The position numbers and the translations under genes are program-made. From positions 434,001 through 498,000 of the forward strand of contig JAHLKT010000003.1 of assembly GCA_020444545.1 (NCBI GenBank): a stretch of 64,000 nucleotides of DNA. The letters are read 5' to 3'. The number at the start of each line of letters is the position of its first letter. Positions within the stretch are counted from its first letter, which is position 1. Below are positions 1-64,000 of this stretch, piece after piece. This DNA comes from Desulfarculaceae bacterium. Lineage in GTDB: Bacteria; Desulfobacterota; Desulfarculia; Desulfarculales; Desulfarculaceae. The notes under the pieces are model-generated. The model ran no database searches, was not told where the DNA came from, and worked only from the letters and a program-made list of their open reading frames with translations.

Positions 1-1225
1 TGCCGCCGAACAGGGGCACCCCGAAGCCCTGGAACCAGGAGGCCTGGGCCCGGCTGGGGTCCATGTGATAGGTCATGCGCGCCCCGGCCATGAACATGGC
101 GTTGGCGAACAGGGTCTGGGGGAAGGGGGCCATGGTGGTGGGCGCCTCGCCCTTGGCGTTCAAGAGGCAGTCCTCGGGGAACTCCCATTCCATGGGGGCC
201 AACAGCGCGTTGTTGGCCGGCAGGTCGTGCAGGAACCAGCCGCAGAAGTAGACCATGGCCATGCCGATGATGCCCTGGAAGAAGCTGTTCAAGGGCTTGT
301 CGGGCAGCATGGGGCTGGTGTCTTCGAACACGAGCTTGATGGTGTCGCCCTTCTTGACCACCGCCAGGTTGATCTTGGTCAGATCCTCGGCCATACCCAC
401 GGTGTCCATGAAGCGCGGCTGGCGGAACACGCCGTCGTTGAGCTGGCTCACCTTTTGGCGGGCCGCATCGGCGGTGACCGCCAGGATGCGCCGCAGCCCG
501 CCCACCACCAGGTCCGAGCCCTTCTGGGAGGCGAAGTCCAGGATGCGGCGCTGGGCGATGCGGCAGGCGGCCAGGCGCGCCTTGATGTCCAGGATCATGG
601 TGCGGGCGTCGCGGTTCATGGAGGCCATCATGGCCAGGATGTCCTCGCGCAGGACGTAGTTCTCGCCCACCTTGATGGGCGGGGCGATGAAGCCCTCGTC
701 GTACTTGGTGCGGGCGCGCGGACAAACCCCGCCCGGGTCGGTGCCGCCGTTCTCGCCGGAGTGGACCACCGCGCCCACGAAGCAGATCAACTCGCCCTCG
801 TGGAACACCGGCACGCACAGGCCCATGTCCGCCGGGTGCACCCCGCCGTAGAAGGGATCGTTGAAGAAGAACGAGTCGCCTTCCTTGACCCCTACCGATT
901 CGTCGTCCAGGTAGTGCTTGACGATGTATTTCACCGGGAGCTGGCCCAACACGGCGTGGAACCAGATGCCCGTGGCCACCACCGCCAGGTCGCCCTGGGC
1001 GGTGTAGATGCCGAAGGCCACATCGCCCCAGCGCATGCCCGAGGAGGCGCCCAGCTTCATGGTGGTTTCCTTGCCCTCCTGGGCCACCATGTTCATCTTG
1101 TGGACGAAGATGTCGTACTCAACGTCGTCGATCTTGTCCTGGGCCGCGGTTTCGCGAGGCGTCATGGGCTCGGGCTTGAGCCGCTGCACCACCTCCATGT
1201 CCCTTGCGTAGACCATCGCGCACAT
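1..1225 (-). CDS. HyuB-type carboxylase/hydantoinase subunit (3' end outside window)
   Basis: Reads as a hydantoinase B / acetone carboxylase catalytic-type subunit. 408 codons are visible and the frame is still open at base 1, so the gene is partial; full HyuB proteins are usually 550-780 residues. An ATG at 1225 follows a GGGAG ribosome site. The N-terminal half contains the NDPFYGGVHPADMG stretch and a VVHSGENGGTDPGG glycine-rich segment typical of the family, which builds the substrate/CO2 site in acetone and acetophenone carboxylases. It is the last visible gene of a minus-strand operon with two HyuA-type ATPases, a zinc-ribbon gamma subunit and a URO-D protein. The family also contains 5-oxoprolinase and N-methylhydantoinase; the zinc-ribbon partner argues for a carboxylase. 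Confidence 0.85.
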   Translation of the reverse strand, partial: MCAMVYARDMEVVQRLKPEPMTPRETAAQDKIDDVEYDIFVHKMNMVAQEGKETTMKLGASSGMRWGDVAFGIYTAQGDLAVVATGIWFHAVLGQLPVKYIVKHYLDDESVGVKEGDSFFFNDPFYGGVHPADMGLCVPVFHEGELICFVGAVVHSGENGGTDPGGVCPRARTKYDEGFIAPPIKVGENYVLREDILAMMASMNRDARTMILDIKARLAACRIAQRRILDFASQKGSDLVVGGLRRILAVTADAARQKVSQLNDGVFRQPRFMDTVGMAEDLTKINLAVVKKGDTIKLVFEDTSPMLPDKPLNSFFQGIIGMAMVYFCGWFLHDLPANNALLAPMEWEFPEDCLLNAKGEAPTTMAPFPQTLFANAMFMAGARMTYHMDPSRAQASWFQGFGVPLFGG

Positions 1226-1281
1226 GGCTTATCTCCCTCTCGCCGGCCCCCTCGGCCGGCGGTGTGGTTTCGTCTGTCGCC

Positions 1282-3426
1282 CTATCCCCGGTTCAGCCGG
1301 AGCACTCCGCTGCCGAAGCCGTCCTTGACGAAGCTCCAGCCCGGCTCCAGCACGTAGGTGGTCTCCGGCGCCTCGATGAGGGCCGGGCCCTCGATGCGGT
1401 TGCCCGCCTCCAGGGCGTCGAAGTCGAACACCGGGGTCTGCTGGAAACCGCCCAGGGCCTGCCAATAGGCCTGGCGCGGCTCGCGGCGGGCCGCCTCGGG
1501 CGGGGTCTCGCCCTTTTCCGGCTCGGGCTGCATGGTCGTGCCCTCGGTCTGCACGTAGGCGGTGAGGTAAAAGCACTCCACGTTCACCCCGCCCTGGGGG
1601 AAGGTGGCCTCGGGGGTGTAGATGGCCGAGTAGTCCTCGGTGAAGCGGTCGCAGATGTCCTTGAAGTCGTCCGGGCCGGACACGCTCAGGTGGGGGCTGA
1701 TGATCTTGGTCAGGTTGTACTGCATGCCGTAGCGCATATCCAGCTCCAGGCGGAAGCCGATCTGCTCCGGCGTGTAACCCTCCAGGCCCAGGTCGGCGGT
1801 GGCCAGCTCCTTGAGCTCCTCCACCACCGTGTTGAAGGCCGCGTAGTCCTGGGTGTAGCACTGCTCGGCGTAGTAGAAGACCTTCATGGTCTTGGACTTG
1901 TCCCAGACCTGCTGGATGTTCACCGTGGAGGCGCCGTAGGCCCCGAACACCGGCGAGGTGGAGGCCACGACGACCTTGTCCACTTGCAGGTAGGGCGCGA
2001 AGCCGCAGGCGTGGGTGGCCCCGGCCCCGCCGCAGGCAAAGAGCACGAAGTCGCGGGGGTCGTGGCCCTTGAGCGCCACCTCGTTGAACACCGCCTGGCC
2101 CATGTGGGCGTCCACCACCGCGCGGATGCGCCGGGCCGCCTCCACCACGTCGATGCCCAGGGGCTCGGCGATGCGGCTCTGGATCGCCTCCTTGCTCAGG
2201 TCCTCGTCCAGGAGCATCTCGCCGCCCAGGTAGTTCTCCGGGTTCAGATAGCCCAGCACCAAATCCGCGTCGGTCACCGTGGGCTCGGTTCCGCCCAGGT
2301 CGTAGCAGGCCGGGCCGGGCATGGACCCGGCGGACTGGGGCCCCACCTCCAGGGAGTTGCCCATCAGCTCGTTGACCCAGGCGATGGAGCCGCCGCCCGC
2401 GCCGATGGACTTGACCTCGATGGCCGGGATGTTGGTGCGCCAGCGGTCGATCACCGGGATGAAGTCATAGGTCTGCAAGCGGCCGCCGCTGACCACCCCG
2501 ATGTCAAAGGAGGTGCCGCCCATGTCGGTGAAGATGATGTTCTGGTGGCCGTACTGTTTGCCCAGGGTCAGGGCGCCGTGCAACCCGGCCACCGGCCCGG
2601 CGTTGTGGGTGAGCACCGCGCGGGTGCGGCTCACCTTCTTCATGCCGCCGGTGTTGTGGATGAGCATCAGGGGCCGCTTGTAGCCGCCGTCGCGCAGCTC
2701 GTTGCCCAGCTTGGTCAGCTCGTCGGCCATCACGCCGTGGATGTAGGCGTTGACGATGGTGGTGATGAAGCGGGTGTACTCGCCGCTCTTGGGCGAAACG
2801 TCGCTGGAGAGGAACACCGGCAACGAGCCCAGGTAATCCTCGGGGTACTCCTCCTCTATCACCTGCTTGATCATGCGCTCGTGGGCCGGGTTGGAGAAGG
2901 ACCACAACAGGCACACCACGAAGCCCATGGCCCCCTTGTCCACCAGCTCCTGCAAGGCGGCCAGGATGTCCTCGCGCTTCAAGGGGCAGACCGGGGTGCC
3001 GAAGGAGTCCATGCGCTCACGCACCCCCACCACCATGTTGCGCGCGATCAGGGGCTCGGCCTTGTTGATGCGGGCCAGATCCTTGTTGCCCTGGCTGTCG
3101 CCGCCGTCGGCCCAGGAGCGGGCCCGGCCCAGGAAGATGGCGTCCTCGTGGCCCGCGGTGGTGATCAGCCCCAGCTTGGGCCCGTTGCGCTCGATCAGCG
3201 CGTTGGTGCCCAGGGTGGTGCTGTAGCGCACCGCCTCGGTGCCCCCCAGGAACTCGCCCATGCCCACCCCTTGGGCGCGGGCCAGCTGCTTGATGCCCCG
3301 CATGAAGCCCACCGAGAGGTCGTAGTGGGTGGTGGGCGATTTGGTGATGAGCCCCCGGCCCTCACCCTCGGTGGCGTAGAAATCGGTGAAGGTTCCCCCG
3401 ATATCGATATTGACCGTCGTTCCCAT
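1282..3426 (-). CDS. HyuA-type ATP-dependent carboxylase subunit (second copy)
   Basis: A 714-residue hydantoinase A / acetone carboxylase beta-type subunit. The ASKHA phosphate-binding motif DIGGTFTD lies at residues 8-15, followed by the Hydant_A_N region, a central HyuA domain with FTDMGGTSFDIG and an IGAGGGSIAW segment, and a C-terminal domain. This subunit class phosphorylates the enolised ketone or activates bicarbonate with ATP. The length matches acetone carboxylase beta subunits (about 715 residues). A ribosome site AAGGAGA precedes the ATG at 3426. It follows the URO-D gene by 26 bases and precedes the HyuB gene by 56. It is clearly divergent from the other HyuA in the operon (4734-6773), so the enzyme may carry two non-identical ATPase subunits as acetophenone carboxylase does. 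Confidence 0.88.
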   Translation of the reverse strand: MGTTVNIDIGGTFTDFYATEGEGRGLITKSPTTHYDLSVGFMRGIKQLARAQGVGMGEFLGGTEAVRYSTTLGTNALIERNGPKLGLITTAGHEDAIFLGRARSWADGGDSQGNKDLARINKAEPLIARNMVVGVRERMDSFGTPVCPLKREDILAALQELVDKGAMGFVVCLLWSFSNPAHERMIKQVIEEEYPEDYLGSLPVFLSSDVSPKSGEYTRFITTIVNAYIHGVMADELTKLGNELRDGGYKRPLMLIHNTGGMKKVSRTRAVLTHNAGPVAGLHGALTLGKQYGHQNIIFTDMGGTSFDIGVVSGGRLQTYDFIPVIDRWRTNIPAIEVKSIGAGGGSIAWVNELMGNSLEVGPQSAGSMPGPACYDLGGTEPTVTDADLVLGYLNPENYLGGEMLLDEDLSKEAIQSRIAEPLGIDVVEAARRIRAVVDAHMGQAVFNEVALKGHDPRDFVLFACGGAGATHACGFAPYLQVDKVVVASTSPVFGAYGASTVNIQQVWDKSKTMKVFYYAEQCYTQDYAAFNTVVEELKELATADLGLEGYTPEQIGFRLELDMRYGMQYNLTKIISPHLSVSGPDDFKDICDRFTEDYSAIYTPEATFPQGGVNVECFYLTAYVQTEGTTMQPEPEKGETPPEAARREPRQAYWQALGGFQQTPVFDFDALEAGNRIEGPALIEAPETTYVLEPGWSFVKDGFGSGVLRLNRG

Positions 3427-3451
3427 ATGGCAAATCTCCTTAAACCCGGGC

Positions 3452-4405
3452 CTAGAGCTGGACCCGGGCGATCTCCTTTACCAACTGGTGCATGGTGTCC
3501 AGGTTGGCCTCGCGGGTGGCCGGGCCCAGGCTGGTGAAGAAAAAGCCGCGCCCGGCCTGGGAGCGGTAGAGCTCCAGGCCCAGGGCCATCGCTTCGCGGG
3601 CCGCTTCCAGGTCGTCAAGGGGCAGGCCAATGCCCAGGCCCAGGCCGTGTCCGGCCAGGTTCTCCAGGGTCTGGCGGGAGGGCAGGCCGCCCTCGCGGGA
3701 TTGCCCCAGGACGTGGAAGTCCATCTTCAGCTGCTCCAGGCCTCCGGGCAGCTCGGCCTCGTAGTCCTGCAGGAACATGCCCACCGGGATGTCGTAGTGG
3801 GCCACCAGGTTGCGCAAGGTGTTGTAGATCTTGCGTTGGGCCATGGTGATGGGCTCCCGGGCCAGGGCGTGACCTTCCAGGAAGATGAGCACGTCGGGCC
3901 GCGTGGCGCAGAAGGCCTCGGTCACCCGCACCGCCAGGGGCTTGATCTCGCCCAGGCGGGCGGCACCCTCTTCCAGGCCGAAGAGCTGCCCGGCCAGGCT
4001 CACCGGCCCGGTGAGCACGGCCACGCAGGCCCGGCTGGAGCGCGACACCTCGAATATCTGGCGGGTCTTTTCCAGGGCCACCTTGAGGCGGCCCGCCTGC
4101 TCGGGCTCGGGGCAAAGCGCGGCCGCCGGCCCGGCCAGCATGGGCCTGTCGTCCTGCCACTGAACCGGACAGCCGCAGGCCTCGGCCAGGAGGGTGAAGT
4201 CCAGCCCGGCCACCACCCCGTCCAGATTGAAAAGGTCTGCCGTCTTGATAAGCAGGTTGGCCCAAGCGGTGGGGTCCTGGGTGTAGGCCTCGACCTTCAC
4301 CCCGCCCACCCGCGCGGCCAGCCCCCGCACCAGAGGCACGAAGGCCGGACGCGACAGAGGCGCGCCCTCCAGGAAGCTGGCGAATAGCTCCCGCCCGGTG
4401 GCCAT
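3452..4405 (-). CDS. URO-D-fold protein without the usual zinc ligands
   Basis: A 317-residue protein that aligns by eye with the uroporphyrinogen decarboxylase / MtaA-MtbA methyltransferase family: an N-terminal GRELFASFLEGAPLSRPAF opening, a central GPVSLAGQLFG segment and a C-terminal TSLGPATREANLDTM. In corrinoid methyltransferases of this family the C-terminal motif carries a zinc-ligand cysteine and an HxC lies about 80 residues earlier. Neither is present here, so ordinary zinc-dependent methyl transfer is unlikely. It is not heme-pathway HemE either: no heme genes are nearby and the HemE N-terminal Arg motif is absent. It starts 2 bases after the gamma-subunit stop and is embedded between carboxylase genes, which suggests a role with that enzyme. 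Function unknown. Confidence 0.8.
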   Translation of the reverse strand: MATGRELFASFLEGAPLSRPAFVPLVRGLAARVGGVKVEAYTQDPTAWANLLIKTADLFNLDGVVAGLDFTLLAEACGCPVQWQDDRPMLAGPAAALCPEPEQAGRLKVALEKTRQIFEVSRSSRACVAVLTGPVSLAGQLFGLEEGAARLGEIKPLAVRVTEAFCATRPDVLIFLEGHALAREPITMAQRKIYNTLRNLVAHYDIPVGMFLQDYEAELPGGLEQLKMDFHVLGQSREGGLPSRQTLENLAGHGLGLGIGLPLDDLEAAREAMALGLELYRSQAGRGFFFTSLGPATREANLDTMHQLVKEIARVQL

Positions 4406-4407
4406 GA

Positions 4408-4737
4408 CTACGCGCCGTGCCTTTCTTTCAGTGCGTCCAGGTCCAGCTCGATGTCATGGGTGATTGGGTGCCCGGGCGGCAGGTACTCGTTTTCCACCAT
4501 GATGCCGCAGCCGGGGCAGTAGAACTCCAGCAGGCGGCAGTAGTTGGGGTCCGGGGTGAAGCTGTAGGCCTGGCCCTCCACCAGGGGCGGATGCACCTCG
4601 GCCATGTCCTTCTCGGCCACCAGGCAGCCCTTCTTGTAGTTCTCCCGGGCGCTGACCAGCTCCTTGCCGCAGCGCTGGCAGCACCACATCTCGTTGCCCA
4701 GGTCTATCTCCAGGTACTCCGTGATCCTGACCTTCAT
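4408..4737 (-). CDS. Acetone carboxylase gamma-type zinc-ribbon subunit
   Basis: A 109-residue protein with two paired-cysteine knuckles, C20-x2-C23 and C74-x2-C77, then PGHPITHDIELD at residues 88-99. Acetone carboxylase gamma subunits show the same order: a CxCG knuckle, then YFCPECG, then a P-x-HPVIHDF-type segment. Those subunits bind zinc and cap the alpha-beta core. It is shorter than classical AcxC (about 168 residues) and lacks the N-terminal extension. Its ATG overlaps the stop of the upstream HyuA gene (ATGA), with the ribosome site GAGGAGG inside that gene, so translation is coupled. This gene is the best evidence that the operon encodes a carboxylase rather than a hydantoinase or oxoprolinase. 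Confidence 0.8.
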   Translation of the reverse strand: MKVRITEYLEIDLGNEMWCCQRCGKELVSARENYKKGCLVAEKDMAEVHPPLVEGQAYSFTPDPNYCRLLEFYCPGCGIMVENEYLPPGHPITHDIELDLDALKERHGA

Positions 4738-6773
4738 GACCGGACCTCCTCCAGGAGCGCGTTGTTATAGGGGTCCACGGACAGGCGCCAGCCAGTAGGC
4801 AGATAGACCGTGGTGTGTTCGGACTCCACCAGGGCGGGGCCGCTGATCTGGTGGCCGTTGCCCAGGCGGGCCCGGTCGTACACCGGCACCTTGGCCCCTT
4901 GGCTTTCCTTTTCCGCGAACACCTGACGCTCGCCCTTGATGGCCTCCTTGGCCTCGCCGGTGGCCGGGGGCATCTGGGGGAACTGGTAATGCGGCACCGA
5001 GGCTTGGGCCAAAAGGCTGATGGTGTTCAGGCTCAGGGCGCCGCCGCCTTCCCAGCCCTCGGCGGCCAGGAGCGCCTTGGCCTGCTCGGCCACGGCCTTG
5101 ATTTGGCTCGCGTCCTCGATCAGCTCCACCGGCGCGGCCACCTTGACCTCCGGGCCGCCTTCGCTCGGCTGCACCAGCAGCTCCAGGGCCTGGGCCATCT
5201 CCTCGGGGGCGAAGCCCTCGCCGCGCATGTCGCGCTGGGCCTCGGCGTCCATGGAGGCGTAGGCCGCCGCCAGGGCCTCGGCCAGGGCGGGGTCGTCCAG
5301 GCCCAGACCCACCCGGCGGTAGTAGAGGTGCCCCACGTCCATGCCCAGGGAGCTGAAGGCCGAGAACACCGCCGAGAAGGGGGTCATCACGATCTTCTTG
5401 AGGCCGGCGGCCGAGGCGATGTCGCAGATGTGGGCCGGCCCGGCCCCGCCGTAGACCACCAGCAGGGGATCGAAGCCCTCGCCGCGCTCGTTCTTGATGC
5501 GGGCCAGCTCCTCGGCCATGGCCTTGTCGATGTCCTGCTTGATAGCCAGGGCCGCCTCCTCGGGGCTGATGCCCAGAGGCTCGGCCACCTTGCTGGCCAG
5601 CAGCTCGCGGGCCTTGGCCGCGTTGAGCTTCATGGTGCCGCCCAGGAAGAAGTCCGGGTCCAGCAGGCCCAGCACCAGGTCCGCGTCGGTCACCGTGGGC
5701 TCGGACCCGCCCAGGTCGAAGCACACCGGGCCGGGCAGCGCGCCCGCCGACTGGGGCCCCACTTGCAGGCCCTTGCCGTTTACCGAGGCGATAGAGCCGC
5801 CCCCCGCGCCGATGGCCCGGATGGAGAGCATGGGCAGGTTCACCGCGAAGCCTTCCACGTCGGGCTCCAGGGTGTAACTGGGTTGGCCCGCGCTCACGTA
5901 GCCCAGGTCAAAGGAGGTGCCGCCCATGTCGGCCGAGATCAGGTCTTGGGCCCCGTAGAGCTGGCCGATGAGGCGCGCGCCCAACAGGCCCGCCGCCGGG
6001 CCGGAGTTGTAGGTGTTGATGGCCCGCGTCTTGGCCACCCGGGCCACGGCCCCGTTGTTGTGCACGATGAAAAGGTTCTTGGCGTAGAGCCGCTGGCGCA
6101 GCTCCTCGCCCGCCTTGTAGAGCAGGCGCACCAGCTTGGCGTGGATGTAGGCGTTCAAGACCGCCGCGTTGATCCGCGCCGCCTCGCCGCTGCGGCGGGT
6201 GATGTCCGAGGACAAGAACACCGGCACCGAGCCCAGGAAGTCGCGGGGGTAGAGTTCCTTGATCTGCCGCCGGGCCAGGCGCTCGTTGGCCGGGTTGCGG
6301 TCCGAGCCGGCCAGGGCCAGCACCAGGCAACGGGCCCCGGCGTCGATCAGCTCCTGAGCCATGGCCAGAACCTCGCCGGCCTCGGGCTCGGAGAGCACCG
6401 CGCCGTCCGGGCCGATCTCCCCGCCGATCTCGCGCACCATGTCCGGCGCCACCAGGGGAGCCTTGCCGCCGTCCTCCTGGCAGGGGGCGTACTCGCCGTG
6501 GCCCTTGCTGAGTAGCAGGCCCACCTTGGCCCCATCACGCTGGATGATGGTGTTGGTGCCGATGGTGTTGGAAAAGCGAATGATCTCGGTCTGGTAGAGC
6601 AGGTCCTCCACCGGCAGCCCGAAACGCGCCGCCCCGGCCTCGATGCATTTCAAGAAGCATTCGGTCAGGTCGTGCGGCGTGGTCGGCACCTTCACCGAGG
6701 CTGAGCGGTCCCCGGACAGGAAAAACCCGTCGGTGAAGGTCCCGCCCGTATCAATGTCTATGCTGAAGCTCAT
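4734..6773 (-). CDS. HyuA-type ATP-dependent carboxylase subunit (first copy)
   Basis: A 679-residue HyuA-family subunit with the phosphate-binding motif DTGGTFTD at residues 8-15, SADMGGTSFDLG in the central domain, and a VYGGAGPAHICDIA segment. It is a paralogue of the 714-residue HyuA further down the operon but differs throughout the C-terminal third. The ATG at 6773 is preceded by GGGAGGGG. It is the first structural gene, 20 bases after the TetR gene, and is translationally coupled to the gamma-type subunit. In the acetophenone carboxylase core two different HyuA-like subunits (alpha and alpha') pair with one HyuB-like and one small subunit. The same set is present here. Confidence 0.87.
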   Translation of the reverse strand: MSFSIDIDTGGTFTDGFFLSGDRSASVKVPTTPHDLTECFLKCIEAGAARFGLPVEDLLYQTEIIRFSNTIGTNTIIQRDGAKVGLLLSKGHGEYAPCQEDGGKAPLVAPDMVREIGGEIGPDGAVLSEPEAGEVLAMAQELIDAGARCLVLALAGSDRNPANERLARRQIKELYPRDFLGSVPVFLSSDITRRSGEAARINAAVLNAYIHAKLVRLLYKAGEELRQRLYAKNLFIVHNNGAVARVAKTRAINTYNSGPAAGLLGARLIGQLYGAQDLISADMGGTSFDLGYVSAGQPSYTLEPDVEGFAVNLPMLSIRAIGAGGGSIASVNGKGLQVGPQSAGALPGPVCFDLGGSEPTVTDADLVLGLLDPDFFLGGTMKLNAAKARELLASKVAEPLGISPEEAALAIKQDIDKAMAEELARIKNERGEGFDPLLVVYGGAGPAHICDIASAAGLKKIVMTPFSAVFSAFSSLGMDVGHLYYRRVGLGLDDPALAEALAAAYASMDAEAQRDMRGEGFAPEEMAQALELLVQPSEGGPEVKVAAPVELIEDASQIKAVAEQAKALLAAEGWEGGGALSLNTISLLAQASVPHYQFPQMPPATGEAKEAIKGERQVFAEKESQGAKVPVYDRARLGNGHQISGPALVESEHTTVYLPTGWRLSVDPYNNALLEEVRS

Positions 6774-6793
6774 TACCGTCCCCTCCCTGTGGA

Positions 6794-7405
6794 CTAAGCC
6801 CTTTTTTGGTCTACCGGCGGGGGCGTGGGCCCCCCGGATATGCCGTACAGGACGAATTCGACCACCTCTTGGCTGGTCTCCTCGAAGTTCATGCGGCCCT
6901 CGGGCCGGTACCAGCGCAAATGCCAGTTGAGAACGCCCAGAATGTTGAAGGCGGCGATGGTGGGGCTTTTGAAATTGGCTTCGCCCGCCTCTTGCAGCGC
7001 TACGAGATGCTCGCGGTAAATGTCCAAGATTTCGCGTTGATACTTCAGGTTGGCCCGGTAGCCCTCGGGCGAGAGGTGCTCCTCGTTGAGGAAGAACACC
7101 TTGGCCTCTTTCTTGAAAACGCCCGAGAGCTCCAGATGGGTCTCGATGAGCCTTTTGAAGCGCTCCCGGGGCGTCCCCGGCTGTTGGCTGGCCTCGCGCA
7201 GGGTGCGGATCACCCTGCCGGAGGCGGTCTCCAGGATGGCCAGCAGCAGGCCTTCCTTGTCGCCGAAGTGATGATAGATGTTGGAGATGCTCAGCCCGGT
7301 GGCCTTGGCTATCTCCCGGATCGAGGTGCCCACGAAGCCGCGCTCGGCGAACAGCTCCAAGGCGCTTAGAGCCAGTTTTTCTTTGCTGCGATTGGTTTCG
7401 CTCAA
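6794..7405 (-). CDS. TetR/AcrR-family transcriptional regulator
   Basis: A regulator of 203 residues from a TTG start. The N-terminal TetR helix-turn-helix spans residues 10-57 (ALELFAERGFVGTSIREIAK, then SISNIYHHFGDKEGLL), followed by a helical ligand-binding domain with the length normal for the family. The frame stays open further upstream to an ATG at 7585, but those 60 codons read as non-coding sequence and run across the probable promoter. The TTG at 7405 with AGAGGA just upstream fits the family's usual start. It lies 20 bases ahead of the first carboxylase gene on the same strand, so it probably controls the whole operon and itself, with a ketone, its CoA ester or a related acid as candidate effector (inference). 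Confidence 0.88.
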   Translation of the reverse strand: MSETNRSKEKLALSALELFAERGFVGTSIREIAKATGLSISNIYHHFGDKEGLLLAILETASGRVIRTLREASQQPGTPRERFKRLIETHLELSGVFKKEAKVFFLNEEHLSPEGYRANLKYQREILDIYREHLVALQEAGEANFKSPTIAAFNILGVLNWHLRWYRPEGRMNFEETSQEVVEFVLYGISGGPTPPPVDQKRA

Positions 7406-7519
7406 AGGTCCTCTTTTCGCAAAACGAGGATTAGGTTGCTCTTCCCGAGTATCCCTACCCGCGGCGAGGCCTGCCCTTGACGATGATGTGGATGCTCTGA
7501 AGGAGGGGCGCTGCGATCT

Positions 7520-7578
7520 AGATCGATCGTTCGACCAAGTATGAATTGAACTTAATCGATCGATCGATCTAAAGTCAA
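7520..7578 (-). promoter_or_regulatory. Probable promoter and operators of the TetR-carboxylase operon
   Basis: On the minus strand a -35-like TTGACT (7573-7578) is separated by 17 bases from a weak -10 TTAAGT (7550-7555). The spacer contains the 14-base self-complementary run ATCGATCGATCGAT (about 7555-7568). A second, imperfect copy, GATCGATCGTTCGA, lies about 35 bases downstream near 7521-7534. Paired palindromes over and just below a promoter are the usual layout for TetR autoregulation. The sites are visible; binding is inferred. Confidence 0.5.
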
Positions 7579-7840
7579 TCCCCAAAAATGACCCTGCCCC
7601 ATTTTTCTGGGCACCAGGCGGCCATCAATCATTTTATTCAATTATATTAACTTGTTAAACTGAATAACTCCGCTTTGCCCGCCGACATAAAGCCGGCGGG
7701 TCCCCTTAAAAACCCTCACGCACCTAGGCCGAAATGGGCCGGATTCAGCCTTTTTGCACGGCGCCGTCTTGCCGCGCCCGGTGGAAACCACCCCCGCGAG
7801 ATCCACCGCTCCGGCTTTGCCCCCCGGCCCTTCAACGCAA
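7579..7840. other. Intergenic stretch between TetR promoter and tRNA terminator
   Basis: No gene is supported here. The stretch holds an AT-rich block (about 7620-7670) with a short inverted repeat TTAAC-TT-GTTAA near 7647-7658. A small hairpin CCCGCCG/CGGCGGG follows at about 7678-7700. Neither can be assigned to a function. Confidence 0.5.
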
Positions 7841-7870
7841 AGAGGGCCCAGCCGAACGGCTGAACCCTCT
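7841..7870 (-). terminator. Terminator behind the tRNA-Lys/tRNA-Glu transcript
   Basis: On the minus strand AGAGGG-TT-CAGCCG-TT-CGGCTG-GG-CCCTCT forms a nearly perfect hairpin ten bases after tRNA-Glu, followed by TTTGCG. It is positioned to end the tRNA transcript. Confidence 0.6.
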
Positions 7871-7880
7871 CAAACAGTCG

Positions 7881-7958
7881 TGGCGTCCCCAACGGGATTT
7901 GAACCCGTGTCGCTGGCGTGAAAGGCCAGTGTCCTGGACCTGGCTAGACGATGGGGAC
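7881..7958 (-). tRNA. tRNA-Glu (UUC anticodon)
   Basis: The minus strand gives GTCCCCA at the acceptor 5' side, an anticodon arm CTGGC-CTTTCAC-GCCAG with TTC in the loop, a T-arm containing GGTTCAAATCC, and an acceptor 3' side TGGGGAC followed by G and an encoded CCA. All four stems pair. It lies 17 bases downstream of tRNA-Lys and is probably co-transcribed with it. Confidence 0.96.
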
Positions 7959-7975
7959 GTCTAATTTTCTAAGCA

Positions 7976-8051
7976 TGGTGGGCCGTGCGTGATTCGAACA
8001 CGCGACTCTCTGCTTAAAAGGCAGATACTCTACCAACTGAGTTAACGGCCC
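7976..8051 (-). tRNA. tRNA-Lys (UUU anticodon)
   Basis: The minus strand gives GGGCCGT at the acceptor 5' side, a D-arm with the AGTTGGTAGA loop, an anticodon loop with TTT, a T-loop GTTCGAATC, and ACGGCCC followed by an encoded ACCA end. It is the first gene of a two-tRNA transcript. Confidence 0.97.
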
Positions 8052-8069
8052 GTTTTTACAGAGGTTGGA

Positions 8070-8098
8070 TTTGTACCACGCACCCAAGGGGGTGTCAA
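8070..8098 (-). promoter_or_regulatory. Sigma-70-type promoter for the tRNA pair
   Basis: On the minus strand a consensus -35 TTGACA (8093-8098), a 17-base spacer and a -10 TACAAA (8070-8075) lie about 20 bases upstream of tRNA-Lys. The spacing to the first mature base suits a stable-RNA promoter. Confidence 0.7.
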
Positions 8099-8162
8099 GA
8101 AAAGCCAATACACCTCTGCCGCGCGGCATGGCTTGCCATCCGGCGCGTTTGGGATTAGGGTG

Positions 8163-8168
8163 TATAAT
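8163..8168 (+). promoter_or_regulatory. -10 element for the small ferredoxin gene
   Basis: A perfect TATAAT lies 87 bases upstream of the ferredoxin ATG at 8255. No convincing -35 sits at the right distance, so this is only a candidate. Confidence 0.35.
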
Positions 8169-8254
8169 ATCATCAAAACGCCTCTCGCGCCGCCGCAGTT
8201 TGGCCGGCGAGGCCCGAAAAATTCGGCTTTTTCGCGCACCCCGGAGATGTCGCC

Positions 8255-8605
8255 ATGGCAAAGGCCAAGAAAACCGCCCCCGCCAAAAAGCAGGCCCCGG
8301 CCGAACAGCCCGAGCAGCACAAGCTCAGCTTCTATCCTTCCTGGTGCAAGCGCTGCGGCAACTGCGTGGCCTTCTGCCCGCGCGACGCCCTGGCCGCCGA
8401 CCAGTGGGGCTACCCTTTCTTGGCCAGCCCGGACCGCTGCACCACCTGCGGCCTGTGCGAGATGCTCTGCCCGGACTTCGCCATCAGTCTGGGCGAAGGC
8501 GAGCCCGGCTCGGCCATGTCTCCGGCGGCGCGTTGCCAGCGCCCGGCCCAGCCACCCAGCACCAGCCCCGAGCGCCTGGCCCCGGCCCCGCCCGAGGAAA
8601 AATAA
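8255..8605 (+). CDS. 2[4Fe-4S] ferredoxin-like protein
   Basis: A 116-residue protein with two complete ferredoxin motifs, CKRCGNCVAFCP and CTTCGLCEMLCP, separated by about 25 residues. A lysine/alanine-rich N-terminal 25 residues and a proline/serine-rich C-terminal 35 residues flank the cluster domain. The cysteine spacing and the PDFAISLGE ending resemble the delta (ferredoxin) subunit of 2-oxoacid:ferredoxin oxidoreductases, but none of the other subunits is next door, so it stands alone here. A GGAGATG ribosome site precedes the ATG. It is probably a soluble electron carrier; the partner is unknown. Confidence 0.88.
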   Translation: MAKAKKTAPAKKQAPAEQPEQHKLSFYPSWCKRCGNCVAFCPRDALAADQWGYPFLASPDRCTTCGLCEMLCPDFAISLGEGEPGSAMSPAARCQRPAQPPSTSPERLAPAPPEEK

Positions 8606-8750
8606 GCCCCTTGCCCGGGGCCGCCCCGAAGGCGCAACAAAGCCGTTGACCTAGCTTGTTCCCGCTGGTACATATTCTTCAACTCTATAAAAATTGCCTT
8701 TTCGGCCCCTGTGCCCGGCCCGCCGCGGCCGGGTCTTTGCGAGGATATCC

Positions 8751-9497
8751 ATGAGCCAAAAGCGCCCCAAGCTACAGCTGGACGAGGACTTTGTTTTCGC
8801 GTGCCACAAGGGCCTGAAGTGTTACACCTCCTGCTGCCGCGACGTGAACATCATGCTCACGCCCCATGACGTGCTGCGCATGAAAAAGGCCCTGGGCCTC
8901 ACCTCCAGCGAGTTCCTGGAGAAGTACACCGACCTGGTGCAGCTCAAGGGCAAGGCGGTGCCCCTGGTGCAGTTCCGCATGAACGATGCGGACAACAAGA
9001 AGTGCTTCTTCGTGGGGCCCGGCGGCTGCTCGGTCTACGAGCACCGTCCCTGGGCCTGCCGCATGTTCCCCCTGGACGAGCACGCCCAGGGCGGCTTCCA
9101 GGTGGCGGTGACCCCGGACCGCTGTCACGGCCTGGCCGAGGGCGACGACTGGCGGGTGCGCGACTGGCTCAAGGACCAGGGCGCCACCGCCTCCAAGGAG
9201 ATGGACGGCTCCTACGAGTCGCTGGTGAGCCACGAGTGGATCAACCAGCTGGGCGAGCTGGACAACCCCAAGGTCCAGCAGATGATCCTGTTGGCCCTCT
9301 ACGACCTGGACCGCTTCCGCGAGTTCGTGCTCAACTCCAGCTTCCTGGACCGCTTCGACCTGGACGAGGACACCATCTTCGCGGCCAAGACCGACGACGT
9401 GGCCCTGTTGGACCTGGGCTACGCCTGGGTGCGCTTCGGCCTGTTCGGCCAGAAGACTCTCAAGCTCAAGGAGCAGCCCGCCGGGGACGGCAAATAG
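8751..9497 (+). CDS. YkgJ-family cysteine-cluster protein (first of tandem pair)
   Basis: A 248-residue protein with the zinc/iron-chelating YkgJ (UPF0153) cysteine pattern. CHKGLKCYTSCCRD lies near residues 22-35, and a second group CFFVGPGGCSVYEHRPWACR around residues 85-104. A helical C-terminal half of about 120 residues follows. Family members bind metal or an iron-sulfur cluster; the biochemical role is not established. The ATG at 8751 follows GAGGAT; an upstream in-frame extension is rejected because it lacks a ribosome site. The stop overlaps the GTG of the next gene by one base, so the two paralogues are co-translated. Confidence 0.85.
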   Translation: MSQKRPKLQLDEDFVFACHKGLKCYTSCCRDVNIMLTPHDVLRMKKALGLTSSEFLEKYTDLVQLKGKAVPLVQFRMNDADNKKCFFVGPGGCSVYEHRPWACRMFPLDEHAQGGFQVAVTPDRCHGLAEGDDWRVRDWLKDQGATASKEMDGSYESLVSHEWINQLGELDNPKVQQMILLALYDLDRFREFVLNSSFLDRFDLDEDTIFAAKTDDVALLDLGYAWVRFGLFGQKTLKLKEQPAGDGK

Positions 9498-10267
9498 TGC
9501 TGCCCGACGTAGACGACCCCCGCTTTTCCGAGCTGGGCGAGCAGGGCTTCTCCTTTGCCTGCCATCCCGGGGTGCCCTGCTTCAATCAGTGCTGCCGCCG
9601 CCTGAACCTGGTGCTCACTCCCTACGACGTGTTGCGCCTCAAGACCCACCTGGGCATCAGCTCCGGCGAGTTCATCGAAAAGTACACCGAGGTGGAGAGC
9701 GGCCAGAACGGCTGGCCCCTGCCCCGCCTGGCCATGAGCGACACGGCCGAGCGCACCTGCCCCTTCCTCAGCGAGGCGGGCTGCACCGTCTACCCCGACC
9801 GCCCCGGCGCCTGCCGCACCTATCCCCTGGGCCGCGCCACCAAGGGCGGGGCCAACCGCGGCCCCTCTGAGGAGCAGTGGTTCCTGGTGCGCGAACCCCA
9901 TTGCCGGGGCTTTGAAGAAGGCCCCTGCTGGAGCCCCCAAGAGTGGACCAAGGACCAGGGGTTGGAGGCCTACAACGCCAACAACGACCTGTTCCTGCCC
10001 CTGGTGACCCGCCAGGCCCCGGCGGCCGACGCGGGGCAAGCGGCCAAGAAGATGCAGATGTTCTTCATGGCCTGCTACAACCTGGACCAGTTCAAGCAGT
10101 TCGTGGCCCAGAGCCGCCTGGCCCAGCTCATCGACCTGGACCCCACCCGCTTGGAGCTGATCCAGAGCAACGACCTCCAGCTCTTGAAGTTCGCCTTTGA
10201 CTGGCTCCGCTTCAGCCTTTTCGGCGAGCCCACCCTGCGCCTGAAGCGAAGGGAAGCCGGGGCCTAG
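9497..10267 (+). CDS. YkgJ-family cysteine-cluster protein (second of tandem pair)
   Basis: A 256-residue paralogue of the preceding gene. FSFACHPGVPCFNQCCRRLN replaces FVFACHKGLKCYTSCCRDVN, and CPFLSEAGCTVYPDRPGACR matches the second cysteine group. The GTG at 9497 shares its G with the upstream TAG stop, with a purine-rich CGGGGACGG ahead. The central region has about twenty extra residues carrying two more cysteines (EPHCRGF and EGPCW) that are not in the first copy. The pair probably acts together or has diverged after duplication. Confidence 0.83.
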   Translation: MLPDVDDPRFSELGEQGFSFACHPGVPCFNQCCRRLNLVLTPYDVLRLKTHLGISSGEFIEKYTEVESGQNGWPLPRLAMSDTAERTCPFLSEAGCTVYPDRPGACRTYPLGRATKGGANRGPSEEQWFLVREPHCRGFEEGPCWSPQEWTKDQGLEAYNANNDLFLPLVTRQAPAADAGQAAKKMQMFFMACYNLDQFKQFVAQSRLAQLIDLDPTRLELIQSNDLQLLKFAFDWLRFSLFGEPTLRLKRREAGA

Positions 10268-10300
10268 CGTTTCACTCGTTAGTCAGGGCGTCCCCGGGGC

Positions 10301-10627
10301 CTAGACGAACTTGGTGGCCATGGACAGCAACCCGTCCAGGATACCAACCAGTTCGGCCAGGTCATCCAAAGCCTTTGCCAATGCCTCCATCTTTTCGAGT
10401 GATTTCTTCAGTTCCGCATTGATGGCCTTGAGCCTCTTGTTGGCTTCCAATACTGCCTGGGTGCCTTCCTTGAAACGGGCGGTCACCACGTTTACCAGGC
10501 AAGCCCGCAGCCGCTTACCCAAGGCCAGGAATTCCTTCCGGCGTTTATGCGGCAAGCTGAGGTCCATGGAAAGATCGAAACAGGCGTCTATGATCGCCGC
10601 CAACAAAACCGTATCCACCTTGATCAT
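10301..10627 (-). CDS. Small helical protein of unknown function
   Basis: A 108-residue protein with no recognised family. It has no signal peptide or membrane segment. Residues 55-100 are rich in Ala, Leu, Lys and Glu and look like a long helix or coiled coil. The ATG lies 2 bases after the stop of the upstream lipoprotein gene, and the ribosome site GGAGG is inside that gene's last codons, so the two are translated together. Base composition is less GC-rich than in the flanking genes, suggesting later acquisition. Confidence 0.6.
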   Translation of the reverse strand: MIKVDTVLLAAIIDACFDLSMDLSLPHKRRKEFLALGKRLRACLVNVVTARFKEGTQAVLEANKRLKAINAELKKSLEKMEALAKALDDLAELVGILDGLLSMATKFV

Positions 10628-10629
10628 TG

Positions 10630-11607
10630 CTAATTACCTCCAGCCATCCTGAGTTCGTCCATGGCCACCACCACAATCTGCACTTCAGATTGGAAGGTGC
10701 CCAAGGCCGCCACCAACTCGGTCAGGTTTTTGGGGGCCTTGTCGGACCGCGCGTAATCCACCAAGGCGTTATTCGCCTGCCGCATACTTTGGATAAGGCT
10801 GGCGGGGTCGGTGGTGACGGCTAATTCGTACTCCTTTGCCGCCTTCTCAATTTCCGCCAGCATCTTTCGCCGATCCTCCAGGGGCCAGAGCTTGCCGCTG
10901 GCTTTATAGTCATTGACCTTGTCGTTGTAGGCATTGACCTTCACGGCCAAGGCTTGCTTGAACCCGGTTACCCTTACCGGCTGAATAAGCTTGGCCAAAT
11001 CTTGCTGGAGCAAATCGAGTATATCGTTGACTGCCGGGCCGCCCTCGTTGATGGCTTGCTCCAAGAGCTTCTCTCTTTGGGCCTCCAGGACTTCTTGGGA
11101 CCACAGGGCCACGATGGCGCCGATCGGCGTGATGTAACTACTTGCGGTAGGGTCTTCCTTTTTTTGCAGGGTGTTGAAGGTGCCCGAGAGATTCTTCAGG
11201 TTGTCGCTAAGCTTGCCCACGGCGGTCCCGACGTTGGCCGGCGCGTCGGAGCCAGCCAGGGCCGCCAGGCGATTGGCGTATTGACCGATCAAGACAATGC
11301 TGTCCGTGCGGGCCTTGATTCCCTCCGGAGAGAACACCTTGTAGTAGAGAGGGCTGGGCTGCTTCTTGCCCTCAACTATTATGGTGCCTCCCACTTCCTT
11401 GGTTTGGTCATGGAGGCAACTCTGCAAGTACCAGGTGCGTTCGTTGTCATTCAGCTCGGTGTAATAAGTCGTAATGGCTGCGGCGGACTTGTTTATGCTT
11501 GCCTGGAATTGAGTTACCGGGTCGGTGAAGTTCGCCTTCACGCAACCTTGCAAAGCCAGACAGCAGATTAAAAACAACAGGCCTAGGCCAACTCTTCGCT
11601 TGGACAT
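10630..11607 (-). CDS. Putative lipoprotein of unknown function
   Basis: A 325-residue protein with a lipoprotein signal peptide: a positively charged N-terminus MSKRR, a hydrophobic stretch, then the lipobox LQGC with the modified cysteine near residue 22. The mature part is predominantly helical (long Ala/Leu/Glu/Lys segments, such as residues 215-300) without recognised motifs. The ATG at 11607 follows GGGGGAGA; upstream in-frame codons are not plausible as protein. It is co-transcribed with the small helical protein. Lower GC than the neighbours hints at horizontal transfer. Confidence 0.65.
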   Translation of the reverse strand: MSKRRVGLGLLFLICCLALQGCVKANFTDPVTQFQASINKSAAAITTYYTELNDNERTWYLQSCLHDQTKEVGGTIIVEGKKQPSPLYYKVFSPEGIKARTDSIVLIGQYANRLAALAGSDAPANVGTAVGKLSDNLKNLSGTFNTLQKKEDPTASSYITPIGAIVALWSQEVLEAQREKLLEQAINEGGPAVNDILDLLQQDLAKLIQPVRVTGFKQALAVKVNAYNDKVNDYKASGKLWPLEDRRKMLAEIEKAAKEYELAVTTDPASLIQSMRQANNALVDYARSDKAPKNLTELVAALGTFQSEVQIVVVAMDELRMAGGN

Positions 11608-11892
11608 GATTCTCCCCCACTTAAAGTTCGGGCAGGCAACGTTCTTCCACGGCGCACCGATGCGCCGAAGCCAAAGCCATGGGCTGGTTATGATCCGAGT
11701 TGATGTGCCACGAAGATGGGGCAGGTTGAACCGAGATGAATTCTGTGATGGTACCGTCAGGCTGCCATAGGCCGTTTCGCCTTGCAAGGATTTATTTAGG
11801 AACGCGGGCCTCCCTACCTCCGCCCCTTGCCAGGGCCCCACCCGGGGCCTATGCTTTATAGACCCAATTCATCTGCGCGGAGGCATAGGCCC

Positions 11893-12807
11893 ATGGCCAG
11901 CAAGCCCAAGGACCCCCAGGCCTGGATCAGCGGAATCGTCAACGACTTCCTGGCCGAATCGCCCAGCAACGACATGCACAACCAAGCCGGCGACCCGGCC
12001 TGGGACGACGCCCTGGTGGGCTTCGCCTCGGGCGCGGACCCCATCTGGCAGCAATACAAGGAGTACGTGGGGCCCTTCCATTGGACCCCCTGGGAGGTGT
12101 TCAACCAGCACCACCCCGGCGATCCGGTGACCGCCGAGGAGCTGACCGTGATCTCCTGGGTCTTGCCCCAGCGCCCCATGGTGCGCGAGGCCAACCGCAA
12201 GAGCCGCAAGTACCCGGCCGAGGAGTGGGCGCGCATCCGCATCTTCGGCGAGGAGTGCAACGTGGGCCTGCGCAAGCACCTGGTCCAGACCCTGAGCCAG
12301 GCCGGCCACCCGGCGGTGGCCCCCATGCTGGCCTCCAACTGGACTGTGGTCAACTCGCAGCGCTTCGGCTTCGCCTCGTCCTGGAGCGAGCGCCACGCGG
12401 CCCACGCGGCCGGGCTGGGCACCTTCGGGCTCTGCGACGGGCTCATCACCGCCCGGGGCAAGGCGCTCCGGGCCGGCTCGGTGGTGGCCAAGATCAAGGT
12501 GGAGCCCACCCCCCGCTACTACACCGATCACCACGCCTATTGCCTGCACTACACCGAGGGCACCTGCGGCAAGTGCATCGACCGCTGCCCGGTGCGGGCC
12601 ATCACTGTCGACGGCCACGACAAGCAGCGGTGCCGCCAGCACTTGCAAGCCAGCCGCGACTACGTGACCAAGACCTACGGCTTTGTAGGCTACGGCTGCG
12701 GCCTGTGCCAGGTGGGGGTGCCCTGCGAGAGCGGCATCCCGGTGAAGGCGGCCCGCGAGGCCCTGGAACGCGGCGAGCTGCCGCCCCCGCCCGCGCCGCT
12801 GGCTTAA
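11893..12807 (+). CDS. QueG-like 4Fe-4S protein
   Basis: A 304-residue protein resembling the epoxyqueuosine reductase / reductive dehalogenase ferredoxin fold. A central GLGTFGLCDGLIT segment is followed by a double-cluster ferredoxin region, CGKCIDRCPVRAI then CGLCQVGVPCESGIPV. True QueG proteins end in a HEAT-like tail and are about 350-380 residues, and that tail is missing here. A role in tRNA modification is therefore doubtful. The ATG at 11893 is preferred; a longer in-frame start has no ribosome site. It stands alone and ends just before a clear terminator. Confidence 0.75.
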   Translation: MASKPKDPQAWISGIVNDFLAESPSNDMHNQAGDPAWDDALVGFASGADPIWQQYKEYVGPFHWTPWEVFNQHHPGDPVTAEELTVISWVLPQRPMVREANRKSRKYPAEEWARIRIFGEECNVGLRKHLVQTLSQAGHPAVAPMLASNWTVVNSQRFGFASSWSERHAAHAAGLGTFGLCDGLITARGKALRAGSVVAKIKVEPTPRYYTDHHAYCLHYTEGTCGKCIDRCPVRAITVDGHDKQRCRQHLQASRDYVTKTYGFVGYGCGLCQVGVPCESGIPVKAAREALERGELPPPPAPLA

Positions 12808-12836
12808 GAGAAAAAGCAGAAGAAGTTTAGAAAAAG

Positions 12837-12868
12837 AAAACCGGCCTCCCGCGCGGGGGGCCGGTTTT
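12837..12868 (+). terminator. Intrinsic terminator of the QueG-like gene
   Basis: AAAACCGGCCTCCC-GCGC-GGGGGGCCGGTTTT forms a stem of about ten G-C pairs ending in a T-run, 30 bases after the stop codon. The A-run on the other side means it could also act on the minus strand. Confidence 0.8.
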
Positions 12869-12906
12869 GATTTAGCCTGACGCCGCCTGCCTTTTCCGGC
12901 TCTCCA

Positions 12907-12981
12907 TGTAGGGGCGGGGTTTATCCCCGCCCTGTCTTTTAAACGGCGCTCTCTCGGGCGGGGACAAACCCCGCCCCTACA
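12907..12981. repeat. Inverted GC repeat pair
   Basis: Two nearly identical arms of about 27 bases in opposite orientation (12907-12933 and 12955-12981), each starting TGTAGGGGCGGGGTTT on its own strand. Each arm is itself palindromic around GGCGGGG...CCCCGCC. A third core copy lies at 33866-33884. This is an intergenic repeat without coding content. Confidence 0.75.
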
Positions 12982-13000
12982 TTGCCAACTTGCCCATTAC

Positions 13001-13049
13001 TTGTCATTGCGAGGAGCGGCTTCCCAGCCGCGAGGAAGCAATCTCTGCC
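13001..13049 (+). repeat. CATTGCGAGG-type interspersed repeat
   Basis: Begins TTGTCATTGCGAGGAGCGGC and ends near GCAATCTCTG, with inverted ends CATTGCGAG/AAGCAATC. The first 20 bases recur identically at 33499-33518, and related pieces are at 33608 and, inverted, at 33808-33823. Such palindromic repeats are common between genes in many bacteria. Confidence 0.75.
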
Positions 13050-13089
13050 TGTAAGGGATAGTGCTGCCCGAACGATGCCGCCCGGAAAA

Positions 13090-13148
13090 CCGGATTTCTT
13101 GCCGCGCCGCCAAGGCGTCGCGGCCCCGATAGCCGAGCTATCGGGGCC
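13090..13148 (-). repeat. Two-hairpin CAAGAAATCC repeat, copy A
   Basis: Read on the minus strand: hairpin GGCCCCGATAGC/GCTATCGGGGCC, a second small hairpin around CGCC-TT-GGCG, then the constant end CAAGAAATCCGG. It is oriented opposite to the copy at 13180-13234. Confidence 0.7.
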
Positions 13149-13179
13149 AACAGAAAAGTCTGTCTTCTGCTCCTGCTGC

Positions 13180-13234
13180 CCCCGACAGCTCTGCTGTCGG
13201 GGTTGACGAGCGCCAGCGAGGCAACAAGAAATCC
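13180..13234 (+). repeat. Two-hairpin CAAGAAATCC repeat, copy B
   Basis: Hairpin CCCCGACAGC-TCT-GCTGTCGGGG, a weaker second stem, then CAAGAAATCCCC. Compared with copy A the first stem shows a paired change (T-A to C-G), so its folding is conserved. A third copy is at 33366-33421. Confidence 0.7.
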
Positions 13235-13242
13235 CCCGCTCC

Positions 13243-13902
13243 CTACTCCGGGTCCTTGAAACCGATCTCCGCGTGGTTGCCGTCGCAAAAGGGCTTGTTG
13301 CGCGAGGAGCCGCAGCGGCACAGGGTGCAGTGCTCGGTGGATACTTCCACGGCGCGGGGCTCGTGGCCCACCACCTCGATGCCGCCCACCAGGCACAGCG
13401 GCCCGTCCGAGGCCACGATCACCTCGGGCTCCCGCTCCAGGTCGCGGTGCTCCACTCCCTCGATGCTATAACTGAGCGCCCCGGAGGGGCAGCGCTCGAT
13501 GGTGGCGATGATCGCCTCCGCCTCGGCCCCGTCGGGGTTTATCCAGGGCCTGGCCAGGCGGTCGAACACGCCGGGCAACTCATGGGTGCAGATGCCCGAA
13601 TGGGAGCAGACGTGGCGGTTGTCGTGGATCACGATGCGCGCCCCGGTGTAGTTCTTGCGCCGGTCCATATGCCCGTCGCTCTCCTTGCGGTCGCTGAAAT
13701 GCAGCGCGCCGTGGGAGCCGTCGCACAGGGGCTTGTTCTCCGAGCCCCCGCAGCGGCAAAGGGCCGCGCCCTTGGGCGAGGCGTAGGTCTCGCCGTCCTC
13801 GCCGCGCAGGCCCGCGATGGGGTGCGGCGTGAAGTCGGTGAAAAAATACAAGGGACCGTTGGGCAGGGGGATGATCTGGGGCTTGGGCTTGTCGTCGCTC
13901 AT
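13243..13902 (-). CDS. CDGSH iron-sulfur protein with divergent ferredoxin-like segment
   Basis: A 219-residue protein with two CDGSH-type [2Fe-2S] motifs, CRCGGSENKPLCDGSH (about residues 49-64) and CRCGSSRNKPFCDGNH near the C-terminus. Between them lies a segment CSHSGICTHELPGVF...IERCPSGAL typical of the Fer4_19 domain found with CDGSH proteins. The ATG at 13902 is preceded by GGAGG; a 23-codon upstream extension is rejected. Family members are small Fe-S electron or cluster carriers. No partner is obvious; a SEC-C protein gene lies 144 bases upstream on the same strand. Confidence 0.88.
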   Translation of the reverse strand: MSDDKPKPQIIPLPNGPLYFFTDFTPHPIAGLRGEDGETYASPKGAALCRCGGSENKPLCDGSHGALHFSDRKESDGHMDRRKNYTGARIVIHDNRHVCSHSGICTHELPGVFDRLARPWINPDGAEAEAIIATIERCPSGALSYSIEGVEHRDLEREPEVIVASDGPLCLVGGIEVVGHEPRAVEVSTEHCTLCRCGSSRNKPFCDGNHAEIGFKDPE

Positions 13903-14046
13903 GGCTGCCTCCGGGTTGGGACCGCGCGGGCCGCGTGGCCTGGTCCCTAGATTATAAGCCAATCCGGCCACGGGCCGCCAAAAGCCAAGGGCGAGGCCAT
14001 GGCCCCGCCCTCGTTGCGATTAGATTTTCGAGCTCAGTATCTAATG

Positions 14047-14796
14047 CTACTTGGCCCCCACGTAGCCGGTGCGGTTCTTGATGCGCGCGTCGATCTCGTC
14101 CCTGCTCTCCTGCAACACGCGCATGGTCTTCTCGGCCGCGGCGATCAGCTCGCTGCTGTTGCCCTCGGCGATGAGCCGCCCGGGCAGGAGCATCTTGCGG
14201 CGGGCCAAAAAGGCCACGATCTCGTCCTCGGCGTCCAGCTCCACCCCGTATTTCTCGGACAGGGCCAGAAGCTCCTCGCCGAACTCCTGGGGGTGCTCGA
14301 AAAGCTCGCTGGGCACGTTGGTCTCCCGCGAGAGCGCCACCGCCTTGCCCGGAGGCAGGCTGGAGCCGCAGATCAGGTCGGCCGCGTGGGCCAGTTGGTG
14401 GATGATCAGCGAGTCGTCGGCGTCCTTGCTAAGGGCCAGGTACACGTGGGTGGGGTCCAGGACCCTGGTCTTGTGGGGGTTGATCAGCACCCCGCCCGAG
14501 GTGGAGCGCGGCGCGTCGGCCGCCCCGGCCTGTAGCTGGGCGTAGGAGACCAGGTCCACCAGCTTCACCCGGATGGTCTTGCCCCCCGGCGAGGTGAGGG
14601 AAAAGTCCGCGACCATCTCCGCGGCGCGGGGATGGTCGCAGGCCGGTAGTTTGGTTATGGCCAGGGCGATTTGGCCGGGGTCTTGGGTCAGGCGATCGGT
14701 TACGATGTCCTTTTCGCGCCCCATGTGGCAGCGCTTGAACTTTTTGCCGCTGCCGCAGGGGCAGAGGTCGTTCCGGCCGATGTTGCTGTAATCCAT
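14047..14796 (-). CDS. SEC-C zinc-motif protein
   Basis: A 249-residue protein opening with the SEC-C metal-binding motif GRNDLCPCGSGKKFKRCH (residues 7-24), as found at the SecA C-terminus and in many stand-alone proteins. The remaining 220 residues have no motif that I recognise and look mixed helical/strand. The ATG follows GGGGGAA. It lies 40 bases downstream of the zinc-ribbon gene on the same strand and is probably co-transcribed. Function is unknown beyond zinc binding. Confidence 0.78.
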   Translation of the reverse strand: MDYSNIGRNDLCPCGSGKKFKRCHMGREKDIVTDRLTQDPGQIALAITKLPACDHPRAAEMVADFSLTSPGGKTIRVKLVDLVSYAQLQAGAADAPRSTSGGVLINPHKTRVLDPTHVYLALSKDADDSLIIHQLAHAADLICGSSLPPGKAVALSRETNVPSELFEHPQEFGEELLALSEKYGVELDAEDEIVAFLARRKMLLPGRLIAEGNSSELIAAAEKTMRVLQESRDEIDARIKNRTGYVGAK

Positions 14797-14836
14797 ATGA
14801 TGTTCCCCCGGCCAGGCCCGCCCTGGGCCGTCCGGT

Positions 14837-15112
14837 TTACTCGCTTACGATGCAGTCGCGGCCCGCGTCCGGGGTGTTGACCGGGAAAGGCCCGGTTTGC
14901 CCGGTGTTGGGGTCGTAGCGGTGACGGTAGCTGGCCTTGATGCCGATCTTCTTGAAGGTGTGATCCCAGCCACGTTGGTAATAACCGCACTCATCGTTGA
15001 AGCAGATGTACAGGCAGTCGCCGCCCCAGCTATCCACCGCCGGGGAGACCCACTTTTCCATATGCTCGCCGCAATGCGGGCAAACAGTCTTGTTCTCGTC
15101 AAACTCGGGCAT
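14837..15112 (-). CDS. Small zinc-ribbon protein
   Basis: A 91-residue protein with CPHCGEHM (residues 11-18) and CFNDECGYY (about residues 37-45), forming a four-cysteine zinc ribbon of the Ogr/Delta-like kind, then a basic, Tyr-rich tail. GGAGG lies 5 bases before the ATG. It sits immediately downstream of the hdrB terminator, which suggests separate transcription or read-through from the qmo-hdr operon. Role unknown. Confidence 0.75.
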   Translation of the reverse strand: MPEFDENKTVCPHCGEHMEKWVSPAVDSWGGDCLYICFNDECGYYQRGWDHTFKKIGIKASYRHRYDPNTGQTGPFPVNTPDAGRDCIVSE

Positions 15113-15149
15113 GATGTCCTCCTTTGGAGGTCTATTCGTGTTGCGAAAG

Positions 15150-15184
15150 AGCCCGCGCCCGGGCGTTTCTCCCAGGCGCGGGCT
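15150..15184 (-). terminator. Terminator after hdrB
   Basis: A perfect 10-base-pair stem AGCCCGCGCC/GGCGCGGGCT with a 15-base loop begins about 20 bases beyond the hdrB stop. On the minus strand it is followed by CTTTCG. It separates the qmo-hdr operon from the zinc-ribbon gene, though the weak T-run may allow read-through. Confidence 0.6.
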
Positions 15185-15206
15185 AACGTCCTGCCCTATA
15201 AGTTAA

Positions 15207-16085
15207 TCACGCGGCGAGGTGACGCAACACCTCATTGGCGGAGACGATGTTCCGGTTCAGGGCCGCGTCCTTGTTGGGGTCCATGCCAAAGGCCAGAGCC
15301 ATGAGCTGGGTCACGAAGACCACGGGCATGTCCAGCTCGGTCTTGAGGATCTTCTCCAGGCGGGGCTGGTAGATCTCCAGGTTCATCTGGCACATGGGGC
15401 AAGGCACCGAGATAAGGGCCGCGCCGCCGGCGGCGGCTTCGCCGATGATGTCGCCCACCAAGGGGGCGCAGGTGTCCATCTCGGTGAAGAAGATGCCCGA
15501 GCCGCAGCACTTGACCTTGTGCTCGAAGGGGATCACCTCGGCGCCCAGGGCGGCCAGGATCTCGTCCATGCTGGTGGGCTCTTCCACCGAATCGTACTCG
15601 CCGTAGGGGCGGGTGGTCTGGCAGCCGTAGTAGGGGGCCACCTTCAGCCCGGTCAGGGGCTTTTTCACCGCCGCCTTGATGCGCTCGAGGCCCACGTCGT
15701 TGTAGAGCACGTCCAGCACGTGGCGCACCTTGATGCCGCCGGAGTAGCTCAGGCCGCCCTCGCCCAGGATCTGGTTCAGCTCGGCGGCCAGCTCGGGCTC
15801 CTCATCGAACTCATGGGCGGTCTTGACCATCTGGATGTAGCAGGAGCTGCACGGCGCGATGATGTCGTAACCGCCCTGCTTCTGGGCCAGAGCCAGGTTG
15901 CGCGCGTTGAGGGTCTTGGTCTGCAATTCGGTGCCGCCCACGTAGTGGATGGAGGCGCCGCAGCAGTTCCAGTCCTCGATCTCCTTGAGCTCGACCTGCA
16001 GGGCCTTGAACACGGCCTCCACGCTAACTTCGTAGTGGGAGCCGCCGGCCTCCAGGGAACAACCGGGATACAGCAGGTAAGTCAT
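15207..16085 (-). CDS. hdrB: HdrB-like heterodisulfide reductase subunit
   Basis: A 292-residue HdrB homologue with two complete CCG domains. Each has a CC pair (WNCCGAS, VKCCGSG) followed later by CxxC (PCSSC, PCPMC). In methanogen HdrB these bind the two non-cubane [4Fe-4S] clusters that reduce disulfides. It starts 1 base after the hdrC stop and closes the qmoAB-hdrCB operon. In Gram-positive sulfate reducers the membrane subunit QmoC is likewise replaced by separate HdrC and HdrB, so this protein probably forms part of the quinone- or thiol-linked electron path to APS reductase. The physiological donor is not shown by the sequence. Confidence 0.92.
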   Translation of the reverse strand: MTYLLYPGCSLEAGGSHYEVSVEAVFKALQVELKEIEDWNCCGASIHYVGGTELQTKTLNARNLALAQKQGGYDIIAPCSSCYIQMVKTAHEFDEEPELAAELNQILGEGGLSYSGGIKVRHVLDVLYNDVGLERIKAAVKKPLTGLKVAPYYGCQTTRPYGEYDSVEEPTSMDEILAALGAEVIPFEHKVKCCGSGIFFTEMDTCAPLVGDIIGEAAAGGAALISVPCPMCQMNLEIYQPRLEKILKTELDMPVVFVTQLMALAFGMDPNKDAALNRNIVSANEVLRHLAA

Positions 16086-16086
16086 C

Positions 16087-16689
16087 TTAACCCTCCTTCC
16101 CGGGGCTCATGGCCTGAGCCTTGTCCAGCATCTTCTTGAGGCCCTTGATGCCCTTGATCTTCTTGGAAGGCGGGATGCCCGGGCCCAGCTTGAACTTCAT
16201 CCGCTTGTGGCTGAGCAGAGCGCGGCCGATGTCCATCATCTCCAGGGTGTTGAACAACCCGTGGATGGGCCCGGCGGTCAGGGTGTAGCGCATGGGCACT
16301 TCGGTCTCGTCCACGCGGCCGGTCTTGTAGATGCTGTCCCAGAAGACCTTGCCGAACTTGGCGGTCTCCGCGCGCGGCACGATACCCTGCTCCAGGGCGT
16401 AGTGGGCCAGGCCGTGCATGATGTCGATGACCTTGACCCCCCGGGGGCAGCGCACCTTGCAGGTGTAGCAGGAGGTGCACAGCATGATGTCCGGGCTGTC
16501 CATGACCTCGTCACGTTTGCCCGCCCGGATCAGCGACCAAATCTGGCGCGGCCCGTGGGTCATTTTATCGCGTAGAGGGCAAGTAATGCCGCACACCCCG
16601 CACTGCATGCAGAGTTTGACGTCCTCCCCGGAGTCGACATTCTTGTAGACCTCTTCGCGGAAGCTTTTGTCATAGGCCTTTGTGGCCAT
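16087..16689 (-). CDS. hdrC: HdrC-like heterodisulfide reductase subunit
   Basis: A 200-residue HdrC homologue with two [4Fe-4S] motifs, CMQCGVCGITCP and CTSCYTCKVRCP. It lacks the C-terminal cytochrome-b-like membrane domain that makes QmoC a quinone-reactive subunit. Of three in-frame starts, the ATG at 16689 has GAGG at the right distance; the upstream GTG and ATG do not. It transfers electrons between HdrB and the flavoprotein subunits QmoA/QmoB. A GC hairpin separates it from qmoB (about 90 bases), so its expression may be adjusted relative to qmoAB. Confidence 0.92.
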   Translation of the reverse strand: MATKAYDKSFREEVYKNVDSGEDVKLCMQCGVCGITCPLRDKMTHGPRQIWSLIRAGKRDEVMDSPDIMLCTSCYTCKVRCPRGVKVIDIMHGLAHYALEQGIVPRAETAKFGKVFWDSIYKTGRVDETEVPMRYTLTAGPIHGLFNTLEMMDIGRALLSHKRMKFKLGPGIPPSKKIKGIKGLKKMLDKAQAMSPGKEG

Positions 16690-16744
16690 AACCATCCTCA
16701 CTGCAAAGTGGTTAGACGAAATATTGTCAAACCCTAGTCAGGCG

Positions 16745-16777
16745 AAGGGGGCCCGGCTGGCGCCGGACCCCCCTTTT
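16745..16777 (-). other. Hairpin between qmoB and hdrC
   Basis: Just after the qmoB stop the minus strand reads AAGGGGGGTCCGGC-GCCA-GCCGGGCCCCCTT, a long GC stem. Only TT follows it on the minus strand, so it is more likely an RNA-processing or partial-termination element than a full stop. Confidence 0.55.
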
Positions 16778-16781
16778 AGTC

Positions 16782-19010
16782 CTAGAAGCCCTTGTAGGGG
16801 TTGGGTCCTACCTCTTCGATCGTTTCCATGAACTCGGCGATGATCTGAGGCACCTTGTCCACCTCGCCGAAGCTGATCTCCTCCACGCGCACCCGGTCGC
16901 TCTCCAGCACCAGGCGGTCCAAGGTCTCCGAGATCTTGGACATGCGCACGTTGGCCAGCTCCGAACCCTTGATGAAGTGGCACTGGTAGTCGTCGCCCCG
17001 GCGGCAGCCGAAGAGCATCACGCCGTCGATGCCGGAGCTCAGGGCGTCGGCGATCCACACCAGGTTGATGGAGCCCAGGCAGCGCACCGGGATGAAGCGG
17101 ATGTAGGGGCTCCACTTGTGGCCGGCGCGGGCGGCCATGTCGATGGCCGGCAGGGCGTCGTTCTCGCAGACAAGGACAACCACGCGGGGCTTCTCTTCAT
17201 CTTCCTCGGGAACCTCGATGGACTTGATCATGGAGCCGATCATGTCCACGGAGTAGTTCTTGAAGCTGATGATGCGCTCCGGGCAGGCGCCCATGCACAC
17301 GCCGCAGCGGCGGCAGCGGGTGGGGTTGGGCAGCGGGTTGGCTTTCTCGTCCTCGTTGATGGCGCCGAAGGGGCACTCCTCGGTGCAGCGCTTACACTGG
17401 GTGCAGCGTTGCATGGCGAACTCGGGGAAGCTCATGTCGCCCGAGCGGGGGTGCACCGCGAAGCCGCCGGCCGCCGCCTTGGTGGCCTGGATGGCCTTCA
17501 GGGCCGCGCCGGTGGCGTCTTCCACAGCCGCGGTCACCCGCATGGGCCGCCGCACGGTTCCCGCCGCGTAGATGCCGGTGCGCCGGGTCTCGTAGGGGAA
17601 GCAGATGAAGTGGCTGTCGGGATAGGCGTACTTCAGGGTGGGCAGGTTGGGGCCCTGGCGGTACTTCAGGTTCAACACCGACCAGTCGTCGCAGGCCGCC
17701 TTGGCCTCGGCGGCCACCTTCTTGGCGGCTTCCTGGTCCATGCCCAGGGCCACCAGCGGCGGCTCCACCACGCGGGGGTTGTTGGGCTTCATGCCGGTGG
17801 CCAGCACCACCAGGTCCAGCTCGTCGATCTCCACCGTGTCGTTGAGGGTCACGTCAGCGGTCTCGATGGCCAGCTTGCCGCCGCTCTCGCTGATCTTGGG
17901 GTAGTCCTCGCCGCGGCGGATGAACACCACGCCTTTGCGCTGGGCCTCGCGGTAGACTTCCTCGCTCTGGCCCGGGGTGCGGATGTCCTTGTAGATGACG
18001 TATACCGCCGCCTCGGGGTTGGCTTCCTTGACCAGCATGGCCTGCTTGAGGCTCACAGTGCAGCACACCGCCGAGCAGTAGGGCAGGTGGTTCTGGTCGC
18101 GGGAGCCGGCGCACTGGATGAAAGCCACCGAGCCGATGCCGCCCAGGTCGCCGGCCTTGGCCTTGGCTTCCATGTCCACGTTGGTGATGATGGCGTCGTT
18201 GGAGCCGTAGGCCAGCTCCTCGGCCAGCTTCTCGGGCTCGTAGGGCAGCCAGCCGGTGGCCTGCACGATGGCGCCGCAGCGGAAGCTTTCGCCGCCGCTC
18301 AGGGTCACGTCGAAGTTGCCCGGCGCGCCCTTGGTCTCGGTCACGGTGTTGCCGGTGTAGACCTTGATCTTGTCGTTGCCCTCGATCTCGGCCACCAGGG
18401 CCTCGAGGTGAGTGTCTTCCAGCTCCTGGTAGGGCGGGTTCTCCGGGGCCAGCTTGGCCATCTTGCCCAGGAAGCCGCCCAGGGCGTCTTCCTTCTCCAC
18501 CAGGAACACGTCCACGCCGGCCTTGGCCGCGGCCAGGGCCGCGTTGATGCCGGCCACGCCGCCGCCCACCACCATCACGGAGGTCTCGGGGGCCTCTTCC
18601 AGCTGGAAGGGAACCGGCACGTCGGACTTGGCCAGTTTCACCGCGCTCATGCGCAGGTAGTCCTCGGCCAGCATCTGGCGATCCTCGCCGGCCTCTTCCT
18701 CGCCCTCGTACTCGGCCTCGGAGGGATACACCGCCTGCTCGCGCAGGCTGGCCCGCTCCACGATGACCTCGGGGCCGAAGTCGAACTCGTTGGTCTTCAC
18801 CCGGCAGGAGCAGGCGCCCAGCAGGATGGCGTTCACGCCGCCGTCCACGTCGCCCTGGATGAAGGCCACGCCTTCGGGCGAACAGAGCTGCTCGTGGGTT
18901 TTCACCTCGCCGATGCCGGCCTCTTCAACAACTTCCTGCAGCTTCTCGAAGTTCAGGGCCTCGCCCAGGCCGCAGCCCTGACAGAGATAGCAAGCTTGAT
19001 TCTTGTCCAT
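16782..19010 (-). CDS. qmoB: Quinone-interacting oxidoreductase subunit QmoB
   Basis: A 742-residue QmoB, the expected length. The HdrA-like flavoprotein core has a VVGGGVAGINAALAAAKAG FAD-binding segment and the FIQCAGSRDQNHLPYC signature, then two ferredoxin motifs (CTQCKRCTEECP and CRRCGVCMGACP). The C-terminal 150 residues are MvhD-like (LFGCRRGDDYQC). It starts at the ATG at 19010 with GGGAGG lying in the last codons of qmoA. QmoB works with QmoA to hand electrons to APS reductase in sulfate reduction. The MvhD-type tail is the part that in other complexes receives electrons from a hydrogenase or formate dehydrogenase. Confidence 0.97.
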   Translation of the reverse strand: MDKNQACYLCQGCGLGEALNFEKLQEVVEEAGIGEVKTHEQLCSPEGVAFIQGDVDGGVNAILLGACSCRVKTNEFDFGPEVIVERASLREQAVYPSEAEYEGEEEAGEDRQMLAEDYLRMSAVKLAKSDVPVPFQLEEAPETSVMVVGGGVAGINAALAAAKAGVDVFLVEKEDALGGFLGKMAKLAPENPPYQELEDTHLEALVAEIEGNDKIKVYTGNTVTETKGAPGNFDVTLSGGESFRCGAIVQATGWLPYEPEKLAEELAYGSNDAIITNVDMEAKAKAGDLGGIGSVAFIQCAGSRDQNHLPYCSAVCCTVSLKQAMLVKEANPEAAVYVIYKDIRTPGQSEEVYREAQRKGVVFIRRGEDYPKISESGGKLAIETADVTLNDTVEIDELDLVVLATGMKPNNPRVVEPPLVALGMDQEAAKKVAAEAKAACDDWSVLNLKYRQGPNLPTLKYAYPDSHFICFPYETRRTGIYAAGTVRRPMRVTAAVEDATGAALKAIQATKAAAGGFAVHPRSGDMSFPEFAMQRCTQCKRCTEECPFGAINEDEKANPLPNPTRCRRCGVCMGACPERIISFKNYSVDMIGSMIKSIEVPEEDEEKPRVVVLVCENDALPAIDMAARAGHKWSPYIRFIPVRCLGSINLVWIADALSSGIDGVMLFGCRRGDDYQCHFIKGSELANVRMSKISETLDRLVLESDRVRVEEISFGEVDKVPQIIAEFMETIEEVGPNPYKGF

Positions 19011-19015
19011 GATCA

Positions 19016-20254
19016 CTACCTCCCGGCCACAACTTGAATAGCCTTGAGCGCCGCCGCGGTGCCGTCCTGCACGCTGATGTGCACCTCGCCGGGCCGGCGG
19101 ACCGTGCCCGCGCCGATGATGCCTTCGCTGGACTGCACGAAGCCGTACTCGTCATAAACCATGTCGGCCGGAATCTTCGTAAGGTCGGTGTTGGGTTGCA
19201 TACCCGTGGCCAAAACCACCAGGTCATGCTCGGCCTTGAAGCGATCGCCGGAGGCGGTGTCCTCGCCCTCCAGAACCAACATGCCGCCCTCGCCGGGCTG
19301 GATCATGCCGATCTTGCTCTTGACGAAGCTGATCTTCTCGTCGGCCTTCACCTTGGTGTAGAAGTCCTCGTTGCGGTCCATGGCCCGGATGTCGATGAAG
19401 TAGATGGTCACTTCCGCGTCGGGCAGGGCCTCGCGCACGTAGGTGGCCTGCTTCAGGCTGGCCAGGCAGCAGACCGTGGAACAGAAGGGCAGATGATTCA
19501 CGTCGCGGGAGCCGGCGCACTGGATGAAGGCCACCTTCTTGGGGGCTTCCCCGTCGCTGGGCCGCTGGATGGCGCCCTTGGTGGGGCCGGTGGGCGCGGC
19601 CAGGCGCTCCATCTGCACGTTGGTGATGATGTCCGGATTGGCCTCGAAGTTGTAGTACTCAACCTTGGAGGCGTCGTAGGGGGTCCAGCCGGCGGCCCAG
19701 ATCACGGCCCCGGCCTCCTCGGTGAACTCCTGCTCCGCGTCGTCCAGATTCACCGCGTCGTAGGGGCAGGCCTCCTTGGCCTTGGCCGCGTCGTCGGTGC
19801 CCAGGATGCTGGGGTCGATGACGAAACGGAAGGGGTAGGCCATCTCATGCGGGAGATAGGCGGCCTTCACCTCGCCCAGACCGTAGTCGAAGGGGCTGGG
19901 GATGGTAGCCTCCACGGCCTCGGAGCACTTGCCGCAGGCGGTGCAGCGCTCGGTCACGTAGCGGGGCGACTGCTTGATGGTGACTTTGTAGTCGCCGGCC
20001 GCGCCCTCGATGCCGGTCACCTCGCTCATGGTATAGAGCTTGATGCGCGGGTTGGACTTGATGCGCTTGAAGTTTATCTCCAGTCCGCAGTAGGGCGGGC
20101 AGAGTTTGGGAAAGTATTGGTGGAGTTGGGCCACCCGGCCGCCGAGATAAGGATTTTTCTCCACCAGCACCACGTCATAGCCGGCTTCGGCCGCTTCCAG
20201 CGCCGCGCTGACGCCGCTCATGCCGCCACCGACGACCAGTATGGTTTGGCCCAT
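19016..20254 (-). CDS. qmoA: Quinone-interacting oxidoreductase subunit QmoA
   Basis: A 412-residue HdrA-like flavoprotein with the N-terminal FAD motif VVGGGMSGVSAALEAAEAG, CTACGKC near residue 110, and FIQCAGSRDVNHLPFC near residue 245, which is the normal QmoA architecture. GAGGAGG precedes the ATG. It is the first gene of qmoAB-hdrCB and has its own candidate promoter about 150 bases upstream, behind the aprA terminator. It functions in the cytoplasm as the direct electron donor complex to AprAB. Confidence 0.97.
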   Translation of the reverse strand: MGQTILVVGGGMSGVSAALEAAEAGYDVVLVEKNPYLGGRVAQLHQYFPKLCPPYCGLEINFKRIKSNPRIKLYTMSEVTGIEGAAGDYKVTIKQSPRYVTERCTACGKCSEAVEATIPSPFDYGLGEVKAAYLPHEMAYPFRFVIDPSILGTDDAAKAKEACPYDAVNLDDAEQEFTEEAGAVIWAAGWTPYDASKVEYYNFEANPDIITNVQMERLAAPTGPTKGAIQRPSDGEAPKKVAFIQCAGSRDVNHLPFCSTVCCLASLKQATYVREALPDAEVTIYFIDIRAMDRNEDFYTKVKADEKISFVKSKIGMIQPGEGGMLVLEGEDTASGDRFKAEHDLVVLATGMQPNTDLTKIPADMVYDEYGFVQSSEGIIGAGTVRRPGEVHISVQDGTAAALKAIQVVAGR

Positions 20255-20404
20255 CGTGCTGTCCTCCTCAAAAGGGAATCTAACGTTGACTCGTTTCTTA
20301 TATCCTTGGCCGCCCCGGCGCCGGGCCCTTTTTACGCGGTCCCTGGCTAGTGGGGGCGGTCTTCTCCGGCAACCAGACGGTCCCCGGGGAATTACCGAAG
20401 CCCG

Positions 20405-20434
20405 AATATACTACGGCCACCGGGGAACAGTCTA
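20405..20434 (-). promoter_or_regulatory. Candidate promoter for qmoAB-hdrCB
   Basis: On the minus strand -35 TAGACT (20429-20434), an 18-base spacer and -10 TATATT (20405-20410) lie about 150 bases before qmoA. It lies downstream of the aprA terminator, supporting a separate qmo transcript. The -35 is imperfect. Confidence 0.45.
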
Positions 20435-20559
20435 GAAAAACCCTGTCCCCTCGGCGCCTTTTGCCTAATTAGCACGGCAACTTCCCGGCGGCGGCCCAAG
20501 CGGGGCCCCCGAGCGGGGCTTTTTGTCCGGCCCGGGGCTTTTTGGGCTCCGGGACGGGC
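20435..20559. other. Rest of the aprA-qmoA spacer
   Basis: No gene. It holds a short GCCCC-CGAGC-GGGGC hairpin followed by TTTTT on the plus strand near 20507-20525, but there is no plus-strand gene for it to terminate. Confidence 0.5.
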
Positions 20560-20596
20560 AAAAAACTCCAGGCGCCAAGGCGGCGCCTGGAGTTGC
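20560..20596 (-). terminator. Terminator after aprA
   Basis: On the minus strand AACTCCAGGCGCC and GGCGCCTGGAGTT form a 13-base-pair stem around a short loop, followed directly by TTTTGCC, 20 bases after the aprA stop. A textbook Rho-independent terminator separating aprBA from qmo. Confidence 0.9.
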
Positions 20597-20616
20597 TTTA
20601 GATCAAGACATGCGAA

Positions 20617-22488
20617 TTAGTCGACCAGAGGGACAACGTCCTTCTTCTCGAACTTCCACTCGCCGTCCTTGTAGGTGCAGTTCACGAAGCACTTCCAGTT
20701 GTCCTCATCCATCTTGGGAGTGTCGGCACGGAAGTAGTAGCCGGGCCAACGGGTCTCCTCGCGGAAGAGGATGGTGCGCACGTGGGCCTCAGCCTGCCAC
20801 ATGCGGTGCACGTTCTCCCAGCAGCGCTCCAGCTCGTAGCGATCCTCGGCGCCCAGCTTCTCGGCGTCTTCCTTGAGCATGTCCAGCAGCTCGAGGCCGC
20901 GCTCCAACAGGCTCTTGGAGGTCTTGAAGGCGCTGACCACGCCACCGGCGTACTCGTCCATGATCTTCTGCAAACGGAACATGAAGCTCATGGGACGGAT
21001 GTAAGCGGGGTTGATCTCGGGATCGGTGGTGAAGCCCTGGTTGGCGTCGAACAGCTCCATGGGAGCGAAGCACTTGGCCTTCAGGGCCTCGACGTCGCCC
21101 ACGCTGGGCTGGCTGTTGTTGTCCAGGATGTAGCGGATGGCCTGCTTGCCAGCATAGCGACCCTCGGCGTGGGAGCCGGAGGAGAACTTGTGGCTGGAGG
21201 CGCCGGTGCCGTCACCAGCGGAGAACAGGCCCTGCACGGTGGTCATGTTGCCGTAGCCCCACTTGTAGGGAGTCTCGAGGTCCTCGGGACCGGAGACCCA
21301 GGCGCCGGAACCACCGGAGTGGGAGCCGATGAAGTAAGGCTCGCACGCGGCGATCTCAGAGCGGCTCTTCTCGGGGTAGATGTTGTTGGCGGCCCAGAGG
21401 ATGGCCTGGCTCACGGTCATGTCCAGGAAGTCCTCCCAAGCCTCGGCCTCCAGGCTCTTCATCTTCTTCTTGAAGGCCTTCTCGTCGGGGGCTTCGGCGG
21501 CCAGCTTCTGGATGGCCTCGGCGGTCTCCATGTACAACGGGCCCAGGCCGGCGTCCACGTCCAGCATGCCCAGGTAGTTACGCAGGTTGGCCGGGATCGG
21601 CTTCACCAGGCCGTAGGGGGCCCAGTTCTGCAGCTCGGACTTGCGCTCCACCATGTACTCGCCGCCCTCGGCGCTGGTCGCACGGCTCTTGAAGAGCAGG
21701 AACCAGGCACCCACAGGACCATAAGCGTCCTTGAAGCGCACGGGGATGAAGCGGATCTCCTGACAGGTCATCTCGGCGCCCGCCAGAATGGTGAAGTAAG
21801 CGCTGGAACCGCTGTTGAACGGCGGATACCAGGAGCGGCCCAGACCCTCACCCACGGAGCGGGGACGGAACACGTGCACGGCGCCGCCCATCATGGCGCA
21901 GACAGCCTTGGCCTTGAACACGTAGAACTTGTTCTCGCGGGTGCTGAAGCCGTAGGCGCCAGCCACGCGGTCGCCGTCCATGATCGGACCGACGATGAAC
22001 ACGCGCTCGATGATGTCGAAGCCGGCCTCGTTCATGGCGTTCTTGGCGGCCTCGGCCACGATCACCTTGTAGGACTCGCCGTTGATCATGATCTGCCAAC
22101 GACCCTCACGGACGTACTTGCCGTTCTCGTCGGTCCAGATCGGGAGGCCCCACTTTTCGAACAGGTGCACGGAGCTGTCGACGTGGCGGGCGATGTTGTA
22201 CACCAGGTCGTCGCGGGCGATGCCCATCAGGTCCTGGCGGACGTAACGGACGTAGTCCTCGAGGGTGTTGTCGCCGGCACCGTAGCCGATGTACTCGTTG
22301 ATGGCGCTCAGGCCCATGGCCACCGCGCCGGAGCGGTCAAAAGCGGCCTTGTCGACCAGGGTCACTTTCAGGCCGTTTTTGGCTGCCCAGTAGGCGGCCT
22401 CGACCGAAGCGCCGGCCGCGGCCATGCCGCCGCCGCAGATCAGAAGGTCAGTGGTGACCTCAACAGTTTCCCAATTTTCCATAGCCAT
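20617..22488 (-). CDS. aprA: APS reductase alpha subunit
   Basis: A 623-residue AprA, the FAD-containing catalytic subunit that reduces adenosine 5'-phosphosulfate to sulfite and AMP. FAD-binding features are visible: ICGGGMAAAGASVEAA near residue 18, GLSAINEYIG, and SAGDGTGASSHKFSSGSH in the middle. The C-terminal helical domain ends in KKDVVPLVD, as in sulfate reducers. The ATG at 22488 follows GAGGA. It lies 24 bases downstream of aprB and ends at a strong terminator. The protein acts as an AprAB heterodimer in the cytoplasm. Confidence 0.98.
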   Translation of the reverse strand: MAMENWETVEVTTDLLICGGGMAAAGASVEAAYWAAKNGLKVTLVDKAAFDRSGAVAMGLSAINEYIGYGAGDNTLEDYVRYVRQDLMGIARDDLVYNIARHVDSSVHLFEKWGLPIWTDENGKYVREGRWQIMINGESYKVIVAEAAKNAMNEAGFDIIERVFIVGPIMDGDRVAGAYGFSTRENKFYVFKAKAVCAMMGGAVHVFRPRSVGEGLGRSWYPPFNSGSSAYFTILAGAEMTCQEIRFIPVRFKDAYGPVGAWFLLFKSRATSAEGGEYMVERKSELQNWAPYGLVKPIPANLRNYLGMLDVDAGLGPLYMETAEAIQKLAAEAPDEKAFKKKMKSLEAEAWEDFLDMTVSQAILWAANNIYPEKSRSEIAACEPYFIGSHSGGSGAWVSGPEDLETPYKWGYGNMTTVQGLFSAGDGTGASSHKFSSGSHAEGRYAGKQAIRYILDNNSQPSVGDVEALKAKCFAPMELFDANQGFTTDPEINPAYIRPMSFMFRLQKIMDEYAGGVVSAFKTSKSLLERGLELLDMLKEDAEKLGAEDRYELERCWENVHRMWQAEAHVRTILFREETRWPGYYFRADTPKMDEDNWKCFVNCTYKDGEWKFEKKDVVPLVD

Positions 22489-22512
22489 AGTCAGATCCTC
22501 CTATGCCTTTCC

Positions 22513-22968
22513 CTAAACCGTGGGAAGGGTGTCCGTGCCACAAGAGGCCGGCTCGGTCATGAGGTTGGGGCTGTTGATGTCGGCATCGCCAGCTTCAAAA
22601 CCGCCCAGGGGCTGCGCGGAACCCTCACCGGTGGTCCGGATGGGGAACTTGAACCGCTTGACGGCGCCGTCACGGAATTTGACGGTCCACATGATGTTGT
22701 CCGAACCACGCAGGGGCACGCAGCTGGCGCCCATGGGCACGAAGTCGGCATAACCGCGGACGTCAATGGCCTGCTGGGGGCAGATCTTGACGCAGTTGTA
22801 GCACTCCCAGCACATGGCGGGGTCGCGGTTGAAGGCCTTCATCTCGCCGTAGCCAAGCGACCCGTCCTTGTCCAGGAGCATGAGGTCGTTGGGGCAGATG
22901 TACATGCAAGCGGTCTTATCTTGACCTTTGCAGCCATCGCACTTTTCAACAATGACAAAACTTGGCAT
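22513..22968 (-). CDS. aprB: APS reductase beta subunit
   Basis: A 151-residue AprB with two [4Fe-4S] motifs, CDGCKGQDKTACMYICP (the first with the family's characteristic insertion) and CWECYNCVKICP. A beta-sheet segment and a long C-terminal tail that wraps around AprA follow. It passes electrons from Qmo/Hdr to the AprA flavin. First gene of aprBA; the upstream 590 bases hold candidate control sites. Confidence 0.98.
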   Translation of the reverse strand: MPSFVIVEKCDGCKGQDKTACMYICPNDLMLLDKDGSLGYGEMKAFNRDPAMCWECYNCVKICPQQAIDVRGYADFVPMGASCVPLRGSDNIMWTVKFRDGAVKRFKFPIRTTGEGSAQPLGGFEAGDADINSPNLMTEPASCGTDTLPTV

Positions 22969-23175
22969 TCAGTTCCTCCGTAGTGTTGACTGATCGTCTT
23001 TAGCAACCAGCCTGAACGACTACCAATAAGAGCCCTCCCGCGATTCGGGAGGACAGGTTCACTTGCCTCAGGTCCTAACACCTCCTCCAAAGTTTGGCTT
23101 TTACCTGAGTTTTTGGTTAACTCCTACTTTCCTAAAGCGTCCGGACCGGGCCCGCCGGCCCGCCCCGCAATTTGA

Positions 23176-23193
23176 TTGTGCTCTTTAGAACAA
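23176..23193. promoter_or_regulatory. Rex-like operator upstream of aprBA
   Basis: TTGTGCTCTTTAGAACAA has TTGT and ACAA ends at the 18-base spacing of Rex operators (TTGTGAAA-type half sites), with imperfect inner symmetry. Rex, the NADH-sensing repressor, is known to control sulfate-reduction genes in Desulfovibrio. Its action here is inferred. Confidence 0.4.
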
Positions 23194-23321
23194 AGTGTTC
23201 CGCAAATATGCCCCTGGTGTCAAGTGCTCTTTTTCCCAAAACGTTCCCCGGCGCTTTTTTAGTGCTCCGGACAACCCATTCCAGGAAAACGCAGGTCTAC
23301 TTTTTCCATGGGGTCGGCCAT

Positions 23322-23350
23322 TTTTAACTTAGGCCCGCGCGGCATGTCAA
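23322..23350 (-). promoter_or_regulatory. Candidate distal promoter for aprBA
   Basis: A -35 TTGACA (23345-23350), 17-base spacer, then TTAAAA (23322-23327) on the minus strand. It would give a leader of about 350 bases. The -10 is a weak match. Confidence 0.35.
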
Positions 23351-23500
23351 GAAAAATGTGTTCTTCGTCACAAAGTATCCCTAGCAAACTCCGGGTGGTT
23401 GCCCGGCGGCAATCACCCGGCGCATTGTATACGAAATTTTCACGCCATATCCGTCAGTTGACCCGGGCGGCCCCGCCGGGGCCCCGACGCGGTTCCCGGC

Positions 23501-23540
23501 AAAAAACTCCGGCCCCAGGGCGGGTAGTCCGGGGCCGGAG
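23501..23540 (-). terminator. Terminator after the liv-1/Fe-ADH operon
   Basis: On the minus strand CTCCGGCCCC and GGGGCCGGAG pair (10 base pairs) and are followed by TTTTTTGCC, 20 bases after the alcohol dehydrogenase stop. Confidence 0.88.
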
Positions 23541-23560
23541 AAGGTGAGGCCGGGGCAGCC

Positions 23561-24721
23561 TCACAGGACCTGACGATAGATCTCCTCGGCGTCGGCCGCG
23601 GTCATGACCCGGGGGTTGTTGGCCAGCAGGCGGGTGACCTTCATAACCCCCTGGGCCAGCTCAGGCAGGTCCTCCTCCTTGATGCCGTACTCCCGAAGGC
23701 TCTGGGGCACCTTCAGGTCCTCGGCCAGCTCCATCACCGCGTCCACGGCCATCTCGGCCGCCTCGCGCAGGGCCGCGCCCTCCACCGGCTGGCCCATCAG
23801 CTCGGCCACCTCGGCGAACTTGAGCAGGTTGCCCACCAGGTTGAAGCGCATCACCGGAGCCAGCATCAGGGTGTTGGCGATGCCGTGGGGGATGTGGAAC
23901 TCCGCACCGATGGGGTAGGCGAAGGCGTGCACCGCGGTTACCCCGGCGTTGGCAAAGGCGATGCCCGCCAACAGGCTGCCCTCCATCATGGCCTGGCGGG
24001 CCTCCAGGTCGCTGCCCCGGGCGTAGGCGGTGCGCAGGTTGTCGCTTATCAGCTCGATGGCCCGCGCGGCCAGCATGTCGGTCATGCCCGTGGCGTTCAC
24101 GCTGGTGTAGGCCTCGATGGCGTGGATCAGGGCGTCCATGCCCGTGGCCGCGGTGATGGCCGGGGGCAGGCCCACGGTCAGCTCCGGGTCCAACAGGGCC
24201 ACCCGGGGCATCAGGTGGGGGCTCACCACGCCCTTTTTGAGCTTCTCTTGCTCGTCGCTCAGGATGGCGATGGGGGTCACCTCCGAGCCGGTGCCCGCGG
24301 TGGTGGGGATGATGATCGTCGGCGCGCCGGGGTTGGGCACCAGGTCCACCCCGCAGTAGTCGCTGATGTCGCCCGCGTTCCTTAGCATCACCGCCACGGT
24401 CTTGGCGATGTCGATGGGGCTGCCCCCGCCCAGACCGATGACGCAGTCGGGCTTGTCGCCGCCCAGGCCGCCCAGGCAGGCCTCGACCGTCTCGTGGCGC
24501 GGGTCGGGCGAGACCTCGCTGAACAGGACGTAGTCCAGACCCTCGGCTTTGAGCGAGGCCTCCACCGGGTCCAACAGGCCCGCGCCCATGATGCCCGGAT
24601 CGGTGACCACCAACACCCGGGTGGCGCCCAGGGCCTTGGCCTCGGCTCCCACGCCGGCCACCGCGCCGGGGCCCATGACGATACGGGGGGTCGTGCGGAA
24701 TATGCTTACGCGAGCGCCCAT
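23561..24721 (-). CDS. Iron-containing (type III) alcohol dehydrogenase
   Basis: A 386-residue Fe-dependent dehydrogenase. The NAD-binding GGGSPIDIAK lies near residue 97, PTTAGTGSEVTP follows, and the metal ligands are in TGMDALIHAIEAY and AVHAFAYPIGAEFHIPHG. The ATG at 24721 has AAGGAGAGGGAG upstream; the longer open frame beyond it overlaps livF and is not real. Relatives oxidise or reduce alcohols, 1,3-propanediol, lactaldehyde or 4-hydroxybutyrate; the substrate cannot be read from the sequence. It closes the first liv operon, so it probably metabolises what that transporter imports or a product of it. Confidence 0.93.
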   Translation of the reverse strand: MGARVSIFRTTPRIVMGPGAVAGVGAEAKALGATRVLVVTDPGIMGAGLLDPVEASLKAEGLDYVLFSEVSPDPRHETVEACLGGLGGDKPDCVIGLGGGSPIDIAKTVAVMLRNAGDISDYCGVDLVPNPGAPTIIIPTTAGTGSEVTPIAILSDEQEKLKKGVVSPHLMPRVALLDPELTVGLPPAITAATGMDALIHAIEAYTSVNATGMTDMLAARAIELISDNLRTAYARGSDLEARQAMMEGSLLAGIAFANAGVTAVHAFAYPIGAEFHIPHGIANTLMLAPVMRFNLVGNLLKFAEVAELMGQPVEGAALREAAEMAVDAVMELAEDLKVPQSLREYGIKEEDLPELAQGVMKVTRLLANNPRVMTAADAEEIYRQVL

Positions 24722-24753
24722 GCTCCCTCTCCTTTGCGCGATACTCGTTTTTT

Positions 24754-25461
24754 CTAGCGGCCCACGATGAGGGCCAGCTTTTCGTCGGCCATGATCTCTT
24801 GGGGCGTGCCCTGGAACAGGATCTCGCCCCGTTCCACCACATAGGCCCGGTCCACCACCTTGGAGGCGTTGCCCAGATTGGAGGCGGCCAGGATGATGGA
24901 GATGCCCATGCCCCGGATGCGGCGCATGGCGTCGATGAAGTGGCGCACCACCAGGGGGGCCAGCCCCTCGAAGGATTCGTCCAGCAAGAGCAACTTGGGG
25001 TTCAGGGCCAGGGCCCGGGTGACCGCCACCATCTTCTTTTCGCCGCCCGAGAGGTTGGCTCCCTTGCGCTCCCAGAGCTCGCGGAGCTTGGGGAAGATGT
25101 CGAAGCCCTGCTTGGGCTCGAAGGTGGCCCCGCCCTGGCTGTCCTTGCTCACCCACAGGCCCAGGTTGATGTTCTCGGCCACGGTGAGCTCCGGGAAGAC
25201 CCGCGAGTCCTCCGGGGCGTAGGCCACGCCGGAGAGCACCCGGGCCCGGGTGCTGTCCTTGGTGATGTCCTGGTCCTGGAAGGTGATGACCCCGTTCTTG
25301 GGCTGATACAGGCCCAGGATGCTCTTCATGATGGAGCTCTTGCCCGCGCCGTTGCGGCCCAAAAGCCCCACGATCTCGCCCGGGGCCACCTCCAGGGACA
25401 CCGAGCGCAGGATCTGGGTCTTCTTCACAAAGAAGTCGATGTTTTCCATGGTCAGAAGCAT
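24754..25461 (-). CDS. livF: Branched-chain-type ABC transporter ATPase LivF
   Basis: A 235-residue LivF-type ATPase with Walker A GRNGAGKSS (near residue 35), ABC signature LSGGEKKM and Walker B LLLLDES. It starts 2 bases after the livG stop. It energises the membrane complex of LivH/LivM together with LivG. The gap of 32 bases to the alcohol dehydrogenase indicates one transcript. Confidence 0.95.
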   Translation of the reverse strand: MLLTMENIDFFVKKTQILRSVSLEVAPGEIVGLLGRNGAGKSSIMKSILGLYQPKNGVITFQDQDITKDSTRARVLSGVAYAPEDSRVFPELTVAENINLGLWVSKDSQGGATFEPKQGFDIFPKLRELWERKGANLSGGEKKMVAVTRALALNPKLLLLDESFEGLAPLVVRHFIDAMRRIRGMGISIILAASNLGNASKVVDRAYVVERGEILFQGTPQEIMADEKLALIVGR

Positions 25462-25463
25462 GG

Positions 25464-26207
25464 CTACTCACTCACTCCGAACAGGGTCTCCTGCACCTTG
25501 GGGTCGTCCATGACCTCGGCCGGGGTGCCCCAGGCCAGGATGCCGCCCTCGGCCAACACCAGCACCCGCTTGCAGTAGTCGCTCACGATGTCCATGTCGT
25601 GCTCGATGATCAGGGTGGCGGTGCCCCGCTTGCCGATGGCCTCGATGATGGTGTCCATGACCTTGAACTTGTCCGCCGTGGCCACCCCGCTGGTGGGCTC
25701 GTCCAGCAGCAAGAAGTGGGGCTTCAGGGCAAAGGCCATGGCCGTGTCCAAGACCTTCTTGTCGCCTTCGCTTAGCTCCGAGGCCGGCTGCTCGGCGAAC
25801 TGGTCCAGGTTGAAGATGCCCAGGATGGACAGCGCCTCCTCGGTGGCCTCGCGGTAGGCCGAGGCCGGCTTGAAAAAGCGCCCCAGGCGGCTCTGGGTGC
25901 TGATCACGCAGGTGCGCACGTTGTCCAACACGCTCAGCTCCTCGAACAGATGCGTGATCTGGAAGTTGCGCGCGATGCCCGCCTTGATGCGTCTGTAGGG
26001 CGGGGCGTGGGTGATGTCCTTGCCGTTCAGGGTTATCTGGCCCGAGGTGGGCTGCAGATGGCCGGAGATCAGGTTGACCATGGTGGTCTTGCCCGCGCCG
26101 TTGGGGCCCAACAGCGCCACCACCTCGTTCTCCTCGATGGAAAAGCTCACCCCGTTGATCACCAGGGACTTGTCAAAGGCCTTGACCACATCCTTGATTG
26201 CCAGCAT
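25464..26207 (-). CDS. livG: Branched-chain-type ABC transporter ATPase LivG
   Basis: A 247-residue LivG-type ATPase: Walker A GPNGAGKTT, family-typical signature LSEGDKKVLD, Walker B FLLLDEP followed by TSGVAT, and the LivG C-terminal extension. It starts 3 bases after livM ends. Partner of LivF in the first Liv importer. Confidence 0.95.
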   Translation of the reverse strand: MLAIKDVVKAFDKSLVINGVSFSIEENEVVALLGPNGAGKTTMVNLISGHLQPTSGQITLNGKDITHAPPYRRIKAGIARNFQITHLFEELSVLDNVRTCVISTQSRLGRFFKPASAYREATEEALSILGIFNLDQFAEQPASELSEGDKKVLDTAMAFALKPHFLLLDEPTSGVATADKFKVMDTIIEAIGKRGTATLIIEHDMDIVSDYCKRVLVLAEGGILAWGTPAEVMDDPKVQETLFGVSE

Positions 26208-26210
26208 GGC

Positions 26211-27203
26211 CTAGCCCCTCCCTTCCGCGCGGCGCGGCCGAAGCTTGCCCACAAGGTCGGCGACCCCTCCGGTCACTCCGCCGGGCAACAAGAGCACCAG
26301 CACCACCAGGGTGCCGCCCACGATGAGCATCCAGTACTCGGTCCAGGCCACGGCGTAGAGCCTCAGGTAGGTGAACAACACCGCGCCCACGATGGGCCCC
26401 TCGAAGATCATGAAGCCGCCCAGCAAGACCATGTAGACGATCTCGCCGGAAAAGACCCAGTTGGATATCTCCGGGGTGATGTGGCCGCTGACAAAGCTCC
26501 ACACCCCGCCGGCCAGGCCGCTGAAGGTGCCGGAGATGACAAAGGCGTACCAGCGGAAGCGCTTGACCCGGATGCCCACCATTTCGGCGCGCACCTCGTT
26601 GTCGCGGGTGGCTTGCAAGGCCTTGCCGAAGGGCGAGTTCACGATGGCCAGCATAACCAGGGTGGCCGCGGAGAAGATGCCCACCACGATGTAGTAGTAG
26701 GGCCCCACCATGAACTGGAAGCGGCGCATGCCCGTGATCTCCATGCCGAAGAAGGTGGGCAGGGGGATGCGGATGCCGTCCGAGCCGCCGGTGAAATGGT
26801 AGGCCTTTTCCAGGATCGCGAACATGAGCATGGCCAGGGCCAGGGTGAGGATGGAAAAGAAGATGCGGGTGTGGCGCACGCACACGAAACCGAAAATGGC
26901 CGACACCAGGGCCGACACGGCCAGGGAAGCCAGGATGGCCAGCTCGAAGCTGAAATGCTCCGGGAAATACATGTAGAGCAGGCCCACCGCGTAGGCCCCG
27001 GCCGCGAAGTAGGCCCCGTGGCCGAAACTGAGCACCCCGGCATAGCGGAGCAGCAGGTTGAGCCCCAGGCCCAGGATGGCCAGGGACAGGCCGGTCTCCA
27101 CCATGTTCAGGTGGTAGGGGTCGAGCACTTGGGGCAGCAGGAGCAGCACCACCAGGGTGATGAGGTAGGCCAGGGCCCGCGAGCTGAATAGATACTTAGT
27201 CAT
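26211..27203 (-). CDS. livM: Branched-chain-type ABC transporter permease LivM
   Basis: A 330-residue inner-membrane permease with about nine hydrophobic segments, the LivM opening YLITLVVLLLLP and the conserved LSFGHGAYFAAGAYAVG region. It ends with a short basic cytoplasmic tail. It lies 9 bases after livH. With LivH it forms the translocation channel. Confidence 0.95.
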   Translation of the reverse strand: MTKYLFSSRALAYLITLVVLLLLPQVLDPYHLNMVETGLSLAILGLGLNLLLRYAGVLSFGHGAYFAAGAYAVGLLYMYFPEHFSFELAILASLAVSALVSAIFGFVCVRHTRIFFSILTLALAMLMFAILEKAYHFTGGSDGIRIPLPTFFGMEITGMRRFQFMVGPYYYIVVGIFSAATLVMLAIVNSPFGKALQATRDNEVRAEMVGIRVKRFRWYAFVISGTFSGLAGGVWSFVSGHITPEISNWVFSGEIVYMVLLGGFMIFEGPIVGAVLFTYLRLYAVAWTEYWMLIVGGTLVVLVLLLPGGVTGGVADLVGKLRPRRAEGRG

Positions 27204-27212
27204 GGCGCTGCC

Positions 27213-28082
27213 TCACTTCTGCCCGAAAAGGCCTTCGGGCTTTATCACCAGGATGACCACCGCTATCAGGAACAACAGCGGCATCTCCAACTCGGCGAAG
27301 TAGGCCACGGTGAATGAGCGGGTGAGGCCGACCAAGAGCGAACCCACCAGGGCGCCCTTCAGGCTGCCCAGCCCGCCGATGACCACCACGATGAAGGCCA
27401 TGATCAACACGTCCATGCCCATGCCCATCACCGCGGGGGTGGTGGGCACCACCAGGGCCCCGGCCAGCCCGGCCAGGGCGGCGCCCAACACGAAGGCCGT
27501 CACGGTGAGCCGCCGCATGGGTATGCCCATGGCCTGGGCCATGTCCCGGTCCATCTCGATGGCCCGGAGCATGATCCCCAGCTTGGTCTTGGCCATGACC
27601 CACCAGATGATCATGCCGGCCACGGCGGTTATGAGCATGACGAACAGGAAGTATGCCGGGTAGGTGTGCCCCATGATCTGCACGCTGCCCATGGCGTCGA
27701 AGGGCGCGCTGGCGTAGCGGCTCTCGCCGCCGAAGACCAGCTTGATCAGGTCCTCGATGAGCATGAGGATGCCGAAGGTGATCAGGAGCTGATACTCCAG
27801 GGGCCGCTTGTACAAGGGCTTGATGAGGGTGGTCTCGATGACCAGGCCCACCAGGCCCGAAAGCACCATGGCCGAGGCCGCCGCGGTCACCAGCATCAAG
27901 ATCGTCGAGGAGCCGGTCATCATTCCGATGAAGTAGGCGGCGATGAACCCGCCGATGGCGTACAGCGAGCCGTGGGCCAGATTCAGGATGCCCATGACCC
28001 CCAGAATGATGCTCAGCCCCAGCGAGGTCAGAAACAAAAAGGCCGCGAAATACAGGCCGTTGAGGGCATAGATCAGCCCCAT
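27213..28082 (-). CDS. livH: Branched-chain-type ABC transporter permease LivH
   Basis: A 289-residue permease with multiple membrane helices and the LivH signatures GVMGILNLAHGSLYAIGG and VVIGGLGSLKGALVGSLLVG. It follows livK after a 115-base spacer that contains a very stable hairpin, a common way to make the binding protein in excess over the membrane parts. Confidence 0.95.
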   Translation of the reverse strand: MGLIYALNGLYFAAFLFLTSLGLSIILGVMGILNLAHGSLYAIGGFIAAYFIGMMTGSSTILMLVTAAASAMVLSGLVGLVIETTLIKPLYKRPLEYQLLITFGILMLIEDLIKLVFGGESRYASAPFDAMGSVQIMGHTYPAYFLFVMLITAVAGMIIWWVMAKTKLGIMLRAIEMDRDMAQAMGIPMRRLTVTAFVLGAALAGLAGALVVPTTPAVMGMGMDVLIMAFIVVVIGGLGSLKGALVGSLLVGLTRSFTVAYFAELEMPLLFLIAVVILVIKPEGLFGQK

Positions 28083-28147
28083 GACATGAACTCTCCTTGA
28101 ACCGCTCCCCTGGCGGGGCAGGGGCGAGCGGGCCGCGAGGTCGGGTG

Positions 28148-28178
28148 GCCGCCGCCGGGCACCAGGCCCGGCGGCGGC
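28148..28178 (-). other. Stable hairpin between livK and livH (first operon)
   Basis: GCCGCCGCCGGGC-ACCAG-GCCCGGCGGCGGC: a perfect 13-base-pair, all-GC stem with a 5-base loop, 20 bases after livK. There is no T-run. Probably an mRNA-stabilising or attenuation element that raises binding-protein output; the second liv operon has one in the same place. Confidence 0.8.
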
Positions 28179-28197
28179 GCTTAACGCTTACGGTAGC

Positions 28198-29523
28198 CTA
28201 GGACTTCCAGCTGCCGATCCAGTCCTCGGTGCTTATGCCGGCCGGGGCGTTCACCTGGAAGGAGGGGAACACCATAAGGCGGTCGGGGTCGAGGATCGGG
28301 AAGGGATAGTCCTTGGTCATCTTGGAGATGCCCACCAGGCAGTCCTCGCGGGCGTTGTGGTCCTTGTCGATCACGCAGTAGCCGCTGGGCGTCTCGAAGC
28401 CCATGTTGCCCATGGCCTTGGCGGTCTGCTCGATGGTCGGCCAGCCGCCCACCAGCGAGGAGGCCTTCTCCACCGCGGTCTTGTAGGCGGTGATGGCCTG
28501 GAAGGCGTGATAGCTGGGATAGGTGGGGTACTTTTTGTAGCGCTTCTTGAATTCGTCCACGAACCACTTGTTGAGCGGCCACTTGTCCCAGGCGGGGTAC
28601 AGGAAGTAGTGCGCGCCGGCGCAGCAGATGAACTGGCCCTCGGGGAACTCGGCGCCCAACTCCTGCGGGTACGGCTCGCCCCGGCTCAGGGCCATCTTGG
28701 CCTGGTTGAACAGCCCGGAAGCCTTGGCCTGCTTCAGGAAGGTCACCGCGTCGCCGCCCCACATGGAGCTGTGGATGATCTGGGCGCCGGAGCCCTGCAG
28801 GGCGCTGATGTGGGCGGTGTAGTCGGTGGTGAAGATCTTGGGCCACAGGGTCTTGACGATCTCGACGTTGGGCAGCAGCTTCTTGATGGCCAGCTCGAAG
28901 ATGTGCCAGGAGTCGCGGCCCCAGGCGTAGTCCTGGTTGATGCCCGCGATCTTCTTGACGTCAGGCATGTACTTCTTGATGGCCAGGGCCAGGGCGATGT
29001 TGTCCTGGCCCAGGTGGGCGCTGGTGCGGAAACCCAGGTCGTACTTGGGGGTCTTGTAGGGGCTCTTCTTGCCCTCCATGAGCACGTGGGTGCCGCAGTC
29101 GTAGGCCAGCATCAGGCCGCCCAGCTCGTCGGACAGGGGCATGACCGCCTTGCAGTCGCCGGAGGAGATGTAGCCCAGGATGACGTCGACCTTGTCCTCC
29201 AGGATCAGCTTGCGGGCCAGCTCCACCTGGGTCTTGGCTCCGCCGGCCTCGTCCAGGCTGATCAGGTCGATCTTGCGGCCCAGGATGCCGCCCTGCTTGT
29301 TGTAGATGTCGGCCATCATCTTGTAGCCGTTGTCGCCCGGGATTCCGAAGGGCCCGGCCGCCGGGCCGCTCAGGAAGCTGATGGCGGCTACCTTGACGGG
29401 GGTTTTGGGAATGGACTTGCCGGCGGCCAGGGCTTTGCTGCCCATGAGGCTCACCGCGCCCGCCCCCAGGCCGGCGGCGCCGGCCATTTTCAGAAACTGC
29501 CTACGGTTGGTCTTCTCAGCCAT
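28198..29523 (-). CDS. livK: Liv-type periplasmic binding protein with Tat signal
   Basis: A 441-residue substrate-binding protein of the Leu/Ile/Val/amide family. The N-terminus KTNRRQFLKMAG plus a hydrophobic stretch ending in SKALAA is a twin-arginine export signal, so it is exported folded. The mature part has the periplasmic-binding two-domain fold (VKVAAISFLSGPAAGPFGI opening). The ATG at 29523 is chosen because GGAGGGA precedes it; the frame opens 4 codons earlier. Substrates of this family range from branched amino acids to amides, aromatic and short-chain carboxylates; which one is not evident. First gene of the operon, behind a sigma-54 promoter. Confidence 0.93.
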   Translation of the reverse strand: MAEKTNRRQFLKMAGAAGLGAGAVSLMGSKALAAGKSIPKTPVKVAAISFLSGPAAGPFGIPGDNGYKMMADIYNKQGGILGRKIDLISLDEAGGAKTQVELARKLILEDKVDVILGYISSGDCKAVMPLSDELGGLMLAYDCGTHVLMEGKKSPYKTPKYDLGFRTSAHLGQDNIALALAIKKYMPDVKKIAGINQDYAWGRDSWHIFELAIKKLLPNVEIVKTLWPKIFTTDYTAHISALQGSGAQIIHSSMWGGDAVTFLKQAKASGLFNQAKMALSRGEPYPQELGAEFPEGQFICCAGAHYFLYPAWDKWPLNKWFVDEFKKRYKKYPTYPSYHAFQAITAYKTAVEKASSLVGGWPTIEQTAKAMGNMGFETPSGYCVIDKDHNAREDCLVGISKMTKDYPFPILDPDRLMVFPSFQVNAPAGISTEDWIGSWKS

Positions 29524-29650
29524 ATCTCCCTCCATTTGATCGGTTGTGATGACTAACCCTAAAAGGCCGCCTCCGCATGACGGGCCCGGCTCCTGGCCGG
29601 TCCGCCGGCGGCCTCTTTATGCTGCGTATTGTCCAGCCGGCTTCATACCT

Positions 29651-29666
29651 AGCAATAAGCGTGCCG
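29651..29666 (-). promoter_or_regulatory. Sigma-54 promoter of the first liv operon
   Basis: On the minus strand CGGCACGCTTATTGCT matches the -24/-12 consensus TGGCACG-N4-TTGCW at 15 of the fixed spacing positions that matter (GG and GC separated by ten bases). It lies about 128 bases before the livK ATG, and the upstream gene encodes a sigma-54 activator. Confidence 0.8.
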
Positions 29667-29763
29667 GGGACTGCCGGGACAACTTGCCGTAATGATTGAT
29701 CATAATGTGACACACCACGCGAGGATGCCCACCGGTTCATTGCAAGTGTGCAAGTAATTTTGA

Positions 29764-29785
29764 ACCGTATTCACATAAATACGGT
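29764..29785. promoter_or_regulatory. Palindromic activator site upstream of the sigma-54 promoter
   Basis: ACCGTATT-CACATA-AATACGGT is a perfect inverted repeat with 8-base arms about 100 bases upstream of the -24 box, the usual position for an enhancer-binding protein. A second short inverted repeat TTGCA-TTTC-TGCAA lies at 29818-29831. Confidence 0.65.
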
Positions 29786-29833
29786 ATCAAACAGTAAAAC
29801 CGTGTGGTTATATTTTATTGCATTTCTGCAACA

Positions 29834-31594
29834 CTAATGCAGTTGTGCATCCTCGCGCAGGCCGTACTTGACCATCTTGCGCCAGAGGGTGGTGGGGTGG
29901 ACCCCCAAGGCTTTGGCCGCTTGGGACAGGGTGTGGTGGGCCTCCAGGGCCCCTTGGATGATGGCCGCCTCCGAGGCCTCCACCGCCTGCCGGAGCCCCA
30001 GGCCGCTGGCCAGGGCTCCGCCGGGGGCCTGGCGCAGCTCGGCGGGCAGGTCCGGCGCGCCGATGAGTTCGCCTTCGCTCATGATGGCCATGCGCTCCAG
30101 GACGTTCATCAGCTCGCGCACGTTGCCCGGGAAGGCGTAGCCCATCAGGGCGTCCACCACCTCCGGGGCCAGGCGTTTCTTCATTCCCTGGGACTTTTCG
30201 TAGCCCTCCAGGAAACGCTTGCAAAACAGCGGTATGTCCTCGCGCCGCTGGCGGAGCGGCGGAATCTCTATGGGAACCACGTTGAGGCGGTAGAACAGGT
30301 CTTGGCGGAAGCGGCCCGAGGCCACCTCGCGCTTGAGCTCCCGGTTGGTGGCCGCGATCACCCGCACGTCCACCTTGGTGGGGCTGGTGTCGCCCACCCG
30401 GGTGAAGACCCCCTCCTCGATTACCTGCAAAAGCTTCACCTGCATGGCCGGGGTCAGCTCGGCCACCTCGTCCAGGAAGATGGTGCCCTTGTGGGCCGCT
30501 TCCATGAGCCCGGCCTTGCCCGCCGGGTCGGCCCCGGTGAAGGCGCCCTTTCTGTAGCCGAAGAGCTCGCTCTCCATGAGCGAGGCGGGGATGGCCCCGC
30601 AGTTGATCTTGACCAGGGGCCGGTGACGGCGGCCGGACATGCGGTGGATGGTGCGGGCCAAGAGCGTCTTGCCCACGCCCGACTCGCCGGTGATGAGCAC
30701 CACCGCGTCCACCGCGGCCACCTTCACCGCCTTGGCCAAGACCAGCTCCATGGCGCTGGACTTGACCACCATGTCGGTCAGCGCGCTCTCGTACTGCTCC
30801 TGCTCGATGAGCGACTGGTAGTAGCGCGAGGACAACAGGCGGCTCTGCTCCAGCTGGCCGCGCAGGTTGTTCAGGCTGGTCATGTCGCGCACGTTGGTGA
30901 CCACTAGGGCCACCTTGCCCTCGTCGTCCAGGATGGGGGTGCCGGTGACCATCACCTGCTTGGAGCCCCGGATGTTCTGCATGATGGTGACCGAGCGGCC
31001 CTTTTGCAGCACCTCCAGGGTCACCGAGTGGTCGAAGAACTTCTCCTCCACCAGGTCGCGGGTGTTGCGGCCCAGGAGGTTTTCGCGTTTGAGGCCGGTT
31101 ATCTTCTCGTAGGCGCTGTTCACCCGCACGGTCACCGCGTTGCCGTCGGCGATGTAGAGCCCGTCGTGGCTGGTCTCGAAGATGGCCTCCAGCTGGCGGT
31201 GCAGGCCCTTGTAGCCTTGCAGCTCGCTGATCAGGGCCTCGTAGTGGGAGATGTCCTGAAAGACGCTGATAACTCCGGCGGCCCGGCCGTCGATGATGAT
31301 GGGATTGCGGTTGGCCACGATGGTGGCCGCGTAGATGTTGAGCCGCCGGCCGATCTGGGCCTCGCCCCCGGCCAGGATCTCCTGCATGTCCGCCCAGGCG
31401 TCGGGGCTCACCTCGCTGAAGTGCCTCCCCACCTGGTCGGTGTCGGCCCGGCCCAACATGCGGCGCGCCGCCTGGTTGAACAGCACCACCATGCCCGAGG
31501 CGTCTATGACCACCATCCCGGTGCTGGCGGAGTCCAGCACCACGGCCAGGGGAGCCAGGAGGCTCTTGAGGTCCACGGGCGGGGTTTCGGTCAT
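29834..31594 (-). CDS. Sigma-54-dependent transcriptional activator with two PAS domains
   Basis: A 586-residue enhancer-binding protein. It has two N-terminal PAS domains (about residues 15-120 and 130-245) and a central AAA+ domain with Walker A GESGVGKT (303-310) and the sigma-54-contact loop GAFTGA (350-355). A C-terminal Fis-type helix-turn-helix (about 545-586, SQAAKALGVHPTTLWRKM) completes it. The architecture is that of PrdR/TyrR-like regulators that sense a small ligand or redox state through PAS. The ATG at 31594 follows GGGGAGAA; a TTG seven codons upstream is less likely. It lies directly upstream of the sigma-54 promoter for livKHMGF, so it almost certainly controls that operon. 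Confidence 0.92.
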   Translation of the reverse strand: MTETPPVDLKSLLAPLAVVLDSASTGMVVIDASGMVVLFNQAARRMLGRADTDQVGRHFSEVSPDAWADMQEILAGGEAQIGRRLNIYAATIVANRNPIIIDGRAAGVISVFQDISHYEALISELQGYKGLHRQLEAIFETSHDGLYIADGNAVTVRVNSAYEKITGLKRENLLGRNTRDLVEEKFFDHSVTLEVLQKGRSVTIMQNIRGSKQVMVTGTPILDDEGKVALVVTNVRDMTSLNNLRGQLEQSRLLSSRYYQSLIEQEQYESALTDMVVKSSAMELVLAKAVKVAAVDAVVLITGESGVGKTLLARTIHRMSGRRHRPLVKINCGAIPASLMESELFGYRKGAFTGADPAGKAGLMEAAHKGTIFLDEVAELTPAMQVKLLQVIEEGVFTRVGDTSPTKVDVRVIAATNRELKREVASGRFRQDLFYRLNVVPIEIPPLRQRREDIPLFCKRFLEGYEKSQGMKKRLAPEVVDALMGYAFPGNVRELMNVLERMAIMSEGELIGAPDLPAELRQAPGGALASGLGLRQAVEASEAAIIQGALEAHHTLSQAAKALGVHPTTLWRKMVKYGLREDAQLH

Positions 31595-31658
31595 GTTTCT
31601 CCCCTGGCCGGCCAACGGAATGCCATGAGCAAACCTGGCGGCGGCCGGTTGGTTTTAC

Positions 31659-31701
31659 TTGACCTGTTACGCGCCCCCCCATTATGTTCAATATATTGAA
31701 C
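31659..31701 (+). promoter_or_regulatory. Promoter and operator of the XRE-cupin gene
   Basis: A -35 TTGACC (31659-31664), 17-base spacer and -10 TTATGT (31682-31687). The -10 is overlapped by a perfect 16-base palindrome GTTCAATATATTGAAC (31686-31701). This is the expected kind of site for an autoregulating XRE-cupin repressor. Confidence 0.75.
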
Positions 31702-31731
31702 CCTGGCAAGAGCTTTGGAGGAGCCGATTTC

Positions 31732-32274
31732 ATGGTGTCTTTGGGGGCCAAGCTGCGCGCCCTGCGCAAAGGGCAAAAACTTTCCCTCAAGCTGGCGGCC
31801 GAGCGAATCGGCTGCGCGCCCTCCTATCTCTCCATGGTGGAAAACGACAAGGTTGACCCCTCCATCAGCCGTCTGAAAAAGATCGCCGAGGGCCTGGGCA
31901 GCACCATCGTCGAGCTATTTGAAGGAAACGGCGGCGACGAGGTGGTGATGCGCAAGGCCAAGCGCCCCCGCGCCTCCTTTGGCCGTTCCAACCTGCGCAT
32001 AGAGCTGCTGGTGCCCCGCGGCCCGGACCGGGCCATGGACGCCCGCCTGGCCATCGTGGGCCCGGGCGGGGGCAGCGTGGGCGACTACAAGCACAAGGGC
32101 GAGGAGTTCGGCCTGATCCTGGAAGGCAGCCTCGAGCTCAACGTCAACGGGGCCTCCTATTCCCTGGGCCCGGGCGACAGCTTCTACTTCCACTCCGAGC
32201 AGGACCACAGCTTTACCAATCCCAATGACAAGGATTGCCGAATCCTGTGGGTGAACCACCCCCCATCCTGGTAA
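31732..32274 (+). CDS. XRE-cupin transcriptional regulator
   Basis: A 180-residue regulator: an N-terminal lambda-repressor-like helix-turn-helix (residues 6-60, SLKLAAERIGCAPSYLSMVE), then a C-terminal cupin barrel (about 105-178, with GEEFGLILEGSLELNVNG and YFHSEQDHSF metal/ligand positions). Such proteins sense small metabolites and repress nearby catabolic genes. The ATG at 31732 is taken because GGAGGA precedes it; an earlier in-frame ATG lies inside the operator. It is 13 bases ahead of a zinc alcohol dehydrogenase on the same strand, its likely target together with itself. Confidence 0.92.
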   Translation: MVSLGAKLRALRKGQKLSLKLAAERIGCAPSYLSMVENDKVDPSISRLKKIAEGLGSTIVELFEGNGGDEVVMRKAKRPRASFGRSNLRIELLVPRGPDRAMDARLAIVGPGGGSVGDYKHKGEEFGLILEGSLELNVNGASYSLGPGDSFYFHSEQDHSFTNPNDKDCRILWVNHPPSW

Positions 32275-32287
32275 CGAGCGAGGGACC

Positions 32288-33322
32288 ATGCTGGCGGCGC
32301 GTTTTCACGAGGTAGGCCGACCCCTGGCCCTGGAAGAAATCCCCACTCCCACTCCCGGCCCCGGCCAAGTTCTGATCGAGCTCCGCGCCTGCGGGGTCTG
32401 CGGCTCGGACATCCACATTGCCTACGAGGGCGTGACCCCCACCGCCTACACCCCCATCACCCTGGGCCACGAGCCCTCCGGCGTGGTGGCCGAGCTGGGC
32501 CCGGGCGTGGAGGGTTGGGCAATCGGCGACCGGGCGGTGCTCTGCTGCTTCTTTGTCTGCGGCCAGTGCCTCAATTGCCTGAGCGGCAACCAGCAGGTGT
32601 GCCTGGAGCGGCGCTGCATCGGCATCCAGGCCGAAGGCGCCTTTGCCGAGTACGTGGTGGTGCCGGCCGGCAACCTGGTGCCCCTGCCCGAGAACGTGCC
32701 CTTTGCCCAGGGGGCCATCATCACCGACGCGGTGGCCACGCCCTTCCATGCCCTCAACGCCACGGGCAAGATGCGCCCCGGCGAAACGGTGGCCGTGTTC
32801 GGCTGCGGCGGCCTGGGCATCCACGGGGTGCAGCTGGCCCGCCTGGGCGGCGCTTCCAAGGTCATCGCGGTGGACATGCGCCCGGCCGTGCTGGAGCGCG
32901 CCCTGGCCGTGGGGGCCGACGTGGCCATCGACGCCTCGCGCCAAGAGGTGGTCCCGGCGGTGCTGGAGGCCACGGGAGGCCTGGGGGTGGACCTGGCCGT
33001 GGAGCTGGTGGGCGCGCGAGTGACCATCGCCCAGGCGGTGGATTGCTTGCGCGTGGGCGGCCGCGCGGCGGTGGCCGGGCTGGGGCCCGCGCCCATTACC
33101 CTGCCCCCGCCCACCACCTTCGTGCGCCGCGAGGCCGCGCTCTTGGGCTCCTACGGCTTCACCACCACCGAGATCGCCACCCTGGTGGGCCTGGTGGCCA
33201 GCGGCCGTTTGGACCTCTCGGGCTCCATCAGCCTCACCATGCCCCTGAGCCAGGTGAACCAGGCCCTGGACATGCTGCACGAGAAAAAGGGCGACCCGGT
33301 GCGCATCGTGGTGGAGCCTTAG
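32288..33322 (+). CDS. Zinc-dependent alcohol dehydrogenase (MDR family)
   Basis: A 344-residue medium-chain dehydrogenase. Catalytic zinc ligands C35 and H61-E62 are present, as are the four structural-zinc cysteines C91, C94, C97 and C105, and an NAD(P)-binding Rossmann motif FGCGGLGIHG (171-180). All expected residues are intact. The closest named groups are sorbitol/threonine-type and cyclohexenoyl-CoA-alcohol dehydrogenases; the substrate cannot be fixed. Co-transcribed with the XRE-cupin regulator. Confidence 0.93.
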   Translation: MLAARFHEVGRPLALEEIPTPTPGPGQVLIELRACGVCGSDIHIAYEGVTPTAYTPITLGHEPSGVVAELGPGVEGWAIGDRAVLCCFFVCGQCLNCLSGNQQVCLERRCIGIQAEGAFAEYVVVPAGNLVPLPENVPFAQGAIITDAVATPFHALNATGKMRPGETVAVFGCGGLGIHGVQLARLGGASKVIAVDMRPAVLERALAVGADVAIDASRQEVVPAVLEATGGLGVDLAVELVGARVTIAQAVDCLRVGGRAAVAGLGPAPITLPPPTTFVRREAALLGSYGFTTTEIATLVGLVASGRLDLSGSISLTMPLSQVNQALDMLHEKKGDPVRIVVEP

Positions 33323-33365
33323 CCCCCGTAGCGTCTCTTTCTTGAAATAGCTTTTCGCCTGCTGG

Positions 33366-33421
33366 CCTCGACAGCTTGCTGTCGGGGTCGCCTCGCTTTG
33401 GCGAGACGACAAGAAATCCGG
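33366..33421 (+). repeat. Two-hairpin CAAGAAATCC repeat, copy C
   Basis: Hairpin CCTCGACAGC-TT-GCTGTCGGGG, second hairpin CTCGC-TTTG-GCGAG, then CAAGAAATCCGG. The same element as at 13090-13148 and 13180-13234. Confidence 0.72.
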
Positions 33422-33498
33422 CCGCCAACGCCCCCACGTTCTAACACCTCCTCCCGCCTCGCGGACCGAAGTCTGGCCGATAAATCCCAAAACCTATC

Positions 33499-33823
33499 TT
33501 GTCATTGCGAGGAGCGGCCTGCCGGCCGCGACGCGGCACTCTCTGCCCGCCAGCAGAAGGCAGGTAAAAATGGCCAAGCTCTCCGTCCCTGCCCCTACAG
33601 GATAGCCGTCATTGCGAGGCCCGCCGCTGAAAGAGGTTTTTGAAAAATGGGCCTCCCTCGCGGCGGGCCGTGGCAATCTTCCTTGGTCTCGTCTCCGGTT
33701 CGCGAGAAGAGCCAAAGCCCTCTCTAGCAACCCCCGGACGATCTCAAGGGAAGATCGCCACCTCGCGGCGGGTGCAGGCCCTTTTTCATTGCCCGCCTCC
33801 CGGCCGCCGCTCCTCGCGATGAC
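33499..33823. repeat. Cluster of CATTGCGAGG-type repeats
   Basis: Contains TTGTCATTGCGAGGAGCGGC at 33499-33518 (identical to 13001-13020), another GTCATTGCGAGG at 33608-33619, and inverted ends GGCAATCTTCC, GGAAGATCGCCACC and GCTCCTCGCGATGAC (33808-33823). The copies are nested as inverted repeats, with CCTCGCGGCGGG twice. No gene is supported in 33323-34041. Confidence 0.7.
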
Positions 33824-33865
33824 AGCCATTTCTATAAGGAAGAACCGAGCCGCCCCACATGCAAA

Positions 33866-33884
33866 GGCGGGGATAAACCCCGCC
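33866..33884. repeat. Core copy of the GGCGGGG inverted repeat
   Basis: GGCGGGGATAAACCCCGCC, the same palindromic core as the pair at 12907-12981. Confidence 0.65.
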
Positions 33885-33910
33885 CTCTTTCTTTACGACT
33901 GACCCGAGCC

Positions 33911-34032
33911 CCGGCGGCCGAGTGCGTTGGCGAGGCGTGTCTTTGCAGCGGTTTTAGGACGCAGGCGTATATGCCAATACGCCGAGGACTCAAACCGCGA
34001 AAAGCACGCCGCAGGCAGCAATCGGCCGCCGG
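33911..34032 (-). ncRNA. Long structured inverted repeat downstream of abfD
   Basis: About 120 bases fold into one long interrupted stem. The outer arms are CCGGCGGCCGA-TGC and GCA-TCGGCCGCCGG. A middle stem GCGGTTT/AAACCGC and an apical hairpin GGCGTAT-ATGCCA-ATACGCC follow inward. Between middle and apical stems both strands carry AGGAC in an internal loop. It lies 10 bases beyond the abfD stop. It could be a terminator-like 3' end, a small RNA or a mobile palindromic element; the strand is uncertain. Confidence 0.5.
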
Positions 34033-34041
34033 CCAGAAAAA

Positions 34042-35487
34042 CTACTCTTCGATCTGGGCCAGCTTAGCCGCCCACTTCTTCTTCATGTCCATCTTGGCCA
34101 AGCGGCCGTACATCACCTTCTGGGTCTGGGGCGAGCCCGCTCCATGCATGGACTCCACCAGGGCGGTGCCGCCGGTCATGTTCTCGATGAGCCGCAGGAT
34201 ACGCATACGGTTCTCGGTGGACACCCCCTCCACTCCGGAGAGGTACTTCTCCACGTACTTGCCGATCTCCGGGTGCCGCAGGTCGGCCTCGGAGGGCATG
34301 GTGGCCAGGATGCCGCCGGCCACGTCGTGGGCCAAACGGGCGATCTCGTACACGTGGCGGGTCACGTTGTGCTTGGTGCAGTTGGCCAGGAGCGGGTCGG
34401 GGTAGAAGGCCCCGGAGGCGGTCTTCTGGCCCATGGCCGAGCAGGAGACCGACCCGGCGTAGAGCGTCTCGGTCAGGTGCATCATCTCGGCCAGCTTCTC
34501 CTTCACATGGCTGGCCTTGCTGCTGCCCTGCATCTCGGTGGCCAGTGCGCAGGCCCCCACTAGCACGTCGCTCACCCCGCCCTTGCAGCCACCGTAGTTC
34601 TGGCGGTGCAGGGTGGCGAAGCGCTCCACCAACAGGCCCGAGAACTCGGTCTCGCCGCACATGAACACCCGGTCCCAGGGCACGAACACGTCCTCGAACA
34701 CGATGAGCGTCTCGCCACCCACCAGGCCGTACTCCGCGTTGCCCGCGTCCAGGGGGCTGTGGATGCGCCGGTCGTCGTTGGTCTGGCGGCCGAAGATCTG
34801 CACCACGCCCGGCGAGTTCAGGGGCACCGCGCAGACCAGAGCGAAGTCCTGGTCCTCCTCGCGCATGAACTGGGTGGGCATGATCAGGATTTCGTGGCTG
34901 TTGGCCGCGCCGGTCTGGTGGGCCTTGTTGCCCCGGATCACGATGCCGTCCTCGCGGCGCTCGGTCACCCGGGTGAAGACGTCCAGGTCCTTTTGCTGGT
35001 GCGGGGCCAGGGAGCGGTCGCCCTTGGTGTCGGTCATGCCGCCCACCACCATCTTGTTGCTGGCCTGGATGTACTTGAGGTATTCGGTGAAGCGCTGGTG
35101 GTAATCGGTGCCGTGCTTTTGGTCGATCTCGTAAGTGGTCATGTAGGTGGCGTTGAGCGCGTCCCAGCCCACGCAGCGCTGGAAGCAGCTCCCGGTCTCG
35201 TGGGCGATGGCCCGGAGCAGCTGCACCTTCTTTATCAGGTCCTCCACCGACTGGTGGATGTGGGTGAAGCGGCTGATGCGCTCGCCGGTGAGGTGGCTGA
35301 TGGCCGTGGCCAGATCCTCGTACTCGGGCATCAGGGCCATCTCGTAGGTCTTGGCCGCGGCGTTGACGTGGGGCCGGAAGGCGGGATGGCTGGTCACATC
35401 CTCTACGCGCTCGCCGTTGAAATAGACCAGATGGCGCTGCTCGCGCAGGCTGGCCAGATAATCGTCCTTGGTGACTATGCGCTCCAT
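34042..35487 (-). CDS. abfD: 4-hydroxybutyryl-CoA dehydratase / vinylacetyl-CoA isomerase
   Basis: A 481-residue AbfD-family radical flavoprotein. The four [4Fe-4S] ligands of the clostridial enzyme are present: C101 and C105 in CFQRCVG, and H294 and C301 in LHRQNYGGCK. Long stretches match AbfD, including STTYEIDQK-type (MTTYEIDQKHGTDYH) and IVIRGNKAHQTGAANSHE. The enzyme dehydrates 4-hydroxybutyryl-CoA to crotonyl-CoA through a ketyl radical. Two in-frame ATGs exist; the one at 35487 is 8 bases from GGGAG and gives the family's usual start. It is the last gene of an operon with a Liv transporter, SDR, acyl-CoA ligase and CGGC protein. A 4-hydroxyphenylacetate 3-hydroxylase identity is rejected because those lack the cluster ligands. 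Confidence 0.93.
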   Translation of the reverse strand: MERIVTKDDYLASLREQRHLVYFNGERVEDVTSHPAFRPHVNAAAKTYEMALMPEYEDLATAISHLTGERISRFTHIHQSVEDLIKKVQLLRAIAHETGSCFQRCVGWDALNATYMTTYEIDQKHGTDYHQRFTEYLKYIQASNKMVVGGMTDTKGDRSLAPHQQKDLDVFTRVTERREDGIVIRGNKAHQTGAANSHEILIMPTQFMREEDQDFALVCAVPLNSPGVVQIFGRQTNDDRRIHSPLDAGNAEYGLVGGETLIVFEDVFVPWDRVFMCGETEFSGLLVERFATLHRQNYGGCKGGVSDVLVGACALATEMQGSSKASHVKEKLAEMMHLTETLYAGSVSCSAMGQKTASGAFYPDPLLANCTKHNVTRHVYEIARLAHDVAGGILATMPSEADLRHPEIGKYVEKYLSGVEGVSTENRMRILRLIENMTGGTALVESMHGAGSPQTQKVMYGRLAKMDMKKKWAAKLAQIEE

Positions 35488-35489
35488 TT

Positions 35490-35756
35490 TCATTTCTCCC
35501 GGCCCAGCAAGCGGGCCACCACCTCGGCCGGAGCCAGGCGGTCGTCGGTAACTACCACTATGGTCTCGTCGTCGGGCAGCTCTTCCAGGGGGCAGGCCGT
35601 GGCGCAGCCGCACACGGCCAGCACCGCCTGGTGCCCGCCCTGGTCCAGCCGCTGCCAGGCGATGCTTGTCCCCGCCGCGTCGCGGATGGCTTCCCAATAT
35701 TCCACGCGCTCGTAGGCGGGGTCGCACCCGCCGCAGAACTTGAGCGCTACCTTCAT
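35490..35756 (-). CDS. Small CGGC cysteine protein
   Basis: An 88-residue protein with FCGGCDPAYER at residues 7-17 and CGCATACP near residues 49-56, five cysteines in all. The CGGC-D/N-P motif marks a family of small proteins of unknown function in anaerobes. The fold looks thioredoxin-like or metal-binding. It overlaps the first possible abfD start codon, so the two are translated together. This position suggests an electron-transfer or cluster-assembly helper for the Fe-S enzyme AbfD (inference). Confidence 0.7.
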   Translation of the reverse strand: MKVALKFCGGCDPAYERVEYWEAIRDAAGTSIAWQRLDQGGHQAVLAVCGCATACPLEELPDDETIVVVTDDRLAPAEVVARLLGREK

Positions 35757-35769
35757 TGGTTCTCCCGCC

Positions 35770-37305
35770 CTACCGCCTCGGCGGATCGCCGGGGGGCACC
35801 TGCTCCTTGAGCGCGTTCTTCAGCACCTTGCCGCCGGGATTGCGCGGCAGCTCGGCGATGAAGCTCACCGAGGCGGGCACCTTGTAGTCCGCAATCAGGG
35901 TGGCGCAGTGGGCGATGACCTCGTCCTCGCCCGGCTCGGCCCCGGGGGCGCACACCACGAAGGCGTGCACCACCTCGCCGAAGATGCTGTGGCCCCGGGG
36001 CACCACCGCCGCCTCCAAGACGCCGGGGTGGGTCACCAGGGCGCTCTCCACCTCGATGGAGTATACGTTCTCCCCGCCCCGGATGATCATGTCCTTTTTG
36101 CGGTCGGCAATGTACACGAAGCCCTCGGGGTCGATTCGCGCGAAGTCGCCGGTGTGCAGCCAGCCGCCCTTGAGCGCGGCCTCGGTGGCCTCGGGCTTGT
36201 TCCAATAGCCCTGCACCACCATGGGGCCGTTGATCAACAGCTCGCCCACCGCGTCGGGCGGCAGCTCGCGGTCATCCTCGTCCACCACCATCACCCGGTT
36301 GCCCGTGGTGGGCAGGCCGATGGAGCCGGCCTTCCTGAGGGCGTCGCAGGGCGGCAAGGCGGTGACCAGGCTGGTGGCCTCGGTCAGTCCGTAGGCGTTG
36401 ATCAAATCCACTCCCAGCCGGTCTTGCAACTGGATGATCGTCTCCGGGGCCATGGGCGCGCCGCCGTAACAGGCCAGGCGCAAGGCGCTGAGGTCCGAGC
36501 GCTCCAGCTCCTCGTTGACCAGCATCAGGGTGTACATGGTGGGCACCTTGAAGGTGACGGTCACCTTGTGCTCGCCGATGAGGCGGATCATGTCCGCGGT
36601 CTTGTAGGAGCGCATGATCACGCAGGTGCCGCCAGCATAGGCAAAGGCCACCAACTGGCTATGCAGGCCGGTCACATGGAACAACGGCACCACTATCAAG
36701 GTGACGTCGTTTTCTTTGTACTGCAAGTGGGCCCCGCAGTTGCGCGCGTTGGCCGCCACGTTGCCGTGGCTCAGGATGGCCCCCTTGGGCAGGCCGGTGG
36801 TGCCGCTGGTGTACATGATGCTGGCCGGGCTCATGGGCCCCAACTCGGGCTGGCCACTGGGCGCGCCCCCGGCGGCCAGGATGCCGTCCAGATGCTCCAC
36901 GCCTTCTCGGCGCTGGCCCCCGGCCTGGATGATCCGCGCGGGCAGCTCGGCGATCTGGCCCATGGCCTGGGCCGCCTCCCAGAACTGGTCCTCCACGATC
37001 AGCGCCTTGGGCCCCGAGTCGCTGAGCACATAGGCCAGCTCCTGGGGGGCCAGGCGGTTGTTCATGGGCACCACCACCGCGCCCAGCATCAACGCGCCGT
37101 AATAGCACAGCACGAAGTCGATGCAGTTGGGGAAGAGCATGGCCACCCGGTCGCCCTGCCCCACCCCTCCCGCTTGCAGGCTGGCCGCCACGGCCTGGGC
37201 CCCGGCCAGGGTCTCGGCGTAGCTCAGGCTGCGCCCGCCCTCGATGAGGTAGGGCTTGTTCGGCAGACGGCCCGCGCTGTGGGCCAATATTTCGTGAATC
37301 AGCAC
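35770..37305 (-). CDS. AMP-dependent acyl-CoA ligase
   Basis: A 511-residue adenylate-forming enzyme: ATP-binding P-loop YTSGTTGLPKGA (about residue 165), the YGLTEAT motif (near 300), GGWLHTGDFARIDPEGF (near 388), and the catalytic lysine segment NPGGKVLKNAL close to the C-terminus. It converts a carboxylic acid, ATP and CoA to acyl-CoA, AMP and PPi. The ATG lies 10 bases beyond the SDR stop. In this operon it would activate the acid imported by LivKHMGF before dehydration; 4-hydroxybutyrate is a candidate but not proven. Confidence 0.93.
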   Translation of the reverse strand: MLIHEILAHSAGRLPNKPYLIEGGRSLSYAETLAGAQAVAASLQAGGVGQGDRVAMLFPNCIDFVLCYYGALMLGAVVVPMNNRLAPQELAYVLSDSGPKALIVEDQFWEAAQAMGQIAELPARIIQAGGQRREGVEHLDGILAAGGAPSGQPELGPMSPASIMYTSGTTGLPKGAILSHGNVAANARNCGAHLQYKENDVTLIVVPLFHVTGLHSQLVAFAYAGGTCVIMRSYKTADMIRLIGEHKVTVTFKVPTMYTLMLVNEELERSDLSALRLACYGGAPMAPETIIQLQDRLGVDLINAYGLTEATSLVTALPPCDALRKAGSIGLPTTGNRVMVVDEDDRELPPDAVGELLINGPMVVQGYWNKPEATEAALKGGWLHTGDFARIDPEGFVYIADRKKDMIIRGGENVYSIEVESALVTHPGVLEAAVVPRGHSIFGEVVHAFVVCAPGAEPGEDEVIAHCATLIADYKVPASVSFIAELPRNPGGKVLKNALKEQVPPGDPPRR

Positions 37306-37315
37306 GGCCCCCTCC

Positions 37316-38089
37316 CTACCAGGCGGTCCAGCCGCCGTCGATGTAAATGGTCTGGCCGGTGATGAAGTCGGAGCCCGGCGAGGCCAGGAAGATCACGATG
37401 CCCTCCAGCTCGGGCGGGTAGCCCCAGCGGCCCATGGGGGTGCGCTCGTTGATGAAGTTGAAGCGCTCGGGGTCGTTGCGGATCTGGGTGACCAACTCGG
37501 TCTCGAAGTAGGTGGGCGCGATGGCGTTTACCCGGATGCCCTCCTTGGCCCACTCGATGGCCATCACCTTGGTCATTTGGTCCACCCCGCCCTTGGAGCA
37601 GGAGTAGGCCAGCTGGTTCATCATGCCCACCCCACCGAAGATGGAGGACATGTTTATCACCTTGCCGTAGCCGCGCTCCAGCATTCCCGGGGCCACCGCC
37701 TGGGCCACCAGAAAGTAGCCCTTGAGGTTGGTGTCGATGATCCGGTCCCATTCCTCCTCGGGAAACTCCACTACCGGCACCCGGTAGTTGACCCCGGCGT
37801 TGTTCACCAGGATGTCGATGGGCCCCAGCTCCTGGCTGATCTTGGCCACCGCCGCGGCCACCTTGGCCTTGTCCAGCACGTCCAGCTCGAAGCCGGTCGC
37901 CCGCGCGCCCAGGCCGCACAGGGCCTCGCTCACCCGGTCCATGTCCGGGCGGCTGCGGCCGCACACCGCCACGTTGGCCCCGGCCTTGGCCAGGGCCGTG
38001 GCCGCCACCTCGCCCAGGCCCCGGGTGGCCCCGGTGACCAGGGCGGTCTTGCCGCTCAGGTCGAAATGCTCCAGTGCCTTGGCACTCAT
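37316..38089 (-). CDS. Short-chain dehydrogenase/reductase
   Basis: A 257-residue SDR with cofactor motif TGATRGLG near residue 19, NNAG in the middle, the catalytic Ser in INMSSIFGG and Y-x3-K in YSCSKGG, and a typical GQTIYIDGG end. All catalytic residues are intact. An Arg-Ser after GR (CGRSRPD) hints at NADPH use, but cofactor choice is uncertain. It could be a 3-oxoacyl- or hydroxyacyl-CoA-type enzyme or one acting on the transported hydroxy acid. Located between livF and the acyl-CoA ligase in a tightly packed operon. Confidence 0.92.
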   Translation of the reverse strand: MSAKALEHFDLSGKTALVTGATRGLGEVAATALAKAGANVAVCGRSRPDMDRVSEALCGLGARATGFELDVLDKAKVAAAVAKISQELGPIDILVNNAGVNYRVPVVEFPEEEWDRIIDTNLKGYFLVAQAVAPGMLERGYGKVINMSSIFGGVGMMNQLAYSCSKGGVDQMTKVMAIEWAKEGIRVNAIAPTYFETELVTQIRNDPERFNFINERTPMGRWGYPPELEGIVIFLASPGSDFITGQTIYIDGGWTAW

Positions 38090-38114
38090 TTTTTCGTCCG
38101 CTCCGTCCCGGCCT

Positions 38115-38816
38115 CTAGAGGGCCAGGTATTTGTTGACCACGTCCTGGTTGTCCCAGATATCTTCCATGCTTCCTTCATGGACGATCTGGCCCTTCTCGA
38201 TGATGTATCCCCGGTCGCTCACCCGGCGGCAGAACTTGAGGTTCTGGTCGGCCAAAAGGATGGTCATGCCGTGGGAGCGAATGGTCTCGATGGCCTCGGC
38301 CAGGGTGCGCACGATCAGCGGGGCCAGGCCCTCGCTGGGCTCGTCCAGGAGCACCACCGCCGGGTTGGACATCAGGGCCCGGCCCAGGGAGAGCATCTTC
38401 TTCTCGCCGCCGGACATGTTCAGGCCCTTTTGGTCGCGCCGTTCGGCCAATATGGGGAACAGGCTCATCACCCGCCGCTTGTTCCAGTAGCCCTCGCGCC
38501 GGACCAGCTTGGCCGCGATGTCCAGGTTTTCCTCGCAGGTCAGGTCCGGGAAGATGCGCAGGTCGTCGGGCATGTAGGCCAGGCCCAGCTTGGCCTTGTT
38601 CCAGGGCGGCTCGGACTGCACCTCTCGGCCCTGAAACAGGATGCCTCCGCCGGAGGGCGGGGTGAGGCCCATGATGGTGCGCAGGGTGGTGGTCTTGCCC
38701 ACGCCGTTGCGGCCCAAGAGCGCCACCACCTCGCCCTCTCCCACGCTCAGGGAGATGTTCTGCAGGATGTGCGAGGTTCCGTAATAGGTGTTCACGTCCA
38801 CCAGGGAGAGAATCAT
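38115..38816 (-). CDS. livF: LivF-type ABC ATPase (second Liv system)
   Basis: A 233-residue LivF ATPase with Walker A GRNGVGKTT, signature MSGGEKKML and Walker B AVVLLDEP. Its ATG overlaps the livG stop as ATGA, and GAGGAGG lies inside livG. It is the last transporter gene; an SDR follows after 25 bases in the same operon. Confidence 0.95.
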   Translation of the reverse strand: MILSLVDVNTYYGTSHILQNISLSVGEGEVVALLGRNGVGKTTTLRTIMGLTPPSGGGILFQGREVQSEPPWNKAKLGLAYMPDDLRIFPDLTCEENLDIAAKLVRREGYWNKRRVMSLFPILAERRDQKGLNMSGGEKKMLSLGRALMSNPAVVLLDEPSEGLAPLIVRTLAEAIETIRSHGMTILLADQNLKFCRRVSDRGYIIEKGQIVHEGSMEDIWDNQDVVNKYLAL

Positions 38817-39574
38817 GCCACCACCTCCTCGCCCAGGTAGCACTCGCGCACCTGCTTGTCGCATTTCACGTAGTCCGGCCCGCCGTCGCAGATGATGTCG
38901 CCCCGGTTGAGCACCATCACCCGGTCGGACAAGCTGAACACGATGTCCATGTCGTGCTCCACGATGACGAAGGTGGTCTCCCCGCTGGCCGAGATGCGCC
39001 GGATGTGCTTGAGGATGTCCACCCGCTCCACCGGGTTCATGCCCGCGGTGGGCTCGTCCAGGAACAAGAGGCTGGGCTTGGCCGCCAGGGCGATGCCCAC
39101 CTCCAACAGGCGCTGGTCCCCGTGGCTCAGCTCGCTGGCGGTCACCCGGGCCTCGCGGTCCAGGTTGGTGCGCTCCAACAGCTCCATCACCCGCTGGGCC
39201 ACCGCCTTTTCCTTGGCCACGGGGCGGAAGATATTGGCCGCCTTTTTCATCTGGGCCAGCACCGGTATCTCCACGTTCTCGAACACGCTGAGCTGGGGGA
39301 AGACGTTGACCACCTGGAAGGAGCGGCACAAGCCGCGCCGCACCCGTTCATGGGTGGGCAGGTCGGTGATGTCCTCGCCCTTGAACACGATGCTCCCGCT
39401 GTCGCAGGGCAAAAGGCCGGTGAGCACGTTGATCAGGGTGGACTTGCCCGCGCCGTTGGGGCCGATGATGCTGGTGAGCACCCCGGCCTCTATGTTGAAG
39501 CACAGGTCCCGGGCGGTGACCACCTTGCCGAAGGCCTTGTTCAGGTCTTTCACTTCCAGCAATATCTCGCCCAT
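38813..39574 (-). CDS. livG: LivG-type ABC ATPase (second Liv system)
   Basis: A 253-residue LivG ATPase: Walker A GPNGAGKST, signature LSHGDQRLLE, Walker B LLFLDEP followed by TAGMNP. Start and stop codons overlap with livM (TGATG) and livF. Partner of the 38115-38816 ATPase. Confidence 0.95.
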   Translation of the reverse strand: MGEILLEVKDLNKAFGKVVTARDLCFNIEAGVLTSIIGPNGAGKSTLINVLTGLLPCDSGSIVFKGEDITDLPTHERVRRGLCRSFQVVNVFPQLSVFENVEIPVLAQMKKAANIFRPVAKEKAVAQRVMELLERTNLDREARVTASELSHGDQRLLEVGIALAAKPSLLFLDEPTAGMNPVERVDILKHIRRISASGETTFVIVEHDMDIVFSLSDRVMVLNRGDIICDGGPDYVKCDKQVRECYLGEEVVA

Positions 39575-40530
39575 CAGCGCACCCCCTTCCGCGCGGCGGC
39601 CCGCTCACGCAGGCGCTTCTCCAGCCCGCCCATCACGCCTCCCCGGAGGCCCATGATGATGGCCAGCAGGATGATGCCGAACCAGAGCATCCAGTTCTGG
39701 GTGAAGCGCTCGATGACCTCGCGGAGCACCACGAAGATGACGCTGCCCGCCAGGGGCCCGCTGAAGGTTTGCAGGCCGCCGATGAGGCTGACCAGGATCG
39801 GCTCGGCCGAGTGGCTCCAGTGGGCGCTGAAGGGGTCGGTATTGTACTGGAGCATGGCCCCCAGGCTGCCGGAAAGGCCCGCGAACATGCCGCTGATCAC
39901 AAAGGCGGCCAGGCGGTATTGCTTCACCGGGATGCCCGCGAAGCTGGTGCGCTGGTGGTTCTCCCGGATGCCGGCCAGGACCAGGCCGAAGGCCGAGGAA
40001 CGGATGCGGTGCACCAGCCACAGGGTGATCCCGAAGAAGAACAGCACGAAGAAGAAATATTGGTTGTCCTTGACGATGGGCAGGCCGAACACGCTGCCCC
40101 GGCTGATGCCCACCAGGCCGTCGTCGCCACCGGTTATTTCCCGGAGGTTCCAGATCAGCGAGAAGATCATCATGCCGAAGGCCAGGGTGAGCATGGCGAA
40201 GTAGATCTCGGTGTTGCGCACGCAGAAGAAGCCTACGATCAGAGAGAAAATGCCCGCCACGGCCACGCCGGCCAGGATTCCCAGGATGGGGTCCTGGGTC
40301 AGGTGCAGGTTCACCAGGGCCATGCCGTAGGAGCCGCAGGCGTAGAGCGCGCCGTGGCCAAAGGACAACAGGCCGGTGCGCCCCAGGAGGATGTTGTAGC
40401 CCAGGGCGAAGATGGCCAGGAGCATCACCCTCATGCCCATGTAGATCACGAACCGGTCGCCCACCAGGCCCATGACCGCCAGCCCGGCGATGATGCCCAG
40501 GTAGACGGCGTAGGTTGCCTTGCTGCTCAT
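39574..40530 (-). CDS. livM: LivM-type permease (second Liv system)
   Basis: A 318-residue membrane permease with about nine hydrophobic helices, LLSFGHGALYACGSYG near residue 55, and EITGGDDGL. The ATG at 40530 overlaps the livH stop. The open frame continues far upstream inside livH but is not coding there. Confidence 0.95.
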   Translation of the reverse strand: MSSKATYAVYLGIIAGLAVMGLVGDRFVIYMGMRVMLLAIFALGYNILLGRTGLLSFGHGALYACGSYGMALVNLHLTQDPILGILAGVAVAGIFSLIVGFFCVRNTEIYFAMLTLAFGMMIFSLIWNLREITGGDDGLVGISRGSVFGLPIVKDNQYFFFVLFFFGITLWLVHRIRSSAFGLVLAGIRENHQRTSFAGIPVKQYRLAAFVISGMFAGLSGSLGAMLQYNTDPFSAHWSHSAEPILVSLIGGLQTFSGPLAGSVIFVVLREVIERFTQNWMLWFGIILLAIIMGLRGGVMGGLEKRLRERAAARKGVR

Positions 40531-41399
40531 CGCGATGCCTCCCCGAAGAAGCCCTGGGGCCGCCAGAGAAGGACCAGCGCCATCAGGATGAAGGTGAGGA
40601 ACATGTCGAAGCTGGGCAAGAAGCGGGTGCCGAAGGAACTGAGCAGCCCGATGATCAGCGCGCCCAGGAAGGCGCCCTTGAGGCTGCCCAGGCCGCCGAT
40701 CACCGCCACCACGAAGGCCTCGATGATGATCGACTCGCCCATGCCCGGCGTAAGCAGGCCCACGTAGGGCACGGCCAGGCCGCCGCCCAGGGCCCCCAGC
40801 CACACCCCGAACACGAACACCCCGGTGAAGATCCAGGGCACCTTGGCCCCCAGGGCCGCGGCCATCTCGCGGTCCGAGGAGGCCGCCCGGATGATGCGCC
40901 CGGCCCAGGTGCGCTCCAGCGCGGCCCAAAGCCCCAAGGCCACCAGCGGCCCCACCGCGATGATGAACAGGCTGTAGGTGGGGAACATGCGCCCCAGTAT
41001 GGGCACGCTGCCCCCCAGCCCCGGCACGATGGGCGAGCTGATGGAGCCCGCCCCCCAGACGATCTTCACCAGGTCGTCGAAGATGAGCACGAAGGCGAAG
41101 GTGAGCAGGAGCTGATAGGGCAGGTCCAGGTGGTAGACGTAGCGCAGGAAGTAGCGCTCCACCAAAAACCCGACTCCGCAGACGAACAGGGGCCCGAAGA
41201 TCAGCCCCAGCCAGAAATTGTCCCCCAAGGCGGCCAACACGGTGTAGCAGAAGTAGGCCCCCAACATATAGAAGGCGCCGTGGGCGAAGTTCAAGACCCC
41301 CAGCACCCCGAAGATGAGGGTGAGCCCGCTGGCCACCAACCAGATGAACATGCCCTGGCTCAGGCCGGCCAGGCACACGTGTACGATGGACTCAAACAT
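40527..41399 (-). CDS. livH: LivH-type permease (second Liv system)
   Basis: A 290-residue permease with multiple membrane segments and the signatures LGVLNFAHGAFYMLGAYF and VIGGLGSLKGAFLGALIIG. A 93-base spacer containing a 14-base-pair hairpin separates it from livK. Confidence 0.95.
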   Translation of the reverse strand: MFESIVHVCLAGLSQGMFIWLVASGLTLIFGVLGVLNFAHGAFYMLGAYFCYTVLAALGDNFWLGLIFGPLFVCGVGFLVERYFLRYVYHLDLPYQLLLTFAFVLIFDDLVKIVWGAGSISSPIVPGLGGSVPILGRMFPTYSLFIIAVGPLVALGLWAALERTWAGRIIRAASSDREMAAALGAKVPWIFTGVFVFGVWLGALGGGLAVPYVGLLTPGMGESIIIEAFVVAVIGGLGSLKGAFLGALIIGLLSSFGTRFLPSFDMFLTFILMALVLLWRPQGFFGEASR

Positions 41400-41451
41400 G
41401 CAAGCGCTCCCGACGCGCCGGAGGGCGCCGGCGCTGATGATGTATGGACGG

Positions 41452-41482
41452 CCCCGGCCGCCGCGACGCGCGGCGGCCGGGG
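41452..41482 (-). other. Stable hairpin between livK and livH (second operon)
   Basis: CCCCGGCCGCCGCG-ACG-CGCGGCGGCCGGGG: a perfect 14-base-pair stem with a 3-base loop and no T-run, 10 bases after livK. Same position and design as in the first liv operon. Confidence 0.8.
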
Positions 41483-41492
41483 ATCGGAGCGT

Positions 41493-42782
41493 TTACCCCT
41501 TAAAGGGGGGATGCGTGCCGGGTCCCTCGAAGGGCGGCCGGTTGAAGAACTGGGACGGCGGAATGACCACCTGCTTGCCCATGACCTTGAAGGGGTACTT
41601 GGGGTTGGCGGCGGTGAGGCCCCAGGGAACCTCGTACATGGCCTGGTGGTCTTCCTTGCGGAAGACGCGCTCGCCGGCCGGGCTGCCCATCTTCATGCCT
41701 TCCAGCGCGCCGATGACCGCCTTGGCCTCCTTGGAGCCCGCGGCCTCCACCGCCTGCTTGTAGGCGTACATGGCCGAGTAGCCGGTCTCGGAGACATAGG
41801 CCGGGTAGTGGTTCCAACGCTTCTTGAAGCGGGCCACCCAGTCGATGTTGCGCTGGTCGTTGGGGAACATGAAGAAGTAGCGGCCCGAGATCCACACGCC
41901 GTCGGGCATCTCGGCGCCCAGGCCCTCCAGGACGTCCATGGCCGCGCCCACGGGCAGCATGATGTGCTTGATCTGCTTGAACAGGCCGGCCTGCTTGGCC
42001 TGCTTGATCATGGTGATCAGCTCACCGGCCCACTCCACCGAGTAGAGGCCGTCGGGCTTGGCGTCCAGGATGGTGTTGATGTGGGCCCTGAAGTCGGTGG
42101 TGCCGAAGGGAGCCCAGGACTCGGCCACGAACTCGGTGCCCGGCTTGAGCTTGCCCAGGGTGTCCTTGAACATCTTCCAGCAGGTGTAGCCGTACTCGTA
42201 CTTGGGGCTGATGGTGGCCCACTTCTTGGCCGGGAGGCCCTGGGCCACGAAGGCGGCCGCGTTGCCGTCCTGGTAGGTGGGGGTGCAGATGCGGAAGATT
42301 TCCTTGATGCCCTTTTTGAACACCTCGATCTCGGTGAGCTTCTCGGTGGCCGCGTGGGTTACCATCAGCGGCTTGCCGAGCTGGGCCATCACCGGGGCCA
42401 GGGCCAGGGCCTGGCCCGAGGAGTCCACGCCGGCCAGGAAGTCGGCGCCCCAGGAGTCCACGAAGTAGCGGGCGTTTTTGATGGCCTGGGGCTTTTTCAG
42501 GGTGGAGTCGCGGAAGTCGACCTCCAAGGGCACCCCGGCGATACCGCCCGCCTTGTTGATCTCCTCCATGGCCATGGTGGCGCCCATCTTGTGGAACTCG
42601 CCGTAGCCGGCCAGGGTGCCGGACATGATGGCCTGGTAGCCGACCTTGACCGGGCCCTTGACCTTGGGCGTGGCGGCCCACAGGCCGGTGGGCTTGAGCG
42701 CGCCCGCGCCCACGGCCGCGCCCGCGCTGGTGAGCAGACCGGCCTTAACGAATTGCCTTCTGGTGAATCCCTTTTTTGGCAT
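41493..42782 (-). CDS. livK: Liv-type periplasmic binding protein with Tat signal (second system)
   Basis: A 429-residue binding protein. The N-terminal KKGFTRRQFVKAGLL is a twin-arginine signal, with cleavage expected after GLWAA. The mature part opens VKGPVKVGYQAIMSGTLAG, typical of the family. The ATG at 42782 follows AGGAGGGG; the frame opens 12 codons earlier without a ribosome site. It shares the Tat signal and fold with the first LivK but has diverged widely, so a different ligand is likely. The enzymes downstream point to a hydroxylated or short-chain carboxylate rather than a branched amino acid (inference). Confidence 0.93.
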   Translation of the reverse strand: MPKKGFTRRQFVKAGLLTSAGAAVGAGALKPTGLWAATPKVKGPVKVGYQAIMSGTLAGYGEFHKMGATMAMEEINKAGGIAGVPLEVDFRDSTLKKPQAIKNARYFVDSWGADFLAGVDSSGQALALAPVMAQLGKPLMVTHAATEKLTEIEVFKKGIKEIFRICTPTYQDGNAAAFVAQGLPAKKWATISPKYEYGYTCWKMFKDTLGKLKPGTEFVAESWAPFGTTDFRAHINTILDAKPDGLYSVEWAGELITMIKQAKQAGLFKQIKHIMLPVGAAMDVLEGLGAEMPDGVWISGRYFFMFPNDQRNIDWVARFKKRWNHYPAYVSETGYSAMYAYKQAVEAAGSKEAKAVIGALEGMKMGSPAGERVFRKEDHQAMYEVPWGLTAANPKYPFKVMGKQVVIPPSQFFNRPPFEGPGTHPPFKG

Positions 42783-42900
42783 CTTGGTTCCCCTCCTGAA
42801 AATGCCGCAGGTTTGCATGTCGCGGCCACCCGGCCAGGCCCGGCGGCTTGCCTAGATATTTACCTCCGATGTTTTGACAAGGTGGGATTTCGCATCAAGG

Positions 42901-42960
42901 ATTGAATCAATTTAGTAAATATCTTGAACGTAGGTCAAGGCAATTTTCTTATATCTTGAA
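42901..42960. promoter_or_regulatory. Shared control region between divergent livK-2 and Fe-S genes
   Basis: An AT-rich spacer with the inverted repeat ATTGA-A-TCAAT (42901-42911) and the 10-base direct repeat ATATCTTGAA at about 42919-42928 and 42951-42960, 32 bases apart (three helical turns). A minus-strand promoter TTGACC (42933-42938), 17 bases, CTAAAT (42910-42915) overlaps both. No regulator gene is adjacent. Confidence 0.5.
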
Positions 42961-43033
42961 TTTCCGGGCCGGTTGACAAGGGGAGCGGCGGGGGGCAATC
43001 ATGGCCCCTGCACCAAGAAACAGGGAGGAAAAC

Positions 43034-44032
43034 ATGGACCCGCGCTACCAGAAGCTGGCCGAGAAGATCAACCTGGGCCAATCCGAGCGCATCGCCCGTC
43101 TTTTCGCCATGCTGGCCGACCCGGACCAGGCCGAGCTTCTGCTGGCCCTGCCCGCCGACGTGCCCGGCGCGGCGGCCAAGCTGGACCGCGACCCGGCCCA
43201 GGTGGAGGCCATGATCGACGACCTGTTCCTCAAGGGTTTGGTGTTCCCCTCCAAGAAGACCGACCCGCCCACCTGGCGCATGGGCCGCGACCTGGTGCAG
43301 TTCCACGACGCCACCCTGCTCTGGCCCGAGGCCAGCGAGGAGTTCTACGACCTGTGGCGCGATTTCATGGACCAGGAGTGGTTCGAGATCGCCAAGGACT
43401 GGAGCGCCAATGTCACCAAGCCCTTCACCCGGGTGATCCCGGTGGGGGTGTCCATCGAGGCCCGCACCTCTATTCTGGATTTCGAATCCGTGGCCGAGAT
43501 GGTCAACAAGGCCAAAAGCCTTTCGGTGACCAAGTGCACCTGCCGCCTGTCCATGCGCAAGTGCGACCGGCCCCTGGAGGTGTGCCTCCAAGTGGACGGC
43601 GCGGCGGAGTACAACCTGGCCCGGGGCACCGGCAAGCCCATCAGCAAGGAAGAAGCCATCGATATCCTCCGGGAGGCCGAGGAGGCGGGCCTGGTGCACG
43701 TGACCATGAACCGCCACCAGGGCAACAACTTCATCTGCAACTGCTGCCCCTGCTGCTGCCAGACCATGCCGGTCTTGATCGAAGGCGGCATCCGGGTGGT
43801 GGACCCCAGCCGCTTCGTGGCCGTGGTGGACGTCGAGGAGTGCGTGGCCTGCGGGGTCTGCTCCGAGCGCTGCTACTTCTCGGCGGTGACCACCCCCGAG
43901 GGCGAGGACGCCCCCCGGGTGGTGGACCCGTCCCGCTGCATGGGCTGCGGCCTGTGCCTGGTCACCTGCCCCAGCGGGGCCATCAGCCTCCAGGAGGCGC
44001 GCGAAAAGGGCTTCGTGCCCGGCGCGGCCTAG
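43034..44032 (+). CDS. Cysteine-rich 4Fe-4S protein with CNCCPCCC motif
   Basis: A 332-residue protein in three parts. Residues 1-90 look like a winged-helix region. The middle carries four spaced cysteines (C168, C170, C177, C184) and a dense cluster CNCCPCCC at 235-242. A C-terminal pair of ferredoxin motifs follows (CVACGVCSERC at 270-280 and CMGCGLCLVTCP at 302-313). The ATG at 43034 follows GGGAGG. Relatives with N-C-C-x-C-C-C segments occur in anaerobes near CoA-ester metabolism, function unknown. It lies 19 bases before a class III CoA-transferase, so it may supply electrons to a linked dehydration or reduction. Confidence 0.8.
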   Translation: MDPRYQKLAEKINLGQSERIARLFAMLADPDQAELLLALPADVPGAAAKLDRDPAQVEAMIDDLFLKGLVFPSKKTDPPTWRMGRDLVQFHDATLLWPEASEEFYDLWRDFMDQEWFEIAKDWSANVTKPFTRVIPVGVSIEARTSILDFESVAEMVNKAKSLSVTKCTCRLSMRKCDRPLEVCLQVDGAAEYNLARGTGKPISKEEAIDILREAEEAGLVHVTMNRHQGNNFICNCCPCCCQTMPVLIEGGIRVVDPSRFVAVVDVEECVACGVCSERCYFSAVTTPEGEDAPRVVDPSRCMGCGLCLVTCPSGAISLQEAREKGFVPGAA

Positions 44033-44051
44033 GATAGAGAGGAGCCCGGCC

Positions 44052-45206
44052 ATGAGCGGAGCCCTGAGCGGCGTCAAGGTGCTGGATTTGTCCATGAACC
44101 TGCCCGGCCCCTACCTCACCTGGCTCCTGGCCTGCCTGGGAGCCGAGGTCCTAAAGCTGGAAAACCCGGCGGGCGGCGACTACGGCCGGAGCATCGGCGG
44201 GAGCGAGGGCGATTCGCCCTACTTCCAGGCGGTGAACCGGGGCAAGAAGAGCCTGGCCCTGAACCTGGCCACGCCCCAGGGGCGCGAGGTGTTCTTCAAG
44301 CTGCTGGCCGAGTATGACGTGTTGGTGGAGGGCTTCCGGCCCGGGGTCATGGAGCGCCTGGGCCTGGGCTACGGGCAGGCCAGCGCGGCCCAACCGAAGC
44401 TGATCTATCTCTCGGTGAACGGCTACGGCCTGGAAGGCCCCAACCTTGAGCGCGCCGGGCACGACATCAACTACCTGGCCCTGGCCGGGGTGCTGGGCAT
44501 GACCGGCTGCGCCAGCGGGGAGCTGGGCCTGCCCGGGGTGCAGATCGCGGATCTGGCCGGGGGCAGCCTCTTGGGCCTGAGCGGGCTCTTGGCCGCCTTG
44601 TACCAGCGGGAAAAGACCGGCCAAGGGCAGCTCATCGATGCGTCCATGTTCGACGGCTCGCTGTCATTGGCCACCATGGTTCAGGCCGGGGTGGCCACGG
44701 GCCGCGACGACCCCCGGCCCGGGCGCATGACCTTGAACGGCCGCTACCCCTGCTACAACCTCTACCGCACCAAGGGCGGAGGCTGGTTCTCCCTGGGGGC
44801 CCTGGAGCCCAAGTTCTGGCAAAACTTCTGCGCCGCCCTGGAGCGGCCGGATCTGCTTGACCGGCAGTTCGGCGGGCCCGAGGCGATTCAGGAAGTGGCG
44901 GCCATCTTCGCCCAGCGCACCCGGAGCGAGTGGGCCCGTTTCTGGAACGATCACGACGCCTGCTGCGAGCCGGTGCTCTCCCTGAACGAAGCGGTGGAAT
45001 CGCCCCTGGCCCGGGCCCGAAGCATGATCGCCGACACGCCGATAGGGCCGCGCCTGGCCGCCCCGCTGAAGCTATCGGCCTCGCCCATTCAGGAGCAAGG
45101 CCCCGCCCCGGCCCTGGGGCAGCACACCCGCGAGGTGCTCTCCGCCCTGGGCTATGACGATTCACTAATAGAGGATATGGCCCGCCGCAAGATAGCGGGC
45201 CTTTAG
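44052..45206 (+). CDS. Class III (CaiB/BaiF) CoA-transferase
   Basis: A 384-residue family III CoA-transferase: SGALSGVKVLDLS opening, PGPYLTWLLACLGAEVLKLE, VNRGKKSLALNL, and the catalytic aspartate region QIADLAGGSLLG near residue 165. It moves CoA between carboxylic acids without ATP. The donor and acceptor are not evident; members act on carnitine, formate/oxalate, benzylsuccinate and bile acids. Convergent with the RNase gene, whose stop is 8 bases away. Confidence 0.92.
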   Translation: MSGALSGVKVLDLSMNLPGPYLTWLLACLGAEVLKLENPAGGDYGRSIGGSEGDSPYFQAVNRGKKSLALNLATPQGREVFFKLLAEYDVLVEGFRPGVMERLGLGYGQASAAQPKLIYLSVNGYGLEGPNLERAGHDINYLALAGVLGMTGCASGELGLPGVQIADLAGGSLLGLSGLLAALYQREKTGQGQLIDASMFDGSLSLATMVQAGVATGRDDPRPGRMTLNGRYPCYNLYRTKGGGWFSLGALEPKFWQNFCAALERPDLLDRQFGGPEAIQEVAAIFAQRTRSEWARFWNDHDACCEPVLSLNEAVESPLARARSMIADTPIGPRLAAPLKLSASPIQEQGPAPALGQHTREVLSALGYDDSLIEDMARRKIAGL

Positions 45207-45213
45207 GTTTGGG

Positions 45214-47391
45214 CTAGCCTTCCGAGCCTTCCGCCGGGGCCTGGTTAGCGGCCTCGGGCTTGGGCTCTGGCTTGGGCTCTGGTTCCGGCTTGGCCTTGGC
45301 CTCGGGCTGCGGCTCACCCGCGGCCTCTGCTTCCGGCTTGGCCTTGGGCTTGGGCTTGGCCCGGGAGCGGCGTCTGGGCTTGGGCTTGGGTTTGGCCTCG
45401 CCCTGGGGCTCGTCCTTGGCCTCGGGCGCGGCTTCGGCCTTGGCCTCGGGGGCCGCCTGGGCCTCGGGCGCGGGCGGGGCTTCGCTGGCGGAGCCGTTTT
45501 TCTCCGCCTCGGCCTGGGCGGCAGCCTCGGCTTGGGCGCGGGCCTTGGCCCGGGCGCGGCGCTGGGCCCCGGAGGGGCGGCGGCGCTTGCGTTTCTTGGG
45601 CGTTGGAGCCTCGCCCTCGGTCTCGGCGGCCCCGCCGTTGCCTTGCTCGGCGGGCGCGGCCTCGGAGGGCGGCGCGGCCTGACCCCGGCGGGATCTGGGC
45701 GACGGCTTGCGCTCGGGCTCGGGGGCCTTTTCGGCCTTCTCGGCCGGTTTGGCCGCCTCGGCCTCGGCCGGAGCGCTGGATTTCTTGCCCCGGCGGCGCT
45801 TGCGGCTGCTCTTCTTGGGCTGCTCCGGGGCGGGCTCCGGCTCGGCGGCCTTTTCCGGGGCCGGAGCGGGCTCTGACGCGGCCACGGCCGGGACCGGGGG
45901 AGCGGCCAGCTTCCAGGGCTCGCCGCAGGAGTCGATGTCGCAGTCCTCGGGCGCCAGGCCGTGCTCGGCCACCAGCTCCAGGCACACCCCGGAGGTGCTC
46001 TCCAGGCGGGCCAGCTCGCCGCGCTTGACGTTCTGCAGATACTGGGCGGTCTCCGGGGCCAGGCGCACCTGGAGGCCCTTGCCGTTGTACCCCCTGAGCT
46101 TCAGCTCCAGATTGCGCAGCACCGTGCGCCCCACCGCCTCGGTGGTGAGCACCATGCCCCGTCCGCCGCACATGGGGCAGGTCCGGGTGGCTCCGAAGTC
46201 GATGGCCGGGCGGATGCGCTGGCGGCTCATCTCCATCAGCCCGAAGCGGCTGATGTGGCCCACCGTGGTCTTGGCCTTGTCGCCCTTGAGGGCGTCCACC
46301 AGGGCCTTCCTGACCTTGCGCTGGTTGCCCCGGTCGCGCATGTCGATGAAGTCGATGACGATGAGCCCGCCCAGGTCGCGGAGTCTCAGCTGGCGGGCGA
46401 TCTCGGCGGCGGCCTCGGTGTTCACCGCCAGGGCGGTCTCCTCCAGCTGCCGCCCGCCCGAGCTCTTGCCCGAGTTCACGTCCACCGAAACCAGGGCCTC
46501 GGTGGGCGAAATGACGATGCCCCCGCCGGAAGGCAGGCCCACCGCGGGCTGATACACGCTGGAGATCTGCTCTTCCAGCTGGTAGCGGGCGAAGATGGGC
46601 CGCTGCTGCTGGTAGAGCTTGACGATGTTCTTGCGGCGGGGGCTCACGGTGCCCACGAACGCCACCAGGCGATCGAAGATCACCGGATCGTCCACGTAGA
46701 TCTCGGCCAGGTCCGAGGTGAACAGGTCGCGCACCGTGCGCACGGCCAGGTCCTCCTCCTTGTGGATCAGGCTGCGGGCCTTGGCGTTCTTGCCCCGCTT
46801 CTCGATGTCCTCCCACAGGCGCTGGAGCTGCTTGTAGTTGGTGGTCAGCTCGCGCTTACTGCGCCCTTCGGCGGCGGTGCGGGCGATGACCCCCAGTTCC
46901 CCGGGCCGCTCCAGGGACTCCAGGATCTGCTTGATGCGGGTCCGTTCCTTGTCATCGGCGATCTGGCGGGAGACCCCCACGTGGCCGTGGCCCGGGGTGA
47001 CCACCAGATACTGCCCGGGGATGGACAGGTGGGTGGTCAGGGCCGCGCCCTTGTTGCCGGTCTCTTCCTTGACCACCTGCACCAGGAACTGGCGGCCCTT
47101 CTTGAGGACCTCCTGCAAGGGCGGCAGGCCCTTGGCCGGAGCGGAGTGCTCGGCCCAGAGGTCGTTGCGCAAATCGGCGATCTGCAAAAAGCCGTGCTTG
47201 GGGCGGCCGTAGTCGATGAAGGCGGCCTGCAACGAGGGCTCCACGTTGGCGACCACACCCTTGTAGATGTTGCCCCGGGTCTGAGCCTGGGCGGCGGTCT
47301 CCACGTAGAAGGCCTCCAGGCGGCCGTCCTCCACCACCGCCACGCGTAGCTCCTCGGAGCCGGTGGCGTTTATGAGCATCTTTCGTGACAT
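45214..47391 (-). CDS. rne: Ribonuclease E/G
   Basis: A 725-residue RNase E/G. It has an S1 domain (about residues 35-130), the catalytic DNase-like domain with the metal aspartates D304 (SVDVNSGK) and D347 (IVIDFIDM), and the zinc-link CPMCGG (C405, C408). From about residue 505 on the sequence is a disordered Ala/Pro/Glu/Lys tail with basic SRKRRRGKK- and KKRKRRRPSG-type patches, the kind that binds RNA and degradosome partners. It processes rRNA and turns over mRNA in the cytoplasm. The MSRKMLINAT start matches the family. A long leader precedes it. Confidence 0.93.
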   Translation of the reverse strand: MSRKMLINATGSEELRVAVVEDGRLEAFYVETAAQAQTRGNIYKGVVANVEPSLQAAFIDYGRPKHGFLQIADLRNDLWAEHSAPAKGLPPLQEVLKKGRQFLVQVVKEETGNKGAALTTHLSIPGQYLVVTPGHGHVGVSRQIADDKERTRIKQILESLERPGELGVIARTAAEGRSKRELTTNYKQLQRLWEDIEKRGKNAKARSLIHKEEDLAVRTVRDLFTSDLAEIYVDDPVIFDRLVAFVGTVSPRRKNIVKLYQQQRPIFARYQLEEQISSVYQPAVGLPSGGGIVISPTEALVSVDVNSGKSSGGRQLEETALAVNTEAAAEIARQLRLRDLGGLIVIDFIDMRDRGNQRKVRKALVDALKGDKAKTTVGHISRFGLMEMSRQRIRPAIDFGATRTCPMCGGRGMVLTTEAVGRTVLRNLELKLRGYNGKGLQVRLAPETAQYLQNVKRGELARLESTSGVCLELVAEHGLAPEDCDIDSCGEPWKLAAPPVPAVAASEPAPAPEKAAEPEPAPEQPKKSSRKRRRGKKSSAPAEAEAAKPAEKAEKAPEPERKPSPRSRRGQAAPPSEAAPAEQGNGGAAETEGEAPTPKKRKRRRPSGAQRRARAKARAQAEAAAQAEAEKNGSASEAPPAPEAQAAPEAKAEAAPEAKDEPQGEAKPKPKPRRRSRAKPKPKAKPEAEAAGEPQPEAKAKPEPEPKPEPKPEAANQAPAEGSEG

Positions 47392-47520
47392 GGGCGCTAG
47401 CTTACCCGAATGCTTGTGCTTTTGCTACGCAGGGAGGAAAAATAGTCGCCAAAGGGCATATTCGACCCCACCCCCAAGACCAAGGGCGCCCGCCCGGGGG
47501 CGGCGCGCCGCTTGCACAAG

Positions 47521-47550
47521 ATTATTAGATATTTGTGGGCCCCGGGTCAA
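47521..47550 (-). promoter_or_regulatory. Candidate promoter for the RNase E/G gene
   Basis: On the minus strand -35 TTGACC (47545-47550), 18-base spacer, -10 AATAAT (47521-47526, five of six consensus bases). It implies a leader of about 120 bases containing a GC-rich hairpin around 47490-47510. E. coli rne is autoregulated through its leader, so a similar scheme is possible. Confidence 0.5.
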
Positions 47551-47555
47551 CCGGG

Positions 47556-50500
47556 TCAATCCGCGCGGGCCTCCTGGAACTGCCGCACCTGATGCATGAA
47601 GGCCTCCAGGCGGATGCGGCTGCCGGTCTGCTCCTGGCCGTCCATGGCCATGGGCAGGAAGGGCAAATTGCCGTGGTCCTCGCGGAAGCGCTTCATCAGG
47701 GCGTTGACGATGGTGCCGGGCATGCAGGTGAAGGGGATCACGTTGATCACCCCGCAGGCCCCCCTGCTGAACATGTCGCGGCTCTTGCCCACCGAAAGGA
47801 TGGCCTCGCCCTCGAAGCTGGGCTCCAGGTAGGGGTGGGCCATCTTGAGCACCTTTTTTACCTCGGGCTCGTGCAGGGTCTTCAAGGCCCCGTGCCAGGG
47901 GCGGCCCAGGGTTCGCTCGTCCTTGTGCTGGAAGTAGTTCTCCAACAGAGTGCCGATGAGGGCCGAGCGCTTTTTGAGCATCTTGGCCCTAAAGGCGCTG
48001 GTGTAGTTGGTGTAGAGCACCCACTCGCCGATGGTCGGGGTCCAGGCCTCGCCGCCCAGGGCCTCGATGGTGCGCACGATGTCCTCGTTGGCGAAGCGGT
48101 TGGCCCGGGTATAGATCTCGCCCACCACGCCCACCAGAGGCCGGTGGTTCACCCCGCTCTTGGGCACCGCCGCGAACTCCTTGCGCGCCTCGCCCATCAC
48201 CTTGCCCAGGTCGCCCTTGACCTTCATGGTGTCGCAGACCTTCTGCAAAAAGCGCTGGTAGAGCGCGTCGGTCTCGCCGGGGTTGGCCTCATAGGGCCGG
48301 GTCTCGTGCAGGGCCTTCATGAGCAGATCGATGGCCACCACCCCCTGCCAGCCCAGGCGGGTGAAGTCGCTGCCCCCCACCATGCCCAGCTCCTTGTAAA
48401 AGGTCTCGGACTGGTCCGGGGAGTAGATGCGGACTTGTTCGAAGCCCAGCTCGTCCAGCACCAGGCGGTGGTAGCGGTGGTATTGGCCGAAGCGGCAGGG
48501 GCCGGTGCCGCCGGGCATGAAAAAGGCGGTCTTGTCCGGCGGCGCGCCCTCGTCTATGAGCAGCTTGAGCAAATCGCCGGTGGTCAGGGCGCAGGGGTAG
48601 CACTCCTTGCCCGAGGTGTGGCGGCGGCCTAGCTCCAGGGTGCGCTGGTCGCTGTCGGGCAGGACCACGGCGTGGCCACCGCAGGCCTCGAAGGCGGCAG
48701 CCACCGCCTGGGAGTGGTCGGTCATGGGCGGTATGTAGATGGTGCATCCGCTGGCGTCGGTGTTGCGCCGGGGCACCGCCCGGGGCGCGGGGGGCTCGGT
48801 GGTCACGTTGCCGATGGAGTCCAGGAAGGCCTCCAGCCGGGTGATGGCCCCCACGTCGGCCGAGTGCTCGTCGATCTCGATCTCCAAAAAGGGCTTGCCG
48901 TGCATGATGCGCCGGAAGAAGTGGCCGATGAAGCTGTCCGGGCCGCAGCCGAAGTTGGTGATGTAGATGGCGTGCAGGCGCGGGTCTTCCCGGGCGATGA
49001 GCGCGGCGGCCAGGATCTTCTGGCCGTAGCGCCAGTACATCTCCGAAAGCTCGGGGTGGCCCATGTGCTGGTCCAGGTCCAGGAAGTCCATGGGTATGCA
49101 GAACACGCCGAGCTGGCGCATCTTCTGGGGCAGGCCCAGGTTCAGGCCGGGGTCGGCCCCGTTGTAGGGGCGGCTGACCACCACCATGGCCTGGTCCTCC
49201 GGGCCCATGGAGGCCAGCACCTCGCGGCCCCGCTCCTTTAGCTTCCGGTTGAAGTCGTCCTGGGCCCACCAGCCGGCCACGATGGCCGCCTCCAGGCCCT
49301 TGGTGGAGCCGCCGAGGTCTTGGATCAGCTTCTTGAGGTCGGCCCGCATGGTCTTGGGGTCATAGCCGAAGCGCAGGGGGGTGTCCACCAGGCGGCTCTG
49401 GCCGAAGTCCAGGGCGGCCGGGGCGGTGTAGCACAGGGTCTGGGCATAGGGGCAGACCTGGCCGTAGCCCAGCTCGTTGGTGGGCACCGGCACGTTGACC
49501 AGGGAGGGCAACAGGATCGTCCCCACCCCCCGGTCGATCAGCTCGGCCAAATGGCCGTGGGCCACCTTCACCGGGAAGCAGGGCTCGTTGACCACCGCCT
49601 CCACGCCCTTGTGGATCAGCTTCTTGGTGCTGGGCCCGCTTATCTCGACCTCGTAGCCCATCTGGTTGAGGAAGGCGCTGAAGAAGGGCAGCCACTCGCG
49701 GAAGAACATGGTGCGGGGGATGCCCACCGTGCCCCGGCGCTTTTTCTCCTCCACCGGCTTGGCGTAGGAGAGCATGAGCTCCTCGCGCTCGGCGAAGAGG
49801 TCCGGTATGTCGGTGCGCACCTTGGTATCGCGCTCCAGGTCGTACTTGTCGCAGCGCGAGCCGTAGTACAGGGGCCGCTTGAGCCCCTCCACCTTCACCT
49901 GCCGTATGGAGCAGGCGTTGGGGCAGCCCTTGCACTCGAAGGTGGAGATGGCGTAGCCGGTCTGGCTCACCTCAAAGCCCTTGAAGGAACTCTCATCCCA
50001 GGTCCGTTCGCGCATGGCCAACAGCGCCGCGCCGATGGCCCCGGTCACGTCGTGGTGGGGCGGCACGTGGATGGGCTTGCCGGTCACCGCCTCGAAGGCG
50101 GCCACGATGCCGTGGTTGGCCGCCGTGGCCCCCTGGTAGAAGATCTTCTTGCCGACGGCCCGGTCTTCCACCACCTTGTTCAGGTAGTTGTAGACGATGG
50201 AGTAGCTGAGCCCGGCCACCAGGTCGTCGATCTCGGCCCCGGCCGCCTGATGGGAAACCAGGTCGCTCTCCATGAACACGGTGCAGCGCTCGCCCATGCG
50301 CACCGGGTTGGGCGCGGCCAGGGCCTTGGCCCCGAACTCGCCCTTGATGGCGATACCCAGTTTCTCGGCCTGCTCCTCCAAAAAGCTGCCCGTGCCCGCG
50401 GCGCAGACCTTGTTCATCATGAAGTCGACGATGGCCCCGTTCTCCAGGGAGATGTACTTGGAGTCCTGGCCGCCGATCTCGAAGATGGTGTCCACCTCGG

Positions 50501-51749
50501 GGTCGATGTGGGCCGCCGCCGTGGCCTGGGCGGTGATCTCGTTGCGCACGATGTCCGCGCCGATGAAGTCGGCGGTGAGGTAGCGGCCGCTGCCCGTGGT
50601 GCCCGCGCCCAGGATCTCCACCCGGTCGCCGATGGCCTTGCCCACCAGCTTGAGCCCTTCCTTGACCGCCTCCAGGGGGCGGCCCGCGGTGAGCAGATAG
50701 GCCTTGGCCAGCACCTCGCCCTGGGGGTCGATGACCACCACGTTGGTGGAGATGGAGCCCACGTCCACGCCCAGATAGCCGGTGAGCGGCCCCTCGGGCA
50801 CGGTTATGGCCTTCAGGTCCTTGCCGTGGTGCGGGCCCAGCTCGAGCTTGGGCAGGCGCTTGGTCTCGCCCGCCGCCTCCTCGGCCCGTTGCCGAAGGGT
50901 ATCCAGGCCGGCCACCGGGCGCGCCAGGCCCTGGTCGCGGGCGAACAGGGCCGCGCCCAGAGCGCCCACGCAGCCGAAGTCCTCGGGGATCAGAAGCTCG
51001 CCGGGCTCGATGGCCAGGATGTCCACCAAGGCGCGGTGCACCCCCTGGTTGGCCGCCACCCCGCCGATGAAGGCCACCGGCGGCACCACCTTTTTGCCCT
51101 TGGCGATGTTGGACTTGAGGTTTCTGGCCATGGCAAAGCACAGCCCGGCCACGATGTCGTAGTCCGGAGTGGCTTCCTGCTGGAGGTGGATCATGTCGCT
51201 CTTGGCGAACACCGAGCAGCGCCCGGCCAGGCGGGGCGGGGCCTCGCTTTTAAGGGCGATTTCGGAAAACTGCTCGATGGTGAGCTGCAAGCGGTGGGAC
51301 TGCTGATCCAAAAACGACCCGGTGCCCGCGGCGCACATGGTGTTCATGGCGAAGTCCTCGATGCGCATACCCTCCGCGCCCGGACTCACCAGGATCATCT
51401 TGGCGTCCTCGCCGCCCATGTCGATGATGGTGCGGGCGGTGGGCACCGCCTGCTGCACGCCCCGCGCGGCGGCGATGATCTCGTTGACCACCTCCGCGCC
51501 CACCAGGGGAGCCAGGGTGGGCGCCCCCGAGCCGGTCACCGTCGCAGCCGCGAAGCTCTCGCGGGGATACTCGGCGAAGATGCGCTCCAGCACCTGGGCG
51601 GCCACGGCCAGGGGCCGCCCCTTGGTGCGGGTGTAATCGGCCATAAGCACCCGGCCGTCCGGGGCCAGGACCACGCTGTCCAGGCTCACCGAGCCCACGT
51701 CCAGGCCGAGAAAGAGTCCTTGCATCGCATCCGGGGCGGCTTTGCTCAT
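47556..51749 (-). CDS. Large acyl-CoA dehydratase activase (two ATPase domains + DUF2229/HgdB-like)
   Basis: A 1397-residue member of the long 2-hydroxyacyl-CoA dehydratase activator family. Two BadF/BcrA-type ASKHA ATPase domains follow one another (about residues 12-270 and 325-580). Each has GLDVGS- or GVDVGS-type phosphate loops and the interface cluster cysteine in CAAGTGSF (C139 and C449). Next come a DUF2229 region (near 660-900) opening VGIPRTMFFREW, and a C-terminal HgdB-like part with FGCGPDSF. Smaller relatives use ATP to pump an electron into dehydratases or benzoyl-CoA reductase; the large fused form has no settled substrate. No dehydratase subunits are adjacent. Stand-alone gene with AGGA before the ATG. 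Confidence 0.9.
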   Translation of the reverse strand: MSKAAPDAMQGLFLGLDVGSVSLDSVVLAPDGRVLMADYTRTKGRPLAVAAQVLERIFAEYPRESFAAATVTGSGAPTLAPLVGAEVVNEIIAAARGVQQAVPTARTIIDMGGEDAKMILVSPGAEGMRIEDFAMNTMCAAGTGSFLDQQSHRLQLTIEQFSEIALKSEAPPRLAGRCSVFAKSDMIHLQQEATPDYDIVAGLCFAMARNLKSNIAKGKKVVPPVAFIGGVAANQGVHRALVDILAIEPGELLIPEDFGCVGALGAALFARDQGLARPVAGLDTLRQRAEEAAGETKRLPKLELGPHHGKDLKAITVPEGPLTGYLGVDVGSISTNVVVIDPQGEVLAKAYLLTAGRPLEAVKEGLKLVGKAIGDRVEILGAGTTGSGRYLTADFIGADIVRNEITAQATAAAHIDPEVDTIFEIGGQDSKYISLENGAIVDFMMNKVCAAGTGSFLEEQAEKLGIAIKGEFGAKALAAPNPVRMGERCTVFMESDLVSHQAAGAEIDDLVAGLSYSIVYNYLNKVVEDRAVGKKIFYQGATAANHGIVAAFEAVTGKPIHVPPHHDVTGAIGAALLAMRERTWDESSFKGFEVSQTGYAISTFECKGCPNACSIRQVKVEGLKRPLYYGSRCDKYDLERDTKVRTDIPDLFAEREELMLSYAKPVEEKKRRGTVGIPRTMFFREWLPFFSAFLNQMGYEVEISGPSTKKLIHKGVEAVVNEPCFPVKVAHGHLAELIDRGVGTILLPSLVNVPVPTNELGYGQVCPYAQTLCYTAPAALDFGQSRLVDTPLRFGYDPKTMRADLKKLIQDLGGSTKGLEAAIVAGWWAQDDFNRKLKERGREVLASMGPEDQAMVVVSRPYNGADPGLNLGLPQKMRQLGVFCIPMDFLDLDQHMGHPELSEMYWRYGQKILAAALIAREDPRLHAIYITNFGCGPDSFIGHFFRRIMHGKPFLEIEIDEHSADVGAITRLEAFLDSIGNVTTEPPAPRAVPRRNTDASGCTIYIPPMTDHSQAVAAAFEACGGHAVVLPDSDQRTLELGRRHTSGKECYPCALTTGDLLKLLIDEGAPPDKTAFFMPGGTGPCRFGQYHRYHRLVLDELGFEQVRIYSPDQSETFYKELGMVGGSDFTRLGWQGVVAIDLLMKALHETRPYEANPGETDALYQRFLQKVCDTMKVKGDLGKVMGEARKEFAAVPKSGVNHRPLVGVVGEIYTRANRFANEDIVRTIEALGGEAWTPTIGEWVLYTNYTSAFRAKMLKKRSALIGTLLENYFQHKDERTLGRPWHGALKTLHEPEVKKVLKMAHPYLEPSFEGEAILSVGKSRDMFSRGACGVINVIPFTCMPGTIVNALMKRFREDHGNLPFLPMAMDGQEQTGSRIRLEAFMHQVRQFQEARAD

Positions 51750-51773
51750 GCTCGTCTATCCTGCTGAGGTGCG

Positions 51774-52712
51774 CTATACGCCGCGATAATAAGTCTCGCC
51801 GCTGTGCTCTTCTATCTTCAACTTTCCCTGGCGGGACAGTTCATGCAAAAGGCGTTCGGCTTGGGGCCGGTCCAGGCCCACCGCCGCGGCCACGTCGCTG
51901 AGGGTGCAGGGGCGGCGGCGGGTCATCTCCACCACCTGCTCCCCGGCTTGGCCCCGGTCCAGGCCCGCCTGGGCGGTGGGCGGCCCGCTGACCGCGCAGG
52001 GCAGGCCCAGCCCGGCCGCGATGGCCTCCAGGCGCTCCAGGCTGAGCGGCCGGGCCTTGGAGTAGGCCGGGGGCCGGATCACCGTGTTGAGCTGCACCAG
52101 CTCCGGGCCGATCTCGCGGGCCACCGCCCCCAAGGCCTCCAGGTGCTCCGGCGAGTCGTTGACCCCGGCCACCAGGAGTATCTCCAGCCACAGGCGGCCT
52201 TTGAACTCCCGGGCGAAGGCCTTCAGCCCCTCGATCACCTCGTCTATTATAAGCCCCGGCGCGGGGCGATTGACCGCCAGGAAGGTTTTTTGATCCACCG
52301 CGTCCAGGCTGGGGATCACCACGTCGGCCTCGGCCAGGTCGGCGCGCACCTGGGGGTCGCTCAGCAGCACCCCGTTGGTCAGCACCGCCACCTTGGCCGC
52401 GCCCAAGGCCTTGAGCCCGGCGATGACCCGGCCCAGCTCCAGATGCAGGGTGGGCTCGCCGCTGCCGGCCAGGGTGATGTAGTCCGGGGGCGCGGCCAGC
52501 TCGCCCAGGCGCGCTTGCACCTGGGCCAGCACCTGGTCCGCGTCGCGATACACCGCCCGCCGGGTGGTGTGCTCGGTGGTGCGTCCCAGCTCGCAGTATA
52601 TGCAGTCCAGGGGGCAGGTCTTGGGGTAGACCAGGTCCACCCCCAGGCTTAGGCCCAGCCTGCGGCTGGGCACCGGACCGAAGACGGCCTGTTGGCCGCC
52701 GGATTTGCTCAC
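51774..52712 (-). CDS. Radical SAM protein with C-terminal winged helix
   Basis: A 312-residue radical SAM enzyme with the cluster motif C-x3-C-x2-C in CPLDCIYCELG (near residue 34), preceded by FGPVPSRRLGLSLGVD, which marks the COG0731 group. SGSGEPTLHLE follows. The last 60 residues (CTLSDVAAAVGLDRPQAERL) look like a winged-helix DNA-binding fold. The GTG start at 52712 has GGAGGG upstream. COG0731 relatives include the wybutosine enzyme TYW1, but bacterial versions are uncharacterised. 24 bases upstream of the activase gene on the same strand. Confidence 0.88.
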   Translation of the reverse strand: MSKSGGQQAVFGPVPSRRLGLSLGVDLVYPKTCPLDCIYCELGRTTEHTTRRAVYRDADQVLAQVQARLGELAAPPDYITLAGSGEPTLHLELGRVIAGLKALGAAKVAVLTNGVLLSDPQVRADLAEADVVIPSLDAVDQKTFLAVNRPAPGLIIDEVIEGLKAFAREFKGRLWLEILLVAGVNDSPEHLEALGAVAREIGPELVQLNTVIRPPAYSKARPLSLERLEAIAAGLGLPCAVSGPPTAQAGLDRGQAGEQVVEMTRRRPCTLSDVAAAVGLDRPQAERLLHELSRQGKLKIEEHSGETYYRGV

Positions 52713-52839
52713 AAGATTCCCTCCAGCCGAATAGGCTTAATGTGCCTTATAAATGTTCCAGCTAGGCGGGCTCCGTGTCAAGCCGCTGCCCGGCGGCAAT
52801 CAGTTTACAGTTTTCCCGGGCTCCGGTAGACTCGGGCGT

Positions 52840-53805
52840 ATGCAACTATTGGGCGTTACATTGCAATCTCCGTTCGTGGCCGCCCCGATGGCCGGGGTGA
52901 GCAGCCCGGCTTTTCGCCTGATGGCCCGCCGGGCCGGGGCGGCGATGGTCTACAGCGAGATGATCAGCGCCATAGGGCTCATGCGCCACCAGCCCCAGAC
53001 CCGGCGCCTCATGCGCCAGATTCCCGGCGAGCGCCCCCTGGTCTTGCAGCTTTTCGGCTCCGACCCCGAGGCCATGCACCAGGCGGCCAAGGTGGCCAGC
53101 GCCGAGGAGGTGGACGCCCTGGACGTGAACATGGGCTGCCCGGTGAAGAAAGTCCGCCGCCAGGGCGCGGGCAGCGCACTGCTGGCCAGCCCCTCCCACG
53201 CGGCCGAGGTCTTCGCCGCGGTGAAGGAGGGCTCCCGCCTGCCGGTGAGCGCCAAGATCCGCCTGGGCCCCCGGCCCGACACCACCGAGACTCTGGTGTT
53301 CAAGCTGGTCAGCGCCGGAGCGGCGGCCATCACCCTGCACGCACGCACCGCTTCCCAGCTCTTCGGCGGCAAGGCCGATTGGGAGGCGATCAAGCGCTTG
53401 GCCTCCTGGTGCCCGGTGCCGGTTATCGGCAACGGCGACGTTTTCTCCGGCCGCGACGCGGTGCGGATGCTGGGCGAAACCGGCTGCGCGGCGGTGATGA
53501 TCGGGCGGGGGGCCATGGGCGACCCCTGGATCTTCAGCCGGGCCGCCGCCCGCCTGGCCGGGCGCGAGCCCGAGCCGGTGACCCCGGCCATGAAGCGGGC
53601 CGCCCTGCAAGAGCATTTGGAGCTGGCCCGCTCCCTGGGCGGCGAGGGCCATGCCCTGCACTTCGTGCGCCAGTTCATGATGTGGTATTCCCGGGGCCTG
53701 CCCGGTGCGACGGCCTTCCGCCGGGCGGCCGGCTCCTGCAACGGCCTGGCCGAGCTGTGGCAAGAGTGCGAGAGATTCTTCGGCGGCCTGGAGCGGGCGG
53801 CATGA
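52840..53805 (+). CDS. dusB: tRNA-dihydrouridine synthase
   Basis: A 321-residue Dus-family flavoenzyme that reduces uridine to dihydrouridine in tRNA D-loops. Motifs seen: APMAGVSSPAFR at the start, DVNMGCPVKKV with the catalytic cysteine, FMN-site residues in KIRLG and HARTASQLF, and VIGNGDVFSG. The ATG at 52840 is adopted; an earlier frame lacks a ribosome site. Its stop overlaps the start of ispH (ATGA). DusB is the best match among the Dus types, though DusA/C cannot be fully excluded. Confidence 0.9.
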   Translation: MQLLGVTLQSPFVAAPMAGVSSPAFRLMARRAGAAMVYSEMISAIGLMRHQPQTRRLMRQIPGERPLVLQLFGSDPEAMHQAAKVASAEEVDALDVNMGCPVKKVRRQGAGSALLASPSHAAEVFAAVKEGSRLPVSAKIRLGPRPDTTETLVFKLVSAGAAAITLHARTASQLFGGKADWEAIKRLASWCPVPVIGNGDVFSGRDAVRMLGETGCAAVMIGRGAMGDPWIFSRAAARLAGREPEPVTPAMKRAALQEHLELARSLGGEGHALHFVRQFMMWYSRGLPGATAFRRAAGSCNGLAELWQECERFFGGLERAA

Positions 53806-55544
53806 GGGTGCGCCTGGCCCGGCACGCGGGCTTTTGCATGGGGGTGCGCCGGGCCATGGAACTGGTCCTGGCCCAGGCCCACCATAGCGGGACCAAGGTC
53901 TACACCTACGGCCCCCTGATCCACAACCCCCAGGTGTTGGAGCTGTTGGCCGGCAAGGGCATCGAGGCGCTGGGGGAGATACCGCCGCCGGGCAGCATGG
54001 ACGGAGGCACGGTGATCATCCGGGCCCACGGAGTGCCGCCCGAGGACAAGGCCCGCCTGAGCGAGGCGGGTTTCAGCCGTATCCTGGAGGGCACCTGCCC
54101 CCGGGTGATCCGGGTGCAGGCCATCATCAGCCGCGCGGCCAAAAAGGGCGCGGACGTGATCATCGTGGGCGACGCCAGCCACCCCGAGGTGGTGGGCCTG
54201 CTGGGTCACGCCCGGGGCCGGGGCCGGGTGGTGTCCAAGCCCATCGAGGTGGCCGATCTGCCTGAGCTCAAGCAGGTGGTGGCCGTGGCCCAGACCACCC
54301 AGACCAGCGAGAACTTCGCGGCCGTGGTGCGCGAGCTTACCAAGCGCTTCGGGCCGGTGGAGGTGCACGAGACGATCTGCGCGGCCACCCACCGCCGCCA
54401 GGACGAGGTGCGCGAGTTGGCCCGCCAGGTGGACGGCATGGTGGTGGTGGGCGGCCGCGACAGCGGCAACACCCGCCGCCTGGCCGAGGTGGCCGCCGAA
54501 TCGGGCCGCCCGGTGTTTTTGGTGGAGACCGAAGAAGAGCTGGCCGCCAAGGACCTGGCCCCCCTGGGCACGGTGGGGGTGACCGCCGGGGCCTCCACCC
54601 CCAACTGGCTCATCAAGCGGGTGCTCCGCGAGCTGGCCTCCCTGCGCTCGGACCGCGAAGGCGGCCTGTCCTGGGCCCTGCGCCGCGGTTTCCGCTTCCT
54701 GGTGCGCTCCCAGCTGCTGGTGGCCCTGGGCGCGGCGGGGGTGACCGGAGCCAGCTGCCTCCTGCAAGAGCTGGTGCCCCACCCGGCCCTGGCCGCCCTG
54801 GCCTTCTTCTATATCTACGCCATGCACATCCTCAACCAGTTCCTGGACAAGGAAGCAGGCCAATACAACGACCCGGACCGGGCCCAGTTTTTGATCAAGC
54901 ACCGCTTCCTGCTCATCGGGGCGGGCGTCTTCAGCGCGGCCGCCGCCCTGGTGCTGTGCTTTATGATAGGCACCTTGCCCTTCATCGTGGTCAGCCTGTT
55001 GAGCCTACTGGGCATCACCTATTCGCTCCCGATGGTGCCCCCTCCCCTGCGGCGGCGGCTCAACTTCGCCAGCCTCAAGGACATACCCGGCTCCAAGACG
55101 GTGAGCGCGGCCGGGGCCTGGGCGGTGGTGGCCGCGGTCCTGCCGCCCATGGCCTTCAACATCTGGCATCCGGTGTATTTGTCCCTGGCCTTTGTCTATG
55201 TGGCCACCCTGGTCTTCTGCCGCTGCGCCATCTTCGACGTGCTCGACGTGCAGGGCGACCTAGTGGTGGGCAAGGAGACCCTGCCCATCGTCCTGGGCGA
55301 AGCCAAGACCCAGCGGCTGGTGTGGTGGCTCTTGGGCGGCCTGGCCGGGCTGATGCTCCTGGCCCCCCTGGTGGGGGCTCCGGCCGGGGTGAGCTGGTCG
55401 CTCTTGTTGCCCATCGCGGGCATGGCCCTGATGCAGCGGGTGCTGGTCCGGGGCGACATGCTGCCCGGCGCGCTCAGCGAGGGCCTGGTGGATCTGAACT
55501 TCTGGCTGGCCGGGGCCTTGGCCCTGGCCTGGTGGCGGCTGTAA
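53802..55544 (+). CDS. ispH: IspH-UbiA fusion protein
   Basis: A 580-residue two-domain protein. Residues 1-285 are a complete IspH, 4-hydroxy-3-methylbut-2-enyl diphosphate reductase, with cluster cysteines C12, C99 and C193, substrate histidines H41, H76 and H127, the E129 acid and the SGNT loop, the last step of the MEP isoprenoid path. Residues 300-580 are a membrane UbiA-type prenyltransferase with about eight hydrophobic helices and aspartate motifs NQFLDKEAGQYND (345-357) and DVLDVQGD (479-486), the latter followed by KETLPIVLG. The frame runs through both without a stop. The ATG overlaps dusB. The acceptor of the UbiA part is unknown (quinone precursor, lipid or other). Confidence 0.9.
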   Translation: MRVRLARHAGFCMGVRRAMELVLAQAHHSGTKVYTYGPLIHNPQVLELLAGKGIEALGEIPPPGSMDGGTVIIRAHGVPPEDKARLSEAGFSRILEGTCPRVIRVQAIISRAAKKGADVIIVGDASHPEVVGLLGHARGRGRVVSKPIEVADLPELKQVVAVAQTTQTSENFAAVVRELTKRFGPVEVHETICAATHRRQDEVRELARQVDGMVVVGGRDSGNTRRLAEVAAESGRPVFLVETEEELAAKDLAPLGTVGVTAGASTPNWLIKRVLRELASLRSDREGGLSWALRRGFRFLVRSQLLVALGAAGVTGASCLLQELVPHPALAALAFFYIYAMHILNQFLDKEAGQYNDPDRAQFLIKHRFLLIGAGVFSAAAALVLCFMIGTLPFIVVSLLSLLGITYSLPMVPPPLRRRLNFASLKDIPGSKTVSAAGAWAVVAAVLPPMAFNIWHPVYLSLAFVYVATLVFCRCAIFDVLDVQGDLVVGKETLPIVLGEAKTQRLVWWLLGGLAGLMLLAPLVGAPAGVSWSLLLPIAGMALMQRVLVRGDMLPGALSEGLVDLNFWLAGALALAWWRL

Positions 55545-55575
55545 GGCCGGCTTCGCCAGCCGCCGGGAGATAGAG

Positions 55576-56178
55576 ATGGAAACTCTGCAAGCCATCCTGG
55601 GGCGGCGCACGGTGCGCAGCTTCGCCCAAGACCCCATCGCCCCCGCGACCCTCGAGGCCTTGGTCAACGCGGCGCGCATCGCGCCCTCGGGGGCCAACTT
55701 GCAGCCCCTGGAGTTCGTGGTGGTCACCGAGCCCGAGCTTCGGGAAAAGGTCTTCGCGTGTCTCAAGTGGGCGGCCTACACCACCCCCCGGGGCACCCCG
55801 GACGCCGAGCACCGCCCCACCGCCTACGTGGCCATCTGCGTGCGCCAAGAGTACAAGGCCTCGGTGGGCAGCGACTACGACCTGGGCGCGGCGGCGGCCA
55901 CTCTGTCCATCCTGGCGGTGGACCTGGGCCTGGGCTCCTGCTGGCTGAAAAACATCAACTACCCCAAGGTGTCCAAGCTGCTGGGCCTGCCCGAGGGCGT
56001 CAAGCTGGACTCCATCCTGGCCCTGGGGGTGCCCGCCGAGGAGCCCAAGCAGGTGGAGCTGAGGCCCACCGACAGCGGCCGCGAGGTGATCAAGTATTGG
56101 CGCGACGAGAACGAGCAGCAGTTCGTGCCCAAGCGCAGCCTGGAGACGGTGCTGCACTGGGAGCGCCACCGGGGCTAG
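55576..56178 (+). CDS. Nitroreductase-family flavoprotein
   Basis: A 200-residue FMN-binding nitroreductase-type protein: RRTVRSFAQDPI near residue 10, IAPSGANLQPLEFVVVT (phosphate and FMN contacts) and GLGSCWLKN later. Slightly shorter than the typical 210-230. It reduces nitro, quinone or other small substrates with NAD(P)H; the natural one is not evident. GGAGAT precedes the ATG. It may be co-transcribed with ispH-ubiA (31-base gap). Confidence 0.88.
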   Translation: METLQAILGRRTVRSFAQDPIAPATLEALVNAARIAPSGANLQPLEFVVVTEPELREKVFACLKWAAYTTPRGTPDAEHRPTAYVAICVRQEYKASVGSDYDLGAAAATLSILAVDLGLGSCWLKNINYPKVSKLLGLPEGVKLDSILALGVPAEEPKQVELRPTDSGREVIKYWRDENEQQFVPKRSLETVLHWERHRG

Positions 56179-56183
56179 GCCAA

Positions 56184-56217
56184 GAAAAACGGCCGCCGGG
56201 CTGATCCGCCGAGGCCG
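56184..56217 (-). terminator. Terminator of the giant orphan gene
   Basis: On the minus strand CGGCCTCGG and CCGGCGGCCG pair (with one bulge) and are followed by TTTTTCTTGG, about 25 bases after the stop of the 1536-residue gene. Confidence 0.7.
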
Positions 56218-56240
56218 CTGGAAACCATCCCGCCGCTTGG

Positions 56241-59200
56241 CTAGCGGCCCGTGTCCTTGAGTTCCCGCGCCCGCTGATCAAAGCGCCGGGCCGCCTCCAG
56301 CTGGAAGGAGGCGCCCAGGTGGCGCTTCTGCTCCTGGAAGCGGCGGCTGGTGCGCTCCCACAGCTCCTCCAACTCCTCCAGGCTCTTCAGGCGCGCCAGG
56401 CGGGCGTTGATGCGGTCCAGCCACTGGATGCGCAGGCGCTCGGCGTTCATCTCGAACAGATCGCGCAGGGCCGCCTGGCGGTCGGGGTTCAGCGGCAGCT
56501 CCAGTCCCTGGTCCCAGGCGGCCTGGAACATCTCCTCCAGGCGCTCCAGATCGCTCTCCAGGGCCATGCGCCGCCGCATGCGCTCCAGGAACTGCCCTCC
56601 CAAGCGGTCCAGGTTTTCCCGGAAGGCCTCCTCCAGGCGCTGCTGATAATCCAGGCTGCCCTGGGCGGTGAGGGTGAGCTTCTTCAGCTCCTGGTGATAG
56701 ATGCGCTTGAGCTTGCCCGGACTGGAGGCGCGGCGCACCGCCTCGATCTTGCGCCCCAGGCGCAACGAGTCGGCCACCCCCAGGCTGACCATGCGCTGCA
56801 AGGGCTCCAGGCCCAGGCTCAGGCCCTCGCGGGCCCCGATCAGGCCCGAAGCCGACTGGGGGTCCTCCACCAGGGCCGCGTAGTCCAGCCCGCCCACCAG
56901 TTCGTTGACTATCTCGAACTTGCGGCCCATGACCCGGGCCAGGGGCGCGAAGCTCACGGTAACCGGCCCCCCGGCCGCCTCGGGCAGCAGGGCCGCCGCG
57001 GCCAGGCCCAAAGTCAAAAGGCGGATCTGGTTGGGATAGGACAAGCGCTCGGCCGCCTGGGAAAAGGAGGCCAGGCGGCGGGGCTGGTCCTCGCGGGCCA
57101 GAGAGGGCAAGAGGAACTCGCGCACCGGCTCGCTGAGCTGCTCCAGGCCCCAGAGCACCCGGCGTCCCTCGTAGAGGTCGCGCTCGAAGTGCAGCGCGCC
57201 CACGGAGCGGAGGTTCTTGAGCCGGTAGATGTATTTAACCGGCACCTCGTTTTCCAGCATGAAAAGGTCGCTGGCATCGATGCGCACCAGGCCCCGGAGT
57301 TGGAGCAGGCGGTTGATGCCCGCCAGCACCCGGCCCTTTTCCAGCCAGGGCTCGCGGTCCCCGGCGGGCAGGCGGGTGTTGTCCAGCATGTGCCGCAGGC
57401 TCACCGCCGGAGCCCCGTCCTCGCGCAGCTCCAGATAGCGTTCCAGGGCCAGGCGGCGGCGGGCGGTGTCGGCGATCAGCTCCTCCTGGGCCTGGCGGGC
57501 CGAGGAGCCGGTGGCCGAGAGGCGGCGCATCAGGTCCAGGCGGGCGAAGTAGCGCTCCAGGAGATCCTCGGTCATCAGGCCCTCGCGGCGGGCGGCCCCG
57601 CAGACCACGGCCAAGAGGAACAGCGCCTCCACCAGGGGCGGGTCTTGCCAATCCAACAGCGGCCTGAGCCCCGCCAGACAGGCCTCGCCGAAGATCACCT
57701 GCCGGAACAGGTCGTGGCTCTCCAAAAGAAAAGCCAAATCGCGCGGCTGGCCCGGCCCCAGCTCCAGGTAGCTGAGTAGCGGCGAGGAGGACGCGGCCAG
57801 GGCGCCCTGGGGCCACTGCTCGTCGTAGAGCAGCACGGCCAGCATGAGCAGGCGGCCGATCTGGGGCTGGCGGCTGAGCAGCTGGGCCAGGGAGGAGGTC
57901 AGGCGCTGGAACTGGATCGGCGCGACCCCCACGATGCCCGCCGCCGAGGCCCCGAACTCCTGGCGGGCCATCTCGTGGCTCAGCTGCATGTCCTGGAAGC
58001 CCTCCAGGCGGCGTTGCTCCAGGGCGCTGAGCTTGAAGGCGGCGGCCAGGCGGCGCCGGGTCATGGGGTGCCCCGCCGGTTGGGGCAGCAGGCGGTCCAT
58101 GATATGCGGAGTGTGCCTGAGCATCCGGTCCAGGTGGTCGGCGAAGCGGGGCAGATAGAAAAGCTGCTCCACCAGATAGCGCTCCAGGCGTCCCCGCAGG
58201 CGCTCGGCGCGGTCGGCCATTTCCTTGAGGGCCTGGGGCATGGGCTGGAGTTGGGCCGCGAAGAAGCGGGAGAGCTCGTGGCAGGAGCGGTCCATCCGCC
58301 CCAGGCGGGCGGCCGGGGTGGCGGCCAGGGGTCCGGCCTCGGTCTCGCGCACCAGGCGGCTCAGGCGGTTCAGCTCCTGGCCCGGGTCGATGAACAGGGG
58401 GGTCAGGGCCCCGGTGGCCGGGTCCAAGACCAGATAAAGGCCCGAGTCGCCCAGATAGGCCTCCTTGCCCGCGGCCAGGGTCTTGCGCAGCCGCACCAGG
58501 TCGGCGGGCGGCAGCTCCTCGGGCGTGAAGGCCGCCAGGGCGCGGCGCAGCTTGCTCAGGCGCTCGTCCAGGCCGGCCAGGTCGCCCCCGGCCAGCAGGG
58601 GGTTGAAGTTGATCAGGTGCTTTTCGCTCACGTGCACGCTGATCCACAGCAGGGTGAAGCTGGCCGCCGTGCCCAGGCGGGGCAGCAAGCGGCCGGTGCC
58701 GTGCAGCTCGCTGCTTAAGAGGGCGCGGAAGAAATAGGGCCGGGCCGACTCGTCGCCCTGGTAGTAGTGCTCCACGAAGCGCCGCTCCTGGCGCACCAGC
58801 TCGATGACCTGGCCGATGCGCTCCAGGCGGCCGGGGTCGAAATCGGCCATGGCCTCCTTTTCGCGCGGGCCGGAGCGCTCCAGGCGCTGCCAGTCGTCCA
58901 GGTATTCGAACAGGTCGAACATCTTGAGCATCTTGCGGGTGGCCTTGGCCTGCACCCCGCCCGCCCGGCTTATCTGGGCGTCCAGGATGTCGTCCCAGGT
59001 GAGGCCCGGCTCGGTGAGCACCCGGATGGCCTTGTCGTAGAGCTCGAACATCTCCTTGGCCTGGCCGGGGCTCAGGCCCGCCGCGCTGGCCGCCGCGGCC
59101 TCGGCCACCGAGAGCAGGCGGTAGAGCCTGACCGTGGCCAGGGCCTCCTCGATGTCCGCGTAGTTGTTCAGGTCGGTCAGGGGGTGCAAAGAGGTCTCGG

Positions 59201-60851
59201 GCAGCTTGCCGAAGGTCACGCGGGTCATGGTGGAGTGGCCCAGCACCATGAGATAGAGCTGCAACAAGGGGCCGGGCTCCACCCCCATGAGCGAGAGCTG
59301 CTCCAGGTTGTCCAAGACCGGGGTGCGCGGCCCCAGCACGTTCTGGGGGTTGAGCCGCTCCTCCAGGCGGGCCAGGCGCGGAGCCAGCTCCATGAGCCGG
59401 CGCACGTCCCTTAGCTGGTTCTGGTGGGCGCTGGCCTCGAAGGGCTTGCGCAAACGGCTCAGCTCCAGGCCGGGCAACTGGGTGTAGAGCCCCTGGCGCA
59501 CCTGCTCCAGTATCTCCAAGACCCTGAGCACATAGCCGAAGGAGTCCTTGTAGGCGGCCAGAAGCTCGCGCTCGCAGCCCGCGATGCGCCGCCGGCGCAC
59601 CCGCCCAGCCACCGCCTCGGCGGTCTCGGGGGGCTGGCGGCGCGCCCCCTGGAACAGGGCCAGGGTGGCCGGGAACACGCCCTCGATCTGGTAGCGCGAC
59701 TCCCACTCGGAGCGCTGCACCTCGGGCAGCACCGTGGTCAGGCGCTCGGAAGAGAAAAAGGCCCCGAACCACCGACTCCATCCGGCCAGGAGGCGCTCGT
59801 CGCTGCCCCGGGGCAGGGGCAGGTCCTGGTAGTCCAGGCGGTCTATCTGCTCCGGCTCCAACGAGGCCAGGCTGCGCCCTTCCAGCAGGCCTTCCACGGT
59901 CTCGTGGTACACCCCCAGGCCGCTGAGGAAGGAGTAGAAGTCGAAGCGGTTGACCTCCATGGCCAGGTCCCCGGCGCTCTGATAGCGGCGGCGGGTGCGG
60001 TAAACGTGGCTGAACATGAGGAAGCGCTTGAAGTCCAGCTGGTTCCTGAACTGCACCTCCATGGTGTCGTGGGTGGAGGCCAGGGGCCGGTCGGCGAGTA
60101 TGAGCAGCTCGCCGCCTTCGCCCAGGAGCTGGTGCAAACGGCTGGCCGCGAAGTAGCCCAGGTCCTCGCGGGAGCGCCGTTCGTCGGGCTCGGCCGCCCC
60201 GGCCAAGCGCAAAAAGTCGCCGAAGAGCTCACGGGGCTCGGCCACCAGCACCAGGGCCTCCAAGAAGGCGGGCGGGTGGGTGACCGCCTCCAGGGAGTCG
60301 AGCACCACGAACTCCAGGTGGGGCATGCGGCTGCTCAGCTCGGGCAACAAGAGCTCGCTCTCGATGCTCACCAGGCCGACCCTGAGCGTCTCCTTGAGCC
60401 GCCGGGCCATGAGCCCGCTGAGGAAGGCGATGATCTCGTCGGCCCGGGCCCGCACCTCCACCAGGAAGTGGGCCAGGTATTGCCGGGGGATGAGGTAGAA
60501 GGGCGCGCCCTGGCGGCTGTAGCGGATGAGCATCCCCAGGCGCTTGAAGATGTCGTTGAGCTTGCGGTAGTTGGCCGCCACGTCGCCCGCGTTGCCCAGG
60601 TCCAGCTTTTCCACCAGCTCGGCCTCGGCCGGAGGCAGGGTGGCGTGCTCGAACAGGCCCAGGCCGTAGGCGTTGCCCCCCATGCGGTCGGGCAAAAACG
60701 GCGGGTGATCCTCGGCCGGATAGGTGCCCAGGGGCACGTCCTCCGGATCGATGCCCAGCTCACCGAAGCGCTCGGGGTCGATGATGCGGTAGAGTCCCGC
60801 CAAACGCCGCGCTTCGGGGGGCAGGGCCGCCTTGGAGCCGGGATGGGGCAC
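56241..60851 (-). CDS. 1536-residue protein of unknown function
   Basis: I do not recognise this protein. It starts at a GTG (60851) with AGAGGAAG upstream and runs 1536 residues without interruption. It has no signal peptide or clear membrane helix, no Walker, kinase or cysteine-cluster motif, and only a handful of cysteines. It is rich in Leu, Arg, Glu and Ala and appears almost wholly helical. The last 170 residues (about 1365-1530) have coiled-coil-like heptads. Codon use matches the neighbours, so it is a resident gene. A good promoter, own terminator and monocistronic layout indicate a real, expressed protein. Its length and helical make-up suggest a scaffold or a large regulator, but that is a guess. 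Confidence 0.75.
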   Translation of the reverse strand: MPHPGSKAALPPEARRLAGLYRIIDPERFGELGIDPEDVPLGTYPAEDHPPFLPDRMGGNAYGLGLFEHATLPPAEAELVEKLDLGNAGDVAANYRKLNDIFKRLGMLIRYSRQGAPFYLIPRQYLAHFLVEVRARADEIIAFLSGLMARRLKETLRVGLVSIESELLLPELSSRMPHLEFVVLDSLEAVTHPPAFLEALVLVAEPRELFGDFLRLAGAAEPDERRSREDLGYFAASRLHQLLGEGGELLILADRPLASTHDTMEVQFRNQLDFKRFLMFSHVYRTRRRYQSAGDLAMEVNRFDFYSFLSGLGVYHETVEGLLEGRSLASLEPEQIDRLDYQDLPLPRGSDERLLAGWSRWFGAFFSSERLTTVLPEVQRSEWESRYQIEGVFPATLALFQGARRQPPETAEAVAGRVRRRRIAGCERELLAAYKDSFGYVLRVLEILEQVRQGLYTQLPGLELSRLRKPFEASAHQNQLRDVRRLMELAPRLARLEERLNPQNVLGPRTPVLDNLEQLSLMGVEPGPLLQLYLMVLGHSTMTRVTFGKLPETSLHPLTDLNNYADIEEALATVRLYRLLSVAEAAAASAAGLSPGQAKEMFELYDKAIRVLTEPGLTWDDILDAQISRAGGVQAKATRKMLKMFDLFEYLDDWQRLERSGPREKEAMADFDPGRLERIGQVIELVRQERRFVEHYYQGDESARPYFFRALLSSELHGTGRLLPRLGTAASFTLLWISVHVSEKHLINFNPLLAGGDLAGLDERLSKLRRALAAFTPEELPPADLVRLRKTLAAGKEAYLGDSGLYLVLDPATGALTPLFIDPGQELNRLSRLVRETEAGPLAATPAARLGRMDRSCHELSRFFAAQLQPMPQALKEMADRAERLRGRLERYLVEQLFYLPRFADHLDRMLRHTPHIMDRLLPQPAGHPMTRRRLAAAFKLSALEQRRLEGFQDMQLSHEMARQEFGASAAGIVGVAPIQFQRLTSSLAQLLSRQPQIGRLLMLAVLLYDEQWPQGALAASSSPLLSYLELGPGQPRDLAFLLESHDLFRQVIFGEACLAGLRPLLDWQDPPLVEALFLLAVVCGAARREGLMTEDLLERYFARLDLMRRLSATGSSARQAQEELIADTARRRLALERYLELREDGAPAVSLRHMLDNTRLPAGDREPWLEKGRVLAGINRLLQLRGLVRIDASDLFMLENEVPVKYIYRLKNLRSVGALHFERDLYEGRRVLWGLEQLSEPVREFLLPSLAREDQPRRLASFSQAAERLSYPNQIRLLTLGLAAAALLPEAAGGPVTVSFAPLARVMGRKFEIVNELVGGLDYAALVEDPQSASGLIGAREGLSLGLEPLQRMVSLGVADSLRLGRKIEAVRRASSPGKLKRIYHQELKKLTLTAQGSLDYQQRLEEAFRENLDRLGGQFLERMRRRMALESDLERLEEMFQAAWDQGLELPLNPDRQAALRDLFEMNAERLRIQWLDRINARLARLKSLEELEELWERTSRRFQEQKRHLGASFQLEAARRFDQRARELKDTGR

Positions 60852-60884
60852 TAACTTCCTCTGATCCTCGGGTGTAGGCGCAAA

Positions 60885-60913
60885 ATGTTAAACCCTTGAA
60901 TTGCAAGTGTCAA
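60885..60913 (-). promoter_or_regulatory. Promoter of the giant orphan gene
   Basis: On the minus strand a consensus TTGACA (60908-60913), 17 bases, TAACAT (60885-60890, four of six). It predicts a leader of about 27 bases before the GTG. Confidence 0.7.
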
Positions 60914-60919
60914 CGCGGC

Positions 60920-60948
60920 TTGACCCTTGCCAAGACGAGAGCTAGGCT
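60920..60948 (+). promoter_or_regulatory. Promoter of the M20 peptidase gene
   Basis: TTGACC (60920-60925), 17 bases, TAGGCT (60943-60948), about 35 bases before the ATG at 60983. The two divergent -35 boxes are only 6 bases apart. Confidence 0.55.
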
Positions 60949-60982
60949 GGGAGCAGACCGATAAAAACCAAGAAGGCGGATC

Positions 60983-62212
60983 ATGGAAGCAAGCCAGGCG
61001 CTTGTCAAGCGCATTGAAGAGTATGCCCCCCAGATGATCGAGGCCCAGCGGGCCATGGTGGCCATCCCCGCCCTGGGGCCCGTCAACGGCGGCCAGGGCG
61101 AGCTGGCCAAAACCCGGCTCATCCAGGGCTGGCTGGAGGAGCTGGGCCTGGAGCTGACCCGGGTGGACGCCCCGGACGAGCGGGTGGAAAGCGGCATCCG
61201 GCCCAACCTGCTGGCCGTATTGCCCGGCGGCGACGGCCCCCGCGCCTGGGTCTTGGGCCACACCGACGTGGTGCCCGAGGGCGAGCGCGAGCTGTGGTCC
61301 TCCGATCCCTGGACCCTGCGGGTGGAGGGCGATTTGATCTATGGCCGGGGGGTGCAGGACAACCACGCGGCCATCGTGTCCTCCTTGTTCGCCATCAAGG
61401 CGCTCAAGGAGCTGGGCATAACCCCGCCCGGCGACGCGGGGCTCATCGCGGTGGCCGACGAGGAAACCGGCTCGGGTTACGGCCTGGATTACGTGCTGGA
61501 CCAGAAGCCCGAACTGTTCGCGCCCCAGGATTTGATCATCGTGCCCGACGCGGGCGAGCCCGACGGGCTGTTCATCGAGGTGGCCGAGAAGTCGCTGTTG
61601 TGGCTCAAGGTGACCGTCCTGGGCAAACAGGTGCACGGCTCCACCCCGCACAAGGGGGTCAACGCCCTGTACACCGCGGCGCGCATGATGGTGCGTACCC
61701 GGGAGCTGGCCTCCCAACTGGGCGGCGAGAACCCCCTGTTCGACCCCATGGTGACCACCTGCGAGCCCACCCGCAAGGAGGCCGGGGTGAGCAACATAAA
61801 CACCGTGCCCGGCCGCGACGTGTTCTACATCGACTGCCGCATCTTGCCGGGCATCCCCCTGGAGGACGCCCTGGCCCTGTTCCGCTCCGAGTTCGAGGCC
61901 ATCGCCGCCCAGGAGGGGGCCAGGGTGGAGATCGAGCCGGCCATGTATTTGCAGGCCCCCCCGGCCACCGACACCGAAGCCCCGGTGGTCCAGGCCCTCA
62001 CCCGGGCCATCAGCCGGGTGCACGGGGCCCGGCCCACGGTGGGCGGGGTGGGCGGCGGCACGGTGGCCGCCTTCTTCCGCCAGCGGGACCTGCCGGTGGC
62101 GGTGTGGAGCACCTGCGAGCACTCGGTGCACCAGCCCGACGAGTTCGCCAAGGTGTCGTCCATGGTGGCCGACGCCAAGGTGCTGGCCCTGATCTACGCC
62201 GGCCTGGCCTAG
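60983..62212 (+). CDS. M20-family metallopeptidase
   Basis: A 409-residue zinc peptidase/deacylase of the ArgE/DapE/CPG2 group. All metal and catalytic motifs are intact: GHTDVVP (His ligand and assisting Asp), GRGVQDNHA (bridging Asp), DEETGSGYG (catalytic Glu and ligand), PDAGEPD and EHSVHQPDE (last His). The lid domain begins at KVTVLGKQVHGSTP. It cleaves the amide bond of an N-acyl amino acid or dipeptide in the cytoplasm. It lies 17 bases before an amino-acid binding-protein gene on the same strand, which fits peptide or amino-acid scavenging. Confidence 0.92.
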   Translation: MEASQALVKRIEEYAPQMIEAQRAMVAIPALGPVNGGQGELAKTRLIQGWLEELGLELTRVDAPDERVESGIRPNLLAVLPGGDGPRAWVLGHTDVVPEGERELWSSDPWTLRVEGDLIYGRGVQDNHAAIVSSLFAIKALKELGITPPGDAGLIAVADEETGSGYGLDYVLDQKPELFAPQDLIIVPDAGEPDGLFIEVAEKSLLWLKVTVLGKQVHGSTPHKGVNALYTAARMMVRTRELASQLGGENPLFDPMVTTCEPTRKEAGVSNINTVPGRDVFYIDCRILPGIPLEDALALFRSEFEAIAAQEGARVEIEPAMYLQAPPATDTEAPVVQALTRAISRVHGARPTVGGVGGGTVAAFFRQRDLPVAVWSTCEHSVHQPDEFAKVSSMVADAKVLALIYAGLA

Positions 62213-62229
62213 CTTAAAGAGGAGACGCC

Positions 62230-63033
62230 ATGAAAAGGCTGTTCATGCTGGCCGCCCTGCTGGTGGCCCTGTGCCTGGCCGCCGCGCCCGCCTGGGCCGG
62301 TCCGGTGCTGGACCGCGTGCTCAAGAACAAGACCCTGGTGGTGGGCATCGCCACCGGCCTGCCCCCCCTGAGCGCCAAGACCGTAAAAGGCAAATACATG
62401 GGCCTGGACGTGGACATCGTCACCGGCCTGGCCGCCTCCCTGGGGGTGAAGGTCAAGTGGCGCCCCATGGCATTCGACAAGCTGATCAAGGCCGCGGCTT
62501 CGGGCGAGGTGGACGTGGCGGTGGGCGGCATCACCATCACCCCGGCGCGCAACGCCAAGGTGTTCTTCGCGGGCCCCTACTTCGTCTCCGGCCAGACGCT
62601 GTTGGCCACCGAGAAGGTGGGCGCGAGCATCAACGGCCTGGCCGACGTGAACCGCCCCGGCTTCAGCGTGGCCGTGGCCGAGGGCACCACCGGCGAGCGG
62701 GCGGTGCGCGAGGTGATGCCCAAGGCCAGGATAATACTGGCCCCGAACAACGACGAGGCCCTGAAGATGGTGCTCCGGGGAGCGGTGAGCGCCATGGTGG
62801 CCGACTACCCCTACTGCGCGGTGGCGGTGTTTAGGAACCCCGAGGCCAAGCTGGGCACCCTGCAAAAGCCCTTCACCTTCGAGCCGCTGGGCCTGGCCCT
62901 GCCCCCCAGCGACGCCCTGTGGGACAACCTGGTGACCAACTACCTCTTCGAGCTGGAGGGCGGGGGCAAGATGAACTACCTCAAGAACCGTTGGTTCAAG
63001 AACCCGGGCTGGATGCGCCTGCTGCCCAAGTAG
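62230..63033 (+). CDS. Amino-acid-type periplasmic binding protein (first of pair)
   Basis: A 267-residue solute-binding protein family 3 member. A Sec signal peptide (MKRLFMLAALLVALCLAAAP, cleavage near AWA) is followed by the typical LVVGIATGLPPLS and GLDVDIVTGLA segments. AGAGG lies ahead of the ATG. It binds a polar amino acid or similar for an ABC importer, whose permease and ATPase are not in the window. A terminator follows it. Confidence 0.92.
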   Translation: MKRLFMLAALLVALCLAAAPAWAGPVLDRVLKNKTLVVGIATGLPPLSAKTVKGKYMGLDVDIVTGLAASLGVKVKWRPMAFDKLIKAAASGEVDVAVGGITITPARNAKVFFAGPYFVSGQTLLATEKVGASINGLADVNRPGFSVAVAEGTTGERAVREVMPKARIILAPNNDEALKMVLRGAVSAMVADYPYCAVAVFRNPEAKLGTLQKPFTFEPLGLALPPSDALWDNLVTNYLFELEGGGKMNYLKNRWFKNPGWMRLLPK

Positions 63034-63035
63034 AC

Positions 63036-63068
63036 GCCGCCGGAGCCCGGCGGCAAGGGAGCTTTTTT
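63036..63068 (+). terminator. Terminator between the two binding-protein genes
   Basis: GCCGCCG-GAGCC-CGGCGGC hairpin starting 3 bases after the stop, then AAGGGAGC and TTTTTT. The T-run is 8 bases beyond the stem, so termination may be partial. Confidence 0.6.
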
Positions 63069-63163
63069 ATTCCGGCCCGCATTAGGTTCTTGCCTACCCC
63101 GGCCGGCTTGGCCCATTATTGGGCCATAGTTTGGCACAACCCAATTTTGCAAGGAGTATCCCC

Positions 63164-63976
63164 ATGCTGAAGCGCGGATTGTTATTGAGCTTGATCCTGG
63201 CCCTGGTGCTGGCCTTCGCCGCCACCGCCCTGGCCGGGCCGGTGGTCGACCGCGTGGTCAAAAAAGGCGTGCTGGTGGTGGGCACGGCCGGCGACTATCC
63301 TCCCCTGAACTTCAAGGCCACCAACGGCAAGGCCATGGGCCTGGACGTGGACGTGGCCACCATCATGGCCAAGGCCCTGGAGGTCAAGCTCCAGATCAAG
63401 ATGATGCCCTTCCCCAAGCTCATGAGCGCGCTGAAAAAGGGCGAGGTGGATCTGGTGATCTCGGGCATGACCATGCTGCCCAAGCGCAACCTCGAGGTCT
63501 GCTTCGCCGGGCCCTACTTCATCACCGGGCAGGGATGCCTGATGAAGGGTGACCTGATGATGAAGGTGCGCGGCCTGATGGACCTGAACCAGCCCATGTA
63601 CACCACCGCCGTGTCCGCCGGCACCACCGGCGAGATGACCGCCAAGCAGCTTCTGCCCAAGGGCAAGATCCTGGTGGTCAAGGACAACGACGCGGCCCTC
63701 CAGGCCCTGATCACCGGCAAGGCCCAGGCCCTGATGGCCGACTTCCCCTTCTGCGTGCTGGCCTCCTTCCGCCACCGCAAGGACAACCTGGCCGCCCTGG
63801 AGAAGCCCTTCACCTACGAGCCCCTGGGCGTGGCCGTGGCCGCCAACGATCCCCAGATGCTCAACCTGGTGAACAACTACCTGGGCACCCTCAACGCCTC
63901 GGGTGGCCTGGACCAGCTCAAGAAGCGCTGGTTCAAGAAGTCCGACTGGATGAAAAACCTGCCCCAGGTGAAGTAA
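63164..63976 (+). CDS. Amino-acid-type periplasmic binding protein (second of pair)
   Basis: A 270-residue paralogue of the previous gene with a Sec signal peptide (MLKRGLLLSLILALVLAFAA, cleavage near ALA), then VLVVGTAGDYPPLNFKA and MGLDVDVATIMAK. The two share the layout and the closing KKRWFKK-type ending but differ in ligand-site residues (PLNF versus PPLS), so they may bind different solutes. The ATG at 63164 follows AAGGAG; a frame opening 15 codons earlier is rejected. No transport partners are visible before the window ends. Confidence 0.92.
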   Translation: MLKRGLLLSLILALVLAFAATALAGPVVDRVVKKGVLVVGTAGDYPPLNFKATNGKAMGLDVDVATIMAKALEVKLQIKMMPFPKLMSALKKGEVDLVISGMTMLPKRNLEVCFAGPYFITGQGCLMKGDLMMKVRGLMDLNQPMYTTAVSAGTTGEMTAKQLLPKGKILVVKDNDAALQALITGKAQALMADFPFCVLASFRHRKDNLAALEKPFTYEPLGVAVAANDPQMLNLVNNYLGTLNASGGLDQLKKRWFKKSDWMKNLPQVK

Positions 63977-64000
63977 CCCGCGCATTACCGAATAAAGAGG

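Follow-up and report, generated by a model that had tools for sequence, protein, structure and literature searches.

A two-hairpin, REP-like repeat and its neighboring RAYT genes in a Desulfarculaceae bacterium

Canonical REPs and REPINs, exemplified by the Escherichia coli REPtron, are intergenic palindromes that occur as inverted pairs and have a flanking RAYT (REP-associated tyrosine transposase) gene. Their hairpin has GT[AG]G at its 5' foot (PMC6006769, PMC8266576), and TnpA_REP contacts this guide through residues that include Q95, E100 (D100 in group 3; RAYT group numbers follow Quentin et al. and Corneloup et al.) and R104. PMC8266576 covers three cleavage-assayed RAYT/REP pairs from three species, states for a flexible group 3 RAYT that GTAG selects the cut, CT by A3G4 and CA by T2G4, and reports failed attempts to shift the cut for two other RAYTs.

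We analyzed a window of 64,000 nt (positions 434,001 to 498,000 of contig JAHLKT010000003.1) from a Desulfarculaceae bacterium. It contains three copies of a repeat that occurs genome-wide as two subfamilies, A and B, beside two RAYT genes, RAYT1 and RAYT2. Like canonical REPs, the repeat is an intergenic palindrome with inverted pairs and a flanking RAYT gene, family A has GTGG at the foot of its first hairpin, and RAYT1 is homologous in sequence and fold to the TnpA_REP of structure 4er8. Unlike canonical REPs, each unit combines two dissimilar hairpins with a conserved CAAGA tail at its 3' end, and family B lacks GT[AG]G. Within the known REP/REPIN–RAYT kind of system, the repeat is set apart by its pair of hairpins per unit and by the changed guide of family B. 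The RAYTs also resemble TnpA_Y1 subclass 2.6, as outlined by Quentin et al. 2018 (PMC6006769), in length (170 aa here, median 179 there), in the WQ motif (WK in RAYT1), in the Y-x-H-x-N-P tyrosine motif and in the 'atypical secondary structures' at their flanks, which also occur at other places in the genome; compared by description, they differ in the HuH motif (DHVH here, NH[LIV]H there), and members of that subclass are mostly from Bacteroidetes. The TIRtrons and their TIRYT, according to Di Nocera et al. 2013 (PMC3733652), likewise have longer, partly self-complementary repeats inverted around a tyrosine transposase, some of them also found elsewhere in the genome, and are distinguished, again by description, from the two-hairpin repeat with a fixed tail seen here. 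IS200/IS605 elements (IS608, ISDra2) share a Y1 HuH transposase and hairpin ends with a 5' guide tetranucleotide, but we saw no long mobile unit bounded by a single left end and a single right end, and RAYT1 scored 30.2 against the IS200/IS605 model, below its cut-off of 55. Literature searches by topic and by sequence words of the element gave no description of this element among the matches listed.

The three window copies, all of family B, comprise the following features, with intergenic regions taken from crude gene calls.

12808-13242: convergent intergenic region with copies 1 and 2; genes end at 12807 (plus strand) and 13243 (minus strand)
13092-13153, minus strand: copy 1, family B (model match C3:447090-447158, 88.3 bits)
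13147-13153, minus strand: copy 1 foot, CTGTTGG
13124-13146, minus strand: copy 1 hairpin 1, CCCCGATAGC..GCTATCGGGG
13102-13123, minus strand: copy 1 hairpin 2
13092-13101, minus strand: copy 1 tail, CAAGAAATCC
13173-13234, plus strand: copy 2, family B (model match, 78.2 bits)
13173-13179, plus strand: copy 2 foot, CTGCTGC
13180-13202, plus strand: copy 2 hairpin 1, CCCCGACAGC..GCTGTCGGGG
13203-13224, plus strand: copy 2 hairpin 2, imperfect
13225-13234, plus strand: copy 2 tail, CAAGAAATCC
33323-34041: convergent intergenic region with copy 3; genes end at 33322 (plus strand) and 34042 (minus strand)
33359-33419, plus strand: copy 3, family B (model match, 76 bits)
33359-33365, plus strand: copy 3 foot, CTGCTGG
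33366-33387, plus strand: copy 3 hairpin 1
33388-33409, plus strand: copy 3 hairpin 2
33410-33419, plus strand: copy 3 tail, CAAGAAATCC

On its own strand, each unit runs from foot through hairpin 1 and hairpin 2 to the CAAGA tail, and copies 1 and 2 form an inverted pair with facing feet between two convergent genes. The foot of the window copies is CTG(C/T)TG plus one base, hairpin 1 is CC(C/T)CGA(T/C)AGC, a short loop and GCT(A/G)TCGGGG, and hairpin 2 comprises 22 bases of variable sequence. A preliminary description of the window had reported three copies with both hairpins and a constant end in common, and all three lie where it placed them, although the conserved unit reaches further 5', into the CTGYTG foot. 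The compensated change it had noted in stem 1 is present, with GATAGC/GCTATC in copy 1 and GACAGC/GCTGTC in copies 2 and 3. The constant end also holds, as CAAGAAATCC in every copy, but hairpin 2 of copy 2 is imperfect and absent from the predicted minimum-energy fold, as DNA and RNA alike. A fourth exact CAAGAAATCC in the window (45778-45787, minus strand) has no hairpins upstream and was rejected as an element, and a covariance-model search of the window at E ≤ 0.01 gave no copies beyond these three.

Searching the complete genome with a covariance model, as the preliminary description had suggested, yielded 85 matches at E ≤ 0.01 with a model built from 21 copies. This number may be a lower bound, since 150 of 7632 first-look candidates were scored by the model, and it includes a few low-scoring rows that overlap other matches. 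The exact word CAAGAAATCC occurs 26 times in the 4.38-Mb genome, compared with 0 for a reversed-word control; 16 of the 26 are element tails and 10 lie in sequence without hairpins. Together with the model matches, these counts show a family beyond chance, with further copies whose stems covary rather than break. Parsing of own-genome loci gave 66 candidate units, of which 61 were kept after five chance hairpins without a family foot or tail had been dropped; model matches that failed to parse are left out of the counts below, in which units are related by descent and not independent events.

Two subfamilies coexist in the genome. Family A has foot GGGTGG and tail CAAGAGG, and family B, the kind in the window, has foot CTGYTG and a CAAGAAA tail, CAAGAAATC. 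Foot and tail were both A in 16 units and both B in 39, with one B/A combination and no A/B, while five further units had one end unclassed (A/other 1, B/other 2, other/A 2). Since the copies share ancestry, this linkage is evidence of two lineages and not of 55 independent events, and family A is likely under-counted, as the model was built from B copies. Among 40 units parsed from part of the matches in four congeners, 36 have the A tail, three (all in genome G001) have CAAGAAA and one has neither; one of the G001 CAAGAAA units has foot CTGCTAC and was filed by the script as A/B. The GT[AG]G tag is found in family A, as GTGG in nearly all own-genome units and as GTAG in some units of genomes G003 and G006. 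The 39 family B copies instead have CTGYTG or a near variant, followed by C, G or A before the stem, so that the window's family is not a canonical REP. The exact B guide is ambiguous, either YTGS at the stem or GYTG one base off it. In both families, the sequence that follows hairpin 2 invariably begins with CA. One unit (L045, C1:759936) joins a B foot and left arm to an A right arm and tail, with the breakpoint within hairpin 1; since its downstream sequence is also common to the A unit at C1:760495, it looks recombinant. As a separate observation, about 20 bases 3' of the tail of family A units in this genome, after CAAGAGGT, are partly conserved (for example, CG at positions 22-23, 18/19 each), a feature not seen in B.

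Two Y1 transposases were found in the genome, and both match the NCBIfam model 'REP-associated tyrosine transposase' (NF047646; 112 bits for RAYT1 and 113.5 for RAYT2, cut-off 80). RAYT1, on contig C7, has an intact open frame with HuH motif PDHVH and tyrosine motif YMHQNP and is flanked, on both sides, by five B units in all. RAYT2, on contig C1, is followed by two A units in inverted orientation, with none on its 5' side. Each gene is thus accompanied by its own repeat family, as in a REPtron. The AlphaFold model of RAYT1 (mean pLDDT 86) has its best PDB fold match in 4er8, E. coli TnpA_REP with a REP hairpin (E 1.8e-9, TM 0.62-0.64; full-alignment rmsd high, 9.7), which is also its best sequence-profile match. 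RAYT1 keeps 23 of the 24 columns that show no variation among 14 further members of the group, one of which, L094, has a stop. The single change, Q to K, aligns with Q95 of TnpA_REP in the profile alignment to 4er8. Other single RAYTs deviate at 0 to 4 of these columns, which makes the location of the change in RAYT1 notable rather than the number of changes. What this change can say of RAYT1 and family B is limited by the other guide-contact residues, which are already different throughout the group (E100, H101 and R104 are all replaced). In the tree, RAYT1 groups with the A-type RAYTs of its genus, RAYT2, L079 and L083 (support 97/96), on a long branch (1.19, compared with 0.21-0.47); two of 11 inner branches are well supported, the root serves for drawing only and the tree gives no firm order within the RAYT1 group.

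A class search of 63 genomes found the RAYT group in six, and a 395-genome sample of the phylum added three RAYTs. Units with the same order of foot, hairpin 1, hairpin 2 and CAAGA also occur beside RAYT genes in other genomes. Of the 16 loci given to the flank parser, 13 yielded at least one two-hairpin unit, the exceptions being L077, L108 and L114; two rows of this parse, at L027, are chance hairpins in genes. L077, whose RAYT lies outside the group, has one model-found unit with foot GGGTGG. Ten of the 13 parsed loci have foot GGTGG in at least one unit, and other feet are CTGYTG/CTTGTTG at L028, GCCAG and GCTAG at L090 and GATAG at L094. The GTGG foot is probably ancestral, since one of the ten loci, L107, is from a planctomycete. 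Tails vary with foot GGGTGG (CAAGAGG, CAAGAAAC and CAAGAAGT, with CAAGAATT in L077), so foot and tail need not co-evolve, and we rejected their co-evolution as a general rule across RAYTs. The congeners G001 and G006 (L059, L175-L183, L208-L211) keep family A with no RAYT of the group at the thresholds used and thus hold orphan REP populations. In G031, the group RAYT at L094 (C26:13112-13543) contains a single in-frame TAA, its flanking element has foot GATAG, and the same genome carries several other RAYTs, intact and partial.

All 61 parsed units are intergenic according to a crude codon-usage gene caller, and about 90% of the window is coding; with 85 model matches, the element is a short, repeated, extragenic palindrome, as REPs are. 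As to position relative to gene ends, another check put forward in the preliminary description, 39 of 60 units lie between convergent genes, 19 between tandem and two between divergent ones, compared with 5, 39 and 6 among 50 neighboring gene pairs of the window, although clustered units sit in common gaps and these placements are not independent. Same-family neighbors less than 300 bp apart are inverted in 14 of 14 cases (families assigned by tail, one pair including a unit whose A foot is combined with an aberrant tail), compared with 2 of 8 for cross-family neighbors. Two sites of the congener G001, with flanks 87-94% identical, lack the element. At the RAYT1 site, 85 bp replace the 988 bp found here, and RAYT1 and its units are absent; the copy-3 gap measures 181 bp instead of 718 bp and contains no element. 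As the 718 bp also hold other repeats, the copy-3 site represents an absence and not a clean single insertion, and G001 may either never have been filled or have lost its units. Drift of the intergenic DNA leaves the exact insertion point undefined, and the empty-site comparison gave neither this point nor a target sequence. For copies 1 and 2, there is no clean empty site in G006 and G007, which hold ~1.4 kb of other sequence between the matched stretches.

Both stems covary, in agreement with the preliminary description. Among 89 distinct model-aligned rows, an alignment that is fitted to the model and therefore leans toward it and that includes family A, both-side changes occur in 182 cells compared with 53.9, 13 of 18 pairs are changed on both sides compared with 7.9, and 92.5% of cells are paired compared with 28-49% upon sliding the partner. 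In an independent MAFFT alignment of 21 copies, 94.5% of cells are paired and 35 cells have both-side changes, compared with a shuffled mean of 12.2; neither the number of both-side-changed pairs (6 compared with 4.3, a value reached in 55 of 500 shuffles) nor that of further pair types (10 compared with 10.9) is in excess in this alignment. The earlier statement that folding rather than sequence is conserved is half right, as the stems are conserved but foot and tail are strongly conserved as sequence. When the whole inverted pair is folded, its two tails pair with each other (z -7.7). A candidate outer stem between a TTTCT-rich 5' flank and the tail was rejected: copy 1 forms it in its folds, copies 2 and 3 do not, and conservation of the 5' flank is weak.

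For the conserved folding, the preliminary description had offered two readings, an RNA and a REP-type element that a transposase copies. A structure acting primarily in RNA, as a terminator, an mRNA 3'-end stabilizer or a small RNA kept for its function, would fit the covarying stems, the excess of units in convergent gaps and the RNA folds of the three window copies, which beat shuffles (z -3.0 to -3.3). Yet single-stranded DNA folds beat shuffles too (z -2.7 to -3.9), and covariation is equally expected of a single-stranded DNA hairpin. At gathering thresholds, Rfam models matched two tRNAs in the window and nothing at the elements, so we rejected a structured RNA family; the three terminator-like sites, in two intergenic regions, lie near but never within an element, which likewise removes an intrinsic terminator (GC-rich hairpin and T-run) as a candidate. 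Hairpin 2 points the same way. Among 40 units from five genomes with a short hairpin 2 (11 or 13 nt), the loop is C-GNA-G in 34, where N is any of the four bases and the stems are of several kinds, although copies share descent and longer hairpins 2, including those of the window, do not follow this rule as such. The GNA loop is not known to be specially stable in RNA. GNA loops closed by G-C pairs form extraordinarily stable mini-hairpins in DNA, as reported in PMC4686876, and the C-GNA-G rule suggests selection for the single-stranded DNA form rather than for RNA. No REP paper containing the word GNA was among the literature matches listed. As each subfamily also adjoins its own RAYT and presence differs between congeners, we consider a primarily RNA-level role improbable. 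Still less credible is a MITE of a conventional DDE transposase or a CRISPR, attC or tRNA-derived repeat: the element is short, dispersed and found in inverted pairs, but matching elements flank two Y1 transposases, elements have no Rfam or tRNA match and, by eye, the ends of family A units do not form a terminal inverted repeat. Intergenic placement, inverted pairs, a RAYT beside the same units and sites lacking units in a congener argue for a REP/REPIN-like element rather than an RNA gene, so that the REP half of the earlier suggestion is well supported and the RNA half is not. We regard it as very probable that the element is a non-autonomous mobile hairpin of this kind, which its cognate RAYT1 would bind, cut and rejoin as single-stranded DNA; family B is proposed to have arisen from family A.

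Under this REP-like reading, a unit would fold when single strands are exposed, during replication or otherwise. RAYT1 would then bind the hairpin and foot, cut the single-stranded B element next to its hairpins through its tyrosine and rejoin the ends, and units or inverted pairs would be copied into other gaps between genes. Any effects of copies on neighboring genes, such as mRNA end protection, termination or supercoiling, would be secondary. Family A, the proposed ancestor, has in GGGTGG the canonical GT[AG]G guide, and this foot adjoins related RAYTs in other genera and in the planctomycete. Family B would have arisen when a duplicated RAYT diverged in one copy, with guide and guide-binding residue changing together, from GTGG to YTGS, or to GYTG one base off the stem, and from the Q95 equivalent to K. 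If the GYTG guide is combined with the group 3 rule, C pairing with G4 and A with T3, the B cut is predicted at C|A, matching the CA at the start of the tail after hairpin 2.

A natural specificity switch within one genome, in which the RAYT guide contact went from Q to K and the tag from GT[AG]G to YTGS/GYTG, giving a second, independently moving REP population, is a tentative extension of this reading. We give the same limited credence to a RAYT-mobilized REP in which the B foot and the Q-to-K change are unrelated drift, family B decaying or having relaxed its specificity instead of having switched. Drift is favored by the varying tails across RAYT loci with an unchanged foot, by the long RAYT1 branch, as relaxed constraint would give, and by a group 3 RAYT that, as stated in PMC8266576, still binds REPs with a mutated GTAG. 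The Q-to-K and foot changes are moreover one event, a correlation with n = 1. Decay sits poorly, however, with the B foot itself, where T19, G20 and G23 are invariant and T22 is kept in 38 of 39 copies, position 21 being C or T, and with the open frame and 23 of 24 retained invariant columns of RAYT1. A GTTG foot abolished cleavage by the Stenotrophomonas maltophilia group 3 RAYT in an assay described in the same paper (PMC8266576), so a changed foot should need a changed enzyme. The genome offers two sister pairs that differ in guide motif and in one otherwise invariant guide-contact residue, as well as one apparent natural chimeric element joining their families, a combination that lends itself to a clean swap experiment on what keeps a RAYT and its REPs matched.

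Other repeats lie beside the elements. A GTAG-tagged hairpin, GTAGGGGCGGGGTTTATCCCCGCCC, forms an inverted pair in the window at 12908-12932 (plus strand) and 12956-12980 (minus strand), and the congener G003 has a different RAYT, L095, with the GTAGGGGCGGGGTTTATCCCCGCCC repeat on both sides. With no third Y1 transposase in the own genome at the threshold applied, this REP appears to be an orphan here. The sequence around 13000-13059 contains stretches with many matches across the genome. Repeats of GTCATTGCGAGG, three exact and one with a mismatch, lie at 13003, 33501 and 33608 (plus strand) and 33812 (minus strand); with two mismatches allowed, they are no more numerous than expected by chance. 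They are similar to the CGTC-tagged REPs that PMC3733652 describes as lacking a dedicated transposase. At the RAYT loci L105 and L106 of genome G021, GTAGGGGCGGTTCGCGAACCGCCC-like hairpins occur within the match and, at L105, also beside it.

Follow-up and report, generated by a model that had tools for sequence, protein, structure and literature searches.

The window, a stretch of 64,000 nucleotides from a Desulfarculaceae bacterium (contig JAHLKT010000003.1), carries at 53802..55544 (+) a gene which encodes, in one open frame of 580 amino acids, an IspH protein followed by a membrane domain of the UbiA type. Across about 100 relatives, the sequences suggest that keeping IspH at the membrane is of more consistent importance in these proteins than prenyl-transfer chemistry. 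The explanation we prefer is that the UbiA half acts in cis by anchoring IspH at the membrane, a role common to the phylum, and that the fusion is not retained for the sake of canonical prenyl transfer; we give this explanation an even chance of being right.

The fusion is not new. Since Rao et al. (2015) described 47 IspH-UbiA “Rosetta stone” proteins, mostly from Desulfobacterales, the window protein is a Desulfarculaceae member of an already published class (PMC4746011). From its two DXXXD repeats they judged the UbiA half to be probably a prenyltransferase, and reported its role as unknown; expression was unsuccessful and gave mostly truncated protein (PMC4746011). No later work on the function of IspH-UbiA was found in the literature searched. 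The statement in the earlier note that there is no characterised example is thus true for function, but the class itself was published in 2015 (PMC4746011), and the search for other fusions which that note proposed did find many. New here are the counts of its distribution in the phylum, the observation that this UbiA type is seen only fused, and the erosion of the UbiA ligands as against an invariant IspH.

The frame begins with the ATG at 53802, its stop ends at 55544, there is no internal stop codon, and homologues match it over their full length. Pfam recognises both parts, LYTB at amino acids 3-278 (E 1.1e-85) and UbiA (PF01040) at amino acids 330-545 (E 7.8e-13, 48.7 bits against a cut-off of 34.2), which confirms the uninterrupted frame reported earlier and gives the arrangement of the class, an N-terminal IspH and a C-terminal UbiA in a single chain. 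The IspH domain (amino acids 1-283, 53802..54650, +) scores 266.8 bits with TIGR00216 (cut-off 187.85), matches PDB 3dnf with E 3e-60, and in its AlphaFold model superimposes on E. coli IspH with a VIA Z of 32. It had been called complete, and rightly so: the cysteines C12, C99 and C193 are present together with H41, H76, H127, E129, T166, Q167, S221, N223 and S265, which include the residues of the substrate site. Nearly all of these are invariant in an alignment of 48 fusions, C12 and C99 in all and C193 in 47, the remaining one being gapped there. The genome has a single ispH, the fusion, which from the sequence supports the fused IspH being a functional HMBPP reductase.

The UbiA-fold membrane domain (amino acids 288-580, 54663..55541, +) belongs to the UbiA superfamily by family model and by fold. 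AlphaFold predicts the whole chain with a mean pLDDT of 88 and a pTM of 0.79, and the UbiA half matches Aeropyrum pernix UbiA (4od5) with a VIA Z of 19.4 (rmsd 3.1 over 251 residues) and A. fulgidus UbiA with a Z of 18.7, both above the background of about 15 given by isoprenyl diphosphate synthases. A profile of the fused domain run against PDB sequences gave just a weak and non-significant match to chlorophyll synthase (E 0.21). In the model the terminal helix of IspH, which runs to amino acid 283, is nearly continuous with the first UbiA helix starting at 288, and the linker is of conserved length: in 102 of the 110 aligned sequences the two anchor positions flanking it are 34-37 residues apart.

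In A. fulgidus UbiA the residues N68, D72, D198 and D202 bind Mg2+, R22 and K146 bind the diphosphate, and Y139 is close to the cleaved bond; binding of GPP is abolished in the N68A, D72A, R22A and K146A mutants, and E. coli MenA requires the equivalents of N68, D72, D198, D202 and Y139 (PMC4106721). When these positions are transferred by the spacing of the motifs, and not from superposed coordinates, all four Mg2+ ligands are found in the window protein as N345, D349, D482 and D486, and Y407 is the equivalent of Y139, so that all five mapped residues are kept. The first aspartate motif, NQFLDKEAG (amino acids 345-353, 54834..54860, +), is nevertheless degenerate: it reads N345-Q-x-x-D349-x-x-x-G353, that is NQXXDXXXG where the strict form is NDXXDXXXD, keeping the two Mg2+ ligands and lacking the other two consensus aspartates. 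The second, DVLDVQGD (amino acids 479-486, 55236..55259, +), is complete as D479-x-x-D482-x-x-G-D486. The earlier description of both aspartate motifs as present is accordingly right for the second and for the ligands of the first, and wrong for two of the three consensus aspartates of the first. This lowers the claim for a canonical enzyme and leaves that for a UbiA fold unaffected. Between the motifs lies a clade-specific loop, KDIPGSK (amino acids 426-432, 55077..55097, +), in which D427, P429 and K432 are invariant in the 48 fusions.

An IspH match was obtained in 141 of 148 sampled Desulfobacterota genomes and a fusion in at least 66 of these 141, namely 61 with matches spanning both domains and five (L131-L135) which matched in the IspH half alone and whose ORFs read as IspH followed by a membrane domain. 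A profile search with the UbiA half gave 51 genome-contig loci, nearly all of them fusions; of the exceptions, two lie at contig ends, one (L104) is interrupted by an in-frame stop, and one is an unfused archaeal gene. The fused UbiA type was found in none of seven genomes with a stand-alone IspH, while the query did match in five other genomes, and no stand-alone relative was found in plasmids. Within the Desulfobacterota sampled, where most of the relatives compared are MAGs, we found this UbiA type nowhere except in fusion with IspH. Stand-alone relatives occur outside the phylum, but among 41 archaeal genomes from one phylum there were only two; the neighbourhood of one of them (L107) held nothing informative.

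Stand-alone IspH also occurs inside the fusion clades of a quick tree, in L126 beside the family f38 and in a genome within the Desulfarculaceae (G009). The latter has synteny identical to the window, in the order radical-SAM, dusB, ispH and a convergent gene; its ispH terminates with TAG, and no trace of a UbiA half remains. Two fairly complete drafts of the same genus and family (G002 and G013) gave no IspH match, probably because of assembly gaps. In L104, from a termite-gut relative (5134-6255 and beyond, +), IspH is intact and a single stop interrupts the UbiA half, whose frame is otherwise conserved; this is either a recent loss or an assembly error.

Evidence for our preferred explanation comes from the fate of the Mg2+ ligands. 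In 101 non-redundant fusions, which include the Desulfobacterota phylum sample, the four ligands are intact in 43 (the window protein among them), partly lost in 48 and essentially gone in 10, so at least one ligand is lost in 58. By a simple pattern, 40 of the 101 fusions lack the N or D of the first motif; among the other UbiA genes from the same genomes the figure is 2 of 21. Counted by family, 11 of the 35 families from the phylum sample have all members intact, 19 all partial, 3 are motif-less and 2 mixed. Of the 48 aligned fusions, 37 retain D349 and 34 retain D482, whereas the IspH site is essentially invariant. A member of the window's own family (L196, G012) has R in place of D349, in a frame of 623 amino acids in which the match is split in two.

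The motif-less state occurs in three places on the IspH tree (f29, f33 and f38), which was built by a quick method with moderate support and a midpoint root, and the membrane domain is kept in each. The domains of f38 and f33 are recognisable as UbiA (E 7e-31 to 7e-9), the alignment of the motif-less domains being uncertain in detail, and the homology of f29 to UbiA is a weak profile score (E about 2e-5). A window pair gave omega 0.135 for the UbiA half and 0.40 for the IspH half, and pairs within f29 and f33 gave about 0.17-0.35 for the UbiA half with IspH evolving more slowly, values which are rough because distant pairs are near saturation. Purifying selection thus acts on the UbiA half, also in the motif-less f29 and f33 pairs.

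A ligand which is repeatedly lost, in a domain which is kept fused, constrained and was never found detached, makes a role in cis as membrane anchor the best explanation. The sole IspH of the cell would be held at the inner membrane by the C-terminal UbiA-fold domain, to which the short linker of conserved length joins it, and UbiA topology would place it on the cytoplasmic face. The UbiA part would thus serve IspH in cis, anchoring being the role common to the phylum; in the window lineage it probably also binds an isoprenyl diphosphate with Mg2+, because the ligands there are intact and constrained, and it may even transfer a prenyl group. The tethering of IspH to a membrane domain, proposed earlier, is supported, while we infer localisation, topology and ligand binding. 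It should be noted that some observations speak against a bare anchor. The window lineage keeps all four ligands and has a UbiA half at least as constrained as IspH, as expected for a working enzyme, and Y407, D427, P429, K432, R474, D479 and D486 are invariant in the UbiA half of the 48 fusions, which is more than a plain anchor needs. A lost aspartate might also be compensated by other residues.

The MEP pathway is usually regarded as soluble. If IspH is membrane-bound throughout the phylum, the last step of this pathway would have a fixed location at the membrane and might be under feedback control there. The combination of an invariant IspH with eroding UbiA ligands in a domain that is kept makes the ten-year-old question of the UbiA half directly testable, with natural variants for comparison which are intact, partly eroded, motif-less or UbiA-free.

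The neighbourhood gives little guidance to a pathway. A dusB-type tRNA-dihydrouridine synthase gene (52753..53805, +), the stop of which overlaps the fusion start (ATGA), is directly upstream, and dusB keeps this upstream place in 19 loci. Clustering around 51 loci found the other neighbours to be lineage-specific, for example ParA/ParB in Desulfobacterales and dxs in one Syntrophales MAG, and because of this no acceptor pathway emerges: no acceptor-pathway gene is a conserved neighbour of the fusion. In termite-gut relatives and one other lineage a gene for a glycosyltransferase of family 2 (GT2) lies directly downstream, often overlapping the fusion (L101:6882-7673, +; also L102-L110 and L084-L086). 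Further genes in the window include one for a 1536-aa protein without a Pfam or NCBIfam match (56241-60851, -), which is conserved beside the fusion, in convergent orientation, in about ten loci of Desulfarculaceae and by eye adjoins the stand-alone ispH of G009, and one for a 1397-aa activase-type protein with BcrAD/BadFG ATPase and DUF2229 parts (47556-51749, -), which is conserved in Desulfarculaceae.

The alternative which survives best, and which we regard as possible though doubtful, is that the UbiA half actively transfers prenyl groups to some acceptor, the fusion providing local DMAPP/IPP or downstream prenyl diphosphates; this is the view both of Rao et al. (PMC4746011) and of the earlier note, which spoke of channelling. 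It agrees with the four Mg2+ ligands and the equivalent of the catalytic tyrosine, Y407, in the window protein, with the omega of 0.135, and with archaeal stand-alone relatives which are close to canonical. The products of IspH are C5 units, for the most part IPP, and characterised UbiA enzymes in most cases use longer chains, a discrepancy which counts against it, as does the lack of a conserved acceptor-pathway neighbour. In the window protein, with its intact ligands and constrained UbiA half, channelling to a working prenyltransferase may occur; as a general cause it is weakened by the loss of ligands in 58 of 101 fusions, by the UbiA-free G009 and by a UbiA type never found detached from IspH in the phylum, and it would not explain retention across the phylum.

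A regulatory role has a precedent in human UBIAD1, a UbiA protein which binds HMG-CoA reductase, senses GGPP and controls the key enzyme of the mevalonate pathway (PMC9579336, PMC9314443). By analogy the fused domain could be a repurposed prenyltransferase, working solely in cis as a tether and as a sensor of prenyl diphosphate controlling IspH, a covalent bacterial counterpart of UBIAD1-HMGCR with catalytic residues variously eroded through the phylum; we find this unlikely. Less likely again is that it is an isoprenoid sensor in the manner of UBIAD1, which would tune the activity or stability of IspH on binding a prenyl diphosphate within the membrane. The obligate fusion to IspH, the rigid linker length and the invariance of Y407, K432 and D486 while the catalytic ligands vary would suit such a sensor, but in the motif-less f29, f33 and f38 the sensor site would be gone, and yet the fusion is kept.

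That the UbiA half is a menaquinone prenyltransferase is most improbable. It is a member of the superfamily, but its best UbiA-type NCBIfam match scores 33.9 bits where the cut-off is 238, and it comes near the cut-off of no NCBIfam UbiA model, those for MenA and MqnP included. The genome has three UbiA-family genes besides the fused domain, one MqnP-like (TIGR01475, 281.5 bits against 180.8), one MenA-like below its cut-off and one without assignment, and because of the first two a menA role for the fusion is unlikely; the earlier suggestion to look for a second ispH or menA thus gave no second ispH, but it did give these separate genes. G009, moreover, has a single UbiA gene, MqnP-like by sequence, and none fused.

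It is scarcely credible that a sequencing error has joined two genes or that the frame yields two proteins. About 100 homologues keep the joined frame and a narrow linker length, and fusions over the full length, with 36-90% identity, occur in most relatives searched and on dozens of named contigs. In the linker region a start codon accompanied by a weak SD-like stretch is present in 10 of 51 fusions, but internal starts are not conserved, for which reason separate initiation of the UbiA half was rejected, and the window linker has none with an SD-like stretch.

Among known systems the IspH-UbiA fusions of sulfate-reducing bacteria described by Rao et al. are the same in domain order, similar in length and likewise from anaerobic Desulfobacterota; that set comprised 47 proteins, mostly of Desulfobacterales, whereas the present survey covers dozens of families in which the catalytic ligands are often eroded. 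The IspH-RPS1 fusions of Firmicutes (PMC4746011) also carry an extra C-terminal module on IspH, but there it consists of soluble S1 repeats and here of a membrane domain. The MqnP, MenA and UbiA quinone prenyltransferases share fold and superfamily with the fused domain, and differ in being encoded by separate genes in this genome. Its closest unfused relatives are the archaeal stand-alone UbiA proteins (L107 of Nezhaarchaeota and L119). L107 reaches 156 bits with an HMM built from the fused domain, against 23 bits or less for other UbiA genes of the Desulfobacterota genomes; it shares KDIPGxK and DVRDVRGD with the fused domain, but is unfused and keeps the third aspartate of the first motif. 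The UBIAD1-HMGCR complex of animals (PDB 8DJK) resembles the fusion in that a UbiA-family membrane protein is attached to an enzyme of isoprenoid precursor synthesis. The two are separate proteins there, the pathway is that of mevalonate and the regulation is by ERAD, so the likeness is one of analogy only, if a fair one for a putative sensing function of the fused domain.
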